Part shown: piece by piece, positions 1-64,000 of the stretch
Layout of the letters: each line of letters opens with the position of its first letter
How positions within the stretch are numbered: the stretch's first letter is position 1
Source of the DNA: Eubacteriales bacterium
GTDB taxonomy: Bacteria; Bacillota; Clostridia; Lachnospirales; Lachnospiraceae
DNA: 64,000 nucleotides
Direction: 5' to 3'
Assembly (NCBI GenBank): GCA_030526265.1
Contig: JAUNDE010000002.1
Location: 1 to 64,000 of the forward strand
Program-made: the position numbers and the translations under genes
The notes under the pieces: generated by a model
Told to the model about the DNA's origin: nothing
Databases searched by the model: none
The model's input: only the letters and a program-made list of their open reading frames with translations

Positions 1-100
1 TGGTGGCAGAAATATTTTTATTTTTTTAATTGTCTACTTGACGGGAAGCAGTTCAAAATTGAAATGTGAAATTTCTTTTTATACGCTAAGCGTAAACTTT

Positions 101-2905
101 TTATTTAGATTTTTTTCTGACCAAAATTATAATCGCCGCACCTGAAAGTGCCAGAAGTGCCATCATAATCATAAGTAGAGACTGATCTCCTGTCCGCGGA
201 GTGCTGTTTGTCTTTTCCGGTGAAGCTGCTGTTACCGCGCCTCCATTCTGACCTTCCTGACCCGGCTTTGCTGTTCCTGCACTTCCCCCGCCTGTGCCCG
301 GATTAGGGTCTTGCGGTGTTTCACCGGTACCGGTGTTTCCTGTGGGTTCAGTTCCTACAGAATACGCTGCCATCGTACCGCTCACTTCGAATGCTGTAAG
401 AAGAATCGGTGTTCCAGACGGTGAACTCGCACTGTTGATAAAGTACAGTCCCTCCGGTGCGATGTCGCTTTTCAGAGAGTTCGCAGCCGCTTCGGACGGA
501 TCCTCTGCAAAATCTCTGCTGTTAATATAATTCACATACTGCGGATTCATCGGATCTGAGATGTTATACACCATGATTCCGCCAATTCGCTCCAGTGCAA
601 TAAATGCATAGATTGTTCCGTCTACAGTTCCTACCACTACACTCTCCGGCTCCGGTCCCTTCTTCTGGGAACGGCTGTCGAAGTCATTATCATCATTGGA
701 TGCGTTGAAGTAAGATGGGAGATAATCTGCCGTCTTCTTTTCAAAATCATTGGCACTGTCATAAACCTGTGTCATTCCGCCATCCGTCATCTGATAGATG
801 GAGAAAGAACGTCCGCCAAACATAACATTTTTTCCTGAAGGAAGTCCGTCCGTCACAGCCGGATCAATGACTCTGACCTTATTGGTCTCCTGATCATCAG
901 AAAACTTTATAAGCTTTTGCTTCGCTTCATTTGCATAATCGCCCCACTCACGGGCATCCCCCTCATTAGCAGTCAGAAGATACGTGGTTCCGCCTGCCTG
1001 ATACAGGGCGATTCCATCCGGCATATAAGCTGCCACGGTGTCCACGTAAGTATCAGGTTTGTATTCTCCATCATCTTCCACATCTGCCGCATTCTTCGGA
1101 TCACTCAGATCCTTATACCCCAAAGAATAAATGCCTTCATATGTCTTTGTTCTCAGATTCAGCACCGCAATCGCATTCGCCTCCTGCAGAGCAATATACG
1201 CTTTGGTGTTATCTGCTGCAATATACTCAGGCTCCAGATCAAAGGAAGGTGCAACATCTTTGGCAAGGATTATTCCTTGCTCAACCAGTTTTCCTCTCTG
1301 GCTGTCAAACTCATCAAAGTAGATGTTCTCAGATACACTTGTGGAAAAGTCATTCTCATTCAGCGTAATAATTGTAACAGAACCTTTTGGATCTGTATCG
1401 GTACTTCCAAGCCCTCCGTATCTTGGCTCACCCTCATTGGCTGTCAGAATCTTTGTACCGTCCGGTGTAAAGGTAAAGGTCACCATATCCGGCTGACATC
1501 CTGCCGGAAGTAAAGCCAGAAGGTTCCCGTCCAGGTCGAGAATTGCAACTTTTCCATCCTTCATATAGTCTGCTTCCTGAAGCGCTACAGCCACAATACC
1601 AAGATCTGAATTTACAGAAACAGAGGTCATATCTCCGTATGCAAATGTGCTATCCTTTGCCTCCACAAGCGCTTTGACATCAAGAGAAGTTGCTGTCAGA
1701 TCGGTTCCTGTCTTTCCTGTTACCGGATCCAGTGAAATAATATCCAGCTTTCCGGTTGCTCCATTTACCACCCATGCATGGTTATTTTTTTTATCATAAC
1801 TAACGATTTCGGCTACTCCGCCATCCGGATTGGAAACGCCCGTCACATAAGAGCCCAGTTTCTTTAACGGAAGTGCATTTCCATTTTCGAAGCCGTCCAT
1901 CTTCAGAGTAAAGCCCTGTCCGACACAAATCTCAACTGTAAGGGTTGCAGAATCATATGTAGTATCTTCCGCAGCAGTAATGGTAATTACTGCCTTTCCG
2001 CCCTTCTTTGCTGTCACCGTACCATCTGAACTGACAGAGGCAACGGCTTCATTGCTACTTTCATATGTAAGCGCTGTCTGGGCAGATGCACCAAGATTAA
2101 TTGTATCCTCCGGATTCATCTCCACCGGGCTGGTAATACCGATTCCAAGAGTAATGGTCTGGGACAGTTTTCCACCATATGTACCCTTGTGTGGTCCTTC
2201 ATCCGCAGATACTGTCTTACTGTAATCTACGGGAGCCGAATCTGCCGCATTGTCATTAGTGTCTGCAAAAGCCGTTCTTCTGATACTCTTTTTCTTAGAC
2301 TGAATGTCTTCATATGCTCCTTCGTATGCAATCGGAGCCTGCACATCTGTACCGTCATTCCCCTGTGCCGCCAGACAATCCACATAATCCGCATTATTCA
2401 CATGGTCAGTTCTTTCTAAAACATTTCCGGAAAAATCCTCATCAAGCAATGTATTATTATTCACCAGCACCACTGAAAATCCCTTATTGTGGATACTTAA
2501 GTTCCACTCCTGATTTCCTTCAGGAACAATATGCTTTACATTTGTCGTATCAGCTACCGCACCGCAGCGGATCAGGTAATAGTCCTCTGCCCCAATCCAC
2601 CCAGTGAGTTCAAGCTTCTGCCATGTATTCGGCTGTCCTGCAATTACTCCGCTTTCGCTGGGCTTGTACTGAACTGACCAGCCGGTCAGATTAATCGGAT
2701 TATCTGTAGGATTATACAGCTCGATAAAGCTGTGGCTTGCATATCCATCAGTGGAACCGCCATACACCTGATTGACAATGACATGATCCACGCCGGTTCC
2801 CGGCTCATCCGCTAATACATACTCTGCCGGAATCAGTGTAATCACCATTACCACCGCAATTACAGCAGTTAATACTCTTTTTAATTTATTCATCTGCTTC
2901 TTCAT
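101..2905 (-). CDS. Wall-anchored lamin-tail / choice-of-anchor I protein
   Basis: Predicted secreted surface protein of 934 aa. In order: a signal peptide (about 1-32, ending near VLADEP), a lamin-tail-like domain (about 40-150, with the FIELYNPTDNPINLTGW motif), a bacterial Ig-like segment (about 255-325), a long beta-propeller-like choice-of-anchor I region (about 335-850), a Gly/Pro/Thr linker, and a C-terminal sorting signal made of TPRTGD, a hydrophobic stretch and RKKSK. The sortase motif departs from LPxTG at its first residue. The start follows a GGGAGG site that lies in the end of the upstream Na/Pi symporter gene, so the two are translationally coupled. Choice-of-anchor I proteins often occur with phosphatase or nuclease modules; a role in handling extracellular phosphate esters is only an inference from the neighbour. 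No catalytic domain is recognised. Confidence 0.8.
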   Translation of the reverse strand: MKKQMNKLKRVLTAVIAVVMVITLIPAEYVLADEPGTGVDHVIVNQVYGGSTDGYASHSFIELYNPTDNPINLTGWSVQYKPSESGVIAGQPNTWQKLELTGWIGAEDYYLIRCGAVADTTNVKHIVPEGNQEWNLSIHNKGFSVVLVNNNTLLDEDFSGNVLERTDHVNNADYVDCLAAQGNDGTDVQAPIAYEGAYEDIQSKKKSIRRTAFADTNDNAADSAPVDYSKTVSADEGPHKGTYGGKLSQTITLGIGITSPVEMNPEDTINLGASAQTALTYESSNEAVASVSSDGTVTAKKGGKAVITITAAEDTTYDSATLTVEICVGQGFTLKMDGFENGNALPLKKLGSYVTGVSNPDGGVAEIVSYDKKNNHAWVVNGATGKLDIISLDPVTGKTGTDLTATSLDVKALVEAKDSTFAYGDMTSVSVNSDLGIVAVALQEADYMKDGKVAILDLDGNLLALLPAGCQPDMVTFTFTPDGTKILTANEGEPRYGGLGSTDTDPKGSVTIITLNENDFSTSVSENIYFDEFDSQRGKLVEQGIILAKDVAPSFDLEPEYIAADNTKAYIALQEANAIAVLNLRTKTYEGIYSLGYKDLSDPKNAADVEDDGEYKPDTYVDTVAAYMPDGIALYQAGGTTYLLTANEGDAREWGDYANEAKQKLIKFSDDQETNKVRVIDPAVTDGLPSGKNVMFGGRSFSIYQMTDGGMTQVYDSANDFEKKTADYLPSYFNASNDDNDFDSRSQKKGPEPESVVVGTVDGTIYAFIALERIGGIMVYNISDPMNPQYVNYINSRDFAEDPSEAAANSLKSDIAPEGLYFINSASSPSGTPILLTAFEVSGTMAAYSVGTEPTGNTGTGETPQDPNPGTGGGSAGTAKPGQEGQNGGAVTAASPEKTNSTPRTGDQSLLMIMMALLALSGAAIIILVRKKSK

Positions 2906-2907
2906 GT

Positions 2908-4587
2908 CTATACCGCCTCCCGAATATTGCTCTTCTTCACAGCAATCTCAACCAGATTCACACAACTGTTACCCATCCTGTCAATATCAAGAAGAAGATT
3001 GCTGAATGCCGATGTCATAGCTGCGCTGCATTTCTTTTTTCCAATACGTTCAATATGAGCTCTTCTCATGTTATCATCCAACTGCATAACATCCTCTTTC
3101 TTCTTCTCAATATCCTTAACTTTGATATCTGCATCGCCTTTGATGGCCTGCATAGCCTCTGTATACATTTCAAGAACCATACCAACTGCAGTGCGGATAT
3201 CCTTCAGCGCTTCCTTAGAATACCTGTCGTTATTTGATGTCTGCGTCATAATATTTTCGGAAATACTGTGACAGAGTCCTCCGATTCTATCCACATCGCA
3301 CAGTACATACATCAGACCTGCGCTTTCTGCTGCCTGCTCCTCCGTCAATACACCCTCTGCAAATACTGCCGCAAGATACTCATTAATACTCTGAGTCAGT
3401 GCCGATTCAATCTCAGACTGGCCAGCAATCTTATCCAGTACCAAAGTCTCTTCTTTTCGATTAACATCTTTCACTGCTGAAAGCATATCTTCTACCAATT
3501 CACTGCATCGAATCACTTCTTTATTGACAAGCTGAAGAGCAGCAGCCGGCTGTCCGATCAGTTTATCATCAAGATACATCGGTGCGGACGGAAGAAGCTG
3601 CATCTTTTCCTGTTTATCCGGAACAACCTTCATAACAATCTTCACCATAATCGGAATCAGCGGCAGCCAGATTAACGTCATCGTAAGATTAAATCCGGTA
3701 TGAGCATTGGCAATCTGTCTGGAGATCACATCCACCTCATTTCCCTTTGTAGAAACAGCCTGGATCAAAGTAGCATATGGCTTTACAAACCAAATAAACA
3801 GAAATGCACCTGACAGATTGAACATACAGTGAGCAACCGCTGTCCTTTTCGCGTCCCTGCTCTGTCCTACCGATGCCAGTAAAGCCGTAATCGTTGTTCC
3901 GATATTATCTCCCAGAAGAATCGGGATAGCTCCTGCAAGACCGATAATACTTGTCACACCGTCAGCACCCGCCTGTGATGCAAAGTTCTGCAAAACTGCA
4001 ATCGTCGCACTACTGCTCTGTACAACCAACGTCATCATCGTTCCTACCGCGACGCCCAGAATCGGAATATCTGCGACCCTTCCGATCATATCTGTAAAAA
4101 ACGGACTGGATGCCAGAGGCTTCATCACGCCTCCCATAGTCTCAATTCCCAGGAACAAAAGACCAAACGCAAAAATCGTCTGTCCGATATTTTTTAACTT
4201 TTCTGATTTGCAGATAAAATGAAGCAGAAAACCGACAAAGATAAAAACATATATGTAATCAGTAATCTTAAATGCAATAATCTGTGCCGTCATAGTGGTA
4301 CCAATATTGGCACCCAGAATAATTGAAATTGCCTGCGGCAGTGTCATCAGCCCCGCGCTGACAAATCCAATCGCCATAACCGTTGTCGCACTGCTGCTCT
4401 GCAGGACAGCTGTTGTAAGCGCTCCGGCCAGCACTCCCATTACAGGATTTCTTGTAAGCAGGGACAGAATTGCCTTCATCTTTTCTCCCGCTGCTTTCTG
4501 AAGGCATTCACTCATCATGTTCATGCCAAAAATAAATACAGCAAGACCTCCCAGAAGTCCAAATACGATTTCTACAGTCTCATTCAT
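2908..4587 (-). CDS. Na+/phosphate symporter with PhoU-like tail
   Basis: Membrane symporter of the NptA/PNaS family that imports phosphate with sodium. The N-terminal part (about 1-320) carries two inverted Na/Pi repeats, each with the QSSSATT or QSSSATI motif (around residues 63 and 189) and a GANIGTT or GDNIGTT motif. The C-terminal 200 residues form a PhoU-like helical domain, as in bacterial two-domain members; 559 aa is normal. The gene lies directly upstream of the wall-anchored protein gene with a 2-nt gap, so both probably share one transcript. A second, paralogous symporter lies at 25064-26818. The family assignment is firm; the true ion and substrate are taken from the family. Confidence 0.9.
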   Translation of the reverse strand: MNETVEIVFGLLGGLAVFIFGMNMMSECLQKAAGEKMKAILSLLTRNPVMGVLAGALTTAVLQSSSATTVMAIGFVSAGLMTLPQAISIILGANIGTTMTAQIIAFKITDYIYVFIFVGFLLHFICKSEKLKNIGQTIFAFGLLFLGIETMGGVMKPLASSPFFTDMIGRVADIPILGVAVGTMMTLVVQSSSATIAVLQNFASQAGADGVTSIIGLAGAIPILLGDNIGTTITALLASVGQSRDAKRTAVAHCMFNLSGAFLFIWFVKPYATLIQAVSTKGNEVDVISRQIANAHTGFNLTMTLIWLPLIPIMVKIVMKVVPDKQEKMQLLPSAPMYLDDKLIGQPAAALQLVNKEVIRCSELVEDMLSAVKDVNRKEETLVLDKIAGQSEIESALTQSINEYLAAVFAEGVLTEEQAAESAGLMYVLCDVDRIGGLCHSISENIMTQTSNNDRYSKEALKDIRTAVGMVLEMYTEAMQAIKGDADIKVKDIEKKKEDVMQLDDNMRRAHIERIGKKKCSAAMTSAFSNLLLDIDRMGNSCVNLVEIAVKKSNIREAV

Positions 4588-4817
4588 ATGTATTGTCTCC
4601 TTTTTCTCTCTTAGTTTTCTTCAATAACCATTTTTATAGTTACAGAAAAAAGAAGACCCTGCTATCACATTTTCGTAAATGTTATATATAATTCAGGTAA
4701 AGCACCTTTCACATGTTCATATGATTTTTTACTTATGTTTTACATTATTGCGGTAGTTTCTTCCCCCATATGCCACTAAAGTAATCATCAGATTAAGCGA
4801 AAAATCTGAAGGTAGCT

Positions 4818-5267
4818 ATGGCAAATAAACATGTATCCCTGCAATCGGTGTCACCGGAGTACAGCCTGTACCACTACACCAAATGCACAGGTGTACAGGG
4901 CATTTTAAAGGAGCCGGCTTTTCGTGCAACTAAGAGCGACTTTCTAAATGATACCAATGAAATGCTGTATATTTTATCTATAGTTCAGGAAATATTAAAA
5001 GAATTTCGAAAGACAGAGTTGAGAAAACTTTTGCAGGAATATTTCTTTCAAACAATTTATGAGCTCAAGAAACGACCTTACTATATTCTGTCTTTCTCAA
5101 CAGATCCCGACAGTATTACACTTTGGGCAAAATTCGGAGAAAATAATGCAATTATGATATATGCCCTGTTTTTTAAGCAGGAAGAGTTTGCCGCTGAAAA
5201 GGAATACCTGAAGCATCTGAAATACGATGTAGATGTATATCTGTCCAAAATCAAACTGCGTTACTAG
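4818..5267 (+). pseudogene. DUF2971-like protein, C-terminally truncated
   Basis: A 149-aa reading frame with a GAAGG site before the ATG. The opening (LYHYTKCTGVQGIL), the FLNDTNEM element and the YILSFSTDPDSITLWAKFGEN element match the order seen in DUF2971 proteins, which are usually 230-300 aa. Here the frame stops shortly after the WAKFGEN segment, so about the last third is missing, and no continuation was found in the other frames of the following 90 bases. It is probably a decayed gene, although a functional short form cannot be excluded. The family has no established biochemical role. It stands alone, divergent from the Na/Pi symporter gene. Confidence 0.55.
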
Positions 5268-5360
5268 ACATTTGTCTAAGTGGGAATTGTTATTTTTTTG
5301 CATATCTGTCATAAAAATGCAATCATTGTCGTATAATTATCAAAAACGTACAGGTATCAC

Positions 5361-6281
5361 ATGAAAAACATATTAATCTCTATTCTCCTGCTGCTTTTGT
5401 TTGTTATGAGTATCGTCTGTAAAGAAGCTGTAATCACAGGAGCAGCAGAAGGCCTGTTATTATGGTATCAGACATTACTCCCTACATTACTTCCCGTTAT
5501 GATCCTCACCAAAGTGATCATGCAGACGGATTCTCTTTTTTTGATCTCAAATTTGTTAAGCCCGATATTTCATTTTTTTCCGGGTGTGTCAACATATGCC
5601 GGCTTTGCCGTTGTAGCCGGTTTTTTCTGCGGATATCCAACCGGTGCAAAGATTATCGCTGATTTAATTAATTCGAACAAAATAACAGAAAAAGAAGGCA
5701 GCTATCTTTTATCCTTCTGTAATAATATCAGTCCGATGTTTATATCCGGATATCTGCTGACGAATTATATCTCCGAAAAATCTCTGCATCTTCCTTTCTT
5801 TCTCATATTGCTTACAACACCATTATTATGCAGTCAGTTATTTCGAATCAATCAGAGAAATTACACTTCCCGTTCGAGCCTAGATACAACCGTCAATACA
5901 AAGATCAGACTTACCCTAGACGAATGCATGATGGACAGCTTTGAATCAATAGTAATGGTTGGATTATATGTTATGATCTTTTCCATTTTCATAAAATATC
6001 TGTCACTCATACCACTTCCGGATTCTCCGCAAAAGACTTTCATTTTTTCTTTGCTTGAAATAACAAATGGATTAAAAGCTGCCCGTACCGCCCACCTGCC
6101 GAAGATTATCTCATATTCATATTATGTATTCCTTACTTCTTTTGGAGGAATTTGCGCCATTTTTCAAACTGCATCCATGATCAGGAATACAAATCTTTCC
6201 ATACTTTCTTATATAATAAAAAAGCTGATTATCGCAATAATAACCAGCTTTGTATGTTATGTGTATTTACTTATGAACTAA
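5361..6281 (+). CDS. ylbJ: YlbJ-like sporulation membrane protein
   Basis: Polytopic membrane protein of 306 aa with about 8 hydrophobic segments and the GFFCGYPTGAKIIADL and NNISPMFISGYLL motifs of the YlbJ/nucleoside-recognition (Gate) family. YlbJ is a sporulation protein in Bacillus, needed for spore properties. Its neighbours coaD and rsmD are also its neighbours in Bacillus (ylbH-ylbI-ylbJ), which supports the name; here ylbJ is convergent with them. The stop codon overlaps that of the convergent coiled-coil gene. The 3' coding part also contains, on the other strand, a terminator for the rsmD-coaD operon (6221-6251). About 25 aa shorter than many homologues but motif-complete. Confidence 0.85.
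   Translation: MKNILISILLLLLFVMSIVCKEAVITGAAEGLLLWYQTLLPTLLPVMILTKVIMQTDSLFLISNLLSPIFHFFPGVSTYAGFAVVAGFFCGYPTGAKIIADLINSNKITEKEGSYLLSFCNNISPMFISGYLLTNYISEKSLHLPFFLILLTTPLLCSQLFRINQRNYTSRSSLDTTVNTKIRLTLDECMMDSFESIVMVGLYVMIFSIFIKYLSLIPLPDSPQKTFIFSLLEITNGLKAARTAHLPKIISYSYYVFLTSFGGICAIFQTASMIRNTNLSILSYIIKKLIIAIITSFVCYVYLLMN
6221..6251 (-). terminator. Terminator of the rsmD-coaD operon inside ylbJ
   Basis: On the minus strand a 12-bp stem (6240-6251 with 6221-6232, one G.U pair) and a 7-nt loop are followed by a run of T. It lies just past the stop of the coiled-coil gene, but within the coding sequence of convergent ylbJ. Confidence 0.7.
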
Positions 6282-6895
6282 CCTTCAAAATCAGGATCAA
6301 TATACTCTTCTTCTACAGGTACTCCGTATTCAGCTTCCATACCTCTGTCAGACTGATCCGGAATCTCAAGTTCAGATCTATTGTTGCGTACCATATCATA
6401 ACATTCCTGAAGTGAATTAACTAATCCGTCATATTTTGTCGTATAACTATTCAATGTGTGTCCGATAATATTTTCGGCATTTGCAAGCAAATCGTTTGTA
6501 TACTGCATTGCTCCAATGCGAATATCATTGGCATCGCTTGTCGCATTGTCAAGAATCTGCTGAGCCTGCTCTGTAGCCGCTGTGACAATCTCGTTAGCCT
6601 GAGCATATGCCTGCTGCATGATCTCATGTTCACTCACAAGTTCATTTGTCTGAATATGCGCTTCCTGAAGCATACTGTCAGCTTTCGCCTGGGCATCTGC
6701 TAATATAGCATCTTTATTTGCAATAATTTTCTGATATCGTTTAATCTCATCAGGTGTCTTCATGCGAAGTTCACGCAGAAGTTCATCCATCTGATCTTTA
6801 TTAACGATAATTTTTGATGTAGATAATGGCTGAAATTTACAAGAATCAATATATTCTTCAATTTCTTCAATAATCTGTTCAATACGGCTGCTCAT
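6278..6895 (-). CDS. DivIVA/ATPase-subunit-like coiled-coil protein
   Basis: Soluble, highly helical protein of 205 aa. Residues 60-170 are Ala/Gln/Glu-rich with heptad spacing and no membrane segment, resembling V-type ATPase subunit E/H or DivIVA-type coiled coils; the tail is acidic and ends in DPDFEG. It is usually annotated as an ATPase or hypothetical protein in Clostridia. Start chosen after a GAAGGAG site. It follows coaD by 3 nt, so it belongs to the rsmD-coaD operon. A scaffold role in division or the envelope is possible but unproven, since no catalytic motif is present. Confidence 0.7.
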   Translation of the reverse strand: MSSRIEQIIEEIEEYIDSCKFQPLSTSKIIVNKDQMDELLRELRMKTPDEIKRYQKIIANKDAILADAQAKADSMLQEAHIQTNELVSEHEIMQQAYAQANEIVTAATEQAQQILDNATSDANDIRIGAMQYTNDLLANAENIIGHTLNSYTTKYDGLVNSLQECYDMVRNNRSELEIPDQSDRGMEAEYGVPVEEEYIDPDFEG

Positions 6896-6898
6896 AAT

Positions 6899-7387
6899 TT
6901 ACACTCTCCTTCTTTCTTCCATTTTCTCTAATACTTTCTGTCTGACCAATTCCGGTACAAATTGAGAAATGTCCCCTCCAAAAGTTGCTACCTCCTTCAC
7001 GATTGTAGAACTCAAATAGGAATATTCAAGACTTGTCGTAAGAAACATTGTTTCCACCTGCTCAGCAAGTTTATGATTTGTCTGTGCCATCTGAATTTCA
7101 TACTCAAAATCTGTGATAGCACGCAAGCCTCGAACAACGACATCTGCTTGCATACTTTTTGCAAAATCCACTAACAATCCCTCAAAAGGTACAACTTTTA
7201 CATTATTGAATTCTCTCGATACTTCCTCTATCATTTTAACACGTTCTTCTAAGGAAAACAACGGGCTTTTCGAGTTATTCTTCAATACTCCGACAATTAA
7301 TTCATCCGCAATTTTCGCAGAACGGCTAATAATATCTAAATGTCCAAATGTGATTGGATCAAAACTACCTGGATAGATTGCTCTCAT
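6899..7387 (-). CDS. coaD: Pantetheine-phosphate adenylyltransferase
   Basis: Cytosolic enzyme of coenzyme A synthesis that transfers AMP from ATP to 4'-phosphopantetheine, forming dephospho-CoA. The 162-aa length is standard. It starts with [20 protein letters not shown], containing the nucleotidyltransferase TxGH signature, and has the [14 protein letters not shown] region and the SSTIVKEVA motif near the end. Start follows AAGGAG. It lies between rsmD and a coiled-coil gene; the rsmD-coaD pairing is widespread in Firmicutes. Confidence 0.97.
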
Positions 7388-7435
7388 TTTTTACTCCTTA
7401 TTTTTCATGTGAATTTAATACTTTTTCATTTTTTA

Positions 7436-7987
7436 TTACTTTATTTCAACGAATATATGCTTATTCGTTTTATATTTTTTTTCTTTAACAAGGCGATATC
7501 CCATCGATTCTATGTAATCGAAATTGGTATTGAGAGATGCTTCTATAATAATCAGACCATCTTCATTTAAAATATGCATATCTTTGATACGATCCAGAAC
7601 GTCTTTCTCAAGCAGATGATCATATGGCGGGTCCATAAATATATAATCAAATTGGTATTTTCCATTCAACTTATACAATGCATTAACAGCATCCATCTGA
7701 AGCACAGTTGCATTGTCCGACAATTTTGTATGATTCAGATTCTCCCTGATAACGGCAACCGCTTTCGGATTCTTTTCCACAAAAACAGCTTCCAGAGCAC
7801 CACGACTTAATGCTTCGATTCCGATCCCACCGCTTCCTGCAAACAAATCCAGAAAATAGCTGTCGCCTATCCATGGATCAATCATGTTAAACAGAGTTTC
7901 TTTGATGCGATCTGTTGTCGGTCTCGTGTCAAATCCTTCCAATGTTTTAAGTTGTAATCTTTTCGCACTTCCAGCTATAACACGCAT
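7436..7987 (-). CDS. rsmD: 16S rRNA (guanine-966-N2)-methyltransferase
   Basis: SAM-dependent methyltransferase that modifies G966 of 16S rRNA in the small subunit. The N-terminus MRVIAGSAKRLQL, the TRPTTDRIKETLFN motif, the SAM-binding FLDLFAGSGGIGIEALSRGA loop and the catalytic DPPY motif (about residue 127) are all present. The start is the ATG at 7987, because AAGGAG lies 7 nt upstream and the family begins MRVI; a TTG two codons earlier is less likely. First gene of a three-gene minus-strand operon with coaD. Confidence 0.95.
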   Translation of the reverse strand: MRVIAGSAKRLQLKTLEGFDTRPTTDRIKETLFNMIDPWIGDSYFLDLFAGSGGIGIEALSRGALEAVFVEKNPKAVAVIRENLNHTKLSDNATVLQMDAVNALYKLNGKYQFDYIFMDPPYDHLLEKDVLDRIKDMHILNEDGLIIIEASLNTNFDYIESMGYRLVKEKKYKTNKHIFVEIK

Positions 7988-8050
7988 GAACAATCTCCTT
8001 ACTGATTCTATTTTTTAATTATAAGAATTCACCCGAAAAAAGTCAATCGA

Positions 8051-8077
8051 AAGAGCCCGAGAATACCCCGGGCTCTT
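8051..8077 (-). terminator. Terminator after the SASP gene
   Basis: Perfect 9-bp GC-rich stem (8051-8059 with 8069-8077), followed on the minus strand by a T-rich stretch about 18 nt downstream of the SASP stop codon. Confidence 0.8.
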
Positions 8078-8094
8078 CAGTCACAATACAACTA

Positions 8095-8301
8095 TTATTT
8101 GTTTGCCATCTGTTTTTCCTGTTCTTCGATCATTTTTTTGACCATATAACCACCTACTGAACCATTCTGTCTTGAAGTAAGGTCACCGTTATATCCATCA
8201 CTAAGTGGAACACCAAGTTCACTTGCCACCTCATATTTGAATTTGTCTAATGCACCTTTTGCTTCCGGTACAGCTGTTCTGTTTGATGAACGACTTGCCA
8301 T
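8095..8301 (-). CDS. Alpha/beta-type small acid-soluble spore protein
   Basis: Spore DNA-binding protein of 68 aa that coats DNA in the dormant spore and is cut by GPR protease at germination. It shows the family signature: ALDKFKYEVASELGVPL, then GYNGDLTSRQNGSVGGYMVKKMIE. The start follows GGAGG. It sits downstream of recG but has its own terminator, so it probably also has its own forespore promoter; I could not find a convincing sigma-G site in the 80 bases upstream. Strong evidence that the organism sporulates. Confidence 0.95.
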   Translation of the reverse strand: MASRSSNRTAVPEAKGALDKFKYEVASELGVPLSDGYNGDLTSRQNGSVGGYMVKKMIEEQEKQMANK

Positions 8302-8381
8302 TTTATTTTCCTCCTTTTCGTATCTTTCAAATCTTTATCACTGTAACTTCTTTTTTGTTACACTCCTAGTATATGGAGGAA

Positions 8382-10412
8382 TTATAATATTACACTGGCA
8401 TTTTTTTCTTCATTTTCAAAATAATCCAAATAGTCCGAATTTGTTTTAATCAGCCAGTCAGCTGCTTCATTTGCCTTTTGTAAAATCGATGCATCCTGAT
8501 AGACGTCACCCAGTTTAAAATCCATCAGTCCACTCTGTCTGATGCCAAAGAGATCTCCTGGTCCTCGTAATTTCAAATCTTCACCAGCAATCTTAAAACC
8601 ATCATTTGAACTATTTAAGATCTCCAAACGTTTTTTTGTCTCTTTTGATTTTGATCCACTCATAAAAATACAGTACGACTGATATTTTCCCCGCCCAACA
8701 CGTCCTCTTAACTGATGGAGCTGTGCCAGTCCGAATCGCTCAGCATTTTCAACCATCATCACAGTAGCATTCGGAACATTAATTCCCACTTCGATCACAG
8801 TAGTCGAAACAAGAATGTGTATTTCATTTTTACTAAATCGGTTCATGATCTCATCTTTTTCCAGTTGTTTCATCTTCCCGTGCAAATAATCAACGCGAAT
8901 GGAATCTCCAAGCTCATTCTGCAGCATAGAAGCATAATCTACTACATTTTCAACTTCGAGATGTTCACTCTCTTCCACCATAGGACAAATCACATAACAT
9001 TGTCTCCCCAGCTTCACCTGTTCGGCAAGAAATCTATATGCTGTCTGTCGATAGGAAGTGTCAACCACACAGTTTTTAATTGGAAGACGATTTGCCGGAA
9101 GTTCATCAATTACCGAAATATCGAGATCCCCATAAAGAATGATCGCAAGTGTTCTCGGAATCGGAGTCGCACTCATGACAAGGATATGTGGACAGGTACC
9201 CTTTTCAGCAAATGCTTCTCTCTGTTTTACACCAAATCTGTGCTGTTCATCCGTAATGACAAGTGCTAATTTATTGAAAGATACCTTATCCTGGATCAGA
9301 GCATGTGTTCCGATAATAATTTGAACTTTTCCTTTCTCAATCCGTTCATAAACCGCTCTCTTTTCCTTCGCTTTCATAGATCCGGTCAAAAGTTCAATCC
9401 CAAATGGAATCTGATACTGTTCAAACAGTTCTTTCACTGATTCATAATGCTGTCTTGCCAGTACTTCTGTCGGTGCCATCATTGCTCCCTGGTATCCGCA
9501 GCAGGCAACGGTGATCAGAGCAAGTACTGCAACGATCGTCTTACCTGATCCCACATCTCCCTGGACCAATCTTGACATAGAATATTCACTCATCATGTCT
9601 GATTCAATTTGCTTCCATACATTCATCTGAGCGTTCGTTAATTGGAAAGGTAAGTGTTTCAAAAAATCATCAACTGTCTCACAATGCTTAATTTGAAAAC
9701 AATTTTTTAACCGGTCATTTATAGTACGCAGCTTTCGAATTGAGACAATAAATTCCAGGAATTCTTCAAATACAAGCCGTTCTCTCGCATGATACAGAAC
9801 ATCTTTGTCTTCAGGAAAATGTATACCACGTATTGCATAGTTATATTCAGCCAGATGATATCTCATTCTCAATTCTTCCGGAAGTAATTCCTGTTTCAGG
9901 TCAAGTGAGTCAATCGCCTGTTTCATTGCTTTTATAATAAGATTATTTGAAACTCCTTTTGTCAGCGTATATTTCGGCTGCAATGTATTTAATTTTGCTT
10001 CATATTTTGTACATGGATAAAATATTTCGGGATGCTCTACAACAAGTCCGTCTTTTTTTCGGATCACGAGCCCACGCAATGTAATCTGTTCGCCGTTTAA
10101 TAAAGTATTTCTTAAAAAAGGCATCCGGAACCATATTGCTTTTATGGTTCCGGATTTATCTCTAATCTGTGCGCTTGTCACTGGCATCTTACGGTTCGGT
10201 GACACCTGAACTTTCCCGGTTATGATTCCGGTAATTGTCTGTGTTTCACCCTCAACTAATTCGCTGATAGCAACAGGTTCCTGATATACATCATATCCTC
10301 TTGGATAATAACGTATCAGATCACCAACTGTCTTGATCCCTATCTTTAGAAACAGTTTCTCTGTCTTTTCACCGATTCCTTTTAATCCACTGATTCCAGT
10401 TCTTTCATTCAT
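8382..10412 (-). CDS. recG: ATP-dependent DNA helicase RecG
   Basis: Branch-migrating helicase that regresses stalled replication forks and resolves recombination intermediates. It has 676 aa: an N-terminal wedge/OB domain (about 1-240, including the YPRGYDVY element), then helicase motifs including GDVGSGKT (Walker A, about 290), DEQHRFG (DExH box), VMSATPIPRT, and the C-terminal QLRGRVGRG and LKLRGPGDLFGIRQSG motifs. It starts one base after the stop of the fakA-like gene, so translation is likely coupled. Confidence 0.97.
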   Translation of the reverse strand: MNERTGISGLKGIGEKTEKLFLKIGIKTVGDLIRYYPRGYDVYQEPVAISELVEGETQTITGIITGKVQVSPNRKMPVTSAQIRDKSGTIKAIWFRMPFLRNTLLNGEQITLRGLVIRKKDGLVVEHPEIFYPCTKYEAKLNTLQPKYTLTKGVSNNLIIKAMKQAIDSLDLKQELLPEELRMRYHLAEYNYAIRGIHFPEDKDVLYHARERLVFEEFLEFIVSIRKLRTINDRLKNCFQIKHCETVDDFLKHLPFQLTNAQMNVWKQIESDMMSEYSMSRLVQGDVGSGKTIVAVLALITVACCGYQGAMMAPTEVLARQHYESVKELFEQYQIPFGIELLTGSMKAKEKRAVYERIEKGKVQIIIGTHALIQDKVSFNKLALVITDEQHRFGVKQREAFAEKGTCPHILVMSATPIPRTLAIILYGDLDISVIDELPANRLPIKNCVVDTSYRQTAYRFLAEQVKLGRQCYVICPMVEESEHLEVENVVDYASMLQNELGDSIRVDYLHGKMKQLEKDEIMNRFSKNEIHILVSTTVIEVGINVPNATVMMVENAERFGLAQLHQLRGRVGRGKYQSYCIFMSGSKSKETKKRLEILNSSNDGFKIAGEDLKLRGPGDLFGIRQSGLMDFKLGDVYQDASILQKANEAADWLIKTNSDYLDYFENEEKNASVIL

Positions 10413-10413
10413 A

Positions 10414-12078
10414 TTATTCTACTGCCAATACGTAATAATAAATCGGCTGTCCGCCAAAGTGTGCATCTACATCAACATCTGGATATAGCTCTTCAATCTC
10501 AGCAATAAACTTCTCTGCATCAGACTCTTCCACATCTGCTCCATAATATAAACTGATCAACTCAGAGTCTTCATCGACAAGCTGAGCAAGCATGTCTTTT
10601 GTTGTTTCCCTGATATCCGTTCCAACCGAGATAATTCCGGCATCACCAATACCCATAATATCGCCTTCATGAATCTCTTTGTCATCGATCTTTGTATCAC
10701 GGACTGCATATGTTACCTGACCAGTCTTTACAGCCTTAATTGCCTCAAGCATTGTCTCTTCATTAGACTGAACATCAGCATCTGGCATGAAATTGATAAT
10801 CGCAGTAATTCCCTGTGGTACTGTCTTTGTTGGAATGACAACAATCTCTTTATCTTCAACAAGAGCTTTTGCCTGGTTTGCGGCCAGCACAATATTCTTG
10901 TTGTTCGGAAGGATAAAGATTGCATCAGCATTTACTCTGTCAATCGCATTCAGCATATCCTCAGTACTTGGGTTCATTGTCTGTCCACCTTCAATGATGT
11001 AATCTGCACCAAGTTCCCTGAAAATCTCATTCATTCCCTCTCCAATGGAAACAGTAATAAATCCCATCGGCTTTCTAGGTTCAGCAGCCTTTTTCTCCTC
11101 TTCCTGCTGTTTTGCCAGCTTTTCAGCATCTTTGATCAATTTTTCCTGATGTTCTTCACGCATATTATCAATCTTCATACGGGAAAGCTGTCCAAATGTA
11201 AGTGCTTTCTGGATCGCAAGACCCGGGTCGTTTGTATGAACGTGAATCTTAACAACATCATCGTCAGCAACGCATACGATCGAATCACCAATCGATTCAA
11301 GATATGACTTGAATTCAATCTCATCAGTATCTGTAAATTCCTTCTCCAAAAGAATAATAAACTCTGTGCAATATCCAAATTTGATATCAGCCTCTGCTTC
11401 TTTTGAAATCTTTGTAACAGCCGGACCTGATGATGGCTTGATCGTCGTATAATCTACCTTCTTTCCTAAAAAAGCATCATATGCACCTTTCATAACTTCA
11501 ACAAGACCCTGTCCACCTGAATCAACAACACCTGCCTCTTTCAGAACAGGCAGCATCTCTGGTGTTTTTGCAAGAACTTCCTCAGCATGGGCGATCAAAG
11601 CCGGGATAAACTCTTCAAGATCATCCATTGATTCTGCAAGTTCTGTTGCCTTTTCTGCAACACCTCTTGCTACCGTAAGGATGGTTCCTTCCTTTGGTTT
11701 CATAACAGCTTTGTAAGCGGTTTCCTTTGCTCTTACACAAGCCGCTGCAAGAACCTTAACATCAATTTCTTTTACTTCTCTAACACCTTTTGTAAATCCA
11801 CGAAGCAACTGAGACAAGATAACACCCGAGTTACCTCTTGCTCCACGTAAAGATCCGGATGAAATTGCTTTTGCAAGCATTGACATATCCGGCTCTTCTA
11901 AAGAAGCAACCTCTTTCGCTGCAGCCATAATTGTCATAGACATATTTGTACCCGTATCGCCATCCGGTACCGGAAATACATTTAATTCATTGATATATTC
12001 TTTCTTCGCTTCAATGTTCTGTGCGCCTGCCAAAAACATTTTGGAAAGCAGTTTCACATTAATTTTCTTCGTCGCCAC
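10414..12078 (-). CDS. fakA: FakA/YloV-like DAK2-domain kinase
   Basis: Fatty-acid kinase family protein of 554 aa. The N-terminal DhaL/DAK2 domain (about 1-200) has the metal/nucleotide loop VFPVPDGDTGTNM and SLRGARGNSGVILSQ; a middle domain and a C-terminal domain (about 330-554) with FILPNNKNI complete the FakA layout. FakA phosphorylates exogenous fatty acids bound to a FakB (DegV) protein; no fakB is in this window. The asp23-fakA-recG order is conserved in Firmicutes. Function is inferred from the family. Confidence 0.85.
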   Translation of the reverse strand: MATKKINVKLLSKMFLAGAQNIEAKKEYINELNVFPVPDGDTGTNMSMTIMAAAKEVASLEEPDMSMLAKAISSGSLRGARGNSGVILSQLLRGFTKGVREVKEIDVKVLAAACVRAKETAYKAVMKPKEGTILTVARGVAEKATELAESMDDLEEFIPALIAHAEEVLAKTPEMLPVLKEAGVVDSGGQGLVEVMKGAYDAFLGKKVDYTTIKPSSGPAVTKISKEAEADIKFGYCTEFIILLEKEFTDTDEIEFKSYLESIGDSIVCVADDDVVKIHVHTNDPGLAIQKALTFGQLSRMKIDNMREEHQEKLIKDAEKLAKQQEEEKKAAEPRKPMGFITVSIGEGMNEIFRELGADYIIEGGQTMNPSTEDMLNAIDRVNADAIFILPNNKNIVLAANQAKALVEDKEIVVIPTKTVPQGITAIINFMPDADVQSNEETMLEAIKAVKTGQVTYAVRDTKIDDKEIHEGDIMGIGDAGIISVGTDIRETTKDMLAQLVDEDSELISLYYGADVEESDAEKFIAEIEELYPDVDVDAHFGGQPIYYYVLAVE

Positions 12079-12100
12079 TTTATAAGCTCCTCCTTATTAA

Positions 12101-12460
12101 CTAATCGATAACTCTTACGCCTTCAACAAAAATGTTAATCTTCTCTACAGGCATACTTGAAAATTCTTCCACTTTATATTTCACGTTACTGATCAAGTTG
12201 TCAGTAACTGCCGAAATACTCACTCCATATGCAATGATCACATGAAAATCAAGTTTGATTTTATTATCGTCTGAAATAGAAACTGAAATTCCATGGGTCA
12301 GATTCTCTTTTTTCAGAAGTCCATAAATACCGTCTTTCATATTGACAGCAGCCATTCCAACAATTCCAAAGCACTCAACAGCAACCGTTCCGGCATATTT
12401 CGCAATTACCTCTGGATTAATTGTGATCACTCCAAAATCTGTACTCATACTTCCTTTCAT
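12101..12460 (-). CDS. Asp23/Gls24 family envelope-stress protein (YloU-like)
   Basis: Small Asp23-family protein of 119 aa with the typical opening (GVITINPEVIAKYAGTVAVECFGIVGMA) and the VIAYGVSISAVTDNLISNVKYKVEE segment. I chose the ATG at 12460 because GGAGG lies 7 nt before it (12468-12472); an upstream in-frame start would add 11 atypical residues. It precedes the fakA-like gene, the same pairing as yloU-yloV in Bacillus. Related proteins associate with the membrane and respond to envelope or alkaline stress. Confidence 0.9.
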   Translation of the reverse strand: MKGSMSTDFGVITINPEVIAKYAGTVAVECFGIVGMAAVNMKDGIYGLLKKENLTHGISVSISDDNKIKLDFHVIIAYGVSISAVTDNLISNVKYKVEEFSSMPVEKINIFVEGVRVID

Positions 12461-12565
12461 TCTAAGTCCTCCACTTCTTATATAAAAATACAATAAAATA
12501 CATTTTTAACATATGTATTATACTCTGTTTTCTTTTTATTTACAACCCTTTTGTAAACCGGTAAA

Positions 12566-12597
12566 AAAAGCCTGGACTCGAATGAATCCAGGCTTTT
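12566..12597 (-). terminator. Terminator after rpmB
   Basis: Perfect 11-bp stem (12566-12576 with 12587-12597) and a T-run on the minus strand, just past the L28 stop codon. Confidence 0.85.
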
Positions 12598-12608
12598 CAT
12601 AACCATTA

Positions 12609-12797
12609 TTAAGCACGCTCAACTTTACCAGCTCTCAAGCAAGAAGTACAAACATACATCTTCTTTGTTGAACCATCTTCAACTTTCACACGAACAGATT
12701 TAACATTTGATTTCCACATTTTTGGTGTTTTTCTATTTGAGTGACTTACATTGTTTCCAAAATGAGCACCTTTATCGCAAATAGCACATCTAGCCAT
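12609..12797 (-). CDS. rpmB: 50S ribosomal protein L28
   Basis: Ribosomal large-subunit protein of 62 aa: MARCAICDKGAHFGNNVSHSNRKT at the start and VCTSCLRAGKVER at the end. The two CxxC pairs (CAIC and CTSC) mark the zinc-binding form of L28. Start follows AAGGAGG. It has its own terminator and is followed on the same strand by the asp23-fakA-recG genes, the standard Clostridia order. Confidence 0.97.
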   Translation of the reverse strand: MARCAICDKGAHFGNNVSHSNRKTPKMWKSNVKSVRVKVEDGSTKKMYVCTSCLRAGKVERA

Positions 12798-12911
12798 GAC
12801 TGCACCTCCTTAACACTCCGAAATAGTCTGTAACATCGCACAGACTCACAACATAGGTAATTGTATCAGAAGAATCTATTAAATGCAAGCATTATTTCAT
12901 ATTTTTTCTCT

Positions 12912-13052
12912 TTATTTGCAATAGTATAATTCATATCCAAACAACACACATAAAATTGCAATGACAATTCTAACAAACAAAGTCGGTAAAAGCATGCTTA
13001 TTACCATTCCAGCGGCAACAAAGAACAAAGCAAATCCTATATCTCTCTTCAT
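12912..13052 (-). CDS. Small membrane protein, 46 aa
   Basis: A short reading frame starting MKRDIGFALFFVAAGM and ending ELYYCK, preceded by a GGAGAG site 6 nt before the ATG. It is almost entirely hydrophobic after MKRD, with two likely membrane helices split by LLPTLF, and a Lys-Arg-Asp N-terminus. It lies 76 bases downstream of gerW on the same strand and before rpmB. Its position suggests co-expression with the gerW/ytfI genes, so a sporulation role is possible, but I do not recognise the family. Confidence 0.6.
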   Translation of the reverse strand: MKRDIGFALFFVAAGMVISMLLPTLFVRIVIAILCVLFGYELYYCK

Positions 13053-13128
13053 ATATCTCTCCGCATGGTAACATTGTTATTAAATTATATGCGAAATTTT
13101 AAATCGAATTACTATTTTAAATTAATTT

Positions 13129-13515
13129 TTAAACATCTGCTTCTTCCAATATTTCAGCAACATCTTCTTCTGTCAATTTTTCTTTTCTTGAAGAAAAACG
13201 ATCCATCACATCAGGAACCAGATCTAAAATCTTTGTGATCGTGTCCTGATTTTTAATATTCACAAGTTTTGTTGTTCCATTCTGAATAACGAGAACTGCA
13301 CAAGGTGTCATTTTTCCGCCCATACCTCCACAGCTTTTATCCTTTTTGTCTCCACTGAACGCACCGGCTCCAACGCCAAACGAAACATCTACGAGCGGTA
13401 AAATGATCGTATCTCCAATATGAATGGCTTCTCCAACTACAGTCTTTGATGTGATCATTCCACCAATTCCCTGAAACAACGATTCAACTGTACCCTTAAA
13501 GTTATTCTCTGCCAT
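13129..13515 (-). CDS. gerW: GerW family sporulation protein (YtfJ)
   Basis: Spore germination protein family GerW/YtfJ, 128 aa from the ATG at 13515, which follows GGGAGG. The signature is clear: NNFKGTVESLFQGI at the start, GDTIILPLVDVSFGVGAGAF, then the Gly-rich SCGGMGGKMTPCAVLVI. In Bacillus, GerW is made in the forespore and is needed for full germination. Directly upstream lies a DUF2953 (YtfI-like) gene, the same pairing as ytfI-ytfJ. Confidence 0.93.
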   Translation of the reverse strand: MAENNFKGTVESLFQGIGGMITSKTVVGEAIHIGDTIILPLVDVSFGVGAGAFSGDKKDKSCGGMGGKMTPCAVLVIQNGTTKLVNIKNQDTITKILDLVPDVMDRFSSRKEKLTEEDVAEILEEADV

Positions 13516-13535
13516 TGTATAAACCTCCCTGTTTA

Positions 13536-14573
13536 TCATCCTAATTGCAAATGTCTGATATCTTTGTATGACTGCCTTACGCACTTTGAAAGTATCAATT
13601 TAATTGCAATATAAACAAAATCCCAAATAAGGATCCTTCCTTTTACCAGACACTTCCCAATCATCTTTTTATTTTGAAAATCCGGCAACACATGAATATT
13701 TCCTTCAAAAAAAGGATATATCATACTCAACAAAGCAAGCAGTCTGCCTGTCAGGCTTGGATCGTCAAATCCATACTCAAGATCCAATTCAATTTTTTTA
13801 GGCTTAAGACGCTTTATTAAGTGAATTCCTTCTTTTTTCATTTTTCTCAATGCACTTTGATGTATTTCTGAAGAAATGAACTCTGACACAATGTCTTTTT
13901 TATCAGATAGTTCTTTTATTTTATCATACAATCGATTCCATGTACATTTGATATTATCGAAAACACTCTTTATTTTACATTTAATTTTTTCAATCGATTC
14001 GCGCAATCTCTCAAACCCAGGATCATCTGTTTTATTATTTTCTCTGTCAGCTTGAACGTGTTCTTTATCAAATACATTCCTTTTTTCTTCATCTGGCTGT
14101 GAAACTGTTTCCACATCTTTTTCACATATTTGCTGTAAGCAGGATTCTTCCTGATATTTTCCCTGAATATCCTGAATTTCTTTGTCAGGGTTTTCATCAT
14201 TTTCATGGTCTTCCTGATAGCAGGTTTCCTGCGGATCCACTTTCTCATCTTTGCCTTTCGAATCATCTTTTTCACTTTGTTCTTCATCTTTATCCTTCTC
14301 CTTTCCGGAATCTTGATTACTTATTTTTTTCCATGCAATGTGCAGCATATACTCTGCTTTATGGTCTTTATAAATTAAATGCACTCTTATCAGACCAAAT
14401 AACCAGCGAACTTTTATCAGTCCGTTTATTTCACGGATTCCGTTGCAGTCGCCTTCAGCATGATATTTTACAGGAAGAAATAAAGCAACACAAATAAGCA
14501 ATACAAGCACCCCAAGTATTACCGCAAGTATAAAGCCTATTATTTTTAAAATTAGTAACAATATATGTAACAT
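13536..14573 (-). CDS. DUF2953 protein (YtfI-like)
   Basis: Membrane-anchored protein of 345 aa: an N-terminal hydrophobic anchor (about 1-30), a short folded segment with the HAEGD and WLFGLIRVHL elements, a long highly charged Glu/Asp/Lys insert (about 85-190), and a C-terminal DUF2953 part with the DLEYGFDDPSLTGRLLALLSMIYPF motif. Bacillus YtfI has the same C-terminal domain and sits next to ytfJ (gerW), as here, 20 nt apart. Likely made during sporulation; biochemical role unknown. The insert looks disordered. Confidence 0.85.
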   Translation of the reverse strand: MLHILLLILKIIGFILAVILGVLVLLICVALFLPVKYHAEGDCNGIREINGLIKVRWLFGLIRVHLIYKDHKAEYMLHIAWKKISNQDSGKEKDKDEEQSEKDDSKGKDEKVDPQETCYQEDHENDENPDKEIQDIQGKYQEESCLQQICEKDVETVSQPDEEKRNVFDKEHVQADRENNKTDDPGFERLRESIEKIKCKIKSVFDNIKCTWNRLYDKIKELSDKKDIVSEFISSEIHQSALRKMKKEGIHLIKRLKPKKIELDLEYGFDDPSLTGRLLALLSMIYPFFEGNIHVLPDFQNKKMIGKCLVKGRILIWDFVYIAIKLILSKCVRQSYKDIRHLQLG

Positions 14574-14575
14574 GC

Positions 14576-14899
14576 TTATTTTCCCTGCTCTTTTTTCATA
14601 ATATAGTCGCGAATGCAGACATCTTTCGTTTCTGCATATACTTCCGCCGCAATTTTTTCAACCAATTCAAAAGCTTCGGACTGGCTTTTTGCAATTCCAA
14701 CAACAAAGAAATCCTCTGTGGAATAGTTTGACTGAAGCAGGAACAGAGATTGAATAATATCCAGCTGTTCCTCTTCATTCAACGCAAAAGTAATCAGAAA
14801 CACATTATTCATCATTTTATTTTTTTTCAATTTCGTGATAATCTTTTTGCGTTTTTTTGCAGCGCTATCAGAGAGATAAAGATTTTTATAAAACTTCAT
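14576..14899 (-). CDS. Conserved hypothetical protein, 107 aa
   Basis: Soluble protein of 107 aa with a very basic N-terminus (KKRKKIITKLKKNK) followed by an alternating strand/helix region: NVFLITFALNEEEQLDIIQS, a central FFVVGIAKS strand, then a helix. No catalytic motif recognised. It lies 2 nt before the DUF2953 gene and 12 nt after the PBP gene, so it is in the same transcript. A regulatory or nucleic-acid-binding role would be guesswork. Confidence 0.7.
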   Translation of the reverse strand: MKFYKNLYLSDSAAKKRKKIITKLKKNKMMNNVFLITFALNEEEQLDIIQSLFLLQSNYSTEDFFVVGIAKSQSEAFELVEKIAAEVYAETKDVCIRDYIMKKEQGK

Positions 14900-14911
14900 A
14901 CACTTTTCCTT

Positions 14912-16564
14912 TTAATAATAATAACTGTCAAAAATAGCTTTTGCAACATTTACTGCTTTTGTATTTCCGTTTGATTCCTCAACAATAACACTGATAACCA
15001 GCTCAGGATTATCAATATTCGTAAATCCGACAAACCACGAATGAGTCTGATCTGACGATTCCATACTGTATTCTGCAGTTCCCGTCTTACCAGCCGCTGT
15101 ATAAGACTGTCCACTCAGAACTGAAGCTGTTCCATAATCAACAACACCTTTCATATATTCTTTCAGCTGTGTTGCCTCAGAAAGTGTCATCACTTCATCA
15201 TATTGCTCCGGTTTTGTCGATGAAACAAGAGTACCTTTATAATTTGTAATAGAATCTACCACATATGGCTTCATTAGAATTCCACCATTTGCAATTGCTG
15301 ATGTGATAAGAGCCATCTGATATGGACTAACCTGTGTTTTTCCCTGTCCCATTGCAGTCATCATCTTATCCGCCATGGAATCTTTATTTGATAACACAAA
15401 TTCACTTTTGGACGTTTTGAATTCTCCCGGAAGTTTTTTTCCGATCAAAAGATCTTTCACTGTTTCAGAATACTTATTTACGTCCAGGTTCATACCGATG
15501 TTACAGAATGAAGAATTACAGGAATATGCAAATGAGCTTGCTAAATCCTCTGCTCCATGTACAGTATGTCCGGCACACGGAATTGTTGTATCTCCATAAG
15601 TTATTTCACCATTACATTCATAATAATAATTAGTATAATCAGAATGCTCTCTCATATACTCAAGTGCAGTCACTATTTTGAATGTTGAACCCGGTGCATA
15701 AAGACCCTGTGTTGCTCGATTCAGCAAAATACTGTTTGGATCCGAATTCAGATAATCCCAGTTTGCCACAACAGAATTCGGATCGTACGATGGTTTAGAA
15801 ACCATTGACAGAACCTTTCCGGTACTCGGTTCCATGATAACCACAGCGCCTTTATTATCTCCCAGCGCATTATAGGCTGCTGTCTGAAGATCTACATCAA
15901 GAGTTGTAACAATATTGTCGCCGATATTTTTTTGATTCTGAAATTCCTTTTGTAACTTTTCCAGAATAAACGCATTAGATGTGAGCAGCTCAAAATTTTT
16001 ACTGGATTCTATTCCCGATTTTCCCTGTTCGGAATACCCCACCACATGAGCAAAGATTTCACCATATGGATAATATCTATACTCTGAACCATCCTCTGCA
16101 TAATCAGTTTCAGCCAGCACATTTCCCGATCTGTCCAGAATTTTCCCACGGACAACCCTGTCTGCCATAGAATCAAGTCTTGGATTGTATGGACTGTTTA
16201 TGATGTCTTTACTTGTCACGAGAGAAAAATATCCGATATATCCCATCAGCACAAGAAATAATGCAACAAATACATATGTTACTCTAGCGAATTCTTTGTT
16301 TCGCTCTCGTTTCTTTTTCAGTTTCCGTTTTTCTTCTTTTTTGAGAAATTTTCGTTCCTTGCGGCTTAACTGTCCTCGTTCCTCTTTCATTCGTTCTTTG
16401 TTTTCCGCTTCCCTTAACTCGTAACTTCGGTTCTTCAGCTTCGGTTTCGGCTCCGTATCTAACTGGTCGTCTGTCACTTCTGACCTTCTGCCCCTCATTT
16501 TTTTCACGTTCATATTGTAATTGTTTTCGTTCCTTTTTCTTTCTTTCAATAGACTCTTCCTCAT
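14912..16564 (-). CDS. Peptidoglycan D,D-transpeptidase (class B PBP)
   Basis: Penicillin-binding protein that cross-links peptidoglycan outside the membrane. In 550 aa: a basic cytoplasmic N-terminus (1-92), one membrane anchor (about 95-117), a dimerisation region, then a transpeptidase with the three active-site motifs STFK (Ser293 nucleophile), SCN (348-350) and KTGTAE (about 480). It is the partner of the FtsW/RodA gene just upstream. The start is uncertain: the longest form overlaps that gene by 281 bases and no candidate ATG (16564, 16513, 16390) has a strong ribosome site at proper spacing. It could act in elongation, division or sporulation. Confidence 0.92.
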   Translation of the reverse strand: MRKSLLKERKRNENNYNMNVKKMRGRRSEVTDDQLDTEPKPKLKNRSYELREAENKERMKEERGQLSRKERKFLKKEEKRKLKKKRERNKEFARVTYVFVALFLVLMGYIGYFSLVTSKDIINSPYNPRLDSMADRVVRGKILDRSGNVLAETDYAEDGSEYRYYPYGEIFAHVVGYSEQGKSGIESSKNFELLTSNAFILEKLQKEFQNQKNIGDNIVTTLDVDLQTAAYNALGDNKGAVVIMEPSTGKVLSMVSKPSYDPNSVVANWDYLNSDPNSILLNRATQGLYAPGSTFKIVTALEYMREHSDYTNYYYECNGEITYGDTTIPCAGHTVHGAEDLASSFAYSCNSSFCNIGMNLDVNKYSETVKDLLIGKKLPGEFKTSKSEFVLSNKDSMADKMMTAMGQGKTQVSPYQMALITSAIANGGILMKPYVVDSITNYKGTLVSSTKPEQYDEVMTLSEATQLKEYMKGVVDYGTASVLSGQSYTAAGKTGTAEYSMESSDQTHSWFVGFTNIDNPELVISVIVEESNGNTKAVNVAKAIFDSYYY

Positions 16565-17858
16565 CTTCTCTTAAAATATATAATCCCTGGATAATTGCAA
16601 ACATAATCAGTGTACTAAGAAGTGAACTTCCTCCGTAGCTGACAAGAGGCAATGTCACGCCTGTAGAAGGAATGAATTTCGTCACGCCGCCAATCGTAAG
16701 AAACACCTGGAAAATATAGCAGGTTCCAAGCCCAAGTGCTATCAGTTTATAAAATTGATTACGAAGCTGCATGGCAATATTCAGAAACATAATATAACAG
16801 CTCAGACAGATCAGGATCAGACACAGCGCAAAAATAATTCCAAGCTCCTCTGCAATAGCCGAGAAGATAAAATCCTCCGCTGCGACCGGAATAGTATCCG
16901 GTTCTCCCTGACATAGTCCCATTCCAAGCAGTCCGCCGGTGCCAATCGCAAACAATGACTGTGCTACCTGATATCCACCTGCATCATAAACCGCAAACGG
17001 ATCTTTCCATGCAATTACTCGTGTCTGAACATGTCCAAACAAATGATACGCAATTACTGCTGCTAAACTTCCAGATCCAAGTCCGGCAAGCATATATAAA
17101 GGCTGTTTTGTAGCAACATAAAGCATAACAAGATATACTACAAATACAATCAGTGCTGCTCCCAGGTCCGTAGATGCAACAAGTATCAAAACATGAATCG
17201 CGGCAATCACTGTTGTTATCACAACATTTTTAAAATCTTTTGCTTTTTTGAAGCTGGCTGCAACAAAAAACACAAAAACAATCTTAACAAGCTCTGAAGG
17301 CTGTATGCTGATTCCACCAATCGTAAATCCAAGTTTTGCCCCATAAGATACCTTACCGAGAACAGCAACTACTCCAAGGGAAAACATACCAACAACAGCA
17401 TAAAACTTGCGCCATTCCGACAAAAACTTTGCTTTCCTGATAATGACCGGAACGAAAAGACTGACAACTATCATAACCGCAGCAATTACAAACTGCTTAA
17501 CAGCTTTTTCATAGGAAAGTCTCGTCAGCACGATCAATCCAATGCATAACAGCATACACATATTATTGACGATCAATCTCGAAACCTTCGGATAAAGAAG
17601 TGTATAAAGCAGGATTGTTGCCGCAAACAATATCATCTGCGCAAGATAAAACAACACGATCTTAATATCATCCTTTTCAAGATATAAGACAACAAAAGAA
17701 ATAAATTGCAGCAGAAACATCAGCATATTCTGCTTTCTCAGCATTTTTTTCTTTTTCTCTGCATTATGATATCCAAAAATATTAAAACACAAATATGTAT
17801 ACATAATCGCAGAGATAATAATAATATACTTTGATAATTCAACAATAATATTTACCAA
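16284..17858 (-). CDS. FtsW/RodA/SpoVE family glycosyltransferase
   Basis: SEDS-family polytopic membrane protein that polymerises peptidoglycan from lipid II together with the class B PBP encoded next. It has 524 aa with about 10-12 membrane segments; motifs include PSELVKIVFVFF, DLGAALIVF, GGYQVAQSLFAIGTGGLLG and the C-terminal GVTLPLVSYGGSSLL signature. After the last helix it carries a very basic tail of about 90 residues, unusually long for the family, whose coding sequence overlaps the N-terminal coding region of the PBP in another frame. The gene follows the U32 gene with 8 nt between. FtsW, RodA and SpoVE cannot be separated by eye. Confidence 0.93.
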   Translation of the reverse strand: MVNIIVELSKYIIIISAIMYTYLCFNIFGYHNAEKKKKMLRKQNMLMFLLQFISFVVLYLEKDDIKIVLFYLAQMILFAATILLYTLLYPKVSRLIVNNMCMLLCIGLIVLTRLSYEKAVKQFVIAAVMIVVSLFVPVIIRKAKFLSEWRKFYAVVGMFSLGVVAVLGKVSYGAKLGFTIGGISIQPSELVKIVFVFFVAASFKKAKDFKNVVITTVIAAIHVLILVASTDLGAALIVFVVYLVMLYVATKQPLYMLAGLGSGSLAAVIAYHLFGHVQTRVIAWKDPFAVYDAGGYQVAQSLFAIGTGGLLGMGLCQGEPDTIPVAAEDFIFSAIAEELGIIFALCLILICLSCYIMFLNIAMQLRNQFYKLIALGLGTCYIFQVFLTIGGVTKFIPSTGVTLPLVSYGGSSLLSTLIMFAIIQGLYILREDEEESIERKKKERKQLQYEREKNEGQKVRSDRRPVRYGAETEAEEPKLRVKGSGKQRTNERGTRTVKPQGTKISQKRRKTETEKETRAKQRIR

Positions 17859-17866
17859 ATTTGCAC

Positions 17867-20044
17867 CTACCTAACTCCTCTTCTGAAATGACCTCGCGTA
17901 AAATGAATTTCTGATAAATCCGGATAGCTTTTTTTGATCACTGATTGCTCAAATAAGTCCATAATCTTTTTTGTTTCATTTGAGTTCTCAAATGAAAATT
18001 GTAATCTCAATGATTCAGGATTTAGTTTTTTCAAATCTTCCATCTGATCAAATAACATCAGCGGAATCGAATTATATATTACATTATAGCAAAAAACACA
18101 TTCATTTTTTATTAAATTTTTATTATAATATCTGTCGTTTAACCATAAATATCCGCTCTTTGAATCACATTTGTCAGTGTGTTTTTTTACACATCCTGCA
18201 GAAACCATGACGGGCTGATATCCGTATACGATCATTTCCATGTTGTCAACACCAAGCTCACTTAACTCCCGGGAATTTAATTCAACCGGTGCTGTAGATG
18301 AACATATTTCTCTTTGAAGCCAAAAGTTTTTTGCACTTTTATTCCACTGATATATACTTGCATCCAGAACGACAGGAAGCATGCATTTTGATTTATTCAC
18401 ATAAAGATATTCTTCCAGATTACGCACCAGTATTCCATCAAAATTTTCACATAATGAAACAAATACATTATCATAAAATTTCTCTGCTTCTGCACGAAAG
18501 ATACGTGCCATTGCAAAGAAAACTTTTTTTCCTCTTTTTCCTGCAATTTGAATCAGTTTTTTTATTTTTTCTTTTTCATCAGGCTTCTTCCACAATGCAT
18601 CTTCTACGTATATGATTGACACAAAAGAATAATCTAAAACAGTCTGAAACTGATCAATGGTTTCCACCGATACTCTAATATCATCCAGTACGGATTTTTC
18701 ATCTAAAAACACATTATTCTTCTCTTCTTTCAATGCATTATAAGAAGCATTCTCTTCAGCATCAATTCTTTCAACTGTATTTCTATGAAAAGAATGAGTT
18801 ATTTCTTTTTCAAGAAGCTCAAGCCCATTTCTTCTTAATTCATTCAGAATTTGAATTGGAACAAATACATTCCCTTCTATCGTGATATTCAGCTGATCAA
18901 ATTCAAACGGTGTGTTTCCTGTTTTTTTCATTTGTTTTGAAACACGTTCTTCACTGATCGGCTGCTTTGATGCTTTTTCGACATTTCCACCGTTTACTTT
19001 AACTTTAATCCCATGAAATCCAAGTAATAATGAAGCTGGTTCTCCTGCTTTTAAATACATTCTTCCCTGAATCTTATTTTTCAATTTAGACTCCGGTTTC
19101 CACTCGCTGCATGTATCCTGTTTCGGTCTTTCTAAAGACAACATTTCTTTTCCATTATGACGTTTGTAATATCCATCACAATATCCGCGTCTCTGATATG
19201 CATTTTGCAGTTCTCTTACATCAGGCTCTGAAACTTTGAATCCATCTCTCCCAAATCTCAGATACATATCCACATATTTTCGGTACATTTTTGTGACCAG
19301 GCCAACATAGGAAGGCTGTTTCATTCTTCCTTCGATTTTAAAAGATGTGATTCCATTCTCAATAAGATCCGGAATCATTCTGATCGTGCACAGATCTTTC
19401 AAACTAAGGATATCTTTTTCTTTTTTATCACGATTCACTTTATATGGCAATCTGCATGGCTGAGCACATTGTCCGCGATTTCCGCTTCTTCCCCCGATCA
19501 TACTGCTTAGCAGACATTGACCAGAGTAACAATAGCATAGAGCTCCATGTACGAAACATTCGATCTCCAGCGAAGTATGATCACTGATTTTTTTAATTTC
19601 TTTCAAAGAGAGTTCTCTGGCCGGTACAACACGTTCAACACCAAGTGATTCAAGATACTCTGCTGATATCGAATTTGTAATTGTCATCTGTGTACTTGCA
19701 TGGATTGCCAGACCCGGGAATTGCTTCATAATATAATCCATTACACCTACATCCTGAACAATCACCGCGTCCAGTCCTGCCTCATAAAACGGAAGCAGAT
19801 AATCATACAATTCTGAAAATTCTTTCTCTTTGATCAATGTATTTACTGTAAGATAAATCTTCTTACCATACAAATGAACATGATCAATTGCTGTCAGCAA
19901 TTCTTCCTTCGAAAAATTTTTCGCATAGGCACGTGCCCCAAATTTTTCACCACCTATGTAAACTGCATCTGCACCTGCTGCAATTGCTGTTTCCAGTGTT
20001 TCATAATCACCTGCCGGCGCTAAAATTTCTATTTTATAATTCAT
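17867..20044 (-). CDS. U32 family peptidase-like protein
   Basis: Large U32-family protein (725 aa). It opens with YKIEILAPAGDYETLETAIAAGADAVYIGGEKFGARAYA and has the U32 signature around EIECFVHGALCYCYSGQCLLSS, with the Cys-rich GGRSGNRGQCAQPCR region that may bind an Fe-S cluster in relatives acting in RNA hydroxylation (RlhA, TrhP). The C-terminal half continues with a weaker collagenase/DUF3656-like part. Start set at the ATG at 20044, 9 nt after AAGGAG; upstream in-frame starts are unsupported. Family members have been called collagenases, but many modify tRNA or rRNA; which applies here is not visible. Confidence 0.88.
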   Translation of the reverse strand: MNYKIEILAPAGDYETLETAIAAGADAVYIGGEKFGARAYAKNFSKEELLTAIDHVHLYGKKIYLTVNTLIKEKEFSELYDYLLPFYEAGLDAVIVQDVGVMDYIMKQFPGLAIHASTQMTITNSISAEYLESLGVERVVPARELSLKEIKKISDHTSLEIECFVHGALCYCYSGQCLLSSMIGGRSGNRGQCAQPCRLPYKVNRDKKEKDILSLKDLCTIRMIPDLIENGITSFKIEGRMKQPSYVGLVTKMYRKYVDMYLRFGRDGFKVSEPDVRELQNAYQRRGYCDGYYKRHNGKEMLSLERPKQDTCSEWKPESKLKNKIQGRMYLKAGEPASLLLGFHGIKVKVNGGNVEKASKQPISEERVSKQMKKTGNTPFEFDQLNITIEGNVFVPIQILNELRRNGLELLEKEITHSFHRNTVERIDAEENASYNALKEEKNNVFLDEKSVLDDIRVSVETIDQFQTVLDYSFVSIIYVEDALWKKPDEKEKIKKLIQIAGKRGKKVFFAMARIFRAEAEKFYDNVFVSLCENFDGILVRNLEEYLYVNKSKCMLPVVLDASIYQWNKSAKNFWLQREICSSTAPVELNSRELSELGVDNMEMIVYGYQPVMVSAGCVKKHTDKCDSKSGYLWLNDRYYNKNLIKNECVFCYNVIYNSIPLMLFDQMEDLKKLNPESLRLQFSFENSNETKKIMDLFEQSVIKKSYPDLSEIHFTRGHFRRGVR

Positions 20045-20091
20045 TATATTGCTCTCCTTCATTGCTAACATTAAATCAAGCAGGAAAATAT

Positions 20092-20133
20092 AACAACAAA
20101 TAAGGCTGTCAAATGACAGCCTTATTTGTTGTT
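20092..20133 (-). terminator. Long perfect hairpin terminator spanning the zapA stop
   Basis: A 20-bp perfect inverted repeat (20092-20111 with 20114-20133). The zapA stop codon (20122-20124) lies inside one arm, so the last codons and the terminator overlap. Confidence 0.85.
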
Positions 20134-20532
20134 ATTTTTTATCTCAGTTTCCAATTGAACAATCTTCATCTGCAATGCCTTGTTCTCTTCTTTCAATCTC
20201 TCCAACGCTTTATCTGCGTTCTCAAGCTTAATCTGAACAGAGATCAGCTCATGCTTCAAATCATACATTTCTTTATCTTTTGCTTCAATATCACTTTCTA
20301 ATGTTCCGCCCTGTTTTTTGGCCTTAAAATAGTCATCCGCAATATTAAGGGCAAGAAGAATGCTGCGTGTCTCTGCACTTTGTTTGCGGTATCCCTCACT
20401 GCTTGTACATTCTTCTAATTTATGATTCAAATAAGTAGATACTCTCTGCAAGTATTCCTCGCTCTCAAATCCACTAAGTGTAAAAACTTTTCCACCGATA
20501 AGTACTTCTGTGTAATTCTTTGATGATGCCAT
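20122..20532 (-). CDS. zapA: Cell division protein ZapA
   Basis: ZapA promotes bundling of FtsZ filaments at midcell. The protein (136 aa) has the ZapA opening, VLIGGKVFTLSGFESEEYLQRVSTYLNHKLEE, then ALNIADDYFKAK, and a long C-terminal coiled coil (about 75-133). Slightly longer than Gram-negative ZapA, as is usual in Firmicutes. Transcribed alone, ending in a long hairpin. Confidence 0.92.
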   Translation of the reverse strand: MASSKNYTEVLIGGKVFTLSGFESEEYLQRVSTYLNHKLEECTSSEGYRKQSAETRSILLALNIADDYFKAKKQGGTLESDIEAKDKEMYDLKHELISVQIKLENADKALERLKEENKALQMKIVQLETEIKNNNK

Positions 20533-20598
20533 GGCAACCTCCCATACATTCCTATTTCATTATATTATAAACTATCCATCTACAAAATCCAACTCTTT

Positions 20599-21600
20599 TT
20601 ATACATTTTCGTTAGATATTCCCAGATGTTCATATGCCAATTCTGTTACGACACGACCTCTGGGTGTTCGTTGAATAAACCCATTTTTCAGCAAATATGG
20701 CTCATACACATCCTCAATCGTACCAGAATCCTCTCCTATCGAGGCTGCCAGTGTCTCTAATCCTACCGGACCGCCTGCAAACTTCTGAATCATCGTAAGT
20801 AATATATTTCTATCTACATGATCTAGGCCATATTTATCAACATCAAGCAAATCCAATGCATATTCGGACACTTCCTTCGTAATTACTCCATCATATTTGA
20901 CCTGAGCAAAATCTCTTACACGCTTCAAAAGTCTATTAGCAAGTCGAGGAGTTCCTCTTGATCTTCTCGCAAGTTCTAAAGCTCCTTTTTCATCAATCTC
21001 AACACCGAGCACATGAGCAGATCTGATAATGATCGTTTTTAACTCTTCAGCCGAATAAAATTCCAATCGGTTTACTACACCGAATCGATCCCGAAGTGGT
21101 GCCGTAAGCATTCCGGCTCTTGTAGTTGCCCCGACCAGAGTGAACTTTGGCAGATCCAGTCGAATGGACCTGGCACTTGAACCTTTTCCAATCATAATAT
21201 CAATTGCGAAATCTTCCATTGCAGGATATAACACTTCTTCCACCTGACGGTTCAGACGGTGAATTTCATCTACAAACAGAATGTCTCCTTCCTGGAGATT
21301 ATTCAAAACTGCAGCTATTTCTCCAGGTTTTTCAATCGCCGGTCCTGAAGTCACTTTAATATTCACACCCATCTCATTGGCTATGATTCCCGCAAGAGTT
21401 GTCTTTCCCAGTCCAGGAGGTCCATAAAACAAAACATGATCCAATGGTTCATTACGCTCTTTTGCAGCTTTGATATATATTTTTAGCATCTGTTTTGCTT
21501 TTTCCTGCCCTATATAATCATCTAAACACTGAGGTCTCAGATGACTTTCAATCTTTGAATCTTCTTCCAGATTCTCTGTTGTAATAATTCTTCTTCCCAT
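20599..21600 (-). CDS. ruvB: Holliday junction helicase subunit RuvB
   Basis: AAA+ motor that drives branch migration of Holliday junctions with RuvA. The 333-aa sequence begins with the family [16 protein letters not shown] motif, followed by [11 protein letters not shown] (Walker A), [23 protein letters not shown] (Walker B and sensor region), [19 protein letters not shown], and the C-terminal winged helix ending [21 protein letters not shown]. It follows ruvA by 12 nt. No ruvC is in the window. Confidence 0.98.
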
Positions 21601-21612
21601 AATATCCCCTGA

Positions 21613-22218
21613 TTAAAATAAATATTTCAAAGCCTGCTTCAGCACATCCTCAACATTACAGCTCGGATCAACAGGAACCTGTCGCACCGCCCTCAAAGCT
21701 TCTGTATTACCATATCCAAGTGCAACAAGTGCAGAAACAGCATCTTGTTGCACATCGTTTGCAACAGCAGAACCAGATGACACTTCTATGACATCTTTAT
21801 TATTCAATACATCTTCCAGATTCAATTTGTCTTTTAATTCAATAATCAATTTTTCTGCCGTCTTTTTTCCAATTCCCTGAGATGCAGAAATAGCCTTCAC
21901 ATCATTTGACATTACGGCATATCTCAGATCATTCGCAGAAAGCTGAGAAAGAATACTGAGTCCACCTTTCGGACCGATTCCGCTAACAGAAATTACCAGT
22001 CTAAAAACATTCAAATCATCTCTTGATAAGAATCCGAACAATTGCACTGCATCTTCTTTAACATTCAAATACGTATGAATTTTCACATCACTTCCTACGC
22101 GCGGAAGACTCGACATAACTCTTCCAGGCATAAAAATAGAGTAGCCAATTCCACCTACATCTACAATTACTTTATCTTCTTCAATTGCTGCAATTTCTCC
22201 TCTGATATATGAAATCAT
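21613..22218 (-). CDS. ruvA: Holliday junction protein RuvA
   Basis: DNA-binding subunit of the RuvAB branch-migration complex, 201 aa. Visible features are the N-terminal OB fold (MISYIRGEIAAIEEDKVIVDVGGIGY), two helix-hairpin-helix motifs (LVISVSGIGPKGGLSIL and AISASQGIGKKTAEKLIIELKDK) and the C-terminal RuvB-binding domain with ALVALGYGNTEAL. It directly precedes ruvB. Confidence 0.98.
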   Translation of the reverse strand: MISYIRGEIAAIEEDKVIVDVGGIGYSIFMPGRVMSSLPRVGSDVKIHTYLNVKEDAVQLFGFLSRDDLNVFRLVISVSGIGPKGGLSILSQLSANDLRYAVMSNDVKAISASQGIGKKTAEKLIIELKDKLNLEDVLNNKDVIEVSSGSAVANDVQQDAVSALVALGYGNTEALRAVRQVPVDPSCNVEDVLKQALKYLF

Positions 22219-22246
22219 AAATTTTTCTCCATAACCTTTAATACGC

Positions 22247-22741
22247 TTATTTCATATTAATATTTGTAAGTCTTTTCAACATTTCGTTTGCAACGATTCC
22301 AATTATAGCTCCAGTAACGAGTCCTGCTATCATCAAAACCGAAAAATAATAAATCAGACTGTATGTCTTCAGAACAAGCATCGCGACGATCAATTGTCCA
22401 ATATTATGAGAGACACCTCCTGCAATGCTTATTGAAATCAAATGGAATGCATTTGTACGCTTTAAAACAGACATAACAATAAGACTCAGCATTCCACCCG
22501 CAAGACTATACATAATACTAGCCATATTTGCAAACAAAAAGCCTGACAAAAGGATTCTTGTTATTGAGATCAATGCTGCAGATTTGAAATTCATTTTGTA
22601 TAAAACTACAACCACGATCAGATTTGTAAGTCCTAATTTCACTCCGGGAACCGCAATAATAACAGGAATCAAAGTCTCAACATAGCTGAAAATAAGTGCT
22701 AAGGCAACAAATACCCCAAAATATGCCACTTTATTTTTCAA
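22247..22741 (-). CDS. Gx transporter family / HepT-I-like membrane protein
   Basis: Integral membrane protein of 164 aa with five to six hydrophobic segments. The AYFGVFVALALIFSYVETLIP opening and GVKLGLTNLIVVVVLYK motif are those of the Gx transporter family, also named heptaprenyl diphosphate synthase component I. It resembles S components of ECF transporters. It follows a NusG domain II protein by 11 nt and lies near apbE and rnf genes, a grouping common in Clostridia and linked to flavin- or quinone-dependent electron transfer. The substrate is unknown. Confidence 0.8.
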   Translation of the reverse strand: MKNKVAYFGVFVALALIFSYVETLIPVIIAVPGVKLGLTNLIVVVVLYKMNFKSAALISITRILLSGFLFANMASIMYSLAGGMLSLIVMSVLKRTNAFHLISISIAGGVSHNIGQLIVAMLVLKTYSLIYYFSVLMIAGLVTGAIIGIVANEMLKRLTNINMK

Positions 22742-22752
22742 GATATTGCCTC

Positions 22753-23118
22753 CTAATTCGTCAGTGCGTCTATTTTACTTTTTTCTTTGGAACGAATTTC
22801 CACAAAAACTTTATTAGGAAGACAAATAATGCTTTCCCCATTCTCAGAAACTGCTTTGTGATGAACACACAGCAAATCCGGACAATCAGCTTCAGTCATT
22901 TCTGCTTCTCCATTTTTAATCTGAAGTATATTTGACCCATGATTAATCTCAACAATCCGATCTTCTCTCAAACTATATGTTCCTTCCATCTTTCCACTTA
23001 CTTTCACAACAACAGATCCACTTCCTGTATCACGCAGTATTTGATTCAAGAAAAATGCACATGCCGCTACACAGACGATAATTGCAATTAACATCCAGTC
23101 CTTCTTTTTCAGTTCCAT
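22753..23118 (-). CDS. NusG domain II protein, membrane anchored
   Basis: A short protein (121 aa) with one N-terminal helix (about 9-27) and an extracellular NusG domain II (about 35-115). The segment IKNGEAEMTEADCPDLLCVHHKA, with Cys-x4-Cys, and IICLPNKVFVEI are typical. Such proteins are found beside FMN transferases, Gx transporters and Rnf genes in Gram-positive bacteria, as here. A role in extracytoplasmic electron transfer is suggested by that context, not proven. Confidence 0.8.
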   Translation of the reverse strand: MELKKKDWMLIAIIVCVAACAFFLNQILRDTGSGSVVVKVSGKMEGTYSLREDRIVEINHGSNILQIKNGEAEMTEADCPDLLCVHHKAVSENGESIICLPNKVFVEIRSKEKSKIDALTN

Positions 23119-23235
23119 ATATCCACTCTTTCCAGATATTATACATTATTTCTTAAATAGTTTATCATAGACATCTTTTGAATGCAATCATACTTAAATG
23201 ACGCGATTCGAGCAATCGTTCCAAATCACACATTT

Positions 23236-23649
23236 TTAAAGTACCATCACTAATGTTCCGATTCCAATTAAAACACAACCAATGAATGATTTCATTGTAA
23301 ATGTCTCATGCAGAAACACAAAAGCCAGGATCAATGTAATAACAACACTTAGCTTATCAATTGGTACAACTTTTGATGCCTCGCCTAACTGAAGTGCCTT
23401 GTAATAACACAGCCACGACGCACCTGTCGCGAGTCCTGACAACACCAAAAACAACCAGCTTTTTCTACCGATTTCAGAAATTCCTCCCTGTGCATTTGTA
23501 AGAAATACCATTCCCCATGCCATAACGACCACAACTATTGTTCGAATCGCTGTTGCCAGATTAGCATTCACACCATCAATACCAATTTTAGCAAGTATTG
23601 ATGTAAGTGCAGCAAATACAGCTGATGACAACGCAAAAACAAACCACAT
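23236..23649 (-). CDS. EamA/DMT family small transporter
   Basis: Half-size drug/metabolite transporter of 137 aa with four to five predicted helices. The WFVFALSSAVFAALTSILAKIGI opening, LNSN-like NANLATAIRT, LVLSGLATGASWLCYYKALQ and VPIDKLSVVITLILAFVFLHE motifs are those of the EamA domain; the C-terminal segment is GVVL-like (GCVLIGIGTLVMVL). Single-domain members probably work as dimers. The substrate is unknown. Transcribed alone, with about 230 bases upstream in which I see no gene. Confidence 0.88.
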   Translation of the reverse strand: MWFVFALSSAVFAALTSILAKIGIDGVNANLATAIRTIVVVVMAWGMVFLTNAQGGISEIGRKSWLFLVLSGLATGASWLCYYKALQLGEASKVVPIDKLSVVITLILAFVFLHETFTMKSFIGCVLIGIGTLVMVL

Positions 23650-23976
23650 AATATACCACCTTTTTCTTTCATACTAATCTGTATTTTATTCTGAAATGAT
23701 CATATTTTACTTATTCCAGATTATTCCTTTTCATAAGTAGTTTATCACAGGCATATCGGTATTACAATCAAACGATAACTGCAGCATCTAATTTGAATAT
23801 ATTATTATACATTTCTCAGCATTTCTTTCAAAATCTATTCAGTTGCAGAGATTCTATTTTATGATATAATAAGCCTTACAATGATTTACAATATAAGACA
23901 CAAAAACAACCTCGCGAATATGTCTTATTGCTATATTCGTGTAGAACAAAACCAAAATACGGAGTGTATACAAAAT

Positions 23977-24957
23977 ATGAAAATACGATCTCTAGTTAGC
24001 CTAATTACGACGTCAGCGTTAATATTATCAACCGGATGCTCCTCTCTCTCTAAAGAACCTTTATCATATACCGGAACAGCATTTGATACCGTAATTAATA
24101 TCCAGATTTTTGACTCTGATGAACCAGAATTGATTGAGAATTGTAAAACCATTTGTCAAAATTATGAAGAAAAATTCTCTCGCACGATCGATACAAGTGA
24201 AATTTCAAAGATCAATGCCGCCGGTGGCGCTCCTGTTGAAGTTTCAGATGAAACAGTTCAAATCATAAACAAAGGCATTTATTATGGTAAAATGTCAAAT
24301 GGCGCTTTTGATATCACAATCGGTTCGTTGACCAGTCTTTGGGGATTCAGCGATGAAAACGCTTCTGTCCCTTCTTCCGAAGCGATCTCAGAAGCATTAA
24401 AACACGTTGATTACAAAAATATTGTTATAAATGACAATTATGTACAGCTTTTAGATCCTGGCGCAAAATTAGATCTTGGTGGTATCGCGAAAGGGTATAT
24501 TGCAGACCGTTTAAAAGAATATCTTGAACAGGAAGGTGTAGATCATGCATTGATCAATCTCGGCGGCAATATATTAGCAGTCGGCAATAAACTTGACAAA
24601 TCAGACTTTAATATCGGAATACAAAATCCGAAGAACAGCAATGGTGAACCAATCACAACTATAACACTTAACGATCAATCAGTTGTTACATCTGGAAACT
24701 ATCAAAGGTACTTTGAACAAAATGGAGAAAAATATCATCATCTTCTAGATCCAAAGACCGGTTATCCAAGTAATAATGGTTTAAATAGTGTTACAATCAT
24801 TACAAATTCATCCTTAACTGCAGATGCGCTCAGCACAACATGTTTTGTGCTTGGCCCGGAAAGAGGCATGAAACTGGTTAACCAATTAGACAATGTTGAA
24901 GCAGTATTTATCGACTCAAATAACGAAATAACATATTCAAGAAATTTTAGCCATTAA
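23977..24957 (+). CDS. apbE: FAD:protein FMN transferase (ApbE)
   Basis: Lipoprotein enzyme that splits FAD and attaches FMN to Thr of target proteins such as RnfG and RnfD. I chose the ATG at 23977, as GGAG lies 11 nt upstream and the protein then begins with a lipoprotein signal ending LILSTGC (Cys17). Residues include YTGTAFDTVINIQIF, GGIAKGYIADRLKE, HALINLGGNILAVG, and the metal/flavin region TADALSTTCFVLG. 326 aa is normal. It is divergent from the EamA gene and about 3 kb from the rnf operon whose subunits it should flavinylate; a shared terminator lies behind it. Confidence 0.93.
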   Translation: MKIRSLVSLITTSALILSTGCSSLSKEPLSYTGTAFDTVINIQIFDSDEPELIENCKTICQNYEEKFSRTIDTSEISKINAAGGAPVEVSDETVQIINKGIYYGKMSNGAFDITIGSLTSLWGFSDENASVPSSEAISEALKHVDYKNIVINDNYVQLLDPGAKLDLGGIAKGYIADRLKEYLEQEGVDHALINLGGNILAVGNKLDKSDFNIGIQNPKNSNGEPITTITLNDQSVVTSGNYQRYFEQNGEKYHHLLDPKTGYPSNNGLNSVTIITNSSLTADALSTTCFVLGPERGMKLVNQLDNVEAVFIDSNNEITYSRNFSH

Positions 24958-25021
24958 TTACCTTTAGGGCTTAGATAAATTCGTTCGTTGTCAACAAACA
25001 TATTTTCTACTATAGCTTTGA

Positions 25022-25055
25022 AAAAGGTCACATATCATTTGATATGTGACCTTTT
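25022..25055. terminator. Bidirectional terminator between apbE and Na/Pi gene
   Basis: Perfect 16-bp stem (25022-25037 with 25040-25055), A-rich on one side and T-rich on the other, placed between two convergent genes. Confidence 0.85.
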
Positions 25056-25063
25056 AAAGTGCT

Positions 25064-26818
25064 CTATTTAATATCTCCAAACTTTATTAAATACTCTTTA
25101 TAATACAATTCAAATTCTCTCTTGTTATGAATATTACTTGTATATTTGTGAGGTTCATATACTCCCTCTTCAATCGCGATTAAGGCAGCGGCAACGTTCG
25201 AACAGTGATCAGAAATCCTTTCATAATCCGTAAGAAGATCATTAAACAAGAAACCGGAATGGAACGAACATACACCCTGCTGAACCCTCTTTACATGGTT
25301 CGCTTTAGACTCTATCGTATAATAATCTATCAGTTCTTCAAGTGGCTCAATCTTACGACACATTTTCACGCTGTTATCCTTCATGATCTCAACAGTCTGA
25401 CTTACAATTGCTTTCAGCGCATTCTGAATTGTCTTAAGCTCATTTAGACCTTCTTCTGTAAAGTTCACCTGTCGGTCGATTAAATCTTTGGCAACATCAG
25501 CAACGTTCACTGCATGATCTGCAATTCTTTCAAAATCTGAAATCGTATGAAGAATTCTCGAAACTTCCTTCTGATATTCAGCTGTTCTTGCATAAGCTGC
25601 AACCTGAACAATATATCCGCCAAGCTTGTCTTCATATTTGTCTATAACATCTTCTTTATGATAGATCAGCTGATAATCTTCATCAGAATAATTATCCAAC
25701 AGATTAAATGCTCGATTTAAATTCTTATATGTCTTCTGTGCCATTGAATATATCATATTCTGACACAATTCAATAGCTACAGCCGGATGTGTAATGAATC
25801 TTTCTTCCAGGCAGTCAAGTTCAGCAATCTCATCATCTTTCTTCTCTTTAAAAATAGTACAGACAAGGGTCTCCATTTTACTGATAAACGGAATCAATAC
25901 CAAAACAGTAAGTACACGGAACACTGTATTAACAACTGCTATACTTGCGGCTGTCATTGTTGTATGCATAAATGAAAAATGAACAATTGCATTTACTGAA
26001 TAAAAAATAGTTCCCCATATTATTACGCCCAGCACATCAATAAGAAGGTATACAAAGGCTGTACGTATTCCATTCGTGCTGGATCCGATCGCAGATAACA
26101 GAACAGGAAGTGCCGCTCCGATTGCAATACCCATGATTACAGGAAGTGCAATCGAGAAATCGATCGCTCCGGTAATAGCAAGTGCCTGAAGGATACCGAC
26201 TGTGGCAGATGCACTCTGTAAAACACCTGTGATTGCCATACCAAACAGAATACCCAGAAACGGATTTGAAAATTTCGTCAAAATATCCATAAATATTGGA
26301 CTCTCTCTTAATGGCGATACAGAAGAGCTCATAATCTGCATTCCCATCATCAGGACAGAAAATCCGAGAAGGATATCCCCTACATATTTCTTTGCCTGTT
26401 TCTTTGATACCATTCGAAACAGAATACCGATAACAGCAACTACTGCAGTAATCGTAGATGTTGACAAAATCTGAAGCCATCCACTGTTTCCGGAATCAAT
26501 TGCAGACAGACTGAGAATCCATCCGGTAACACTTGTACCAATGATAGCTCCCATGATAACACCAATTGCCTGCTTTACTTTCATCATTCCGGAATTGACA
26601 AAGCCAACAACCATAACAGATGTTGCAGATGATGATTGAATCACACCTGTGACCCCTGTTCCAAGCAGGATTCCTTTAATTGGAGTACTGGAAAGTTTAT
26701 ACAGAATCAGCTCTAATTTGTTTCCTGCAACTTTCTTAAGTCCATCCCCCATGACAGACATTCCGAATAAGAATAAAGCAACTCCGCTTAGCAACTCAAG
26801 AATACTAAATATGTCCAT
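25064..26818 (-). CDS. Na+/phosphate symporter with PhoU-like tail (second copy)
   Basis: Paralogue of the symporter at 2908-4587: 584 aa, with two Na/Pi repeats carrying QSSSATS (about residue 63) and QSASATV (about 205), GAIIGTSVTGW, and a PhoU-like helical C-terminal domain (about 345-560, with DFERIADHAVNVAD and YERISDHCSNVAAA). The second repeat has QSASATV where QSSSAT is usual. Divergence from the first copy suggests a different substrate or expression. It stands as a single gene between apbE and the rnf operon. Confidence 0.9.
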   Translation of the reverse strand: MDIFSILELLSGVALFLFGMSVMGDGLKKVAGNKLELILYKLSSTPIKGILLGTGVTGVIQSSSATSVMVVGFVNSGMMKVKQAIGVIMGAIIGTSVTGWILSLSAIDSGNSGWLQILSTSTITAVVAVIGILFRMVSKKQAKKYVGDILLGFSVLMMGMQIMSSSVSPLRESPIFMDILTKFSNPFLGILFGMAITGVLQSASATVGILQALAITGAIDFSIALPVIMGIAIGAALPVLLSAIGSSTNGIRTAFVYLLIDVLGVIIWGTIFYSVNAIVHFSFMHTTMTAASIAVVNTVFRVLTVLVLIPFISKMETLVCTIFKEKKDDEIAELDCLEERFITHPAVAIELCQNMIYSMAQKTYKNLNRAFNLLDNYSDEDYQLIYHKEDVIDKYEDKLGGYIVQVAAYARTAEYQKEVSRILHTISDFERIADHAVNVADVAKDLIDRQVNFTEEGLNELKTIQNALKAIVSQTVEIMKDNSVKMCRKIEPLEELIDYYTIESKANHVKRVQQGVCSFHSGFLFNDLLTDYERISDHCSNVAAALIAIEEGVYEPHKYTSNIHNKREFELYYKEYLIKFGDIK

Positions 26819-26978
26819 TTCATTGTACCTCTTTTTTCATAATTAATAAATTATTACTCTCTTTTTATCCATTTATGTCCATATTAATTTTAACATCTAA
26901 CATTTTTACTGTCAAATAATAGCCATTCAAATCATTTTCTTGTTATATTTCATCAACTTTATTATTTTTTTATAACTG

Positions 26979-27006
26979 AAAAAGGCAATCTTTCGATTGC
27001 CTTTTT
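26979..27006 (-). terminator. Terminator of the rnf operon
   Basis: Perfect 12-bp stem (26979-26990 with 26995-27006) with a T tract on the minus strand, about 130 bases past the rnfB stop. The stretch 27007-27139 holds nothing else I can recognise. Confidence 0.8.
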
Positions 27007-27139
27007 CCATCACATGTCCGTTTAAATCAAACATACTTCTTTCCTGCTACTCTTGGAATGATGAGACAGTTTGTAATGGTACAGTCCTCATTGATTATTC
27101 CCGTTATCAGTTAGTTGAGAGCAAGAGGAAATTATGAAT

Positions 27140-27931
27140 CTACAGAATAATCTTCTTCGGACATTTATCAGCACATTTACCGCAGTTTGTACATTTTGAT
27201 GAATCAATGTGTGCGATATTGTTTTCTACAACCACCGCTCCGTATTCACATACTTTTTCACACATTTTGCATCCAATACATCCAACGGAACATGCCGCCA
27301 TTACACTTTTTCCTTTGTCCTGGGAACTACACTGAACCAGATGTTTCTGATCGTATGGTACCAGTTCAATCAAATGTTTTGGACATACAGCAATACATTT
27401 GCCACATGCCTTACAAGCTTCTTTATCAACAACTGCAATTCCATCTTCAATATGAATCGCATCAAATGGACATGCTTTCACACATGTGCCACCGCCAAGA
27501 CAGCCATAGTTACATGACTTTGGTCCGTTATTCTGCATCATATTGATCATAATACAGTCATCTAATCCATGATATTCATAATCTGTCTTTGCTTTTTCAC
27601 AGGTTCCTGCGCATTTCACAAATGCAACTCTATGGACCTGTTCTCCAGCTTCCTGACCCATGATCTCTCCAATTTTCGCAGCTACGGGCGCACCGCCTAC
27701 CGGACAGCCACCAATCTCTGCTTCACCTTTTACAATTGCAGCAGCAAGACCAGAACATCCTGCATATCCACAACCTCCACAGTTATTTCCCGGGAGAACA
27801 CCAGTAATTGCTTCTTCTCTTTCGTCTACTTCAACAGCAAACTTTGTCCCTGCAAAACCAAGAAACAAACCAATAAACAAGCCGGTTCCACCAACGATAA
27901 CTGCAGCAATAATAACGCCTGTTATACTCAT
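27140..27931 (-). CDS. rnfB: Rnf complex subunit RnfB
   Basis: Iron-sulfur subunit of the ferredoxin:NAD+ oxidoreductase (Rnf) that accepts electrons from ferredoxin. It has 263 aa: one N-terminal membrane helix, the RnfB-type four-Cys 4Fe-4S motif (GNNCGGCGYAGC, then GGCP), then four-cysteine ferredoxin clusters (CLGGGTCVKACP, CKACGKCIAVCP, CIGCKMCEKVC, CTNCGKCADKCP), giving a long relay as in other Clostridia. Last gene of rnfCDGEAB; a terminator follows. Confidence 0.97.
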   Translation of the reverse strand: MSITGVIIAAVIVGGTGLFIGLFLGFAGTKFAVEVDEREEAITGVLPGNNCGGCGYAGCSGLAAAIVKGEAEIGGCPVGGAPVAAKIGEIMGQEAGEQVHRVAFVKCAGTCEKAKTDYEYHGLDDCIMINMMQNNGPKSCNYGCLGGGTCVKACPFDAIHIEDGIAVVDKEACKACGKCIAVCPKHLIELVPYDQKHLVQCSSQDKGKSVMAACSVGCIGCKMCEKVCEYGAVVVENNIAHIDSSKCTNCGKCADKCPKKIIL

Positions 27932-27944
27932 AGCCTGTTCCTCC

Positions 27945-28535
27945 TTAAATCAATCCAGAGAATCCGAAGAACGCAATTGCCATCAAAGAGGCTGTGACCA
28001 GCACAATTGGTGTTCCTCTGAAAGATTCACTAATATCATTATATTCCATTTTTTCACGAATTCCAGCTAAAATTACAATTGAAATCAAAAATCCCACAGA
28101 AGTTCCGATTCCATTTACAACTCCAGTAAGGATAGAGTAATCTTTCTGGACATTCGTCAGTGCAACGCCAAGTACCGCACAGTTTGTTGTGATCAGCGGA
28201 AGGTATACTCCAAGAGCCTGATAAAGAGATGGAATCGTTTTTTTAAGAAACATCTCAACAAACTGTACAAGACAGGCAATTACAAGAATAAACACGATTG
28301 TCTGGAGGTATACGAGTTTACCACCGAAAATCGATTTGTTTGCCAAAATAAACTTGTTAATAATTCCAGTAACCAGAGAAGCAAGCGTTATTACGAACAC
28401 AACTGCTCCTCCCATTCCTGCGGCAGTTTCAACTTTCTTCGAAACACCAAGGAATGGACAGATTCCGAGGAACTGGCTGAGTACAACGTTATTAACAAGA
28501 GCAGATCCTATTGCAATAATCAATAATTCTTTCAT
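27945..28535 (-). CDS. rnfA: Rnf complex subunit RnfA
   Basis: Integral membrane subunit of Rnf, 196 aa and six helices. It has the RnfA opening (NNVVLSQFLGICPFLGVSKKVETA) with the conserved Cys in GICPFLG, and LITTNCAVLGVAL in the second half; these inverted repeats form the 2Fe-2S-binding core with RnfE. It follows rnfE by 13 nt. Confidence 0.97.
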   Translation of the reverse strand: MKELLIIAIGSALVNNVVLSQFLGICPFLGVSKKVETAAGMGGAVVFVITLASLVTGIINKFILANKSIFGGKLVYLQTIVFILVIACLVQFVEMFLKKTIPSLYQALGVYLPLITTNCAVLGVALTNVQKDYSILTGVVNGIGTSVGFLISIVILAGIREKMEYNDISESFRGTPIVLVTASLMAIAFFGFSGLI

Positions 28536-28548
28536 CTATGTACTCCTC

Positions 28549-29280
28549 CTATTCTTCATTTCCTGTAGGGAAAACTTTTCCGCCACATGCAGTATTTCCA
28601 CATGAACCGCATCCTTCTCCACAACCTGATGTCTCTGGTACTTTCTTACCTTTCTTAGCAGCATTATTTTTCACCTTATTCTGAAGTGCTGTAAGACCGG
28701 CAAGAACAAGAAACGCACCTGGTGCAAGGATGAAAATTGTAACAGGTGTGTATCCTGCAGCTCCTGTAGATGGGTCTGCCAGAGGAATCAACTGTTTCCC
28801 AAAAAATTTACCAGCTCCGATAAGTTCACGAACAACACCGATTGAAGTAAGACCCACTGTAAACCCAAGTCCCATACCAATACCATCAAAAACAGATGGA
28901 AGCACTGGGTTCTTGGATGCATATGACTCTGCACGTCCAAGGATAATACAGTTTACAACGATAAGAGGAATATAGATTCCTAGCGCAGAATAAAGACTTG
29001 GAATAAATCCTTCTAACAAAAACTGTACTATTGTTACAAATGATGCTACTACTACGATAAACGCCGGAACACGAACGGAATCCGGGATAATCTTACGAAG
29101 CATTGAAATCATCATATTTGAAAGGACAAGAACAACTGTTGTTGAAAGTCCCATACCCAAACCATTAATTGCAGATGTTGTGACAGCAAGTGTCGGACAC
29201 ATACCTAACATCAGAACGAAGGTAGGGTTTTCTTTAACTAAACCGTTATATAATCTTTCAGTACAACTATTCATAACCAC
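28549..29280 (-). CDS. rnfE: Rnf complex subunit RnfE with Cys-rich tail
   Basis: Integral membrane subunit of Rnf that pairs with RnfA. The body (about 1-200) is typical: NPTFVLMLGMCPTLAVTTSAINGLGMG, IPLIVVNCIILGRAE, and six helices. The C-terminus extends beyond the usual length to 243 aa and holds four clustered cysteines plus one more (GCGEGCGSCGNTACGG) that could bind a metal or Fe-S cluster. The tail is in frame and ends at a normal stop, so it is not an obvious frameshift. Confidence 0.95.
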   Translation of the reverse strand: MVMNSCTERLYNGLVKENPTFVLMLGMCPTLAVTTSAINGLGMGLSTTVVLVLSNMMISMLRKIIPDSVRVPAFIVVVASFVTIVQFLLEGFIPSLYSALGIYIPLIVVNCIILGRAESYASKNPVLPSVFDGIGMGLGFTVGLTSIGVVRELIGAGKFFGKQLIPLADPSTGAAGYTPVTIFILAPGAFLVLAGLTALQNKVKNNAAKKGKKVPETSGCGEGCGSCGNTACGGKVFPTGNEE

Positions 29281-29288
29281 TCTACCTC

Positions 29289-29870
29289 CTATATTAATAC
29301 ACTATTGAAATAAGCAAGCGCTGTATTGACAGCTCCAGTAAATGCTCTTGATGTGATAGTTGCACCACTAAGCGCATCGATCGGAGCACCTTCGCCGCCG
29401 TCTTTTGACACATAGAAACGATCTGTTTGAACGCCTTCATACTGTGTATAGAATTCTGGCTGAGTCGCTCTCATACCAAGTCCTGCTGTTTCGCTGATAG
29501 AAAGGATTGAAACACCATTTACAGTACCATCAGAAGTGATTCCGACTGTAATCTGAATATTTCCACCGTAGCCTTCACTATCTGTCACAGTAACAACATA
29601 TCCTTCTTCTCCTACCTGACATACTTCGTCAACTGTAGCAAGAACGCCCAAATCTGCTGTTACAGCTTCTGATGCACTCACGTCTACGTCCATAGATTCA
29701 AAATCATCCAGAGATGCATCCGGGAAGACTGCCTGCCATGCTTCTTTTTTAGCTGCATCCTGTGCCTGCGCGATAGGATCTTTTGTCACCTCATAAACCA
29801 GTCCAAGAAGTAATCCTGATATTAATGTAATAAGTGTCAAGATCATTGTATTTTTCATAATTTTATTCAT
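29289..29870 (-). CDS. rnfG: Rnf complex subunit RnfG (flavoprotein)
   Basis: Membrane-anchored flavin subunit of Rnf, 193 aa with one N-terminal helix and an FMN-binding domain outside. The flavinylation motif is SGATITS (residues 168-174), with Thr171 the expected site for covalent FMN added by ApbE. The AGLGMRATQPEF segment is conserved. Its stop meets the start of rnfD upstream by 1 nt, so the two are coupled. Confidence 0.96.
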   Translation of the reverse strand: MNKIMKNTMILTLITLISGLLLGLVYEVTKDPIAQAQDAAKKEAWQAVFPDASLDDFESMDVDVSASEAVTADLGVLATVDEVCQVGEEGYVVTVTDSEGYGGNIQITVGITSDGTVNGVSILSISETAGLGMRATQPEFYTQYEGVQTDRFYVSKDGGEGAPIDALSGATITSRAFTGAVNTALAYFNSVLI

Positions 29871-30823
29871 TATTTCTCTCCTCCTTTACCGAATGGTTTT
29901 GGAAGAGTAACCTTCTCGATCAACGGAACTAAAAGGTTACTGATAATGATCGCATAAGAAACACCTTCTGCCGATCCGCCAAACAAACGGAACAGACCTG
30001 TAAGAACACCTAATAATACACCGAAAAGAATCTGACCTTTCTTTGTAATTGGAGATGTAACATAATCTGTTGCCATGAACCATGCACCAAGCATAAGACC
30101 ACCACCACAAAGCTGAGCAGTGATATAGTGCGGATCGAAAAATCCAATGTTTTCATTTGCCATCGGTCCGAAAATACCAATAAAAGCAACAAAAGTCAAA
30201 ATGTATGTACCAGGAATACGAAGATCAATAATTCCAAGCAAAATAAGGAACATTGCGCCAATTACAATTGCTATTACTGATGTCTCACCGATTGTTCCCG
30301 GAATTCTGCCAAGCAGCATATTCATGCTGTTAATACTTTCCATACTTCCTTCTTTGATATAAGCGAGCGGAGTCGGTCCAGTCTCTCCATCATAAATAAA
30401 TGTTGTCATCTGGCTTGTGAAGGAAATAAGAAGGAAACATCTTGCTCCCAGCGCCGGATTCATGAAGTTCTGACCAAGACCTCCGAACAACTGTTTCACG
30501 ATTAAAATAGCAAACACACTGCCAAGTGCACCCATCCAAAGCGGTGCTGTTGGCGGCATATTAAGTCCAAGTAAAAGTCCAGTTACGACTGCACTAAAAT
30601 CATTGATCGTTATTTTCTTGTGCATCAATTTCTCATACACATACTCTGTAAGTACAGCTGCCGCTGTTGTAACGATCAGCATAAGCAGTGCACTCATTCC
30701 AAAATTATAAACTCCAAATGCAGATGCCGGCAACAGTGCTACTGTTACCATAAGCATAATATTGCCGGAAGTAATTTTAGAACGAATATGTGGCGAAGAT
30801 GAAATATTTAATTTATTCTCCAC
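29870..30823 (-). CDS. rnfD: Rnf complex subunit RnfD (flavoprotein)
   Basis: Integral membrane flavoprotein of Rnf, 317 aa, with about nine helices. The flavinylation motif is present near YDGETGPTPL, with Thr151 as the expected FMN site (G-P-T here where G-A-T is common in relatives). NPALGARCF and the C-terminal EGVSYAIIISN are conserved. It probably carries electrons and couples them to Na+ or H+ export. Confidence 0.96.
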   Translation of the reverse strand: MENKLNISSSPHIRSKITSGNIMLMVTVALLPASAFGVYNFGMSALLMLIVTTAAAVLTEYVYEKLMHKKITINDFSAVVTGLLLGLNMPPTAPLWMGALGSVFAILIVKQLFGGLGQNFMNPALGARCFLLISFTSQMTTFIYDGETGPTPLAYIKEGSMESINSMNMLLGRIPGTIGETSVIAIVIGAMFLILLGIIDLRIPGTYILTFVAFIGIFGPMANENIGFFDPHYITAQLCGGGLMLGAWFMATDYVTSPITKKGQILFGVLLGVLTGLFRLFGGSAEGVSYAIIISNLLVPLIEKVTLPKPFGKGGEK

Positions 30824-30846
30824 TTTTGTTCACCTCTTCCTCTCTA

Positions 30847-32166
30847 TTATTTCTTTCTGCGGTTTGCAAGTACGATTTTTCTCATTGAACCGATTGCCTG
30901 CTTCAAAGGTCTTTTCGCAGGACATACATAACTGCAAGATCCACATTCAACACATTCCATACCATTCATCTTTGTAAATGCTTCTTCATTGTGATGCTGT
31001 GCATAGTCTGCAAGTCTTGACGGAATAATTCTGCTTGGACATGCATCTACACATCTTCCACAATTGATACACGCTGTCTCCTCCAGTCCTTTTACAGGAT
31101 CTTTCAGAAAACTTAAGATTGACGAAGATGTCTTTGTAACCGGAACATCGAGTGTAAACATTGCAAATCCCATCATAGGACCACCGGAAATCACCTTTTC
31201 AGGCTCATCCTTGAATCCGCCTGCCGCTTCGACAAGTTCCATCTGATTCATTCCAAACGGTGCTCTGAAGTTGCCTGGTTCATTCACTGCATCTCCACTG
31301 ACAGTCACAATACGTTCCATGCAAGGAATTCCTTTTACAACTGCCTGATATACATTGATCATTGTCTCAACATTATCCACGACGCAGCCCGCATCTGCAG
31401 GAAGCATCGTCGAATTGATCGCTCTTCCGGTAGTTGCATAAATAAGCTGACGTTCTGCACCCTGTGGATATTTGGTTTTCAGAGCAACAACTTCCATTCT
31501 TGGTTCGTCTTTTGTAAGTTCTTTTAATTTTTCAATACAATCCGGTTTATTATCTTCCACACCGAAAATACCTTTTGCATTGTCAAAGATTGAAAGAATA
31601 ACTTTCATACCTCCCACAAGTAATTCAGGAGTCTCAATCATTCTTCTGTAGTCAGCTGTGATATACGGCTCACATTCTGCACAGTTCGCAATAATATATT
31701 CGATCTTTTCCGGTTCCTTTGGAGACAATTTTACTTTTGTCGGGAATCCGGCTCCACCCATTCCTACAACTCCGGCTTCACCGATCGCATTCAGTATTTC
31801 CTCTTTTGTCATCTCCTCAAGCGGTTTCACCTGAGCATACTGAACTTCTTCGTATTCTCCATCATTTTCCACAATAATACTATTAACCTTCGCTCCGGTT
31901 GGATTGAAGTGAGGCTCAATAGATTTTACCGTTCCGGATACAGATGCATAGATCGGCGCAGATACAAATCCGCCTGCTTCCGCAATCTTCTGTCCCTTCA
32001 GTACACGATCGCCTTTTTCCACGATCGGGACAGCCGGAGCACCGATATGCTGTGAAAGCAAATACACTAAATCGCCCTTTGGTTTCACATCGACAATTGC
32101 TTTGTCCTTCGCAAGACGTTTTCCATCATCCGGATGAATACCACCTTTAAATGTTAACAATGCCAT
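30847..32166 (-). CDS. rnfC: Rnf complex subunit RnfC
   Basis: Peripheral subunit of Rnf that binds NADH and FMN on the cytoplasmic side. It has 439 aa: an N-terminal barrel-sandwich domain, the GEAGVVGMGGAGFPTKVKL NADH/FMN region, GGPMMGF, and two 4Fe-4S motifs (CINCGRCVDACP and CVECGSCSYVCP). The C-terminus is short, without the long repeat tail of proteobacterial RnfC. First gene of the operon, with a promoter upstream at 32222-32250. Confidence 0.97.
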   Translation of the reverse strand: MALLTFKGGIHPDDGKRLAKDKAIVDVKPKGDLVYLLSQHIGAPAVPIVEKGDRVLKGQKIAEAGGFVSAPIYASVSGTVKSIEPHFNPTGAKVNSIIVENDGEYEEVQYAQVKPLEEMTKEEILNAIGEAGVVGMGGAGFPTKVKLSPKEPEKIEYIIANCAECEPYITADYRRMIETPELLVGGMKVILSIFDNAKGIFGVEDNKPDCIEKLKELTKDEPRMEVVALKTKYPQGAERQLIYATTGRAINSTMLPADAGCVVDNVETMINVYQAVVKGIPCMERIVTVSGDAVNEPGNFRAPFGMNQMELVEAAGGFKDEPEKVISGGPMMGFAMFTLDVPVTKTSSSILSFLKDPVKGLEETACINCGRCVDACPSRIIPSRLADYAQHHNEEAFTKMNGMECVECGSCSYVCPAKRPLKQAIGSMRKIVLANRRKK

Positions 32167-32221
32167 TCTCTTCCCTTACCTTCCTTTCCTTTTTTATATT
32201 CCAAATTAAATATAAATTTAA

Positions 32222-32250
32222 AATATAAATCATCGTGTTTTCTTTAACAA
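32222..32250 (-). promoter_or_regulatory. Promoter of the rnf operon
   Basis: On the minus strand: -35 TTGTTA (32245-32250), 17-nt spacer, -10 TATATT (32222-32227), placed about 55 bases before the rnfC start. A good sigma-A match. Confidence 0.6.
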
Positions 32251-32266
32251 AAATCATCACACAAAG

Positions 32267-32296
32267 AAAGATAGAGACCCCATTATCTCTATCTTT
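32267..32296 (-). terminator. Terminator after rpsA
   Basis: Perfect 11-bp stem (32267-32277 with 32286-32296) just past the rpsA stop, followed on the minus strand by T-rich sequence. Confidence 0.8.
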
Positions 32297-32319
32297 CATA
32301 TTTTAACATACTTCCAAAT

Positions 32320-33408
32320 TTATTCTTCGGCAGCCTCTGTCTCTTCTGCTGCTTCAGCTGGTTCAAGAGCCTTCATGCTAAGGCTGATTTTCTTTTCAGA
32401 CTCATTCAAGTCTACGATCTTAGCTTCAATTTCCTGACCAACAGAAAGAACATCAGATGGTTTTTCAACATGTGCACGAGAAATCTGTGAAACATGAAGA
32501 AGTGCATCTACACCTGGTGCTAATTCTACGAATGCACCAAAATCTGTCATTCTTGCAACTTTACCTGTAATTACAGTTCCTACTGCATAATCCTCAGCAG
32601 CATTCGCCCATGGATTTGTCTCTGGGAACTTAAGGCTAAGGGCAATCTTAGTATCGCGAATATCTTTCACAAGTACAGTTAAAGTCTCACCGACTTTGAA
32701 TACTTTTTTAGGATTCTCAACTCTACCCCATGACATTTCAGAGATATGTAACAATCCATCAACTCCGCCAAGATCAATGAATGCACCAAAATCAGTAACA
32801 TTCTTTACTACGCCCTCGACTTTATCTCCAACAGCAAGTTTTTCAAACAATTCTTTCTGTTTCTCTGCTTTTGCAGCAACAAGAAGCTGTCTTCTGTCAC
32901 CGATCACACGATTTCTTCTTGGATTGAACTCGCTGATTACAAATTCGATTTCCTGTCCCTGATATTTAGAGAGATCTTTCTCATATGTATCAGAAATAAG
33001 ACTTGCAGGAATAAATACTCTTGCCTCATCAACAACAACACTCAATCCACCGCCAAGGATCTGAGTAACAGGAGCTTTCAATACTTCTTTGTTCTCAAAA
33101 GCTTCTTTTAATCTCTCATTTCCTCTTTCTGCAACAAGTCTCTTATAAGTCAAGAGAACCTGTCCTTCACCATCATTCACTTTCAATACTTTTACAGTCA
33201 TTGTATCACCAACGGAAACCATAGTTGTAAGGTCTGCGTTCGATTCATTGGTGTATTCGCTTCTTGTGATGATGCCGTCAGCCTTGTATCCTATATTCAA
33301 AATGATTTCATCAGGCTTAACATCAATGACAGTGCCGTCTACCACCTCTCCGTTGCGTATAGTCTTTAATGACTCTTCTAACATCTGTTCAAAAGTTAAT
33401 TCTGACAT
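32320..33408 (-). CDS. rpsA: 30S ribosomal protein S1-like protein
   Basis: S1-domain RNA-binding protein of 362 aa with four S1 repeats: about 10-78, 92-160, 178-247 (DFGAFIDLGGVDGLLHISEMSW) and 263-335 (DFGAFVELAPGVDALLHVSQISR). It ends in an acidic Glu/Ala tail. I chose the ATG at 33408 (MSELTFEQMLEES), which follows GAGGAGG. The start lies inside the end of ispH (20-nt overlap). In many Clostridia the two genes are fused as an IspH-S1 protein; here they are separate but overlapping. It probably serves translation initiation or RNA metabolism. Confidence 0.92.
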   Translation of the reverse strand: MSELTFEQMLEESLKTIRNGEVVDGTVIDVKPDEIILNIGYKADGIITRSEYTNESNADLTTMVSVGDTMTVKVLKVNDGEGQVLLTYKRLVAERGNERLKEAFENKEVLKAPVTQILGGGLSVVVDEARVFIPASLISDTYEKDLSKYQGQEIEFVISEFNPRRNRVIGDRRQLLVAAKAEKQKELFEKLAVGDKVEGVVKNVTDFGAFIDLGGVDGLLHISEMSWGRVENPKKVFKVGETLTVLVKDIRDTKIALSLKFPETNPWANAAEDYAVGTVITGKVARMTDFGAFVELAPGVDALLHVSQISRAHVEKPSDVLSVGQEIEAKIVDLNESEKKISLSMKALEPAEAAEETEAAEE

Positions 33409-34243
33409 ATCTTTGAACCTCCTCAATTATATTATTGGGCGTGGATGCCCCTGCTGTAACACCGACTGTTTCCACGGACCTTAATTGATTCACATTCAAA
33501 TCGTCAAGTGTCTGTATATAGTACGTATTGTCACATGCATTATTGCATATTTCAAATAACTTCTGGGTGTTTGAACTATGTTTGTCTCCTATAACAATCA
33601 TTGCATCAACCCTATCCGCAATGCATGCCGCCTCTTCCTGACGTTCTTTTGTCGCACTGCAAATCGTATTTAAAACAAGTATATCATACCCCTTTTTCGA
33701 AAGAATTTCAACTAATTCTTTGAATTTATTGTAATTATATGTCGTTTGCGCAACAACACATATTTTTTTTTCAATTGAAATATTAAATCCTTCTGCTTCT
33801 TCTCTGGATGAGATCACCGTCACATCTGTTCCGGCCCAGCCCTTGATTCCTTCCACCTCAGGATGTGCATCATTCCCGACAATTACAATGTGAGATCCCT
33901 TTGCACTTTCTTCCATCACAATTCGATGTATCTTCTTCACAAACGGACAAGTTGCATCAACATAAGAAATCCCCATTTTATTCAGTTTGTCGCAGATTCT
34001 TTTGGGAACACCATGAGAACGGATAATCACAATCCCATCTTCCAGCCCAGAAAGTTCCTGTTCTGATTTAAGAACAGTGACACCTCTCTGTTCCATATCT
34101 TTAATCACTTCCGCATTATGTATAATGGGACCATATGTATAGATTTTCTTGTCTGCATTCTGTTCCACCTGATCATATACAGTCTCTACAGCTCTTCTCA
34201 CCCCAAAACAAAACCCTGCGGTTTTTGCAAGTATTACTTCCAT
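33389..34243 (-). CDS. ispH: 4-hydroxy-3-methylbut-2-enyl diphosphate reductase
   Basis: Last enzyme of the MEP isoprenoid pathway; reduces HMBPP to IPP and DMAPP using a 4Fe-4S cluster. It has 284 aa from the ATG at 34243 (MEVILAKTAGFCFGV), after AGAGGA. The three cluster cysteines lie in AGFCFGV (Cys12), DATCPFVKK and NTICSATKERQ; the IHNAEVI and SHGVPK motifs are also present. It lies 10 nt after cmk and overlaps rpsA. Confidence 0.96.
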   Translation of the reverse strand: MEVILAKTAGFCFGVRRAVETVYDQVEQNADKKIYTYGPIIHNAEVIKDMEQRGVTVLKSEQELSGLEDGIVIIRSHGVPKRICDKLNKMGISYVDATCPFVKKIHRIVMEESAKGSHIVIVGNDAHPEVEGIKGWAGTDVTVISSREEAEGFNISIEKKICVVAQTTYNYNKFKELVEILSKKGYDILVLNTICSATKERQEEAACIADRVDAMIVIGDKHSSNTQKLFEICNNACDNTYYIQTLDDLNVNQLRSVETVGVTAGASTPNNIIEEVQRYVRINF

Positions 34244-34253
34244 ATGCGTTCCT

Positions 34254-34910
34254 CTACTCACACAACTTTATTATTTCGTCAACGACTTCGTCAATTGTCA
34301 TTTCAGAACTGTCAATCAGAAATGCATCATCAGCCTTTTTAAGCGGCGACGTCTCCCTTGTCATATCACGACGATCTCTCTCTTCTATATCTGCTGCGAT
34401 TTCATTAATATCGCAAGGAATCCCTTTTGCAGTCAATTCATCAAATCTTCTCTTTGCCCTTGTCATTGCACTGGCTGTAAGATAAATCTTCACATCTGCA
34501 TTTGGCAGAATCGCAGTACCAATATCTCTTCCATCCATTACAACATCTTTTTCTCTCGCAAGTGTTCTTTGAAGCTCCAACAACTTAGCCCGCACTTTCG
34601 GAACAGCCGATGTGATCGATGCCATATTTCCGACTTCTTCATTTCGAAGCATCGAAGTTATATTTTCATCATTCAGATAAATCTGCTGAATTCCATTTTC
34701 ATAACCAATATTAACATTTGCCGAATCAAGTGCCGCAATGATTTCTGATTCATTTTCCGGATCAATCCCCTTTTTTATAAAATGTACTGCAAGACCTCTG
34801 TACATTGCACCTGTATCAACATAAATATATCCTTTTTTTGATGCGACCAGCTTTGCAATCGTACTTTTTCCTGCTCCAGCCGGTCCGTCAATTGCTAAAT
34901 TAAAACCCAT
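34254..34910 (-). CDS. cmk: Cytidylate kinase
   Basis: Phosphorylates CMP and dCMP to diphosphates. The protein (218 aa) starts MGFNLAIDGPAGAGKSTIAKLVA (P-loop), then VDTGAMYRGLAVHFI, VMDGRDIGTAILPNADVKIYLTAS and the lid DRRDMTRETSPL. I set the start at 34910 because AAGGAAGG lies 8 nt before it; longer in-frame starts add 31 unrelated residues. It lies between the broken flavoprotein gene and ispH. Confidence 0.96.
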   Translation of the reverse strand: MGFNLAIDGPAGAGKSTIAKLVASKKGYIYVDTGAMYRGLAVHFIKKGIDPENESEIIAALDSANVNIGYENGIQQIYLNDENITSMLRNEEVGNMASITSAVPKVRAKLLELQRTLAREKDVVMDGRDIGTAILPNADVKIYLTASAMTRAKRRFDELTAKGIPCDINEIAADIEERDRRDMTRETSPLKKADDAFLIDSSEMTIDEVVDEIIKLCE

Positions 34911-34926
34911 TCTATTCTTCCTTCCT

Positions 34927-36113
34927 TTATGAAACACCCTGCGCAGCCATATATGCAGTTGACCATGCGATCTGAAGATTATACCCACCTGTAACAGCAT
35001 CAAGATCCATCACTTCACCTGCAAAGTGTATATTCCTGATCTTTTTCGATTCCATTGTACCGGGATCGATTTCTTTCACAGATATACCGCCTCTTGTAAT
35101 GATCGCTTCATTAAAATCACGCAGACCAGTTAATGTCATTTTAAAATTTTTAATCAATCTCACAAAACATTTACGCTCTTCTCTGGATATCATATTCACC
35201 TGTTTATCCGGATCAATACCACTTAATCTTATCATGACCGGAATTAGTTTTGCAGGGAATAATTTCCCAATTGCATTTTTGAACTGTTTATTTTTGTTTT
35301 GGTCAAAATCACGCAAAACTCTCTGGTCAAGCTGGTCTTCCGTCAGCGCAGGTTTCAAATCAATCGTCAAAGTCAATTTCTGTTTTTTCAGAACATCTCC
35401 AACCATACTGCTCGCACTGATCATCGTCGGACCGCTCACCCCAAAATGGGTAAACAATAATTCTCCAAACTCTTCATAATATTTCTTCTTTTCGCCCGAA
35501 ATACAGGCGGAAATATTACGGAGCGAAAGCCCCTGAAGCTCCGGTACCCATTCCTCTTCTGTAACAAACGGAACCAGTCCCGGCGATAATTCCTTAACCG
35601 AATGTCCGAGTTTTTCAGCCCATCTGTAACCATCGCCTGTAGATCCTGTCGTCGGATATGATTTTCCTCCAGTTGCAATGATGCATTTATCACCAGTAAT
35701 CACTTCACCAGTTGACAGTTCAATCCCCGAAAATGCACTATCGTTTTGCAAAATATCACGAACTTCCGTATTCAGATAAATCTTCACACCTGAAATTTTC
35801 ATTGCATTAGAAAGCGTTCGGATCACATCAGAAGAATGATCCGATTCCGGGAACACCCTGTTTCCTCGTTCAGTTTTAATCCTCAACCCATTTTGTTCAA
35901 AGAATTCCATCACATTTAAATTTGAATACGTATAAAAGCTGCTGTATAAGAATTTGGAATTTGAAAGCACTGCCCTGAACAATTCTTCAATATCACATGC
36001 ATTTGTGATGTTGCATTCTTCTCAAACAAATGAACCTCATGTCCATTTGCCGCAGCATGAATAGAAGCAAACATTCCTGCCGCTCCACCGCCAATGATCA
36101 AAACTTTACTCAT
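34927..36113 (-). pseudogene. BaiN/HI0933-type flavoprotein, broken by a deletion
   Basis: NAD(P)/FAD-dependent oxidoreductase of the HI0933/BaiN family, split over two frames. The N-terminal piece (from MSKVLIIGGGAAGMFASIHA at 36113) contains the FAD dinucleotide motif and ends at HEVHLFEKN. The remainder resumes in another frame at CNITNACDIEELFRAVL and runs to the family C-terminus (FAGEVMDLDAVTGGYNLQIAWSTAY). By comparison with the family, about 14 residues including the conserved GxKxxxTGKGRCN element are missing, matching a deletion of about 43 nt at 36013-36017. Either a real loss of function or a local assembly error. It starts within the end of the RpiR gene upstream, an 8-nt overlap. 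Confidence 0.85.
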
Positions 36114-37032
36114 AGACATCCTCATCTTTAGCTCTTGAAAATTCCACTTTATCAGTAACCATATTAAGCTCATCTTTGCTGTAAACCTGATACTCATCCC
36201 AGATCTGTTCCAAAGCCTCAAGCGTTGTCACAACCTCTTTTTGTTTCTTCATACACAGCGCAACCACCAGCGCATTGATAACACTAAGTGGGGCCACAAG
36301 CGAATCAACAATTGATGCCATATCACTTCTTGCGATCAAATTGCAGGAAGAATACAGATTAATAGGCGAATGGACGCTGTCTGTAAGTGTAATTACTTTT
36401 GCTTTACGACTGCTGGCAAACTCTAAAGCTTTCAGTGTTCTCATGGAATATCTTGGGAAGCTGATACCAATGATAACATCATTAGAATTAATTCTCATCA
36501 ACTGTTCAAATATTTCACTTGAACTATTTGAACTTACCGATACAACATCGTCGCAGATCAACTGAAGATAGAATCTGAGAAAACTTGCCAGCGGAGCACA
36601 GCTTCTAATACCAATAATATAGATTTTTTTTGCATTCAAAATCGTATCCACTGCCATTTCGAACGCTTCATGATCAATATTTGACATTGTCAACTTGATT
36701 TTTTCAATATCCGACTGAAGAACTGACGCAAGAATCTCTCCCTGGCTGATTCGTCCATAAGTCACTTCCATTCTTTGAATAGAATTCAACTTTGTCCTCA
36801 CCAGTTCTTCTAATGCCTTTTGAAACTCTGGATATCCTTTATACCCTAAAGTCATTGCAAAACGAACAACTGTAGATTCGCTCACACCTACATCTTCGCC
36901 CATTTTCGCAGCCGTCAGGAACGCAGCCTTGTCATAATCTTTCCGAATATAATTCGCAAGTTTTTTCTGACCTTTACTTAACCTCGGATACTTCTCATCT
37001 ATTTTCTGAAGCAGTTCATTATTAATTCTCAT
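36106..37032 (-). CDS. MurR/RpiR family transcriptional regulator
   Basis: Sugar-phosphate-sensing regulator, 308 aa: an N-terminal RpiR-type helix-turn-helix (about 1-77; AAKMGEDVGVSESTVVRFAMTLGYKGYPEFQ) and a C-terminal SIS domain (about 125-265) with IYIIGIRSCAPLA and IIGISFPRYSMRTLKA. It lies upstream of, and overlaps, the broken flavoprotein gene. Target genes are unknown. A second, damaged RpiR gene lies at 41964-42650. Confidence 0.92.
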   Translation of the reverse strand: MRINNELLQKIDEKYPRLSKGQKKLANYIRKDYDKAAFLTAAKMGEDVGVSESTVVRFAMTLGYKGYPEFQKALEELVRTKLNSIQRMEVTYGRISQGEILASVLQSDIEKIKLTMSNIDHEAFEMAVDTILNAKKIYIIGIRSCAPLASFLRFYLQLICDDVVSVSSNSSSEIFEQLMRINSNDVIIGISFPRYSMRTLKALEFASSRKAKVITLTDSVHSPINLYSSCNLIARSDMASIVDSLVAPLSVINALVVALCMKKQKEVVTTLEALEQIWDEYQVYSKDELNMVTDKVEFSRAKDEDVYE

Positions 37033-37128
37033 ATCATTCTTCCTCTTACCTATGTCCGATTCAAATCGGATAAACCTCTATAAATAAGACAGAACCAATG
37101 ATTCTGCCTTACTAATATATTGCGTTTC

Positions 37129-37635
37129 TTATCTTCCGCAACATTTCTTATATTTTTTTCCGCTTCCGCATGGACACGGATCATTGCGTCCAATTTTCTT
37201 CTCTTTGCGGATTGTTGTAGACTCTCTCTGTTCTTTGTAGAGAGCTTTTAATTCTTCTTCCGAGAAAATTTCTTTCCACTGTGGAAGTTCATACAACCAG
37301 TCTGCTTTTGCTGCAACCATATTCTTATAAAGAAGCGCTTTTTCAAATGCAAGACTTACTTCCGTATCTTCTTCCATTGTTTCAATTGGATTTGGTGTTT
37401 TCAGACTATCATTGATTCCATCAAGGAAACCTACCATAGTAAGAACATCCTGTCCATATTTTTCAGCAAGCTCTTTTACTGTTCCTTTTACTTCTACATC
37501 AGGCTCAGAAAGAAGTTTTTCATAAATACCTTTTTCAATATTAAAATAATTAGCCCAAAAATTCTGAAGTGTTCCTCTATCTGTCTGTTCGTTATAAGCA
37601 ACTTTACGCCACTGCTCTAATAATGTAGCTCCCAT
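37129..37635 (-). CDS. SEC-C motif protein
   Basis: Soluble protein of 168 aa ending in a SEC-C zinc-binding motif, [21 protein letters not shown], with Cys-x-Cys and Cys-Cys ligands, as at the C-terminus of SecA. The preceding 140 residues are mostly helical and have no recognised enzyme motif. SEC-C tails bind zinc and can contact SecB or ribosomes. Start follows an AGGAGACGG-like site. Confidence 0.85.
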
Positions 37636-37754
37636 TGTTACCGTCTCCTTTGTTTTTATTTTTATATATCTTAGTTATTATATACTATCTTACAATTTTT
37701 TTCAAAACTTTTCCTGAAACACAGATAGAAAAAAAAACGAAACACAGATAAAAA

Positions 37755-37790
37755 GACGCTAAAAGAATTCCCATAGATTCTCTTAGCGTC
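37755..37790 (-). terminator. Terminator of the 52-aa gene
   Basis: 14-bp stem with one mismatch (37755-37768 with 37777-37790) and TTTTT on the minus strand, downstream of the small gene at 37835-37993 and upstream of the SEC-C gene. Confidence 0.8.
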
Positions 37791-37834
37791 CTTATTTCAT
37801 TTATAGCATGTATTACCCGAACAATATTGCATGA

Positions 37835-37993
37835 TTATACATAAAGCTCAGCCACTAACATTGTGGTATTATGCGAATAATCATTTATTTTTTCCTCTTT
37901 CGATTCATTTTCTCGGATCATACGACGTTTAGTCAGGTATTCCTCCATCGAGATCACCTCTCGTGCATCATTCAGATTATTCCCCTTTGTCAT
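37835..37993 (-). CDS. Small charged protein, 52 aa
   Basis: A short frame with a strong AAGGAGG site 7 nt before its ATG and its own terminator, so it is probably real. The protein starts MTKGNNLNDAREVISMEEYL, has a central Lys/Arg/Glu-rich segment and ends MLVAELYV. It has no membrane helix. Another ATG two codons upstream is too close to the ribosome site. A possible promoter lies about 30-60 bases upstream (TTGTCA, 17 nt, TAATAA). I do not recognise the family. Confidence 0.6.
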   Translation of the reverse strand: MTKGNNLNDAREVISMEEYLTKRRMIRENESKEEKINDYSHNTTMLVAELYV

Positions 37994-38287
37994 ATCCATA
38001 CCTCCTTTTCAAGATACATTCTATCAACTTTATTATTATATTGCCGCTCCCCTGACAATATGACTGTAAAAGTAAATCAGATATTGAAAATCCGCTTTAC
38101 TACTTGCTCATAAATGCAGATCACTATGCTTATCTACATTTAAACTGTATCTATCTTATATTCGAAGTATATCGGAATAATATGTATTAGATATGTCCAA
38201 ATTATTAAATATGACATAATATTCTTATATTAATATGAATACCGTAAGAATCCGTCTTAAGATGTTCTTTTATGATCGATACACAAA

Positions 38288-38337
38288 AAGGAGTCCTGCC
38301 TCACAACTGATCAATCCGTCATTTTGCAGAACTCCTT
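38288..38337 (-). terminator. Terminator after pnp
   Basis: 12-bp stem with one mismatch (38288-38299 with 38326-38337) and TTTTT on the minus strand, just past the pnp stop codon. The stretch 38000-38285 holds only the probable promoter of the 52-aa gene and AT-rich sequence. Confidence 0.8.
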
Positions 38338-38353
38338 AAATTTATAAAATATT

Positions 38354-40441
38354 TTATTCAGCTACATCCTTGATACTAAATGAAAGTCGTCCCATTTTAT
38401 CTTTTCCAAGGCATACAACCTTTACAACATCACCAAGCGTCAGTACATCTTCCACCTGTTTTACTCTCTCTTTTGAGATTTTTGAAATATGAACCATTCC
38501 CTCTTTTCCTGGTGCAAATTCCAAAAATGCGCCAAATTCTTTGATGCTGATGACTTTTCCTTCAAGCACCTGTCCGGCTTCAAAATCTGTAACAATAATC
38601 TGAATCAGCTGTCTTGCACGCTCCATGCCTGCAGCATCTGTTCCACAGATTGATACAGCTCCATCATCAGTAATATCGATCTTCACACCAGTCTCATCTA
38701 TGATCGCATTGATAGTCTTTCCTCTCTGACCGACAACGTCACCAATCTTCTGAGGATCAATCTGCATCTGAATGATCTTCGGTGCAAATTCACCGACTTC
38801 TTTTCTTGGCTCGGCGATTGCCTTTGACATACATTCATCCATAATGAAAAGACGTGCCTGTCTTGTACGTGCGATTGCCTCTTCAACAATCTGTCTGGTA
38901 AGACCATGGATCTTGATATCCATCTGAATCGCTGTAATACCTTTTTCTGTACCGGTTACCTTAAAGTCCATATCTCCGAAGAAATCTTCAAGACCCTGAA
39001 TATCTGTAAGCACAAGATAATCATCATCTGTCTCACCTGTTACAAGACCACACGAAATACCGGCAACCATTGCCTTGATCGGAACACCCGCAGCCATAAG
39101 TGACATACAGGATGCACAGGTAGATGCCATGGATGTAGATCCATTTGATTCGAATGTCTCAGAAACTGTACGGATCGCATAAGGGAAATCAGCTTCACTT
39201 GGAAGAACCGGCACAAGCGCACGCTCTGCAAGTGCACCATGTCCTATCTCGCGACGTCCAGGACCTCTGGATGGTCTTGTTTCACCAACCGAATATGAAG
39301 GGAAGTTATAATGATGCATATACCTCTTTGCTGTTTCTGCTTCATCCAGGCCATCAAGCTTCTGTGCCTCCGAAAGCGGAGCCAGAGTTGTGATATTACA
39401 GATCTGTGTCTGCCCACGAGTAAACATGGCAGAACCATGAACTCTAGGAATAAGATCTACCTCTGCAGCAAGTGGACGAATCTGATCAATCGCTCTTCCA
39501 TCCGGACGCTTATGATCCTTTAAGATCATTTTACGAACCGTCTTCTTCTGATACTGGTATACAGCCTCTCCGAGAACAGACAGCCATTCCTCATTATCTG
39601 CAAAACTCTCAGCAAGTCTCTCTGTAATTTTGCGGATATTCTCTTCACGAACCTGCTTCTCATCTGTAAAGACAGCTTCTTCCATCTCAGCAGGCGGCAC
39701 AATCTCCTTGATAGCTTCAAACAATTCTTCAGGAACTGCGAAGCTCTGATATTCATGCTTTGGCTTTCCACATTCCGCAACAATGGTATCTACAAAAGCA
39801 ATTACCTTCTGGTTCAGCTCGTGCGCTGCATAAATAGCCTCGATCATCTGTGATTCCGGAACTTCATTTGCCCCAGCTTCGATCATGATTACTTTTTCTC
39901 TTGTAGATGCAACAGTAAGCGCGAGATCTGATACTGCCTTCTGAGAAGCAGTCGGGTTAAATACAAACTCACCGTCAACTAATCCAACCTGTGTTGTTGA
40001 GATAGGTCCGTCAAACGGAATGTCTGAGATTGTTGTTGCGATTGCAGCGCCAAGCATAGCTGTAAGCTCCGGTGAACAATCCTGATCCACGGAAAGAACA
40101 AGGTTCTCCAGTGTAACATCATTGCGATAATCCTTCGGGAACAGTGGTCTCATCGGACGGTCAATGACACGGTCTGTAAGAACGGCATTCTCTGATGCCT
40201 TACCTTCTCTCTTATTAAATCCACCCGGGATCTTACCTACAGCATACATTCTCTCATTATATTCAACACTTAACGGGAAGAAATCAATGCCTTCTCTTGG
40301 TTTATCAGATGCAGTTGCTGTACAGAGAACAGTTGTGTCTCCATAATGCATAAGAACAGCACCATTTGCCTGTTTTGCAACTCTGCCAACATCAACACGA
40401 AGAGGTCTGCCGGCTAATTCCATTTCAAATTGTTTATACAT
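38354..40441 (-). CDS. pnp: Polyribonucleotide nucleotidyltransferase (PNPase)
   Basis: 3'-to-5' phosphorolytic exoribonuclease of the RNA degradosome, 695 aa. Two RNase PH-like domains are seen (first, HYGDTTVLCTATAS; second, RGQTQICNITTLAPL and ESNGSTSMASTCASCMSLMAAGVPIK), then a KH domain (about 555-615, DVVGQRGKTINAIIDETGVKIDI) and an S1 domain (about 620-692, FGAFLEFAPGKEGMVHISKIS). Rather than next to rpsO as in Bacillus, it lies 13 kb away. The leader carries a long hairpin (40491-40567), which may serve autoregulation. Confidence 0.97.
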   Translation of the reverse strand: MYKQFEMELAGRPLRVDVGRVAKQANGAVLMHYGDTTVLCTATASDKPREGIDFFPLSVEYNERMYAVGKIPGGFNKREGKASENAVLTDRVIDRPMRPLFPKDYRNDVTLENLVLSVDQDCSPELTAMLGAAIATTISDIPFDGPISTTQVGLVDGEFVFNPTASQKAVSDLALTVASTREKVIMIEAGANEVPESQMIEAIYAAHELNQKVIAFVDTIVAECGKPKHEYQSFAVPEELFEAIKEIVPPAEMEEAVFTDEKQVREENIRKITERLAESFADNEEWLSVLGEAVYQYQKKTVRKMILKDHKRPDGRAIDQIRPLAAEVDLIPRVHGSAMFTRGQTQICNITTLAPLSEAQKLDGLDEAETAKRYMHHYNFPSYSVGETRPSRGPGRREIGHGALAERALVPVLPSEADFPYAIRTVSETFESNGSTSMASTCASCMSLMAAGVPIKAMVAGISCGLVTGETDDDYLVLTDIQGLEDFFGDMDFKVTGTEKGITAIQMDIKIHGLTRQIVEEAIARTRQARLFIMDECMSKAIAEPRKEVGEFAPKIIQMQIDPQKIGDVVGQRGKTINAIIDETGVKIDITDDGAVSICGTDAAGMERARQLIQIIVTDFEAGQVLEGKVISIKEFGAFLEFAPGKEGMVHISKISKERVKQVEDVLTLGDVVKVVCLGKDKMGRLSFSIKDVAE

Positions 40442-40490
40442 GGTAGTTATCCTTTCTTAAATCTGTAATTCTATTGAATATTTTTGGGAA

Positions 40491-40567
40491 ACAGAAACTA
40501 CCGAAACTACTGAAAAAAACATTTCATCAAATGCGCTTTTCAGTGGTCTCGGAAATCAAGTTTCTGT
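40491..40567 (-). promoter_or_regulatory. Long hairpin in the pnp leader
   Basis: Leader RNA folds into a nested hairpin: an outer 8-bp stem (40491-40498 with 40560-40567), a 16-bp stem with one mismatch (40501-40516 with 40537-40552), and an inner CATTT/AAATG stem (40520-40533). In E. coli, RNase III cuts a comparable pnp leader hairpin and PNPase then represses itself; the same use here is an inference. Confidence 0.6.
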
Positions 40568-40581
40568 TCACAGTTCTAATC

Positions 40582-40590
40582 ATTATAACA
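40582..40590 (-). promoter_or_regulatory. Extended -10 promoter of pnp
   Basis: Minus strand TGTTATAAT, an extended -10 (40582-40590, with -10 TATAAT at 40582-40587). No good -35. It would start the transcript a few bases before the leader hairpin. Confidence 0.5.
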
Positions 40591-40723
40591 TAAGTATTTC
40601 CAAAGTGCTACTAAAAATAAAAAAAGATTGCGCTTCATGCTCAATTTTCGCGTACACGCGGTCGCAATTGCAGAATTTCCCTTTTCAACTGTCAAAGACA
40701 GGATTATACATGATCACCGCATT

Positions 40724-40755
40724 AAGCTGCAGACAGAGATTAACTGCTGCAGCTT
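40724..40755 (-). terminator. Terminator-like hairpin after nagA
   Basis: Perfect 9-bp stem (40724-40732 with 40747-40755), 10 bases past the nagA stop. The T-run is better on the plus strand, so minus-strand efficiency is uncertain. A second nested hairpin lies at 40627-40668 with an inner CGCG stem. Confidence 0.5.
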
Positions 40756-40764
40756 TTTAATCAT

Positions 40765-41931
40765 TTACTCAGATGCTCTTTCCTTTTTAAAGATAATCGA
40801 ACCGTCTTTTATAACCATTTTCAAATTCAAATCTCTATCAAGCAGCACAACATTCCCCTTTTTTCCAGGCGTAATGGAGCCATATTTATCATACTCTCCC
40901 AGTGCCTTTGCCGGATTCATCGTTGCACATGCCACTGCCGTCTCAAGCGGTAGCCCCATCTGCTTTACAGCCGTTCTCATACAATCCATCAAATTGGTCA
41001 CCGAACCGGCCAGAGCGCCTCCTTCCGCCAGAGTTGCATGATTCCCAACAACATTCACTTTCAACCCGCCCAGAGTATAACTCCCGTCAGGCATCCCGGT
41101 GGCACGCATACTGTCGCTGATCAGAATCATACGGTCTTCACCCATCATCTTGTAAGTTGCCCGAACGACAGAAGGATGAATATGAACACCATCGCAAATC
41201 AGTTCTGCATTTACATTCAGGCAGTCAGATACTGCACCTATCACTCCCGGCGCGCGATGGGTAAATGCAGGCATCGCATTATAAAGATGAACCGCATGAA
41301 CTGCTCCTGCATCAAAAGCAGCCTTCGCAATATCGTAATCAGCATTTGTATGTGCAAGTGATATGTGAACCTTATCCTTCATCTGATTTATAAATTCCAA
41401 GGCATTCTCATTCTTCTCAGGTGCGATTCCAACAAACTTTACCAGCCCTTTCGAAGCATCCAGAAACTGCTGACAGATTTCGGCATCACAGGAGATAATA
41501 TTTTTCGCATCCTGTGCACCCTTTTTCTCAATACTGATAAATGGACCCTCCATGTTAACACCGATCAAATCCGCTGCAAGAGACTGCTCTTTCTCAGCTG
41601 TTTCCTTATAAGAAGCCGCAACCTCCAGAATGTGTGTCAATTCCTCTACCGGAAGGGTCATTGTTGCAGGACAAATAGCTGTTACACCAACAGAAGCCTC
41701 ATATTTTGCGATCTCTTCGATGGCTTTTCTGGTCCCATCACAGAAATCATAACCTTTGCATCCGTGGAAATGAAGATCGATCAGTCCAGGAATCGCATAA
41801 CATCCTTCTCCATCTATAGACTCTTCTCCGTCTCTTTTTGTTCCGTCTGCAAAAACTCCCTCCCTGATCATAATCTCACCATCTTCAAACGTCTTCTGTT
41901 CCGTATATACTTTTACATTTTCGATAATCAT
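40765..41931 (-). CDS. nagA: N-acetylglucosamine-6-phosphate deacetylase
   Basis: Removes the acetyl group from GlcNAc-6-P to give GlcN-6-P, in the amino-sugar pathway. It has 388 aa: GLIDLHFHGCKGYDFCDG (metal-binding HxH), MEGPFIS, ISLAHTNADYDIAK, AVHLYNAMPAFTHRAPG, the catalytic Asp in MILISDSMRATGMPDG, and the C-terminal NPAKALGEYDKYGSITPGKKGN. It follows a damaged RpiR gene; intact nagB is on the plus strand 2.2 kb away. Confidence 0.96.
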   Translation of the reverse strand: MIIENVKVYTEQKTFEDGEIMIREGVFADGTKRDGEESIDGEGCYAIPGLIDLHFHGCKGYDFCDGTRKAIEEIAKYEASVGVTAICPATMTLPVEELTHILEVAASYKETAEKEQSLAADLIGVNMEGPFISIEKKGAQDAKNIISCDAEICQQFLDASKGLVKFVGIAPEKNENALEFINQMKDKVHISLAHTNADYDIAKAAFDAGAVHAVHLYNAMPAFTHRAPGVIGAVSDCLNVNAELICDGVHIHPSVVRATYKMMGEDRMILISDSMRATGMPDGSYTLGGLKVNVVGNHATLAEGGALAGSVTNLMDCMRTAVKQMGLPLETAVACATMNPAKALGEYDKYGSITPGKKGNVVLLDRDLNLKMVIKDGSIIFKKERASE

Positions 41932-41963
41932 AGAATCCCTCCTTTTCGAATCATCATTCTGAA

Positions 41964-42650
41964 CTATAAGCTCTGCCCCATTTCCAATGCACGCAATGTA
42001 TTGTCATGAAGTATTTCTCTGGCAAATTTATCCTGTTCAACATAACTGGAATAGATTATATCAATCATGACCAGAATCGGGAACTGCGGAGAAATGACAT
42101 TTCCGTGATTCAGGTGCTTGAGCGATGGAAACAGCACCACTTCATCACAAAATCTGTCAAAAATCCCTCTATTCTTTGCTGTGAGGAGCACAGTCTTTGC
42201 TCCTCTTTTGTTCGCCTCTTTCAATAGATACAGTACCGCTTCCGTTTCACCACTGACACTGATTCCAAATACCAGACTCCTCTTATCCTGGAATACAGCC
42301 TGCATTCTCATAAGATCCGAGTCCTGAATAGAATCAATATCCACACCGATTCTCATGAACCTGTGTTCCATCTCTTCTGCCGCAAACCCAGAACTTCCTC
42401 TTCCACATACGAAGACTCGCTCCGCCTTGTTCAGATATCGGCTGATTCTGGCAATTTGCGATTCATCCATCAAGCTGTAGGTCTTATTCAGCAACTCCTG
42501 ATATGCATTCAAAATCATTCTCGTGTTACCGGTCATAGATTCCTCTTTTTCTACGAAGGTCTCCTCGTACTGATAAACAAATTCCCGGTATCCTCTGTAC
42601 CCACATTTCTTTGCAAACCGGGACAATGACGCTTCAGAAACATAGAGTCG
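41964..42650 (-). pseudogene. RpiR family regulator missing its N-terminus
   Basis: SIS-domain regulator fragment. The protein is recognisable from LYVSEASLSRFAKKCGYRGYREF, the recognition helix of the HTH, through a SIS domain with VFVCGRGSSGFAAEEM and LVFGISVSGETEAVL, to its normal end. The first 45 or so residues of the HTH domain are absent. The open frame continues upstream only into out-of-frame ROK kinase sequence (MERYFVDSV...), showing that a deletion joined the two genes at about 42641-42656. It probably controlled the neighbouring amino-sugar genes and is now likely inactive. Confidence 0.75.
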
Positions 42651-43171
42651 CTCCCAGTGTCTGAAAATCACTTCCCAGCATATGCATATATCCCACCTCA
42701 CAGGCACTGCCACTGAATCCACGAAATACCTTTCCATCCAGAATCAGACTCCCGCCGATACCGGTTCCGATGGCAGCATCAGCGCTGCCCTGCTGCCCAT
42801 CGCCGCTCCCGATATGTATTCTGCAAGCCCGGCACAGTTCACATCATTTTCCACCTCACATGGAACGTGAAATTTATTTTCCAGCGTCTTCTTGAAATTG
42901 ATACCTTTATAGTTCGGAATCAGGGATGCTGAATGAAATATTTCACCCTTTGTGGTATCGACCATCCCGGCTGTTGATATACAGATTCCGCTGATTTCCT
43001 CTGTCTCACAAAAACTGTTCGTAATTTTCACTACTTTTTTCAAAATAGACGGACCGCCCTTGTAACTTTCCGTTTTTCTCTCACCACGGCTTATGATTTC
43101 ACCTTTCTCAGAAAGTAATCCATACTTTATCGCCGTGCCCCCAATATCTATACTAACATATTTTTTATCAT
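42642..43171 (-). pseudogene. ROK family kinase, frameshifted and 3'-truncated
   Basis: Remnant of a ROK sugar kinase, likely N-acetylmannosamine or glucose type. Recognisable pieces: YVSIDIGGTAIKYGLL (N-terminal phosphate loop), GICISTAGMVDTTKG, ENDVNCAGLAEYISGAAMG, then in another frame IGTGIGGSLILDGKVFRG and SACEVGYMHMLGSDFQTLGA. Three lesions: the ATG at 43171, after AGGAGG, is out of frame by one base in an A-run (six A at 43161-43166 where seven restores MIKKYVSIDIGG); one base is missing near 42772; and the last third is gone at the join with the RpiR gene. The conserved zinc-cysteine region is lost. Confidence 0.8.
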
Positions 43172-43294
43172 TAACTGTTCTGCCTCCTCTACTATAGTGA
43201 GGAACCATTCTGCCTGCTCTGGATCATCAAACTTCTTCCGTGCAGAAACCTTTCCTTCATTATAGTATAATCCGATATTTTCCGCAATCTCCAC
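43148..43294 (-). pseudogene. C-terminal remnant of an unidentified gene
   Basis: A 48-codon open frame (VEIAENIGLYYNEGK at the start, EEAEQLM near the end) stops inside the ROK start and has no proper start codon region. It reads like the natural end of a larger protein coupled to the ROK gene, cut off upstream near 43300. Family not recognised. Confidence 0.35.
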
Positions 43295-43321
43295 CCCGAG
43301 AAGTTACGATTTCACACCTCA

Positions 43322-43357
43322 AAGAGGCAAAGCGGAACCTCCTCCGTTTTGCCTCTT
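43322..43357 (-). terminator. Terminator-like hairpin between remnants
   Basis: 15-bp stem with one G.T pair (43322-43336 with 43343-43357) shortly after the YhcH fragment stop. It has no clear T-run. Confidence 0.45.
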
Positions 43358-43363
43358 ACCACG

Positions 43364-43730
43364 TTAAGAGATACGCACTTTAAAAATAGCTTTTTTAATC
43401 TTCTGAGATTCTCCCACTGCAACTGCCGTTCGGTGTCCGTCACTTGGATAGCATATTAAGAAATCACCATTCCTTAAAATTACAGAACTGTTCTTTTCTC
43501 CGTTCATTGGAAGAAAATCATCCTTCTGTACAAATTCCTTAAGCTTCATGTTATGAATAAAGTTTAAATCAATCTGTTCTGTTCCATGCAGCATCAAATG
43601 AACATCAAGATAATTCTTATGTGCCTCCCAGAAACGTTCCTCTGCTCCGATAACACGTCCACTGATAAACTGCTCGTCCGGTCCATTGAAAATCACATAA
43701 TTATCCCCCGCCTCAGCCTTGAACATCTCG
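43364..43730 (-). pseudogene. YhcH/YjgK/YiaL-type protein fragment
   Basis: About 120 residues of the YhcH (DUF386) family, a cupin-like protein found in sialic-acid clusters: WEAHKNYLDVHLMLHGTEQI, then DFLICYPSDGHRTAVAVGESQKIKKAIFKVRI to the natural end. Roughly the first 35-40 residues are missing. The frame joins the NanE fragment upstream at about 43727-43732, within the sequence reading KAEAGDNYV. Confidence 0.7.
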
Positions 43731-43958
43731 CTTTCTCCGGTGTGTTGATATTGCCCTCTGCAATCACTTTGTTCTTTACACCGGCAATGATTTTCCTCAA
43801 AATTTCAAAATCGTTTTCCTCGATTTTGTCCCCCCTGCTCTGCTCCGTATAGCCGACCATGGTTGTTCCTATAAAATCGAAACCCAACTCATCTGCATGA
43901 ACGGCTTCTTCCACAGTAGAGCAATCTGCCATCAAAAGCTGATCTGGATCTTTGTTCT
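43727..43958 (-). pseudogene. NanE (ManNAc-6-P epimerase) internal fragment
   Basis: A piece of N-acetylmannosamine-6-phosphate 2-epimerase: DPDQLLMADCSTVEEAVHADELGFDFIGTTMVGYT, then KNKVIAEGNINTPEKA. The N-terminal third and the C-terminal part with the last active-site strands are missing. At its 3' end it runs into YhcH sequence. At its 5' end it abuts a short stretch (43955-44050) that in one frame reads VSIAIGDANTIEKAANEYT, vaguely like the end of a HAD phosphatase. Confidence 0.75.
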
Positions 43959-44001
43959 TTCTTTCCATCTTTGAAAGTATATTCATTTGCGGCTTTTTCT
44001 A

Positions 44002-44029
44002 TTGTATTTGCATCTCCGATTGCTATACT
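44002..44029 (+). promoter_or_regulatory. Possible promoter of nagB
   Basis: TTGTAT (44002-44007), 16 nt, TATACT (44024-44029), about 70 bases before the nagB start and within decayed sequence. Confidence 0.4.
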
Positions 44030-44097
44030 TACAAATGTAAAAGCAAATTGTTCTATACCATGAACAAATATCAAAAGAAAGGACAGGATATATAAGT

Positions 44098-44823
44098 ATG
44101 ATAATATGTAAGGCACAGAATTATACAGACATGAGCAGAAAGGCTGCGAACATTATTTCTGCACAGGTGATCATGAAGCCAGACTGTGTACTTGGACTGG
44201 CAACCGGTTCCTCACCACTGGGAACCTATAAACAGTTGATTGACTGGTATCAGAAAGGAGATTTGAATTTTTCAAAAGTATCCAGTGTTAACCTGGATGA
44301 ATACCGGGGACTGAGTCCGGAACACGAACAGAGCTACCGCTATTTTATGAATGAGAATTTTTTTGATCATATTAATATTGATAAAGCCCGTACCTTTGTT
44401 CCTGACGGACTGGCATTAGATGTAGATAAATTCTGTAAAGATTATGACAAGCTGATTGAAGAGATTGGAGGTATAGATTTACAGCTCCTGGGTTTGGGAC
44501 GAAACGGGCACATAGGATTCAATGAGCCTTCCGATATTTTTGCAAGGGATACACATTGTGTAGATCTCGCTCCAAGCACTATTGATGCTAACAAGCGTTT
44601 CTTTAACAGCGAAGAAGATGTACCACGTCAGGCATTGACCATGGGAATCAGAAATATTATGATGGCGAAAAAGATTGTAGTTGTTGTAAGTGGAAAAGAT
44701 AAGGCTAAGGCTCTGAAAGAAACCATTTACGGACCGATTACACCTAAAATTCCGGGTTCTGTATTACAACTTCACCCAGACGTAATAATCATTGCAGACG
44801 AAGCAGCATTGTCAGAGATTTAG
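44098..44823 (+). CDS. nagB: Glucosamine-6-phosphate deaminase
   Basis: Converts GlcN-6-P to fructose-6-P and ammonia, the last step of amino-sugar catabolism. 241 aa, complete: GLATGSSPLGTYKQLIDWY, the catalytic Asp in SSVNLDEYRGLSPEHEQSYRYFM, GLGRNGHIGFNEPSD (catalytic His), and TMGIRNIMMAKKIVVVVSGKDKAKAL. Start after a GAAAGGACAGG site. On the plus strand, opposite to nagA and to the remnants beside it, and followed by its own terminator. Confidence 0.96.
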   Translation: MIICKAQNYTDMSRKAANIISAQVIMKPDCVLGLATGSSPLGTYKQLIDWYQKGDLNFSKVSSVNLDEYRGLSPEHEQSYRYFMNENFFDHINIDKARTFVPDGLALDVDKFCKDYDKLIEEIGGIDLQLLGLGRNGHIGFNEPSDIFARDTHCVDLAPSTIDANKRFFNSEEDVPRQALTMGIRNIMMAKKIVVVVSGKDKAKALKETIYGPITPKIPGSVLQLHPDVIIIADEAALSEI

Positions 44824-44886
44824 ACATATCTGCAACATTAATATGTAATCTGAAAGAATGCCATATAATTCTCTCTATTAATAATC

Positions 44887-44913
44887 CAGCCAGACTAACC
44901 TATAGTTTGGCTG
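44887..44913 (+). terminator. Terminator after nagB
   Basis: 11-bp stem with one G.T pair (44887-44897 with 44903-44913) followed by AATTTT on the plus strand. Confidence 0.75.
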
Positions 44914-44971
44914 AATTTTAAACTTTACTAATAATCTCCAATAATTGTTTTACAAATAAATACACTATAAA

Positions 44972-45053
44972 AAACAAAAAAGCACCCAATAAAAATATTG
45001 AATGCTTTTCATCTGCTCTGATATTCAAACCAAGATTATTTACGAAGTCCAAG
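44972..45053 (-). repeat. Displaced copy of the rpsO 3' end and terminator
   Basis: 82 bases match 53319-53400 with five mismatches. The copy contains the end of an S15 gene in frame (F-E-R-L-G-L-R-K then stop at 45036-45038, against I-E-K-L-G-L-R-K in intact rpsO) and the terminator hairpin. No other part of rpsO is present upstream. Same orientation as intact rpsO, so the two form a direct repeat 8.3 kb apart. Confidence 0.9.
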
Positions 45054-45153
45054 TCTTTCAAATCTTCACACAATCCATGTTTTCGATCCGAATCACTGCA
45101 CATCTATACAGAACATATTACAACTGTAAAATCAAGGAACTTGTCACTACTAA

Positions 45154-46527
45154 TTATAAATCTTTACCAGCGATATATCTTGCAACACAGACACCACTTG
45201 CCGAAGCGTGAGACAAGGAATGTGTTACCCCACTGCAGTCACCGATGACAAAAAGTCCCTTATGTCTTGTTTCCAGATGTTCGTCGATCTCCACTTCCAT
45301 ATTGTAGAATTTCACTTCTACACCATAAAGAAGTGTGTCATCGTTCGCTGTACCCGGAGCAATCTTATCTAATGCATAGATCATTTCTATGATACCATCC
45401 AGAATACGTTTCGGCATTACGAGGCTCAAATCTCCCGGTGTAGCCGCAAGAGTAGGAACAACATAACTTTGTGCGATTCTGCTCACTGTACTTCTCTTTC
45501 CACGGATCAGATCACCGAAACGCTGTACGATCACACCTCCGCCAAGCATATTGGAAAGTCTTGCGATACTCTCGCCGTATCCATTACTGTCTTTGAAAGG
45601 CTCGGAAAAATGTTTGGATACAAGAAGTGCAAAATTCGTATTCTCCGTGTGCATCTTCGGATCCTCATAGCTGTGTCCATTTACTGTCACAATTCCGTTT
45701 GTATTTTCATTTACCACAACTCCACGCGGATTCATGCAGAAGGTTCGAACAAGATCCTCAAACTTTTTCGTTCGATATACAATCTTGCTCTCATAAAGTT
45801 CGTCTGTTAAATGAGAAAACACTTCTGCCGGAAGCTCTACTCGAACCCCAATATCTACACGGTTAGATTTGGTTTTGATTTCAAGATCCCTGCATACACT
45901 TTCCATCCATTTACTTCCGCTGCGTCCTGCAGATATTATGCATTTTTTGCATCTATAAGATCCATCTGCAGTAATCACCTCGTAATCATCTTCGCATTTT
46001 AACACTGTTTCTACCGGAGTCATAAAGTGGAATTCCACATGATCCTTAAGCTCTGCATACAGATTCTCCAGAACCACATAATTGATATCTGTTCCAAGAT
46101 GACGCACCGATGCATCCAGCAAATGCAGGTCATTCTGCAGACACATTTTTTTAATTGCTGTATTTGCTGTAGAGTAAAGTCTTGTACCTTCTCCTCCATG
46201 AGAAACATTGATCTCATCCACATAATTCATCAGATCAATCGCATCTTTCTTACCGATATACTCATGCAGCGTACCGCCAAACTGGTTTGTGATATTATAC
46301 TTTCCATCTGAAAACGCTCCTGCACCGCCAAAGCCATTCATAATTCCACAACTTTTACAATGTATACAGGATTTTATTTTTTTACCGTCAATCGGACATT
46401 TACGTTTCTCAAGACTGTTTCCAGCTTCAAACACTGCTACTTTAAGCTGAGGCTTAATCTTTATAAGTTCATATGCTGAGAAGATACCTCCCGGTCCCGC
46501 CCCAACAATAATCACATCATAATTCAT
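45154..46527 (-). CDS. NAD(P)/FAD-dependent oxidoreductase (COG2509-like)
   Basis: FAD-binding dehydrogenase of 457 aa. It begins with YDVIIVGAGPGGIFSAYELI (dinucleotide fold), followed by a Cys-rich segment (KRKCPIDGKKIKSCIHCKSCGIMNGFGGAGAFSDGKYN) that may bind a metal or cluster, and ends with FVIGDCSGVTHSLSHASASGVCVARYI. The family is common in anaerobes and poorly characterised; a substrate cannot be named. It follows a terminator, so it is transcribed apart from the PTS operon. Confidence 0.85.
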   Translation of the reverse strand: MNYDVIIVGAGPGGIFSAYELIKIKPQLKVAVFEAGNSLEKRKCPIDGKKIKSCIHCKSCGIMNGFGGAGAFSDGKYNITNQFGGTLHEYIGKKDAIDLMNYVDEINVSHGGEGTRLYSTANTAIKKMCLQNDLHLLDASVRHLGTDINYVVLENLYAELKDHVEFHFMTPVETVLKCEDDYEVITADGSYRCKKCIISAGRSGSKWMESVCRDLEIKTKSNRVDIGVRVELPAEVFSHLTDELYESKIVYRTKKFEDLVRTFCMNPRGVVVNENTNGIVTVNGHSYEDPKMHTENTNFALLVSKHFSEPFKDSNGYGESIARLSNMLGGGVIVQRFGDLIRGKRSTVSRIAQSYVVPTLAATPGDLSLVMPKRILDGIIEMIYALDKIAPGTANDDTLLYGVEVKFYNMEVEIDEHLETRHKGLFVIGDCSGVTHSLSHASASGVCVARYIAGKDL

Positions 46528-46578
46528 AGTCAGTTCTCCTTTTTCTTTTATTATACCATTATTTAGCTCACGCCAAAC

Positions 46579-46612
46579 AGGACAGCAACCCTAAAATCAG
46601 GATTGCTGTCCT
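46579..46612 (-). terminator. Terminator of the PTS operon
   Basis: 14-bp stem with one mismatch (46579-46592 with 46599-46612), 6 bases past the stop of the RarA C-terminal gene. Confidence 0.75.
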
Positions 46613-46617
46613 TAGTT

Positions 46618-47223
46618 TTAGTACTGTCCTGTGTTGTACACAAAAGCATTCGGTACATTCTTATCCGGGCTATAAGTCTCAAGAATCTTTCCATAGCGCT
46701 CTCTGTAGTCATTGTCTACTTTGAGCTGAGGAATAACTTTTGTTCCTTCCTCAAAGAAATGCTTAGAACCTCTTCCCATCTCCTGACCTCTCTTGGTGTG
46801 CTTATCAAGAGCCACATCCATGATCTCCGGCAGTTTACCCATAGCGGCCTCTTTAATGATGATATTCTTTAAAAAATCACTGGAACGATCTTTTTCGCTC
46901 TCGCAGAGAATACGGATCGCATGAATGAAATACATCGGCTGATCCCCGTCATCATAAGGGAAATTCTTTCTCATTTCATTCATTGTGTTTACCTGAACTG
47001 CTGCATTCAGATTTCCAAATCCGATATCTTCTACAGAAATTGTGAGAAGTCTTCTCCACATTTTTTCCAGGAAAACCGGACCAGATACATACAGTTCATA
47101 TGCATACTGGCAAGCTTCCTCTACCATTGCACGACGGATTGCTTTCTGAAGGCAGGAAACGATCTCATCTGTAGCAAATCCATTCAGTGTTGTCGATGCT
47201 GCCCAAATATTATATGCTGGCAT
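46618..47223 (-). CDS. Orphan RarA/MgsA C-terminal domain protein
   Basis: A 201-aa protein equivalent to the C-terminal, tetramerising half of the AAA+ clamp-loader-like ATPase RarA/MgsA: FATDEIVSCLQKAIRRAMVEEACQYAYEL, RRLLTISVEDIGFGN, and a tail with HTKRGQEMGRGSKHFFEEG. There is no P-loop or ATPase domain. Start 2 nt after the IIA gene, so the gene is a regular member of the PTS operon and not a broken rarA. A role in sugar metabolism is unknown; it may be a scaffold or regulator. Confidence 0.8.
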   Translation of the reverse strand: MPAYNIWAASTTLNGFATDEIVSCLQKAIRRAMVEEACQYAYELYVSGPVFLEKMWRRLLTISVEDIGFGNLNAAVQVNTMNEMRKNFPYDDGDQPMYFIHAIRILCESEKDRSSDFLKNIIIKEAAMGKLPEIMDVALDKHTKRGQEMGRGSKHFFEEGTKVIPQLKVDNDYRERYGKILETYSPDKNVPNAFVYNTGQY

Positions 47224-47224
47224 T

Positions 47225-47548
47225 TCAATTCTCCTTTTTTTCTTTGTATAATTCTATTAATTCCATAATCACGATTTTGATTGTCTCCGCACTCATAAGC
47301 TGATCTTCTGCATGTGTCATCAGAAGGCTGATCTGAGGTTCAAGAGACGCCATCTCCTCCTGCAACACATCCATGTGTCCATCGTGAGCTTCCACAAAAC
47401 TCTTATTACCTTCTTCAATCTTCTTCTCAGCTTCTACAAAATCGCCTTGTTTTGCCAGTGAGAGAGCTTCCAGGTAACATGACTTGGCCATTCCTGAGTA
47501 TGTGATCACCTTCATAGCACTCTCTGAAATTTTTTCAATATTTACCAT
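47225..47548 (-). CDS. PTS lactose/cellobiose-family EIIA
   Basis: Phosphocarrier of the Lac-family PTS, 107 aa, all helical: YSGMAKSCYLEALSLAKQGDFVEAEKKIEEG, then the phospho-His in LMTHAEDQLM. It receives phosphate from HPr and passes it to EIIB. Encoded between EIIB and the RarA-like gene. Confidence 0.95.
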   Translation of the reverse strand: MVNIEKISESAMKVITYSGMAKSCYLEALSLAKQGDFVEAEKKIEEGNKSFVEAHDGHMDVLQEEMASLEPQISLLMTHAEDQLMSAETIKIVIMELIELYKEKKEN

Positions 47549-47556
47549 TCTCTCTC

Positions 47557-47853
47557 CTATCCTTTAACCAGACTGATTGCAAAATCCAGTGCTTTATCAC
47601 CATCAGCCATAGCATATACGCGTGGCTCTACACTTGCCACCGGAATATTCAGCTGTGATTTGATATTTGCTACAGCGTATACAAGCTGTGGTCCTACCAG
47701 ACAAACATCCCACTTGCCAACTTCATCCTTGATTCCCGCATTTGCCACTGCAGTGATGGTAATATCCATTCCACGTTTTTCTGCTGCCTCGCGAATCTTC
47801 TTTACGAGAATTGAACTGGACATACCGGCGTTACAGCATAATAAAATTTTCAA
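47557..47853 (-). CDS. PTS lactose/cellobiose-family EIIB
   Basis: 98-aa phosphocarrier with the active-site loop ILLCCNAGMSSS; Cys7 is the expected phosphorylated residue. It passes phosphate from EIIA to the sugar carried by EIIC. Directly upstream of the EIIA gene. Confidence 0.95.
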   Translation of the reverse strand: MKILLCCNAGMSSSILVKKIREAAEKRGMDITITAVANAGIKDEVGKWDVCLVGPQLVYAVANIKSQLNIPVASVEPRVYAMADGDKALDFAISLVKG

Positions 47854-47919
47854 AATGATTCTCCTTCCTGCACTTACATAGCATCTGTATTCAATTTCTT
47901 CTATTTATAGTTTCTTTAC

Positions 47920-49275
<1,356 letters not shown>

Positions 49276-49911
49276 TTATACCTCTAAATCTTTTATCCAG
49301 TTTGTCCGTTTCAATAGTTGCACAAAAAAAGTAATAATCTTACCCGTTACGATGACGGCGATGATTGTTGCTGGTGTTACTCTTCCTCCCAAGAGAATTC
49401 CTGTGATCAAAAACAACAAATCCAGTCCCCAGCGCACTTTAAAGTACTCTAACTTTGTTTTGCTCATTACACTGAAAATCAGTGCATCATAAGAGCTTTT
49501 TCCGTAATTTGCATAAATTGACATCGCAAGTCCAAATGCAATGACACATAATCCGAATAACATAAGCCCGTAATTTCCCGGAAACCAGAGACATTCCGGC
49601 ACGACTGCCATCCCAAAGTCAAACCCATAGGAAAACACAAGAATCGCAATCACTGTTCCAATACCCAGTTCTGTTCGCTTCAACACAAAGGCTATTGCAA
49701 TCATGACCGCAGACACGATCAGGCTCGCAGTTCCCTCCGATACATTCAGCGTAAGCGCAGTTCCCTGAAACAGAACGTTCAAAGGATCGGCGCCAAGTCC
49801 TGACCGGATACAGATGCCATTTCCCAGACCCGAGATAATATTTCCCAGGCATACGAATGAAATACGGAGCATTACGTCTTTCTTACTCATATATGTTTGT
49901 GTTTCTTTCAT
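49276..49911 (-). CDS. YczE/YitT-like membrane protein
   Basis: Integral membrane protein of 211 aa with five to six helices; NGICIRSGLGADPLNVLFQG and ANYGKSSYDALIFS are typical of the YczE/YyaS family. Start after AGAAGGAAG. It lies inside the PTS operon between the regulator and the glycosidase. Function unknown in general; a transport-accessory role is conceivable. Confidence 0.8.
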   Translation of the reverse strand: MKETQTYMSKKDVMLRISFVCLGNIISGLGNGICIRSGLGADPLNVLFQGTALTLNVSEGTASLIVSAVMIAIAFVLKRTELGIGTVIAILVFSYGFDFGMAVVPECLWFPGNYGLMLFGLCVIAFGLAMSIYANYGKSSYDALIFSVMSKTKLEYFKVRWGLDLLFLITGILLGGRVTPATIIAVIVTGKIITFFVQLLKRTNWIKDLEV

Positions 49912-49929
49912 AAAGCTTCCTTCTGCATG

Positions 49930-51861
49930 TTAGTAGGCTTCTGTAGAATTGGAGATTTGAATGAGTACTTCAACAAATTCCTCCTCGGTCTCAACTGCAG
50001 CCAGTTTCCTTATAGACAACCGATCCATTGCCATCTGCTTGAAGAACTGGAACAGAACACCAATCTGGTCATTCTGTTTTCGCTCCATTGCCAGCAGAAA
50101 AATGACCTGAATCTCTTTTTCCTGCATACGCATAGGTTTCTTCAAAACCGCAGCAGCGATTGCCTTTTTCTTAGCAAAAGTCACAAGGGGATGCGGAATC
50201 ATAAAGGAATTTCCCAGAAAAGTCGGATAGTTTACCTCTCGTTGAAGGACATCGTTCACATATTCAGCTACATCGTAAATACAGCCTTCTTTGTCCAACG
50301 CCTCAGTCATTTCCTGTATGATTTCTTCAAACTCCACTTGATGCCTAAATATACGAATTGTTTTTGGGTTAAAATGGTCTTTGATAATTTCACGAAATCG
50401 ATAATCAAGTCGTATCTTATGTACCAACGCATTCATTGCCTGCTGCGTATAATGATCGGGTATGCCATTGATCCTGAATGTATGTATCTGCGAATGAACG
50501 ACCATATCCATAGTAGAAATGATCAGATCCACTTTATGATCTTCCAGATACTGATCCAGATTGTGCTGAGGCAATACCTTAACAACTTCAATCTGATTCT
50601 GATAATTCATCTGAATCCAGTTATTAATGATCGTACTTACACTGAATCTCGCTGAACTGATGATCACCGCCTTCAGCTTCTGGTTGATATTATCAAGGAA
50701 ATGCTCTACAAATATAGAAATGTAAGACACTTCATCATCCTGAATAAAACAACTCTTATATCGATATATGATTGGCACGATCAGCATAGAGACCTCATAC
50801 GCATAAGGGTATTGTTTCTTTACATCATTCAGAATTGGGTTCTTCACCGCGTATCCAGTCTCCATGCGTCTTAACATGTATTCAATATGAATGAGCAGAT
50901 TATTGTAATATTCCTTAGACTGCCACAGGTCAAAATGATATTTTTCCATTACTTCTCTGCAGAATTCTTCCAGGATCGAAATGCTCACACTGTCCACAAT
51001 ACTCTCGTCTACCGGATTTGCCGAGAGCTTAAAGTTATGCAGAAGCGAACCAAGCACTTGAAAATCCTCATTACAAAGCAACAGTTCCTGTTCCTTCAGG
51101 TAATCAAAAAACTGCTGGATCTCAAGACTTACAGACTCCGGTTCTGCAAGAGAAATCATTCTGTGATTCTGATAATTACGGATGATCGTAATATATAATG
51201 CACTTACAATCATATATAAGTTTGCATCAGATATCTGAATCTTGGAATTATCAAAGTATTCCTTTACCAGTTTGATCAGAAACTCATACTCGTTCTGGTC
51301 AAAAGAATTGCAGAGCAAGGTTTTCAAAAAGAAGAAATGCGTCCTTGTTCCTCTTTCTGTCTCGCTTTTGATCAACCGAAAAATTGTCTTACGCAATTTT
51401 TTCTCATCCGCCGAGATTCTAAGCCAGTCTCCGTTTACCTGTAGTATTTCACTCTGATACTCAGTCATCAGATATTTCTGAAATTTGACAATTTCTTTAT
51501 AGATTGCAGGCTGTGAAAGGTGTAATACATCTTCGAGATCAAAAAGATTTACCCTTCCGGACTCAAGTGTCATACCGAGAATAATCCATCCCCGATCCCC
51601 TGCATTGGAAGCATTTTCTTCTTTATGTTCCAAACTCAAATGTTCTCTTACCGCCTCGATCTGTTGTCCGTCGATATAATAGCCTTTCTTACGCGACGAA
51701 CAAATCACATCATCATTTCCCCATGATTGATTGATTTCTCCGATTTCGTTACGGATTGTTCGGGAAGACACTCCCATGTACTCAGCCAGCTTGGCTCCGG
51801 TAACACCCTGCACATTATTCAATAATATTTCCAGTATTTTGGATTGTCTTCCTGTAAACAT
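49930..51861 (-). CDS. PRD-domain transcription regulator (LicR/MtlR type)
   Basis: PTS-controlled activator of 643 aa. Domains in order: N-terminal HTH (about 1-60; GVTGAKLAEYMGVSSRTIRNEI), a second HTH (about 85-170), two PTS regulation domains (about 185-290 and 295-400), an EIIB-like domain (about 405-490) and a C-terminal EIIA-like domain (about 500-640) with the phospho-His region in GNSFMIPHPLV. Phosphorylation of the PRD histidines sets activity according to sugar supply. It sits right after the EIIC gene and probably controls the operon through the promoter at 53202-53230. Confidence 0.93.
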   Translation of the reverse strand: MFTGRQSKILEILLNNVQGVTGAKLAEYMGVSSRTIRNEIGEINQSWGNDDVICSSRKKGYYIDGQQIEAVREHLSLEHKEENASNAGDRGWIILGMTLESGRVNLFDLEDVLHLSQPAIYKEIVKFQKYLMTEYQSEILQVNGDWLRISADEKKLRKTIFRLIKSETERGTRTHFFFLKTLLCNSFDQNEYEFLIKLVKEYFDNSKIQISDANLYMIVSALYITIIRNYQNHRMISLAEPESVSLEIQQFFDYLKEQELLLCNEDFQVLGSLLHNFKLSANPVDESIVDSVSISILEEFCREVMEKYHFDLWQSKEYYNNLLIHIEYMLRRMETGYAVKNPILNDVKKQYPYAYEVSMLIVPIIYRYKSCFIQDDEVSYISIFVEHFLDNINQKLKAVIISSARFSVSTIINNWIQMNYQNQIEVVKVLPQHNLDQYLEDHKVDLIISTMDMVVHSQIHTFRINGIPDHYTQQAMNALVHKIRLDYRFREIIKDHFNPKTIRIFRHQVEFEEIIQEMTEALDKEGCIYDVAEYVNDVLQREVNYPTFLGNSFMIPHPLVTFAKKKAIAAAVLKKPMRMQEKEIQVIFLLAMERKQNDQIGVLFQFFKQMAMDRLSIRKLAAVETEEEFVEVLIQISNSTEAY

Positions 51862-51882
51862 CCTTATCTCCTATAATATAAA

Positions 51883-53145
51883 TTAAGCAGTTTCTTCCTG
51901 CTCTTTTTTAAGTTCATCTGCCTCCATTGCTTTAAAGAATGGATAGTAGATCAGTGTCATAATAAGCAGAAGTACAAAAACAAGTACTACACTCTTCCAG
52001 TCAAGTGTCATCAGGAACGCACCAACTCCAGGTGGGAGGAATCCAGGTGGATTCGCGATCGGCATTCCAACCAGGCCGCTTGTCATTGAGAAGTACGCAA
52101 TTACTGTAATGATCAATGGTCCGAATACGAATGGGATAAACATAAACGGATTTAAAATGATCGGCGCTCCAAAGATTATCGGCTCATTGACTCCAACTAA
52201 CGACGGAACAATCGATACCTTTCCGATAGCATTCAACGACTTCGCCTTTGAACGCATCATCAAAATCACAAGACCGAGCGTAAGTCCGGAACCTGTAACC
52301 TGAAGAATATTGTAATAGAATCCATATGTAAAAATATGTGTCACAGTCTCGCCTGCTGCATAAGCTGCAATATTCTCAGCACCATATGCGATTGCAAAGG
52401 AAGCCCATACTGCTGATGTGATCGAAGGTCCGTGAAGGCCGAAGAACCACAGAAGCTGTGTCAGGAATATTACGATCAGTAATGCAGGCAATGTATCCAT
52501 TGTGCTGATTGCAGGAGCAAGAACACTCATAACTGCTGCAGGGAATACCTGTCCGCCTACTGCAAGTGATACATTCGCAATAATAACTGCAACAACCACA
52601 TTCACTACCAATGGAATGAGTGATGCAAAACTCTCACCAACCATGGATGGAACACTGTCCGGAAGACGAATGATAACATTTTTCTTAATCAGCAATCTGG
52701 TGATCTCAACGCTCAGGATTGCTGAGACAATACTTGTAAACAATCCGGAAGCTCCCAGATATGTAATGTCCAATCCACCCTCAATAGAAAGTCCACTCAG
52801 AATCAAATGTACAAGGATTGCTGTTGCCCCTGTCTGTCCATTATAAATATCATAACGCTTCGCCAAAGCTACCGCAATAAACAATGCCGCATAAATTGAC
52901 AACATATCGTTGGAAAACATTCCGGCATAAGTAAATACGTTCATGTACTTACCAAGGAAATCATAAATCGGACCGCTTCCGATCAGATTCATGAATGCCA
53001 GCGGAAGCAAGCTGATAGATCCGATAATGATAACCGGAATAACCGCAATCATACCGTCCTTGATGGCCTGAAGATGCTTTTGCTGTTCCATTTTGTTTGC
53101 AATCGGCATCAAATACTTCATCAATGTTTCTTGAAATTTGTTCAT
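51883..53145 (-). CDS. PTS lactose/cellobiose-family EIIC permease
   Basis: Membrane channel subunit of the PTS, 420 aa with about ten helices. Characteristic parts: KYLMPIANKMEQQKHLQAIKDGMIAVIP, FFGLHGPSITSAVWASFAIAYG, SIVPSLVGVNEPIIFGAPIILNPFMFIPF (substrate-binding NEP motif) and FLPPGVGAFL. Start after AAGGAGAAG. First gene of the operon, but separated from EIIA and EIIB by the regulator, membrane protein and GH4 genes. Confidence 0.95.
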   Translation of the reverse strand: MNKFQETLMKYLMPIANKMEQQKHLQAIKDGMIAVIPVIIIGSISLLPLAFMNLIGSGPIYDFLGKYMNVFTYAGMFSNDMLSIYAALFIAVALAKRYDIYNGQTGATAILVHLILSGLSIEGGLDITYLGASGLFTSIVSAILSVEITRLLIKKNVIIRLPDSVPSMVGESFASLIPLVVNVVVAVIIANVSLAVGGQVFPAAVMSVLAPAISTMDTLPALLIVIFLTQLLWFFGLHGPSITSAVWASFAIAYGAENIAAYAAGETVTHIFTYGFYYNILQVTGSGLTLGLVILMMRSKAKSLNAIGKVSIVPSLVGVNEPIIFGAPIILNPFMFIPFVFGPLIITVIAYFSMTSGLVGMPIANPPGFLPPGVGAFLMTLDWKSVVLVFVLLLIMTLIYYPFFKAMEADELKKEQEETA

Positions 53146-53201
53146 AACTCTTCTCCTTAAGTATTTTCAAATCCCTGTCGACAATGGATTTCGTTAGTAT
53201 C

Positions 53202-53230
53202 AGTATATCTGTTCTAAAGGGAACTCACAA
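53202..53230 (-). promoter_or_regulatory. Promoter of the PTS operon
   Basis: Minus strand: -35 TTGTGA (53225-53230), 17 nt, -10 TATACT (53202-53207), 57 bases before the EIIC start. Confidence 0.6.
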
Positions 53231-53237
53231 ATACACT

Positions 53238-53308
53238 TTTTCCACTCACATAGGAATTCCCATTTTCCCTTTCCACAAAGACAAGGAGAAATTGCGTCAT
53301 TTTCCACA
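53238..53308 (-). promoter_or_regulatory. Possible activator sites upstream of the PTS promoter
   Basis: Three copies of a (T/A)GTGGAAA-like word on the minus strand (53300-53308, 53270-53278, 53238-53246), spaced 30-32 bases, about three helical turns, just upstream of the -35. Fits an activator array; the protein is likely the PRD regulator. Confidence 0.4.
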
Positions 53309-53318
53309 TATAAAGGAC

Positions 53319-53400
53319 AAACAAAAAAGCACCCAATAAAAATATTGAATGCTTTTCATCTGATTTGATATTCAAATTAAGATTATTTACGAAGACCAAG
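53319..53400 (-). repeat. rpsO 3' end and terminator (intact copy)
   Basis: Partner of the repeat at 44972-45053 (77 of 82 bases match). It comprises the last codons of rpsO, the stop and the terminator: stem 53325-53337 with 53344-53356, two mismatches, followed by TTTTTTG on the minus strand. Confidence 0.9.
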
Positions 53401-53649
53401 TTTCTCGATCAGTGCACGATATCTGTTGATATCTTTATCTTTCAGATATGCAAGGAGTCCTCTTCTCTGACCAACCATTTTAAGAAGACCTCTTCTTGAG
53501 TGGTGATCCTTTGGATTAGCCTTGAAGTGATCTGTAAGATCGTTGATTCTGGCTGTAAGAATCGCAATCTGTACTTCCGGAGATCCTGTGTCTCCTTCTC
53601 CTCTTCCGAATTCTGCAATAATCTGTGCTTTCTGCTCTTTTGATACCAT
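53383..53649 (-). CDS. rpsO: 30S ribosomal protein S15
   Basis: Primary 16S rRNA-binding protein of the small subunit, 88 aa from the ATG at 53649 after [63 protein letters not shown], ending EKLGLRK. Its 3' end is one half of an 8.3-kb direct repeat. The upstream leader could fold into a structure resembling the S15 site. Confidence 0.97.
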
Positions 53650-53680
53650 TTCTTTTTCCTCCAAATTAAATATTCATTGC

Positions 53681-53737
53681 CAGTATTAAGTAACGGTCGG
53701 AGTTATCCAGTCACCGAACACTGGTTGTTTCATACTG
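53681..53737 (-). promoter_or_regulatory. Structured rpsO leader, possible S15 binding site
   Basis: A closing stem CAGTAT/ATACTG (53681-53686 with 53732-53737) encloses a hairpin CCAGT/ACTGG (53707-53711 with 53720-53724) and a weaker stem TAAC/GTTA. That gives a three-way junction, the shape S15 binds in 16S rRNA. Autoregulation is an inference. Confidence 0.4.
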
Positions 53738-53741
53738 CGAT

Positions 53742-53770
53742 ATTATATCACACAGTATTTGCAGTGTAAA
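53742..53770 (-). promoter_or_regulatory. Promoter of rpsO
   Basis: Minus strand: -35 TTTACA (53765-53770), 17 nt, -10 TATAAT (53742-53747). Near-consensus sigma-A promoter between rpe and rpsO. Confidence 0.75.
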
Positions 53771-53777
53771 GTTCTTT

Positions 53778-54425
53778 TTACAATGCTTTCAGTATTTTTA
53801 CAGATTCAGTAATTGACTCTGCACCAAACACAGAACTTCCTGCAATGAGAATATCAACTCCTGCATCGACAAGTTTTCTTCCCGTCACTTCATTCACACC
53901 ACCATCGACACTGATCGGAACATGCTTGCCAACCTCGTCCATGATTTCATGTGCTCTCTGAATCTTCTCATAAACACTTTCTTCAAACGGTTGTCCGCCA
54001 TATCCAGGTTCTACACTCATCAATATGATTCCGTCGATATGCTTCAACAAATATCTAAGGCTCTCCACATCATATGCCGGTCCGATTCCAATTCCCGCTT
54101 TTAATCCGGCTTTCTTGATTTCACGGATCATATGGATCGGATTCGGGCAGGCATCCAGCTGGAATGTCACATAATCTGCTCCTGCTTTCACAAACATCGG
54201 AAGAAATGTTTCCGGTCTGACAAGTTCAAAATGAACTGACAGCGGTAATTTCGTTATTTTCTTAAGATCAGAAACAAGCTGCGGACCAAAAGTTACATTT
54301 TCCACATATACTCCGTCCATAACGTCGATATGAACAATATCTGCCCCTGCCCTTTCAGCCTCAAGCACCTGTTCCCCGATCCTCGTCTGATCACATGCAA
54401 GAATTGATGCTGATACTTTCGCCAT
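53778..54425 (-). CDS. rpe: Ribulose-phosphate 3-epimerase
   Basis: Interconverts ribulose-5-P and xylulose-5-P in the pentose phosphate pathway. 215 aa TIM barrel: SASILACDQTRIGEQV, ADIVHIDVMDGVYVENVTFGP (metal His and catalytic Asp), LSVHFELVRPE, GIILMSVEPGYGGQPFEESVYEKI, and VDGGVNEVTGRKLVDAGVDILIAGSSVFG. It lies behind the FGGY kinase gene, separated by a terminator, so it may be only partly co-transcribed with it. Confidence 0.96.
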   Translation of the reverse strand: MAKVSASILACDQTRIGEQVLEAERAGADIVHIDVMDGVYVENVTFGPQLVSDLKKITKLPLSVHFELVRPETFLPMFVKAGADYVTFQLDACPNPIHMIREIKKAGLKAGIGIGPAYDVESLRYLLKHIDGIILMSVEPGYGGQPFEESVYEKIQRAHEIMDEVGKHVPISVDGGVNEVTGRKLVDAGVDILIAGSSVFGAESITESVKILKAL

Positions 54426-54469
54426 AATAATTTCTCCAATCTGCTAATTTTGTATAACGCTCCAAAAAC

Positions 54470-54504
54470 GCACATCCCCCGCCGGAAAATGACGAGGGAC
54501 ATGC
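54470..54504 (-). terminator. Terminator after the FGGY kinase operon
   Basis: Stem of about 9 bp with G.T pairs (54470-54479 with 54496-54504) and GTTTTT on the minus strand, 9 bases past the kinase stop. Confidence 0.65.
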
Positions 54505-54512
54505 TTTAAAAA

Positions 54513-56060
54513 TTATTTTGTAACATGATTGGTCACTGAGTGCATCCAATCTTTTGCAAGAGCATAGATCTCTTTGTATTTTTCAAAATAGAACATGTAT
54601 TCATCATGTCTTTCCTGATTTGGTTCAACTGTATATTCAATATCCGTCATAGCTTCTGCTGCTGTATCGATGTCTGGGTACACTCCGCCCGCTACAGCTC
54701 CAAGGATCGCCGATCCAAGAACCGGACCTTCACTGCATTTCGGAACAACAACCGGACAATTGCTTACATCAGCATGAGCCTGAAGCCAGAAATCACTCTT
54801 TGCCGCACCACCGGATACAACCATAGCCTTTGGCTCAAATCCGGCACCACGGAACACTTCCAAAATCGCTTCTGTTCCATAGCAGATACTTTCAATAATC
54901 GCGCGGTACATATGCGCAGGTGTATGGCCAAGAGACAATCCGTAGAACATACCTCTGACATCCGGGTCAACATGTGGAGTACGATTTCCCTGGAAGAAAT
55001 CAAGCGCAACGATTCCTTCCGCTCCAATTGGAATCTGAGCTGCTTCACGATTCAGGATGTCATATACACTGCAGCCTTCTTTTTCAGCCTGCATTTTTAC
55101 AGTGCCACATAACTGATTCTTAAACCAGTTTACAACAGAACCTGTTGATGTCTGTCCACCTTCCACCATGCGCAGTCCAGGAACGATCGCATCCGGATAT
55201 GCTCCCCACATTCCCTTGCTGTGGATCGGATCTTTAAACTGTGCGATATGCAGATGTGAGGATCCTGTAATCAGCGTTAATTTGCCAGGCTGATGTGCAT
55301 TCAGCCCGATTACACCAACGAACGCATCTGCTCCGCCTTCACCTACCGGGATACCAGGAATCAATCCCATATCTTCGGCAGCTTTTTCTGTCAATCCGCC
55401 AACAAATTCACCTAATGGCAATACTCTTGGAGGAAGCTTCTCAACCAGATCATCAAGACCAATGGTGTTATAGAAGTCAACAGGATATCCTCCTTCTTCA
55501 CTATTGTAATACCAGCGAACAGAAGCACAGTTGATACTTGCCGTATATTCTCCTGTTAATCTGTACATTAACCAGTCTGTACATTCATAAAAACGTGTTG
55601 CTTTATTATAAATCTCCGGTTCATTCTCTTTTAACCAGAGAGCTTTTGCAGGAAGGCACTCTGCTGATACCATTCCGTAACCATTGTATTTCAAAGAATC
55701 ATGTCCTGATTCAAAAATACGCTTTGCCTGCTCAGAGGCACGCACATCCATCCACATAATTGCGTCGCGAAGAGGTACCATGTCGTCTCCTGACAAAACA
55801 ACTGTACAACATGTTGTATCAACACTCATTCCTTTAATACATTCAGGATCAATATCACTTTCTGCCATCGCCCTTTTCGATGCCTTGCAGATAGAATCCC
55901 ACCATTCATCCGGTTTCTGCTCTGCACGTCCAGACGACGGAGTATACAAAGGATACGGTTCTTCACAGAACACGATTGGATTGCCTTTCAGATCAAAAAT
56001 ACCAACTCTTGCTCCGCCTGTACCCATGTCAACGCCTAATACACAATCGATTTTACGCAT
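54513..56060 (-). CDS. FGGY family carbohydrate kinase
   Basis: Cytosolic sugar or polyol kinase of 515 aa. It starts KIDCVLGVDMGTGGARVGIFDLKG (phosphate 1 loop), has MSVDTTCCTVVLSG, an ECTDWLMYRLTGEY segment, the catalytic Asp in GEGGADAFVGVIG, ITGSSHLHIAQ, and the C-terminal MVVSGGAAKSDFWLQAHADV (adenosine loop). It resembles ribulokinase and xylulokinase but does not clearly match either. It sits last in an operon with an AllA-like protein, DhaK, DhaL and a sugar ABC importer; rpe lies just beyond. A ketopentose or tetrose/polyol substrate is inferred from context. Confidence 0.88.
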   Translation of the reverse strand: MRKIDCVLGVDMGTGGARVGIFDLKGNPIVFCEEPYPLYTPSSGRAEQKPDEWWDSICKASKRAMAESDIDPECIKGMSVDTTCCTVVLSGDDMVPLRDAIMWMDVRASEQAKRIFESGHDSLKYNGYGMVSAECLPAKALWLKENEPEIYNKATRFYECTDWLMYRLTGEYTASINCASVRWYYNSEEGGYPVDFYNTIGLDDLVEKLPPRVLPLGEFVGGLTEKAAEDMGLIPGIPVGEGGADAFVGVIGLNAHQPGKLTLITGSSHLHIAQFKDPIHSKGMWGAYPDAIVPGLRMVEGGQTSTGSVVNWFKNQLCGTVKMQAEKEGCSVYDILNREAAQIPIGAEGIVALDFFQGNRTPHVDPDVRGMFYGLSLGHTPAHMYRAIIESICYGTEAILEVFRGAGFEPKAMVVSGGAAKSDFWLQAHADVSNCPVVVPKCSEGPVLGSAILGAVAGGVYPDIDTAAEAMTDIEYTVEPNQERHDEYMFYFEKYKEIYALAKDWMHSVTNHVTK

Positions 56061-56081
56061 AGTATTTATCCCTCCATCAAA

Positions 56082-56546
56082 TTAAAGTTCGAGTCCGATC
56101 TCCTCTGGAATTTCATCAAAATAAATATCATCATGACTTGTGTTATTCTTAAAGATAACAAGGCAGTGTACAGAATCATCCAGCGTATTTGGTGCCCAGT
56201 GCCATACACCTGGCTTACAGCTGATCCCTGTTCCCTTCGGAATGTAAAACGCACGAACCTTCTCCGGATCAGGTTTTCCTGCCGGCATAAATGGTACAAT
56301 AATACCGCCTGTCATAGCAAACAGATTCTCCTCTGTGTAATCGTGTGCCTCAAATTTCTTAACTGTAAATGGCTTGCGGAATACTTCCATCATATTGATT
56401 GATGTAGGAGTGTCTCTGACAACAACCTGTGGATACCATGTATGAGAACCAGGCGCGCCAAAATCTTCTCTTCCTTCGTATGATAATACTTCTCCAAATT
56501 CTGCAAATGCTTCTTTTGTAAGCTGTTCAACTTTTATTTTTTTCAT
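56082..56546 (-). CDS. Ureidoglycolate lyase-like (AllA superfamily) protein
   Basis: Cupin-like protein of 154 aa: TKEAFAEFGEVLSYEG at the start, FEAHDYTEENLFAMTGGIIVPFMP, RAFYIPKGTGISCKPGVWHWAPNTL, and LVIFKNN. This is the layout of AllA (ureidoglycolate lyase), with GTG and WHWAP in place of the usual GVN and WHHPL. No other allantoin genes are near, so the role is probably isomerisation or lyase chemistry on a sugar derivative. It is coupled to the kinase gene (21 nt). Confidence 0.7.
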   Translation of the reverse strand: MKKIKVEQLTKEAFAEFGEVLSYEGREDFGAPGSHTWYPQVVVRDTPTSINMMEVFRKPFTVKKFEAHDYTEENLFAMTGGIIVPFMPAGKPDPEKVRAFYIPKGTGISCKPGVWHWAPNTLDDSVHCLVIFKNNTSHDDIYFDEIPEEIGLEL

Positions 56547-56627
56547 ATCAATACCTCTTTCTTAAAAGATTACACTTATCCAATCCGAAAACTGAATAAG
56601 TGTAACCAGACATTAATTATTTACCTT

Positions 56628-57251
56628 TTAAACAGATGCTTTTGCGATAGCTTTAAAAATAAGCATAGCAACACAAGCTCCCGGATCAATCATGCCTCTT
56701 GAAGCTTCTCCTTTCACTGCTGGTTTTCCATGAACAGCCAGCATGTCTGTTGCTGCGTTAAATCCAGCTTCTGCTGCATCTGCCGCTTTTGCTGTTGCAT
56801 CAGCAAGACTGTCTCCGGCAGAAAGAGCTGACTTCAAAGCCTGCACGCCCGGATCGAATCCGTCCAGGAAAGTTTTTTCTCCAAGTTTAGCCTTACCTTT
56901 TTCCATGATACCAGCTTCATATGCAGCGAGAAAATCAACAATATCCATATCAGCAAGCTCTGATTTTCCTTTCAGAACTTTTCCGCCCTGCATGAGTCCA
57001 ATTGCCATCAATGTACCCATTGTTGAAGGAGCTGCACTCGACATAGCTTTACCGGCACCATAAAGAAGCTTTCCGGCATCTTCGATTCCTGAAGCTGATG
57101 CATTGTCATACGCCGCACGAAAACCTTTTGTCATTGTAAGTCCGAGGTCTCCGTCTCCAACTACACTATCAAGTTCAATCAAACGATCTCTGTTTTCGTC
57201 CATGATCGCACTGATCTCGCCAAGTATCTTAATTAGATATGAAACGTTCAT
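56628..57251 (-). CDS. DhaL-type kinase subunit
   Basis: Nucleotide-binding subunit of a dihydroxyacetone-kinase-like enzyme, 207 aa. The Mg-nucleotide loop is LDSVVGDGDLGLTMTKGF with Asp28, Asp33 and Asp35; AMSSAAPSTMGTLMAIGLM and the C-terminal SRGMIDPGACV motif follow. No DhaM (PTS donor) gene is nearby, so ATP is the more likely phosphate donor. Paired with the DhaK gene 16 nt upstream. Confidence 0.9.
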   Translation of the reverse strand: MNVSYLIKILGEISAIMDENRDRLIELDSVVGDGDLGLTMTKGFRAAYDNASASGIEDAGKLLYGAGKAMSSAAPSTMGTLMAIGLMQGGKVLKGKSELADMDIVDFLAAYEAGIMEKGKAKLGEKTFLDGFDPGVQALKSALSAGDSLADATAKAADAAEAGFNAATDMLAVHGKPAVKGEASRGMIDPGACVAMLIFKAIAKASV

Positions 57252-57267
57252 TTATATGCCTCCCAAA

Positions 57268-58278
57268 TTATAACTGTTTAAAAAATGGTGTTGCTGCCGG
57301 AGCATCTAATAATTCTTTCAACTCATCATCCAGTTTGAATAATGAAATTGAGAATCCAGCCATCTCCATAGCTGTTGCAAATTCTCCAACATAATAACGG
57401 TGAACTTTGATACCATTCTCTTCAAGTCTCTTATTGATATGTCTGGCAACGATATACTGCTCATCAAGTGGAGTTGCTCCAAGACCATTCACAAGAACAG
57501 CAACCTCATCACCGCTTACATATGGAATATCCGGAAGGATCTTCTCTAACATTTCATCAACGATTTTGTCTGCTTCTTCGAGCTTACCATTACGGATACC
57601 AGCTTCACCGTGAATACCCATACCGATTGCCATCTCATCATCAGCAATTGAGAATCCTGGTTTCCCAACACTCGGAATTGTACATGGTGTAAGAGCTACG
57701 CCCATTGTTCTTACATTTGCACATGCTTTTTCAGCAATTCTCTTTACCTCGTCAAGATCTTTCATCTGAGCTGCCGCAGCCCCTGCACATTTATATACGA
57801 AAACGATACCTGCAACACCACGACGATGATTTGCTTCGCCAGGACCTGCCGGAGCTGCTGAGGCAACATCTTCACCTGCAACAACTGTTTCAACACGGAT
57901 ATCTTCTTCAAAATCAGCCATCTCAGCACCCATATCAAAGTTTAAGATATCTCCGTTGTAGTTTCCATAGATATAGAGGACACCTGCTCCATCATCTACT
58001 TCTTTTGTCACCTTAAAGATCTGCTCCGGACTTGGTGACTGGAATACATCACCAACACAACATCCATCTAACATTCCTTTTCCAACATATCCAAGGAACA
58101 ATGGAAGGTGTCCTGATCCACCACCTGTTACGATAGCAACTTTTCCCGGAACTTTGTTTGAAGTAACGAGACAATGTACATCATCACCCGTATATGTAAT
58201 GTAGTCAGGATGAGCGATATACAAGCCTTCCAGCATTTCTGTAACATAGTTTTCTGGTTTATTAATTATTTTTTTCAT
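57268..58278 (-). CDS. DhaK-type kinase subunit
   Basis: Substrate-binding subunit of a dihydroxyacetone-kinase-like enzyme, 336 aa. It has VTGGGSGHLPLFLGYVGKGMLDG with His57, NYNGDILNFDMG with Asp110, HRRGVAGIVFVYKCAGAAAA, and MGIHGEAG with His223, the residue expected to bind the ketone covalently. It could act on dihydroxyacetone or on a longer ketose such as erythrulose; the ABC importer favours a pathway sugar taken up from outside. Confidence 0.9.
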   Translation of the reverse strand: MKKIINKPENYVTEMLEGLYIAHPDYITYTGDDVHCLVTSNKVPGKVAIVTGGGSGHLPLFLGYVGKGMLDGCCVGDVFQSPSPEQIFKVTKEVDDGAGVLYIYGNYNGDILNFDMGAEMADFEEDIRVETVVAGEDVASAAPAGPGEANHRRGVAGIVFVYKCAGAAAAQMKDLDEVKRIAEKACANVRTMGVALTPCTIPSVGKPGFSIADDEMAIGMGIHGEAGIRNGKLEEADKIVDEMLEKILPDIPYVSGDEVAVLVNGLGATPLDEQYIVARHINKRLEENGIKVHRYYVGEFATAMEMAGFSISLFKLDDELKELLDAPAATPFFKQL

Positions 58279-58301
58279 AGGATAAAACCCCTTTCCTAAA
58301 A

Positions 58302-59273
58302 TTATTTCCTAGCACTGATTTTAGCTGTAACGATCGGCACAACAAGTGCAATGATAAGGATAATGCCATAAACCATATCTGTAATAACTGTGTCAATTCG
58401 CATTACATTAAACGCTGATGAGATCAGCTGCAACAAAATGATAGAGATTGTAACACCCGCAACTTTACCTTTACCACCGTCAGGGTGAATACCACCAAGT
58501 ACGACAATAAGAAGTGATAACAGTGTGTATGATGTATTATAGTTTGATTTACCGGAACCATAATGTGAGGATGTTAAAATACCACTGATGGCACCAAAGA
58601 TACCGGAAATCATGTATGTTGTGATCGTAACCTTAAGGTTATTGATTCCGGAATACTTAGATGCCTGTTCGTTACTTCCAAGGAAATATACTTTCTGTCC
58701 GTAAGTCGTTGAATTCAGAATAAATGCAACAACAATTGTGACAATGATGAAAATAGGCAATACAAAAGGAATATTTCCAATACCACCGTTTGCAATCTCA
58801 ATATAGCTCTGCGGAAGACCTGTGATACCAGGACCTGTCGTGATGATCATTGCAAGTCCGGTATACAACTGAAGACCGCAAAGTGTAACAAGCATTGCCG
58901 GAATCTTCAGGAATCCGATCATAAATCCATTAAAGATACCACATAACGCTCCAACTACAAGTGCTGCAACAACAGCAATCACAATCGCACCTGTACCAGC
59001 TTCCTTTCCGCCCATATGCACAAGAATATAAGCAGCAACAACACCTGTCAGGTTCGCAATACCTACAAGAGAAAGGTCGATACCTCCAGATATCATACAA
59101 AGCATCATACCATACGCAATAATACCAAATGCAGGAAATACATAGATCATTGCTTTAAGGTTCAATACAGAGTAGTATGTTTTCGGATTCAAGATTGCCA
59201 TCGCAATAAGAACAACTGCATACATTGCCAGCAGAGAGAGCAGTGTATGGTCAATATTTTTAAGTTTTTTCAT
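58302..59273 (-). CDS. Sugar ABC transporter permease (RbsC-like, 1)
   Basis: BPD-type permease of the CUT2 family, 323 aa and eight to ten helices; GGIDLSLVGIANLTGVVAAYI and IHPDGGKGKVAGVTISIILLQLISSAFN are the family motifs. Second of two different permeases; a pair with a single ATPase is the layout seen in LsrACDB and RhaSTPQ. Confidence 0.93.
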   Translation of the reverse strand: MKKLKNIDHTLLSLLAMYAVVLIAMAILNPKTYYSVLNLKAMIYVFPAFGIIAYGMMLCMISGGIDLSLVGIANLTGVVAAYILVHMGGKEAGTGAIVIAVVAALVVGALCGIFNGFMIGFLKIPAMLVTLCGLQLYTGLAMIITTGPGITGLPQSYIEIANGGIGNIPFVLPIFIIVTIVVAFILNSTTYGQKVYFLGSNEQASKYSGINNLKVTITTYMISGIFGAISGILTSSHYGSGKSNYNTSYTLLSLLIVVLGGIHPDGGKGKVAGVTISIILLQLISSAFNVMRIDTVITDMVYGIILIIALVVPIVTAKISARK

Positions 59274-59288
59274 TTTCCATTCCCTCCC

Positions 59289-60293
59289 TTATACTTTTGG
59301 ACTATTCGCAATAGCCTTAGCCTTAAGTGATGTAATAGCTGTTCCTACGATAATAACCGCACCAACTACAAATGTCTGCCAGTATGCCGGTACACCCAGC
59401 ATAATAAGGTTATTCTGAATCAAAGCGATCAAAACAACACCAAGTACTGTTCCGATGACACCACCATGACCACCAGTGATTCTTGTTCCACCGATAACTA
59501 CAGCTGCGATAACCATCATTTCAGATCCCATAAGGTTCAGTGGATTCGCAGAACTACAAAGGATACAGTAGATCATTCCTGCAATTCCGGCAAAAACACC
59601 TGAGAAAATGTAAACAATAAACTGAAGTCTAACAACATTGAAACCTGCGATTCTGGCAGCATTTTTGTCTCCTCCGATCGCATAGATACCTCTTCCAAGC
59701 ATTGTGTACTTCAGAATCAGATGTACAGCAATACACAGAACGATAGGAACAATAATAAATACCGTCATCGAATATGTAATATCATTTTTGTTCGTGTACG
59801 TGAATAAGAATACCTCACCAAGTCCTTTGATTGCTTTCGGCATACGGGAAATCTCATTCGTACCGAAAAATGTAAGAACCATACCACTTACGATACTGCT
59901 GACACCAAGTGTAGCGATCAGCGGAGGAAGCTTCAATACCGCAATCAGGAATCCATTGATAATACCGACGATCAGACCAATACCAGCCGCCATAACAAAT
60001 GCAAGCAAAGCGCTGTTCATATCATGCTCTTTCATAACGACAACAGGAATATAAAGCGCCGCACATGCCACTGCCGGGAAAGAAACATCAATACCGCCCG
60101 AGATAATAACCACCATTTCACAAATGGCAAAAATAAGTGTGACAAGCAATGCACGAGACAAAGTAATAATTGTCGAAAAGTCTGCAAAAGCAGGATTCTT
60201 CATACCAATTGCACAAGAAAGAGCAACGATAATATAAACAATAATCATCTGGTTGGAAGTCAGTATTTCTTTCATCTTATTATTCTGTTTCAT
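59289..60293 (-). CDS. Sugar ABC transporter permease (RbsC-like, 2)
   Basis: CUT2 permease of 334 aa; VVIISGGIDVSFPAVACAALYIPV and GGTRITGGHGGVIGTVLGVVLIALIQNNLIMLG mark the family. Its start overlaps the stop of the ATPase gene by 1 nt, showing translational coupling. Forms a likely heterodimer with the following permease. Confidence 0.93.
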   Translation of the reverse strand: MKQNNKMKEILTSNQMIIVYIIVALSCAIGMKNPAFADFSTIITLSRALLVTLIFAICEMVVIISGGIDVSFPAVACAALYIPVVVMKEHDMNSALLAFVMAAGIGLIVGIINGFLIAVLKLPPLIATLGVSSIVSGMVLTFFGTNEISRMPKAIKGLGEVFLFTYTNKNDITYSMTVFIIVPIVLCIAVHLILKYTMLGRGIYAIGGDKNAARIAGFNVVRLQFIVYIFSGVFAGIAGMIYCILCSSANPLNLMGSEMMVIAAVVIGGTRITGGHGGVIGTVLGVVLIALIQNNLIMLGVPAYWQTFVVGAVIIVGTAITSLKAKAIANSPKV

Positions 60294-61795
60294 TACTCTT
60301 CGCCTCCTTCCTTACTGAAGATGTCGTATACTTCATTCTCTTCAACATGCTTCTCAGCCTGATCAAGGTAAGCTACTGCTTTTCCGTTTCTCATTACCAC
60401 AATCTTATTACAGTTCTGAACAAGTTCTGATAAGTCATCCGTGATTACAACAACTCCAACACCTTTGTTTGCAAGATCATGAAGAATATCAAAGATCTCA
60501 CTCTTTGAACCGATATCGACACCTACTGTAGGTCCGTTTAATACAATCAGCTCAGGATCCGTATTAAGCCATTTAGCGATAACAACTTTCTGTGCATTAC
60601 CGCCGGAAAGAGTACGAATTGGAACCAGGTCATTTTCTGTTTTTACAGAAACTTCTTTGATCCATTTCGCCGTATCATCTGCGATTGCTTTAAAATCAAG
60701 CTTTCCTCCGTGGAAATATTTATTAATAGAAGCAGCGACCATATTGTCACGAATACTTCTGTCAAGGAAAAGTCCCTGAGTAAGTCGATCCTCCGGCACA
60801 TATGCAATTCTATTTTTGATTGCATCCTCAATACTCTTAATCTGGATTTCTTTTCCTTTCAGTGTAACTTTCCCTGAATCTGCAGGTGCAATGCCAAATA
60901 ATGCATCACCGATCTCGCTACGACCTGATCCAAGAAGACCTGTAACACCAATAACATCACCCTTATTTATTGTGAAAGAGACATTTTCAAAAGCACCCTG
61001 TCTGCTCAAATTTTCTACTTTCAAAATTTCTTCCTGACTCTTTTCCGGATGATATGTCTCCTCAACGATATCATGACCTGTCAGATCCCGAATAAATCTT
61101 GCTCTGTCATACTCACTGATATCTCCGCTTGAAACATACTCACCGTTTCGGATAATTGTCAGTCTGTCTGCAATCTCATAAATCTCATCAAGCTTATGAT
61201 TTACGATCATGATCGCAATACCTTTCTTTTTCAGACCGCGAACGATCTCAAACAAATTCTCAACCTCTTTCTTTGTAAGAGCCGTTGTTGGCTCATCAAG
61301 GATCAGGAATTTCGCATCATTGATAATTGCACGGCAAATTGCAACCATCTGTTTATTTGCAACAGTTAATCGCTCGACAAGGATGTCAGGATCCATGTGA
61401 GCTCCAACCATTTCCATAGCTTTTAATGCTAATTCTCTGGAATTTTTCCAGTTCATAACCTTTGTACCGGTCATGAGAGAGTTGTTCATTGCAATATTTT
61501 CAGCAACAGTCAAATTCGGAAATACAGCAAAGTCCTGGTAAATTACCTGAATTCCCGCTTTAATTGCATCGATAGGTTTTAAATGTTCTACCTTTTTTCC
61601 TTCCAGGTAATAATCACCAGATGTCTGTTCATGTGCGCCGGAAATAACCTTGATCAAAGTAGATTTTCCACAACCGTTCTGTCCAGCAAGGCAAAGAATT
61701 TCTCCTTTTTTTATTTCAAGGTCGACTCCTTTTAATGCCTGAACACCGCCGAATGATTTTTTTATGTTTTCCAATTTAAGAAAAACTTCTGCCAT
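60293..61795 (-). CDS. Sugar ABC transporter ATPase (RbsA/LsrA-like)
   Basis: Two-domain ATPase of a CUT2 importer, 500 aa. The first domain has GQNGCGKSTLIKVISG (Walker A) and LILDEPTTALTKKEVE (Walker B); the second has GLLGSGRSEIGDALFG, a degenerate Walker A, and LSGGNAQKVVIAKWLNTDPELIVLNGPTVGVDIGSK. In that second Walker B, NGPT replaces the usual DEPT. Start at 61795 (MAEVFLKLENI) after GAGGG. Separated from the binding-protein gene by a stable hairpin. Confidence 0.94.
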   Translation of the reverse strand: MAEVFLKLENIKKSFGGVQALKGVDLEIKKGEILCLAGQNGCGKSTLIKVISGAHEQTSGDYYLEGKKVEHLKPIDAIKAGIQVIYQDFAVFPNLTVAENIAMNNSLMTGTKVMNWKNSRELALKAMEMVGAHMDPDILVERLTVANKQMVAICRAIINDAKFLILDEPTTALTKKEVENLFEIVRGLKKKGIAIMIVNHKLDEIYEIADRLTIIRNGEYVSSGDISEYDRARFIRDLTGHDIVEETYHPEKSQEEILKVENLSRQGAFENVSFTINKGDVIGVTGLLGSGRSEIGDALFGIAPADSGKVTLKGKEIQIKSIEDAIKNRIAYVPEDRLTQGLFLDRSIRDNMVAASINKYFHGGKLDFKAIADDTAKWIKEVSVKTENDLVPIRTLSGGNAQKVVIAKWLNTDPELIVLNGPTVGVDIGSKSEIFDILHDLANKGVGVVVITDDLSELVQNCNKIVVMRNGKAVAYLDQAEKHVEENEVYDIFSKEGGEE

Positions 61796-61822
61796 GTTGA
61801 ATCCCTCATTTCTTTTTAATGA

Positions 61823-61866
61823 AAGCCCCATAGGGAGGTGCCTTGATGCACAACCCCATGAGGCTT
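61823..61866 (-). terminator. Intercistronic hairpin between binding protein and ATPase genes
   Basis: 13-bp stem with two G.T pairs (61823-61835 with 61854-61866), and an inner GTGC/GCAC stem. No strong T-run. Typical of attenuating or mRNA-stabilising elements that keep binding-protein levels above the other subunits. Confidence 0.65.
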
Positions 61867-61900
61867 AAGGCTCATTTAACAAAAATAGTCAAATTATAAA

Positions 61901-62944
61901 TTAGAAGTCATATGCTTCGTCATTTACATTAGATGCATCTACATCAATCCAAGCGCTTCCTGTAAATACTTTTCCATCGAGTGTTAACTCTTCATAACCT
62001 GGAGTTGTAAGAGCGATATCTTCTGCAGCTGTTCCATCAAGTGTTGCGATAGCAAGCTCGATCATAGCCTGTCCTGCAAGTGCTGGATCCCAGAAGCTCA
62101 TAAGTTCAACAGTACCATCTTCTACATACTCGCCACATACAGAAACAAGTGATGTACCTGCAATATGTACTTTGCCTGAAAGACCAAGTTCTTTAACTGC
62201 ACGAGCTGCACCTGGAGTCTCACTCATAGCTGCACACTGGATAGCATTAATGTTAGGGTTAGCTGTCAAAGCTTCTTTTACTTTGCTGTAAGCTGTATCT
62301 GCATTGTCATCAGAGATGATCAGGTCTGTGGCCATCTTGAGACCTGGGCAGTTCTCGTCAGCGTATGTCTTTCCACCTTCAGCTTCCTCAACGTGAGAAA
62401 CAGATGTAAGAGCACCAACTGTCTGGATGTATTCGCCTTCGCCGCCTGTAAGTTCAGCAAGTTTTTCCATCAGATGAGCACCGTATTCTCTTGTATCGAA
62501 CGCCTCTACATCATAATCCATGTTCTCTACTGTAGATGCTTCATGACAGATAACTTTGATTCCTTCGTCCTGAGCTTTCTTAAGAATAGGGTCAAGCGCC
62601 TCCACATCAAATGGAACTACACAGATTGCATCGTATCCCTGTCCGATAAGACCTTCAACATACTCAGCCTGTCCATCACCTTCAGCTGATCCGCCATACT
62701 CAACAGTGATTCCTTTTTCTGCGTATGCATCTTTCACCTGGTCAACACCATATTCCATACGCTCAAACCAAGCAAGGTTTGTCATCTTAGGAACTACGAT
62801 GATCTTATATCCATCCCCAGATTCTTCTGTCTCTTCTGCTGCTGCGTCGTCTGATGAAGAATCAGAAGATGAGCTACCACAGCCAACAACAAGAGAAGAT
62901 ACCATAGCAACGCCAAGTAATACACTTAAAACTCTTTTTTTCAT
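61901..62944 (-). CDS. Sugar-binding lipoprotein (LsrB/RhaS-like)
   Basis: Periplasmic-type binding protein anchored as a lipoprotein, 347 aa from the ATG at 62944 after GGAGG. The signal ends SSLVVGCGSS, giving the lipid-bearing Cys, and is followed by a Ser/Asp/Glu linker. The body is a type I sugar-binding fold: KIIVVPKMTNLAWFERMEYG, GQGYDAICVVPFDVEALDPIL, CHEASTVENMDYDVEAFDTREYG, CAAMSETPGAARAVKELG. The two-permease set resembles AI-2 and rhamnose systems; the ligand is unknown. Confidence 0.92.
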   Translation of the reverse strand: MKKRVLSVLLGVAMVSSLVVGCGSSSSDSSSDDAAAEETEESGDGYKIIVVPKMTNLAWFERMEYGVDQVKDAYAEKGITVEYGGSAEGDGQAEYVEGLIGQGYDAICVVPFDVEALDPILKKAQDEGIKVICHEASTVENMDYDVEAFDTREYGAHLMEKLAELTGGEGEYIQTVGALTSVSHVEEAEGGKTYADENCPGLKMATDLIISDDNADTAYSKVKEALTANPNINAIQCAAMSETPGAARAVKELGLSGKVHIAGTSLVSVCGEYVEDGTVELMSFWDPALAGQAMIELAIATLDGTAAEDIALTTPGYEELTLDGKVFTGSAWIDVDASNVNDEAYDF

Positions 62945-63121
62945 GTTACGTCCTCCTTTTAATCCAGGGTCTCTTTTCTGAGAATCCCTTATCCTTTTTT
63001 CTTCTATATAAAACATAGAAGCTTTTTATATCCATGCCCGTTCAAGATAATACATCCAAAAATTCAGCTCAAAAATTTCCGTTAGTATCATCCCACTTAA
63101 CAAGCATCAATATCATGAAAT

Positions 63122-64000
63122 CTAGCCGCCGATTGAAACAGTAAAACCTCTCTTTTTCAGCTCTTCAGCCATTTCCTCAACTTTCTTTCTGTCCATCTCT
63201 GCACAGTCTTCCATTTCATATTTCATACCAATTGATGAATACTTATATTTTCCATACTGGTGAAAAGGAAGTAAGTCGATTCTTTCAATATCCGCATCCT
63301 TTGCAATACCTGCAATTCCAGAAATATGTTCTGTCGTATCATTATACCCCGGTACAATGGGACATCTCAATGTAGTAATAATACCACGCTTTCTCAGTTG
63401 ATTCAAGTTATTTAGCACAATTTTTGTATATTTTTTGCCAATCTTTTTATCAATTTGTTCCAATTGTGTTGTCTTAATATCCATCAGCACTTCGTCAACT
63501 TCACTAACCACCTTCCACAGGTGATCCCATGGTACAGCTGCCGATGTTTCGAGCGCAACAGGGATATATCGCCTGTGAGCAGCCCTCGCAATTTCACTTG
63601 CAAACTCAGGCTGCATACACGCTTCACCTCCAGAAAGAGTGATCCCGCCATCAGAATTCAGAAAATAGAAACTGTCCTTTTCAACCTCCGAAATCACTTC
63701 TGCGACACTCATTTCCTTTCCATACAATTCTCTGGCACCATAAGGACACACTTCCGTACATTTACCACAGGCCGTACATTTTTGAAAATCCGTGATCACA
63801 TTTCCGTCTGCAGTTCTGATACAACATTTTAAAGAACATACCTCAATACACTTTCCGCATCCGGTACACAGATTTCTATGCTGAGCAATCTGTGGTTTCG
63901 GATAAATCGATTCCGGATTACAGCACCAGGGACAATGTAATGTACATCCTTTCAGAAATACATTTGTACGAATTCCCTCACCATCATGTATATGAAAATG
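63122..64000 (-). CDS. Glycyl radical enzyme activating protein (partial)
   Basis: Radical SAM activase, 292 codons with the 5' end outside the window. The visible start HFHIHDGEGIRTNVFLKGC leads to the SAM-cluster motif CTLHCPWC, then two ferredoxin-like clusters (CTGCGKCIEVC and CTACGKCTEVCP), GGITLSGGEACMQPEFASEI, and IVPGYNDTTEHI near the C-terminus. It makes the glycyl radical on a partner enzyme, probably encoded upstream, beyond 64000. The choline lyase, glycerol dehydratase and other classes cannot be separated here. It may not be part of the sugar operon, whose promoter must lie in the 180-base gap. Confidence 0.92.
   Translation of the reverse strand, partial: HFHIHDGEGIRTNVFLKGCTLHCPWCCNPESIYPKPQIAQHRNLCTGCGKCIEVCSLKCCIRTADGNVITDFQKCTACGKCTEVCPYGARELYGKEMSVAEVISEVEKDSFYFLNSDGGITLSGGEACMQPEFASEIARAAHRRYIPVALETSAAVPWDHLWKVVSEVDEVLMDIKTTQLEQIDKKIGKKYTKIVLNNLNQLRKRGIITTLRCPIVPGYNDTTEHISGIAGIAKDADIERIDLLPFHQYGKYKYSSIGMKYEMEDCAEMDRKKVEEMAEELKKRGFTVSIGG

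Follow-up and report, generated by a model that had tools for sequence, protein, structure and literature searches.

The 3' end of rpsO, the gene for ribosomal protein S15, is present twice in a contig of a Lachnospiraceae bacterium, and an intact 8.3-kb sugar operon lies between the two copies. We conclude that genes were gained at rpsO and that this arrangement is the genuine scar, left by an event of a known kind whose address is unusual. The best explanation, which we put forward tentatively and with less than even confidence, is that the operon is what remains of an integrative element whose insertion site would have been the 3' end of rpsO and whose integrase would since have been lost. 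The window is the whole stretch of DNA that was analyzed (64,000 nucleotides of contig JAUNDE010000002.1); its relevant features are listed in Table 1.

Table 1. Features of the rpsO-pnp region, in window coordinates
Feature	Position	Strand	Basis
pnp, normal neighbor of rpsO	38354..40441	-	Comparison with relatives
pnp leader; outermost part perhaps a remnant of the old rpsO-pnp spacer	40442..40665	-	Alignment to G008; outermost part marginal (P = 0.054)
nag/nan block: nagA, RpiR, ROK, YhcH and NanE pieces, nagB; several genes truncated	40765..44823		ORFs, profiles, comparison with relatives
Repeat copy 2, displaced rpsO tail (eight codons, stop, terminator), attR-like	44972..45059	-	Repeat search, terminator fold (z, -5.17), codon comparison
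Joint between operon and tail, 94 nt	45060..45153		Repeat without significant extension here
FAD-dependent oxidoreductase (flavoprotein), last gene of the block	45154..46527	-	PF07992, PF21688; in L048 and L081, too, located behind the mgsA-like gene
MgsA-C-like protein, 201 aa	46618..47223	-	PF12002 below cutoff; belongs to the operons of relatives
PTS IIA	47225..47548	-	PF02255 (1e-30)
PTS IIB	47557..47853	-	PF02302 (2.4e-18)
GH4-family glycosidase	47920..49260	-	PF02056 (1.8e-65), PF11975 (1.6e-53)
YczE-like membrane protein	49276..49911	-	NF052291 (6e-27, below its cutoff)
PRD/EIIA-type regulator	49930..51861	-	PF00874, PF00359, PF05043, PF08279
PTS lactose/cellobiose-family IIC	51883..53145	-	PF02378 (8.8e-46); TIGR00410 above cutoff
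Operon upstream region, reaching the repeat edge	53146..53318	-	Promoter-proximal part conserved; outer 62 nt align to L052 and L076 upstreams
Repeat copy 1, end of intact rpsO (last codons, stop, terminator), attL-like	53319..53406	-	81/88 to copy 2; fold z, -4.45
Intact rpsO, ribosomal protein S15, 93 aa	53383..53664	-	ORF; Pfam Ribosomal_S15 (4.4e-40)

Two copies of the rpsO end

The copies start 8,347 nt apart and are identical at 81 of their 88 positions (92%); each comprises the last eight codons, the stop codon, and the terminator of rpsO. An earlier note on this DNA had described a direct repeat of 82 bp with this spacing, with intact rpsO at one end and a tail encoding F-E-R-L-G-L-R-K at the other. 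The repeat search confirmed this arrangement and extended the repeat to its present length; the displaced tail retains the eight residues and the stop codon. The seven mismatches, at positions 3, 5, 12, 29, 30, 42, and 44 from the coding end, all fall within the first 44 nt; the final 44 nt, the terminator half, are identical, and the noncoding portions agree at 60 of 64 bases. A strong intrinsic terminator folds in both copies.

Past the 88 nt, no significant homology between the copies was found on either side, and on this ground a decayed full-length rpsO was rejected as the source of the repeat. When the genome itself was searched with the tail, the one other strong match was the rpsO end, with no strong third copy; searches for a third tail near pnp and for a repeat at the pnp end of the nag/nan block likewise found none. 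Since none of the other repeat families shown for the window exceeds 42 nt and most have copies that are about 75% alike, the rpsO-end repeat is far beyond chance. The operon thus lies between att-like direct repeats of a gene 3' end.

The rpsO-pnp neighborhood

The normal neighbor of rpsO is pnp, which follows it in all 12 relatives compared (nine congeners and three others) and also in a tenth congener, G002. The gap between the two genes is 0.2 to 0.4 kb in 9 of the 10 congeners and 2.2 kb in G004. Across the family it is 600 bp or less in 78 of 88 same-contig pairs and larger in 10, reaching 23 kb; these pairs were tallied by hand from among the best matches listed for 250 genomes, with the exclusion of genomes whose pnp lies on another contig (G083, G100, G141, G149, G169, G197, and G240), of G260, which is rearranged, and of all genomes with an unlisted match. 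The two genes of the window are 12.9 kb apart, and between them lie the operon, then the rpsO tail, and then an eroded nag/nan block. The flanks are syntenic with those of congeners: rpe, xylB, and dha genes lie upstream of rpsO in G001 and G004, and a long stretch beyond pnp is shared with G008. The empty site had earlier been proposed as rpsO directly beside nagB or its neighbor; an empty site does exist in congeners, and the old neighbor of rpsO in it is pnp, not nagB.

Beyond the displaced tail, no resemblance to the congener rpsO-pnp spacer was detected; judging from the alignment of the pnp leader, a piece of the old spacer may survive beside pnp. Within this leader (window 40460-40600) there is an inverted repeat, CCGAGACCACTGAAAAG with a CTTTTCAGTAGTTTCGG-like partner, variants of which occur in 10 of the 12 relatives and which we take to be perhaps a hairpin of PNPase autoregulation.

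The nag/nan block, too, is extra DNA between rpsO and pnp, a point absent from the earlier note, and it would represent a separate gain. NanE (230 aa in G008) is cut down there to residues 121 to 198, the first third of YhcH and the C-terminal half of ROK are missing, and RpiR has apparently lost its N terminus (all in window 41964-43986); the block looks as if it had undergone several internal deletions. The nagB ortholog of G008 (88%) lies on another contig.

Extra DNA or unusual neighbors were also seen at other loci. In another genus of the family, 23 kb separate rpsO from pnp (L085 and L086, G127:C34), with helicase-like and SMC-like ORFs as judged by eye; neither a clear rpsO repeat nor a recombinase was found in this insertion. 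The IMG/VR contig L114 has phage-like lysis genes and an IS30-like transposase, also judged by eye, just upstream of its rpsO-pnp pair.

The operon and its edges

The content given in the earlier note (a PTS operon, its regulator, and a flavoprotein, with no integrase) was borne out by domain and profile scans. The operon is intact, in the order IIC, PRD regulator, YczE-like protein, GH4 glycosidase, IIB, IIA, MgsA-C-like protein, and flavoprotein. It resembles the GH4/PTS operon of other Firmicutes, for example that of an uncultured Lachnoclostridium (L048), in which all eight genes recur in unchanged order, with 71% DNA identity along 8.1 collinear kb; however, the L048 operon sits elsewhere in the chromosome, flanked by a phosphopentomutase-like gene and leuS (gene names taken from the ORFs), and has no rpsO tail. 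Large parts of the operon recur in many of the 35 named loci. Within the genus, the GH4 gene was found, at the threshold used, in 2 of 11 genomes, that of the window included; in the second, G001, it lies on a contig other than that of rpsO-pnp. The MgsA-C-like protein, for which there was no NCBIfam match, is 91 to 95% identical in the nearest operon relatives, a conservation equal to that of GH4; the regulator is 57 to 64% identical.

Between the rpsO terminator and the conserved part of the operon promoter lie 62 nt that align to the operon upstream regions of L052 (anchored score, 12) and L076 (anchored score, 10), scores attained in 0 of 200 shuffles each, and both alignments extend up to the intact rpsO terminator. 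The match to L054 was weaker (P = 0.01), and the upstream regions of L048 to L051, L053, and L055 gave no clear match (P = 0.055 to 1.0). Because the homology to operon upstream DNA reaches the intact terminator, the edge of the repeat marks the beginning of the foreign DNA; the joint at the left edge takes up 94 nt. Inserted DNA that begins at the repeat edge is combined here with a site that is empty in relatives.

An assembly chimera in which alleles of two strains were joined at their common terminator would be compatible with an assembly of 107 contigs that is 93% complete, with the 44 nt that are identical between the copies, and with the ORF spanning the tail junction, which has no relative in the protein database. 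However, the operon-to-tail joint does not lie at shared sequence, and a repeat of 88 nt with seven differences can be bridged by ordinary 150-base reads, if that read length is assumed; we consider a chimera very improbable.

A resemblance to the G008 rpsO-pnp spacer also exists in the first 25 nt past the intact terminator (anchored score, 9; shuffle P = 0.001), and none of 1,238 other T-run-anchored sequence windows reached this score. When the bases of the window served as the query, a higher score (11) was obtained for 1 of the 1,238, located in the upstream region of the L076 copy of this operon. The unanchored G008 test was weak (P = 0.077), and two more distant loci among 34, L036 and L140, gave equal or better scores. 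A native rpsO-pnp spacer is the poorer explanation of these 25 nt, since alignments anchored at the operon side continue as far as the terminator for the operon upstream regions of L052 and L076.

This result affects another way in which the operon could have arrived, namely, homologous recombination with a donor, from this species or one closely related to it, whose DNA carried both the rpsO end and the operon, either as a circle integrated by one crossover or as a linear piece with one end homologous and the other joined illegitimately. Such a transfer would account jointly for an imported 3' end, a species-like terminator, and a missing integrase. Recombination with one homologous and one illegitimate junction has been documented (PMC3240628), and it likewise adds foreign DNA without an element-borne enzyme; however, it is described there from laboratory crosses, and for the window no donor allele was found. 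The donor would need to have had the operon behind rpsO beforehand, and none of this kind was found; moreover, operon upstream DNA accounts better for the native-like spacer next to intact rpsO. The operon-upstream matches weaken the native-spacer reading and thereby lower the odds for homologous insertion, which we regard as improbable.

Which rpsO end is newer

The residue before L-G-L-R-K is R in all 10 congeners and in the tail and K in intact rpsO, a one-base change, and G008 agrees with the tail at two of the three coding differences. The R of the congeners is kept in the tail and replaced by K in the intact gene; the codon comparison weakly suggests that the tail is the older 3' end of rpsO and that the end of the intact gene is the newcomer.

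In the noncoding part of the repeat, only G008 is similar among nine congeners (P = 0.005, as opposed to at least 0.26 for the others). The terminator half is identical in the two copies but is not common to the congeners, which argues that the second copy came from this species or a very near one. The agreement of the noncoding portions, with only G008 similar, likewise makes it unlikely that an att copy was brought in by a distant element.

A local duplication would fit these observations: the operon would have been joined behind rpsO without att sites and the rpsO end copied, by staggered-break repair, template switching, or a tandem duplication trimmed by deletion, after which the copies diverged. 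Not only the identical, species-specific terminator half but also the several internal deletions in the adjacent nag/nan genes and the lack of a detected recombinase speak for it. However, it would mean that the conserved R and the G008-like GGA codon had disappeared from the functional gene and not from the relic, and on the whole we think a local duplication unlikely, although it deserves serious consideration. Both local duplication and homologous transfer explain the identical terminators more easily than a decayed element does.

Recombinases and known elements

Profile searches of the window and the rest of the contig found no tyrosine or serine recombinase; the nine tyrosine- and three serine-recombinase hits in the genome are all on other contigs. 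The profiles, built from eight of the nine tyrosine hits and all three serine hits (one perhaps in the wrong frame), with positive controls that were among the training sequences, gave no match to the fetched rpsO loci either. Among the eight proteins of the block, Pfam revealed no recombinase domain or relaxase and an NCBIfam scan no recombinase.

The earlier note had called for a search for other integrase-bearing elements at rpsO; none came to light in 16 rpsO loci or in phage or plasmid records. There was no clear second rpsO tail in the 16 other rpsO loci, and the best candidate, 33 nt at 85% identity in the 23-kb insertion of G127, was equaled by 2 of 60 random sequences. The tail had no match in phage or plasmid records, and one exact 29-position pattern of the tail was not found in viral contigs, of which one, L114, contains rpsO, with phage-like genes on the 5' side of the gene. 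Near the operon in the 35 named loci, the only recombinase trace was a weak tyrosine-type piece in L052, about 6 kb from the IIC gene. By title or start of abstract, none of the papers listed in the literature searches reported rpsO as an integration site. Given that neither the window nor the rest of its contig yielded a recombinase and that the 16 loci lack a clear second tail, the integrase is one that we infer. The earlier reading of the repeat as the footprint of an element is supported in part, by the empty site, the foreign operon that starts at the repeat edge, and the older-looking tail; it falls short in that the integrase was not found.

The arrangement is reminiscent of elements in streptococci, where tyrosine integrases, according to PMC5357655, commonly use the 3' ends of ribosomal-protein genes as targets, with long direct repeats. 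Integrase-less cis-mobilizable elements (CIMEs) of 1.2 to 13 kb, some with carbohydrate genes, are described as common there in PMC7563491, and such elements occur at rpsI, rplL, or rpmG (PMC7563491 and PMC5357655). Like these CIMEs, the block is integrase-less cargo between direct repeats of a ribosomal-protein gene 3' end; its cargo is for carbohydrates, and its size falls within their range. It carries no recombination or mobilization genes, as expected of a CIME, and not the integrase of its own that a complete ICE, IME, or prophage would have. Unlike the streptococcal elements, its target is rpsO, a word that occurs in neither paper, and no parent ICE or IME or integrase was found for it. 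The block has the anatomy of a CIME and works like one in this comparison; with no parent element or integrase found at rpsO, its membership is putative.

Proposed course of events and implications

If the operon is a decayed integrative element, a site-specific recombinase would have inserted the element at the 3' end of rpsO, with a crossover probably near the 5' edge of the repeat. The insertion would have supplied rpsO with a new last stretch and terminator and moved its old end and terminator to the far side of the element; the integrase would have been deleted later. It is predicted that rpsO kept a working end and terminator, that the displaced terminator closes the flavoprotein operon, and that rpsO and pnp no longer share a transcript. 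A bolder proposal, which we think probably does not hold, is that the rpsO 3' end and terminator are the attachment site of an unrecognized integrase family of Lachnospiraceae and that the operon is cis-mobilizable cargo that could still be moved in trans.

In conclusion, the locus shows that a whole catabolic operon can enter the conserved neighborhood of a ribosomal-protein gene, leaving the gene intact and a short, readable scar behind. If the integrase reading is true, the integration addresses rpsI, rplL, rpmE, and rpmG would be joined by rpsO, this time in Lachnospiraceae, and the parent elements could be sought.
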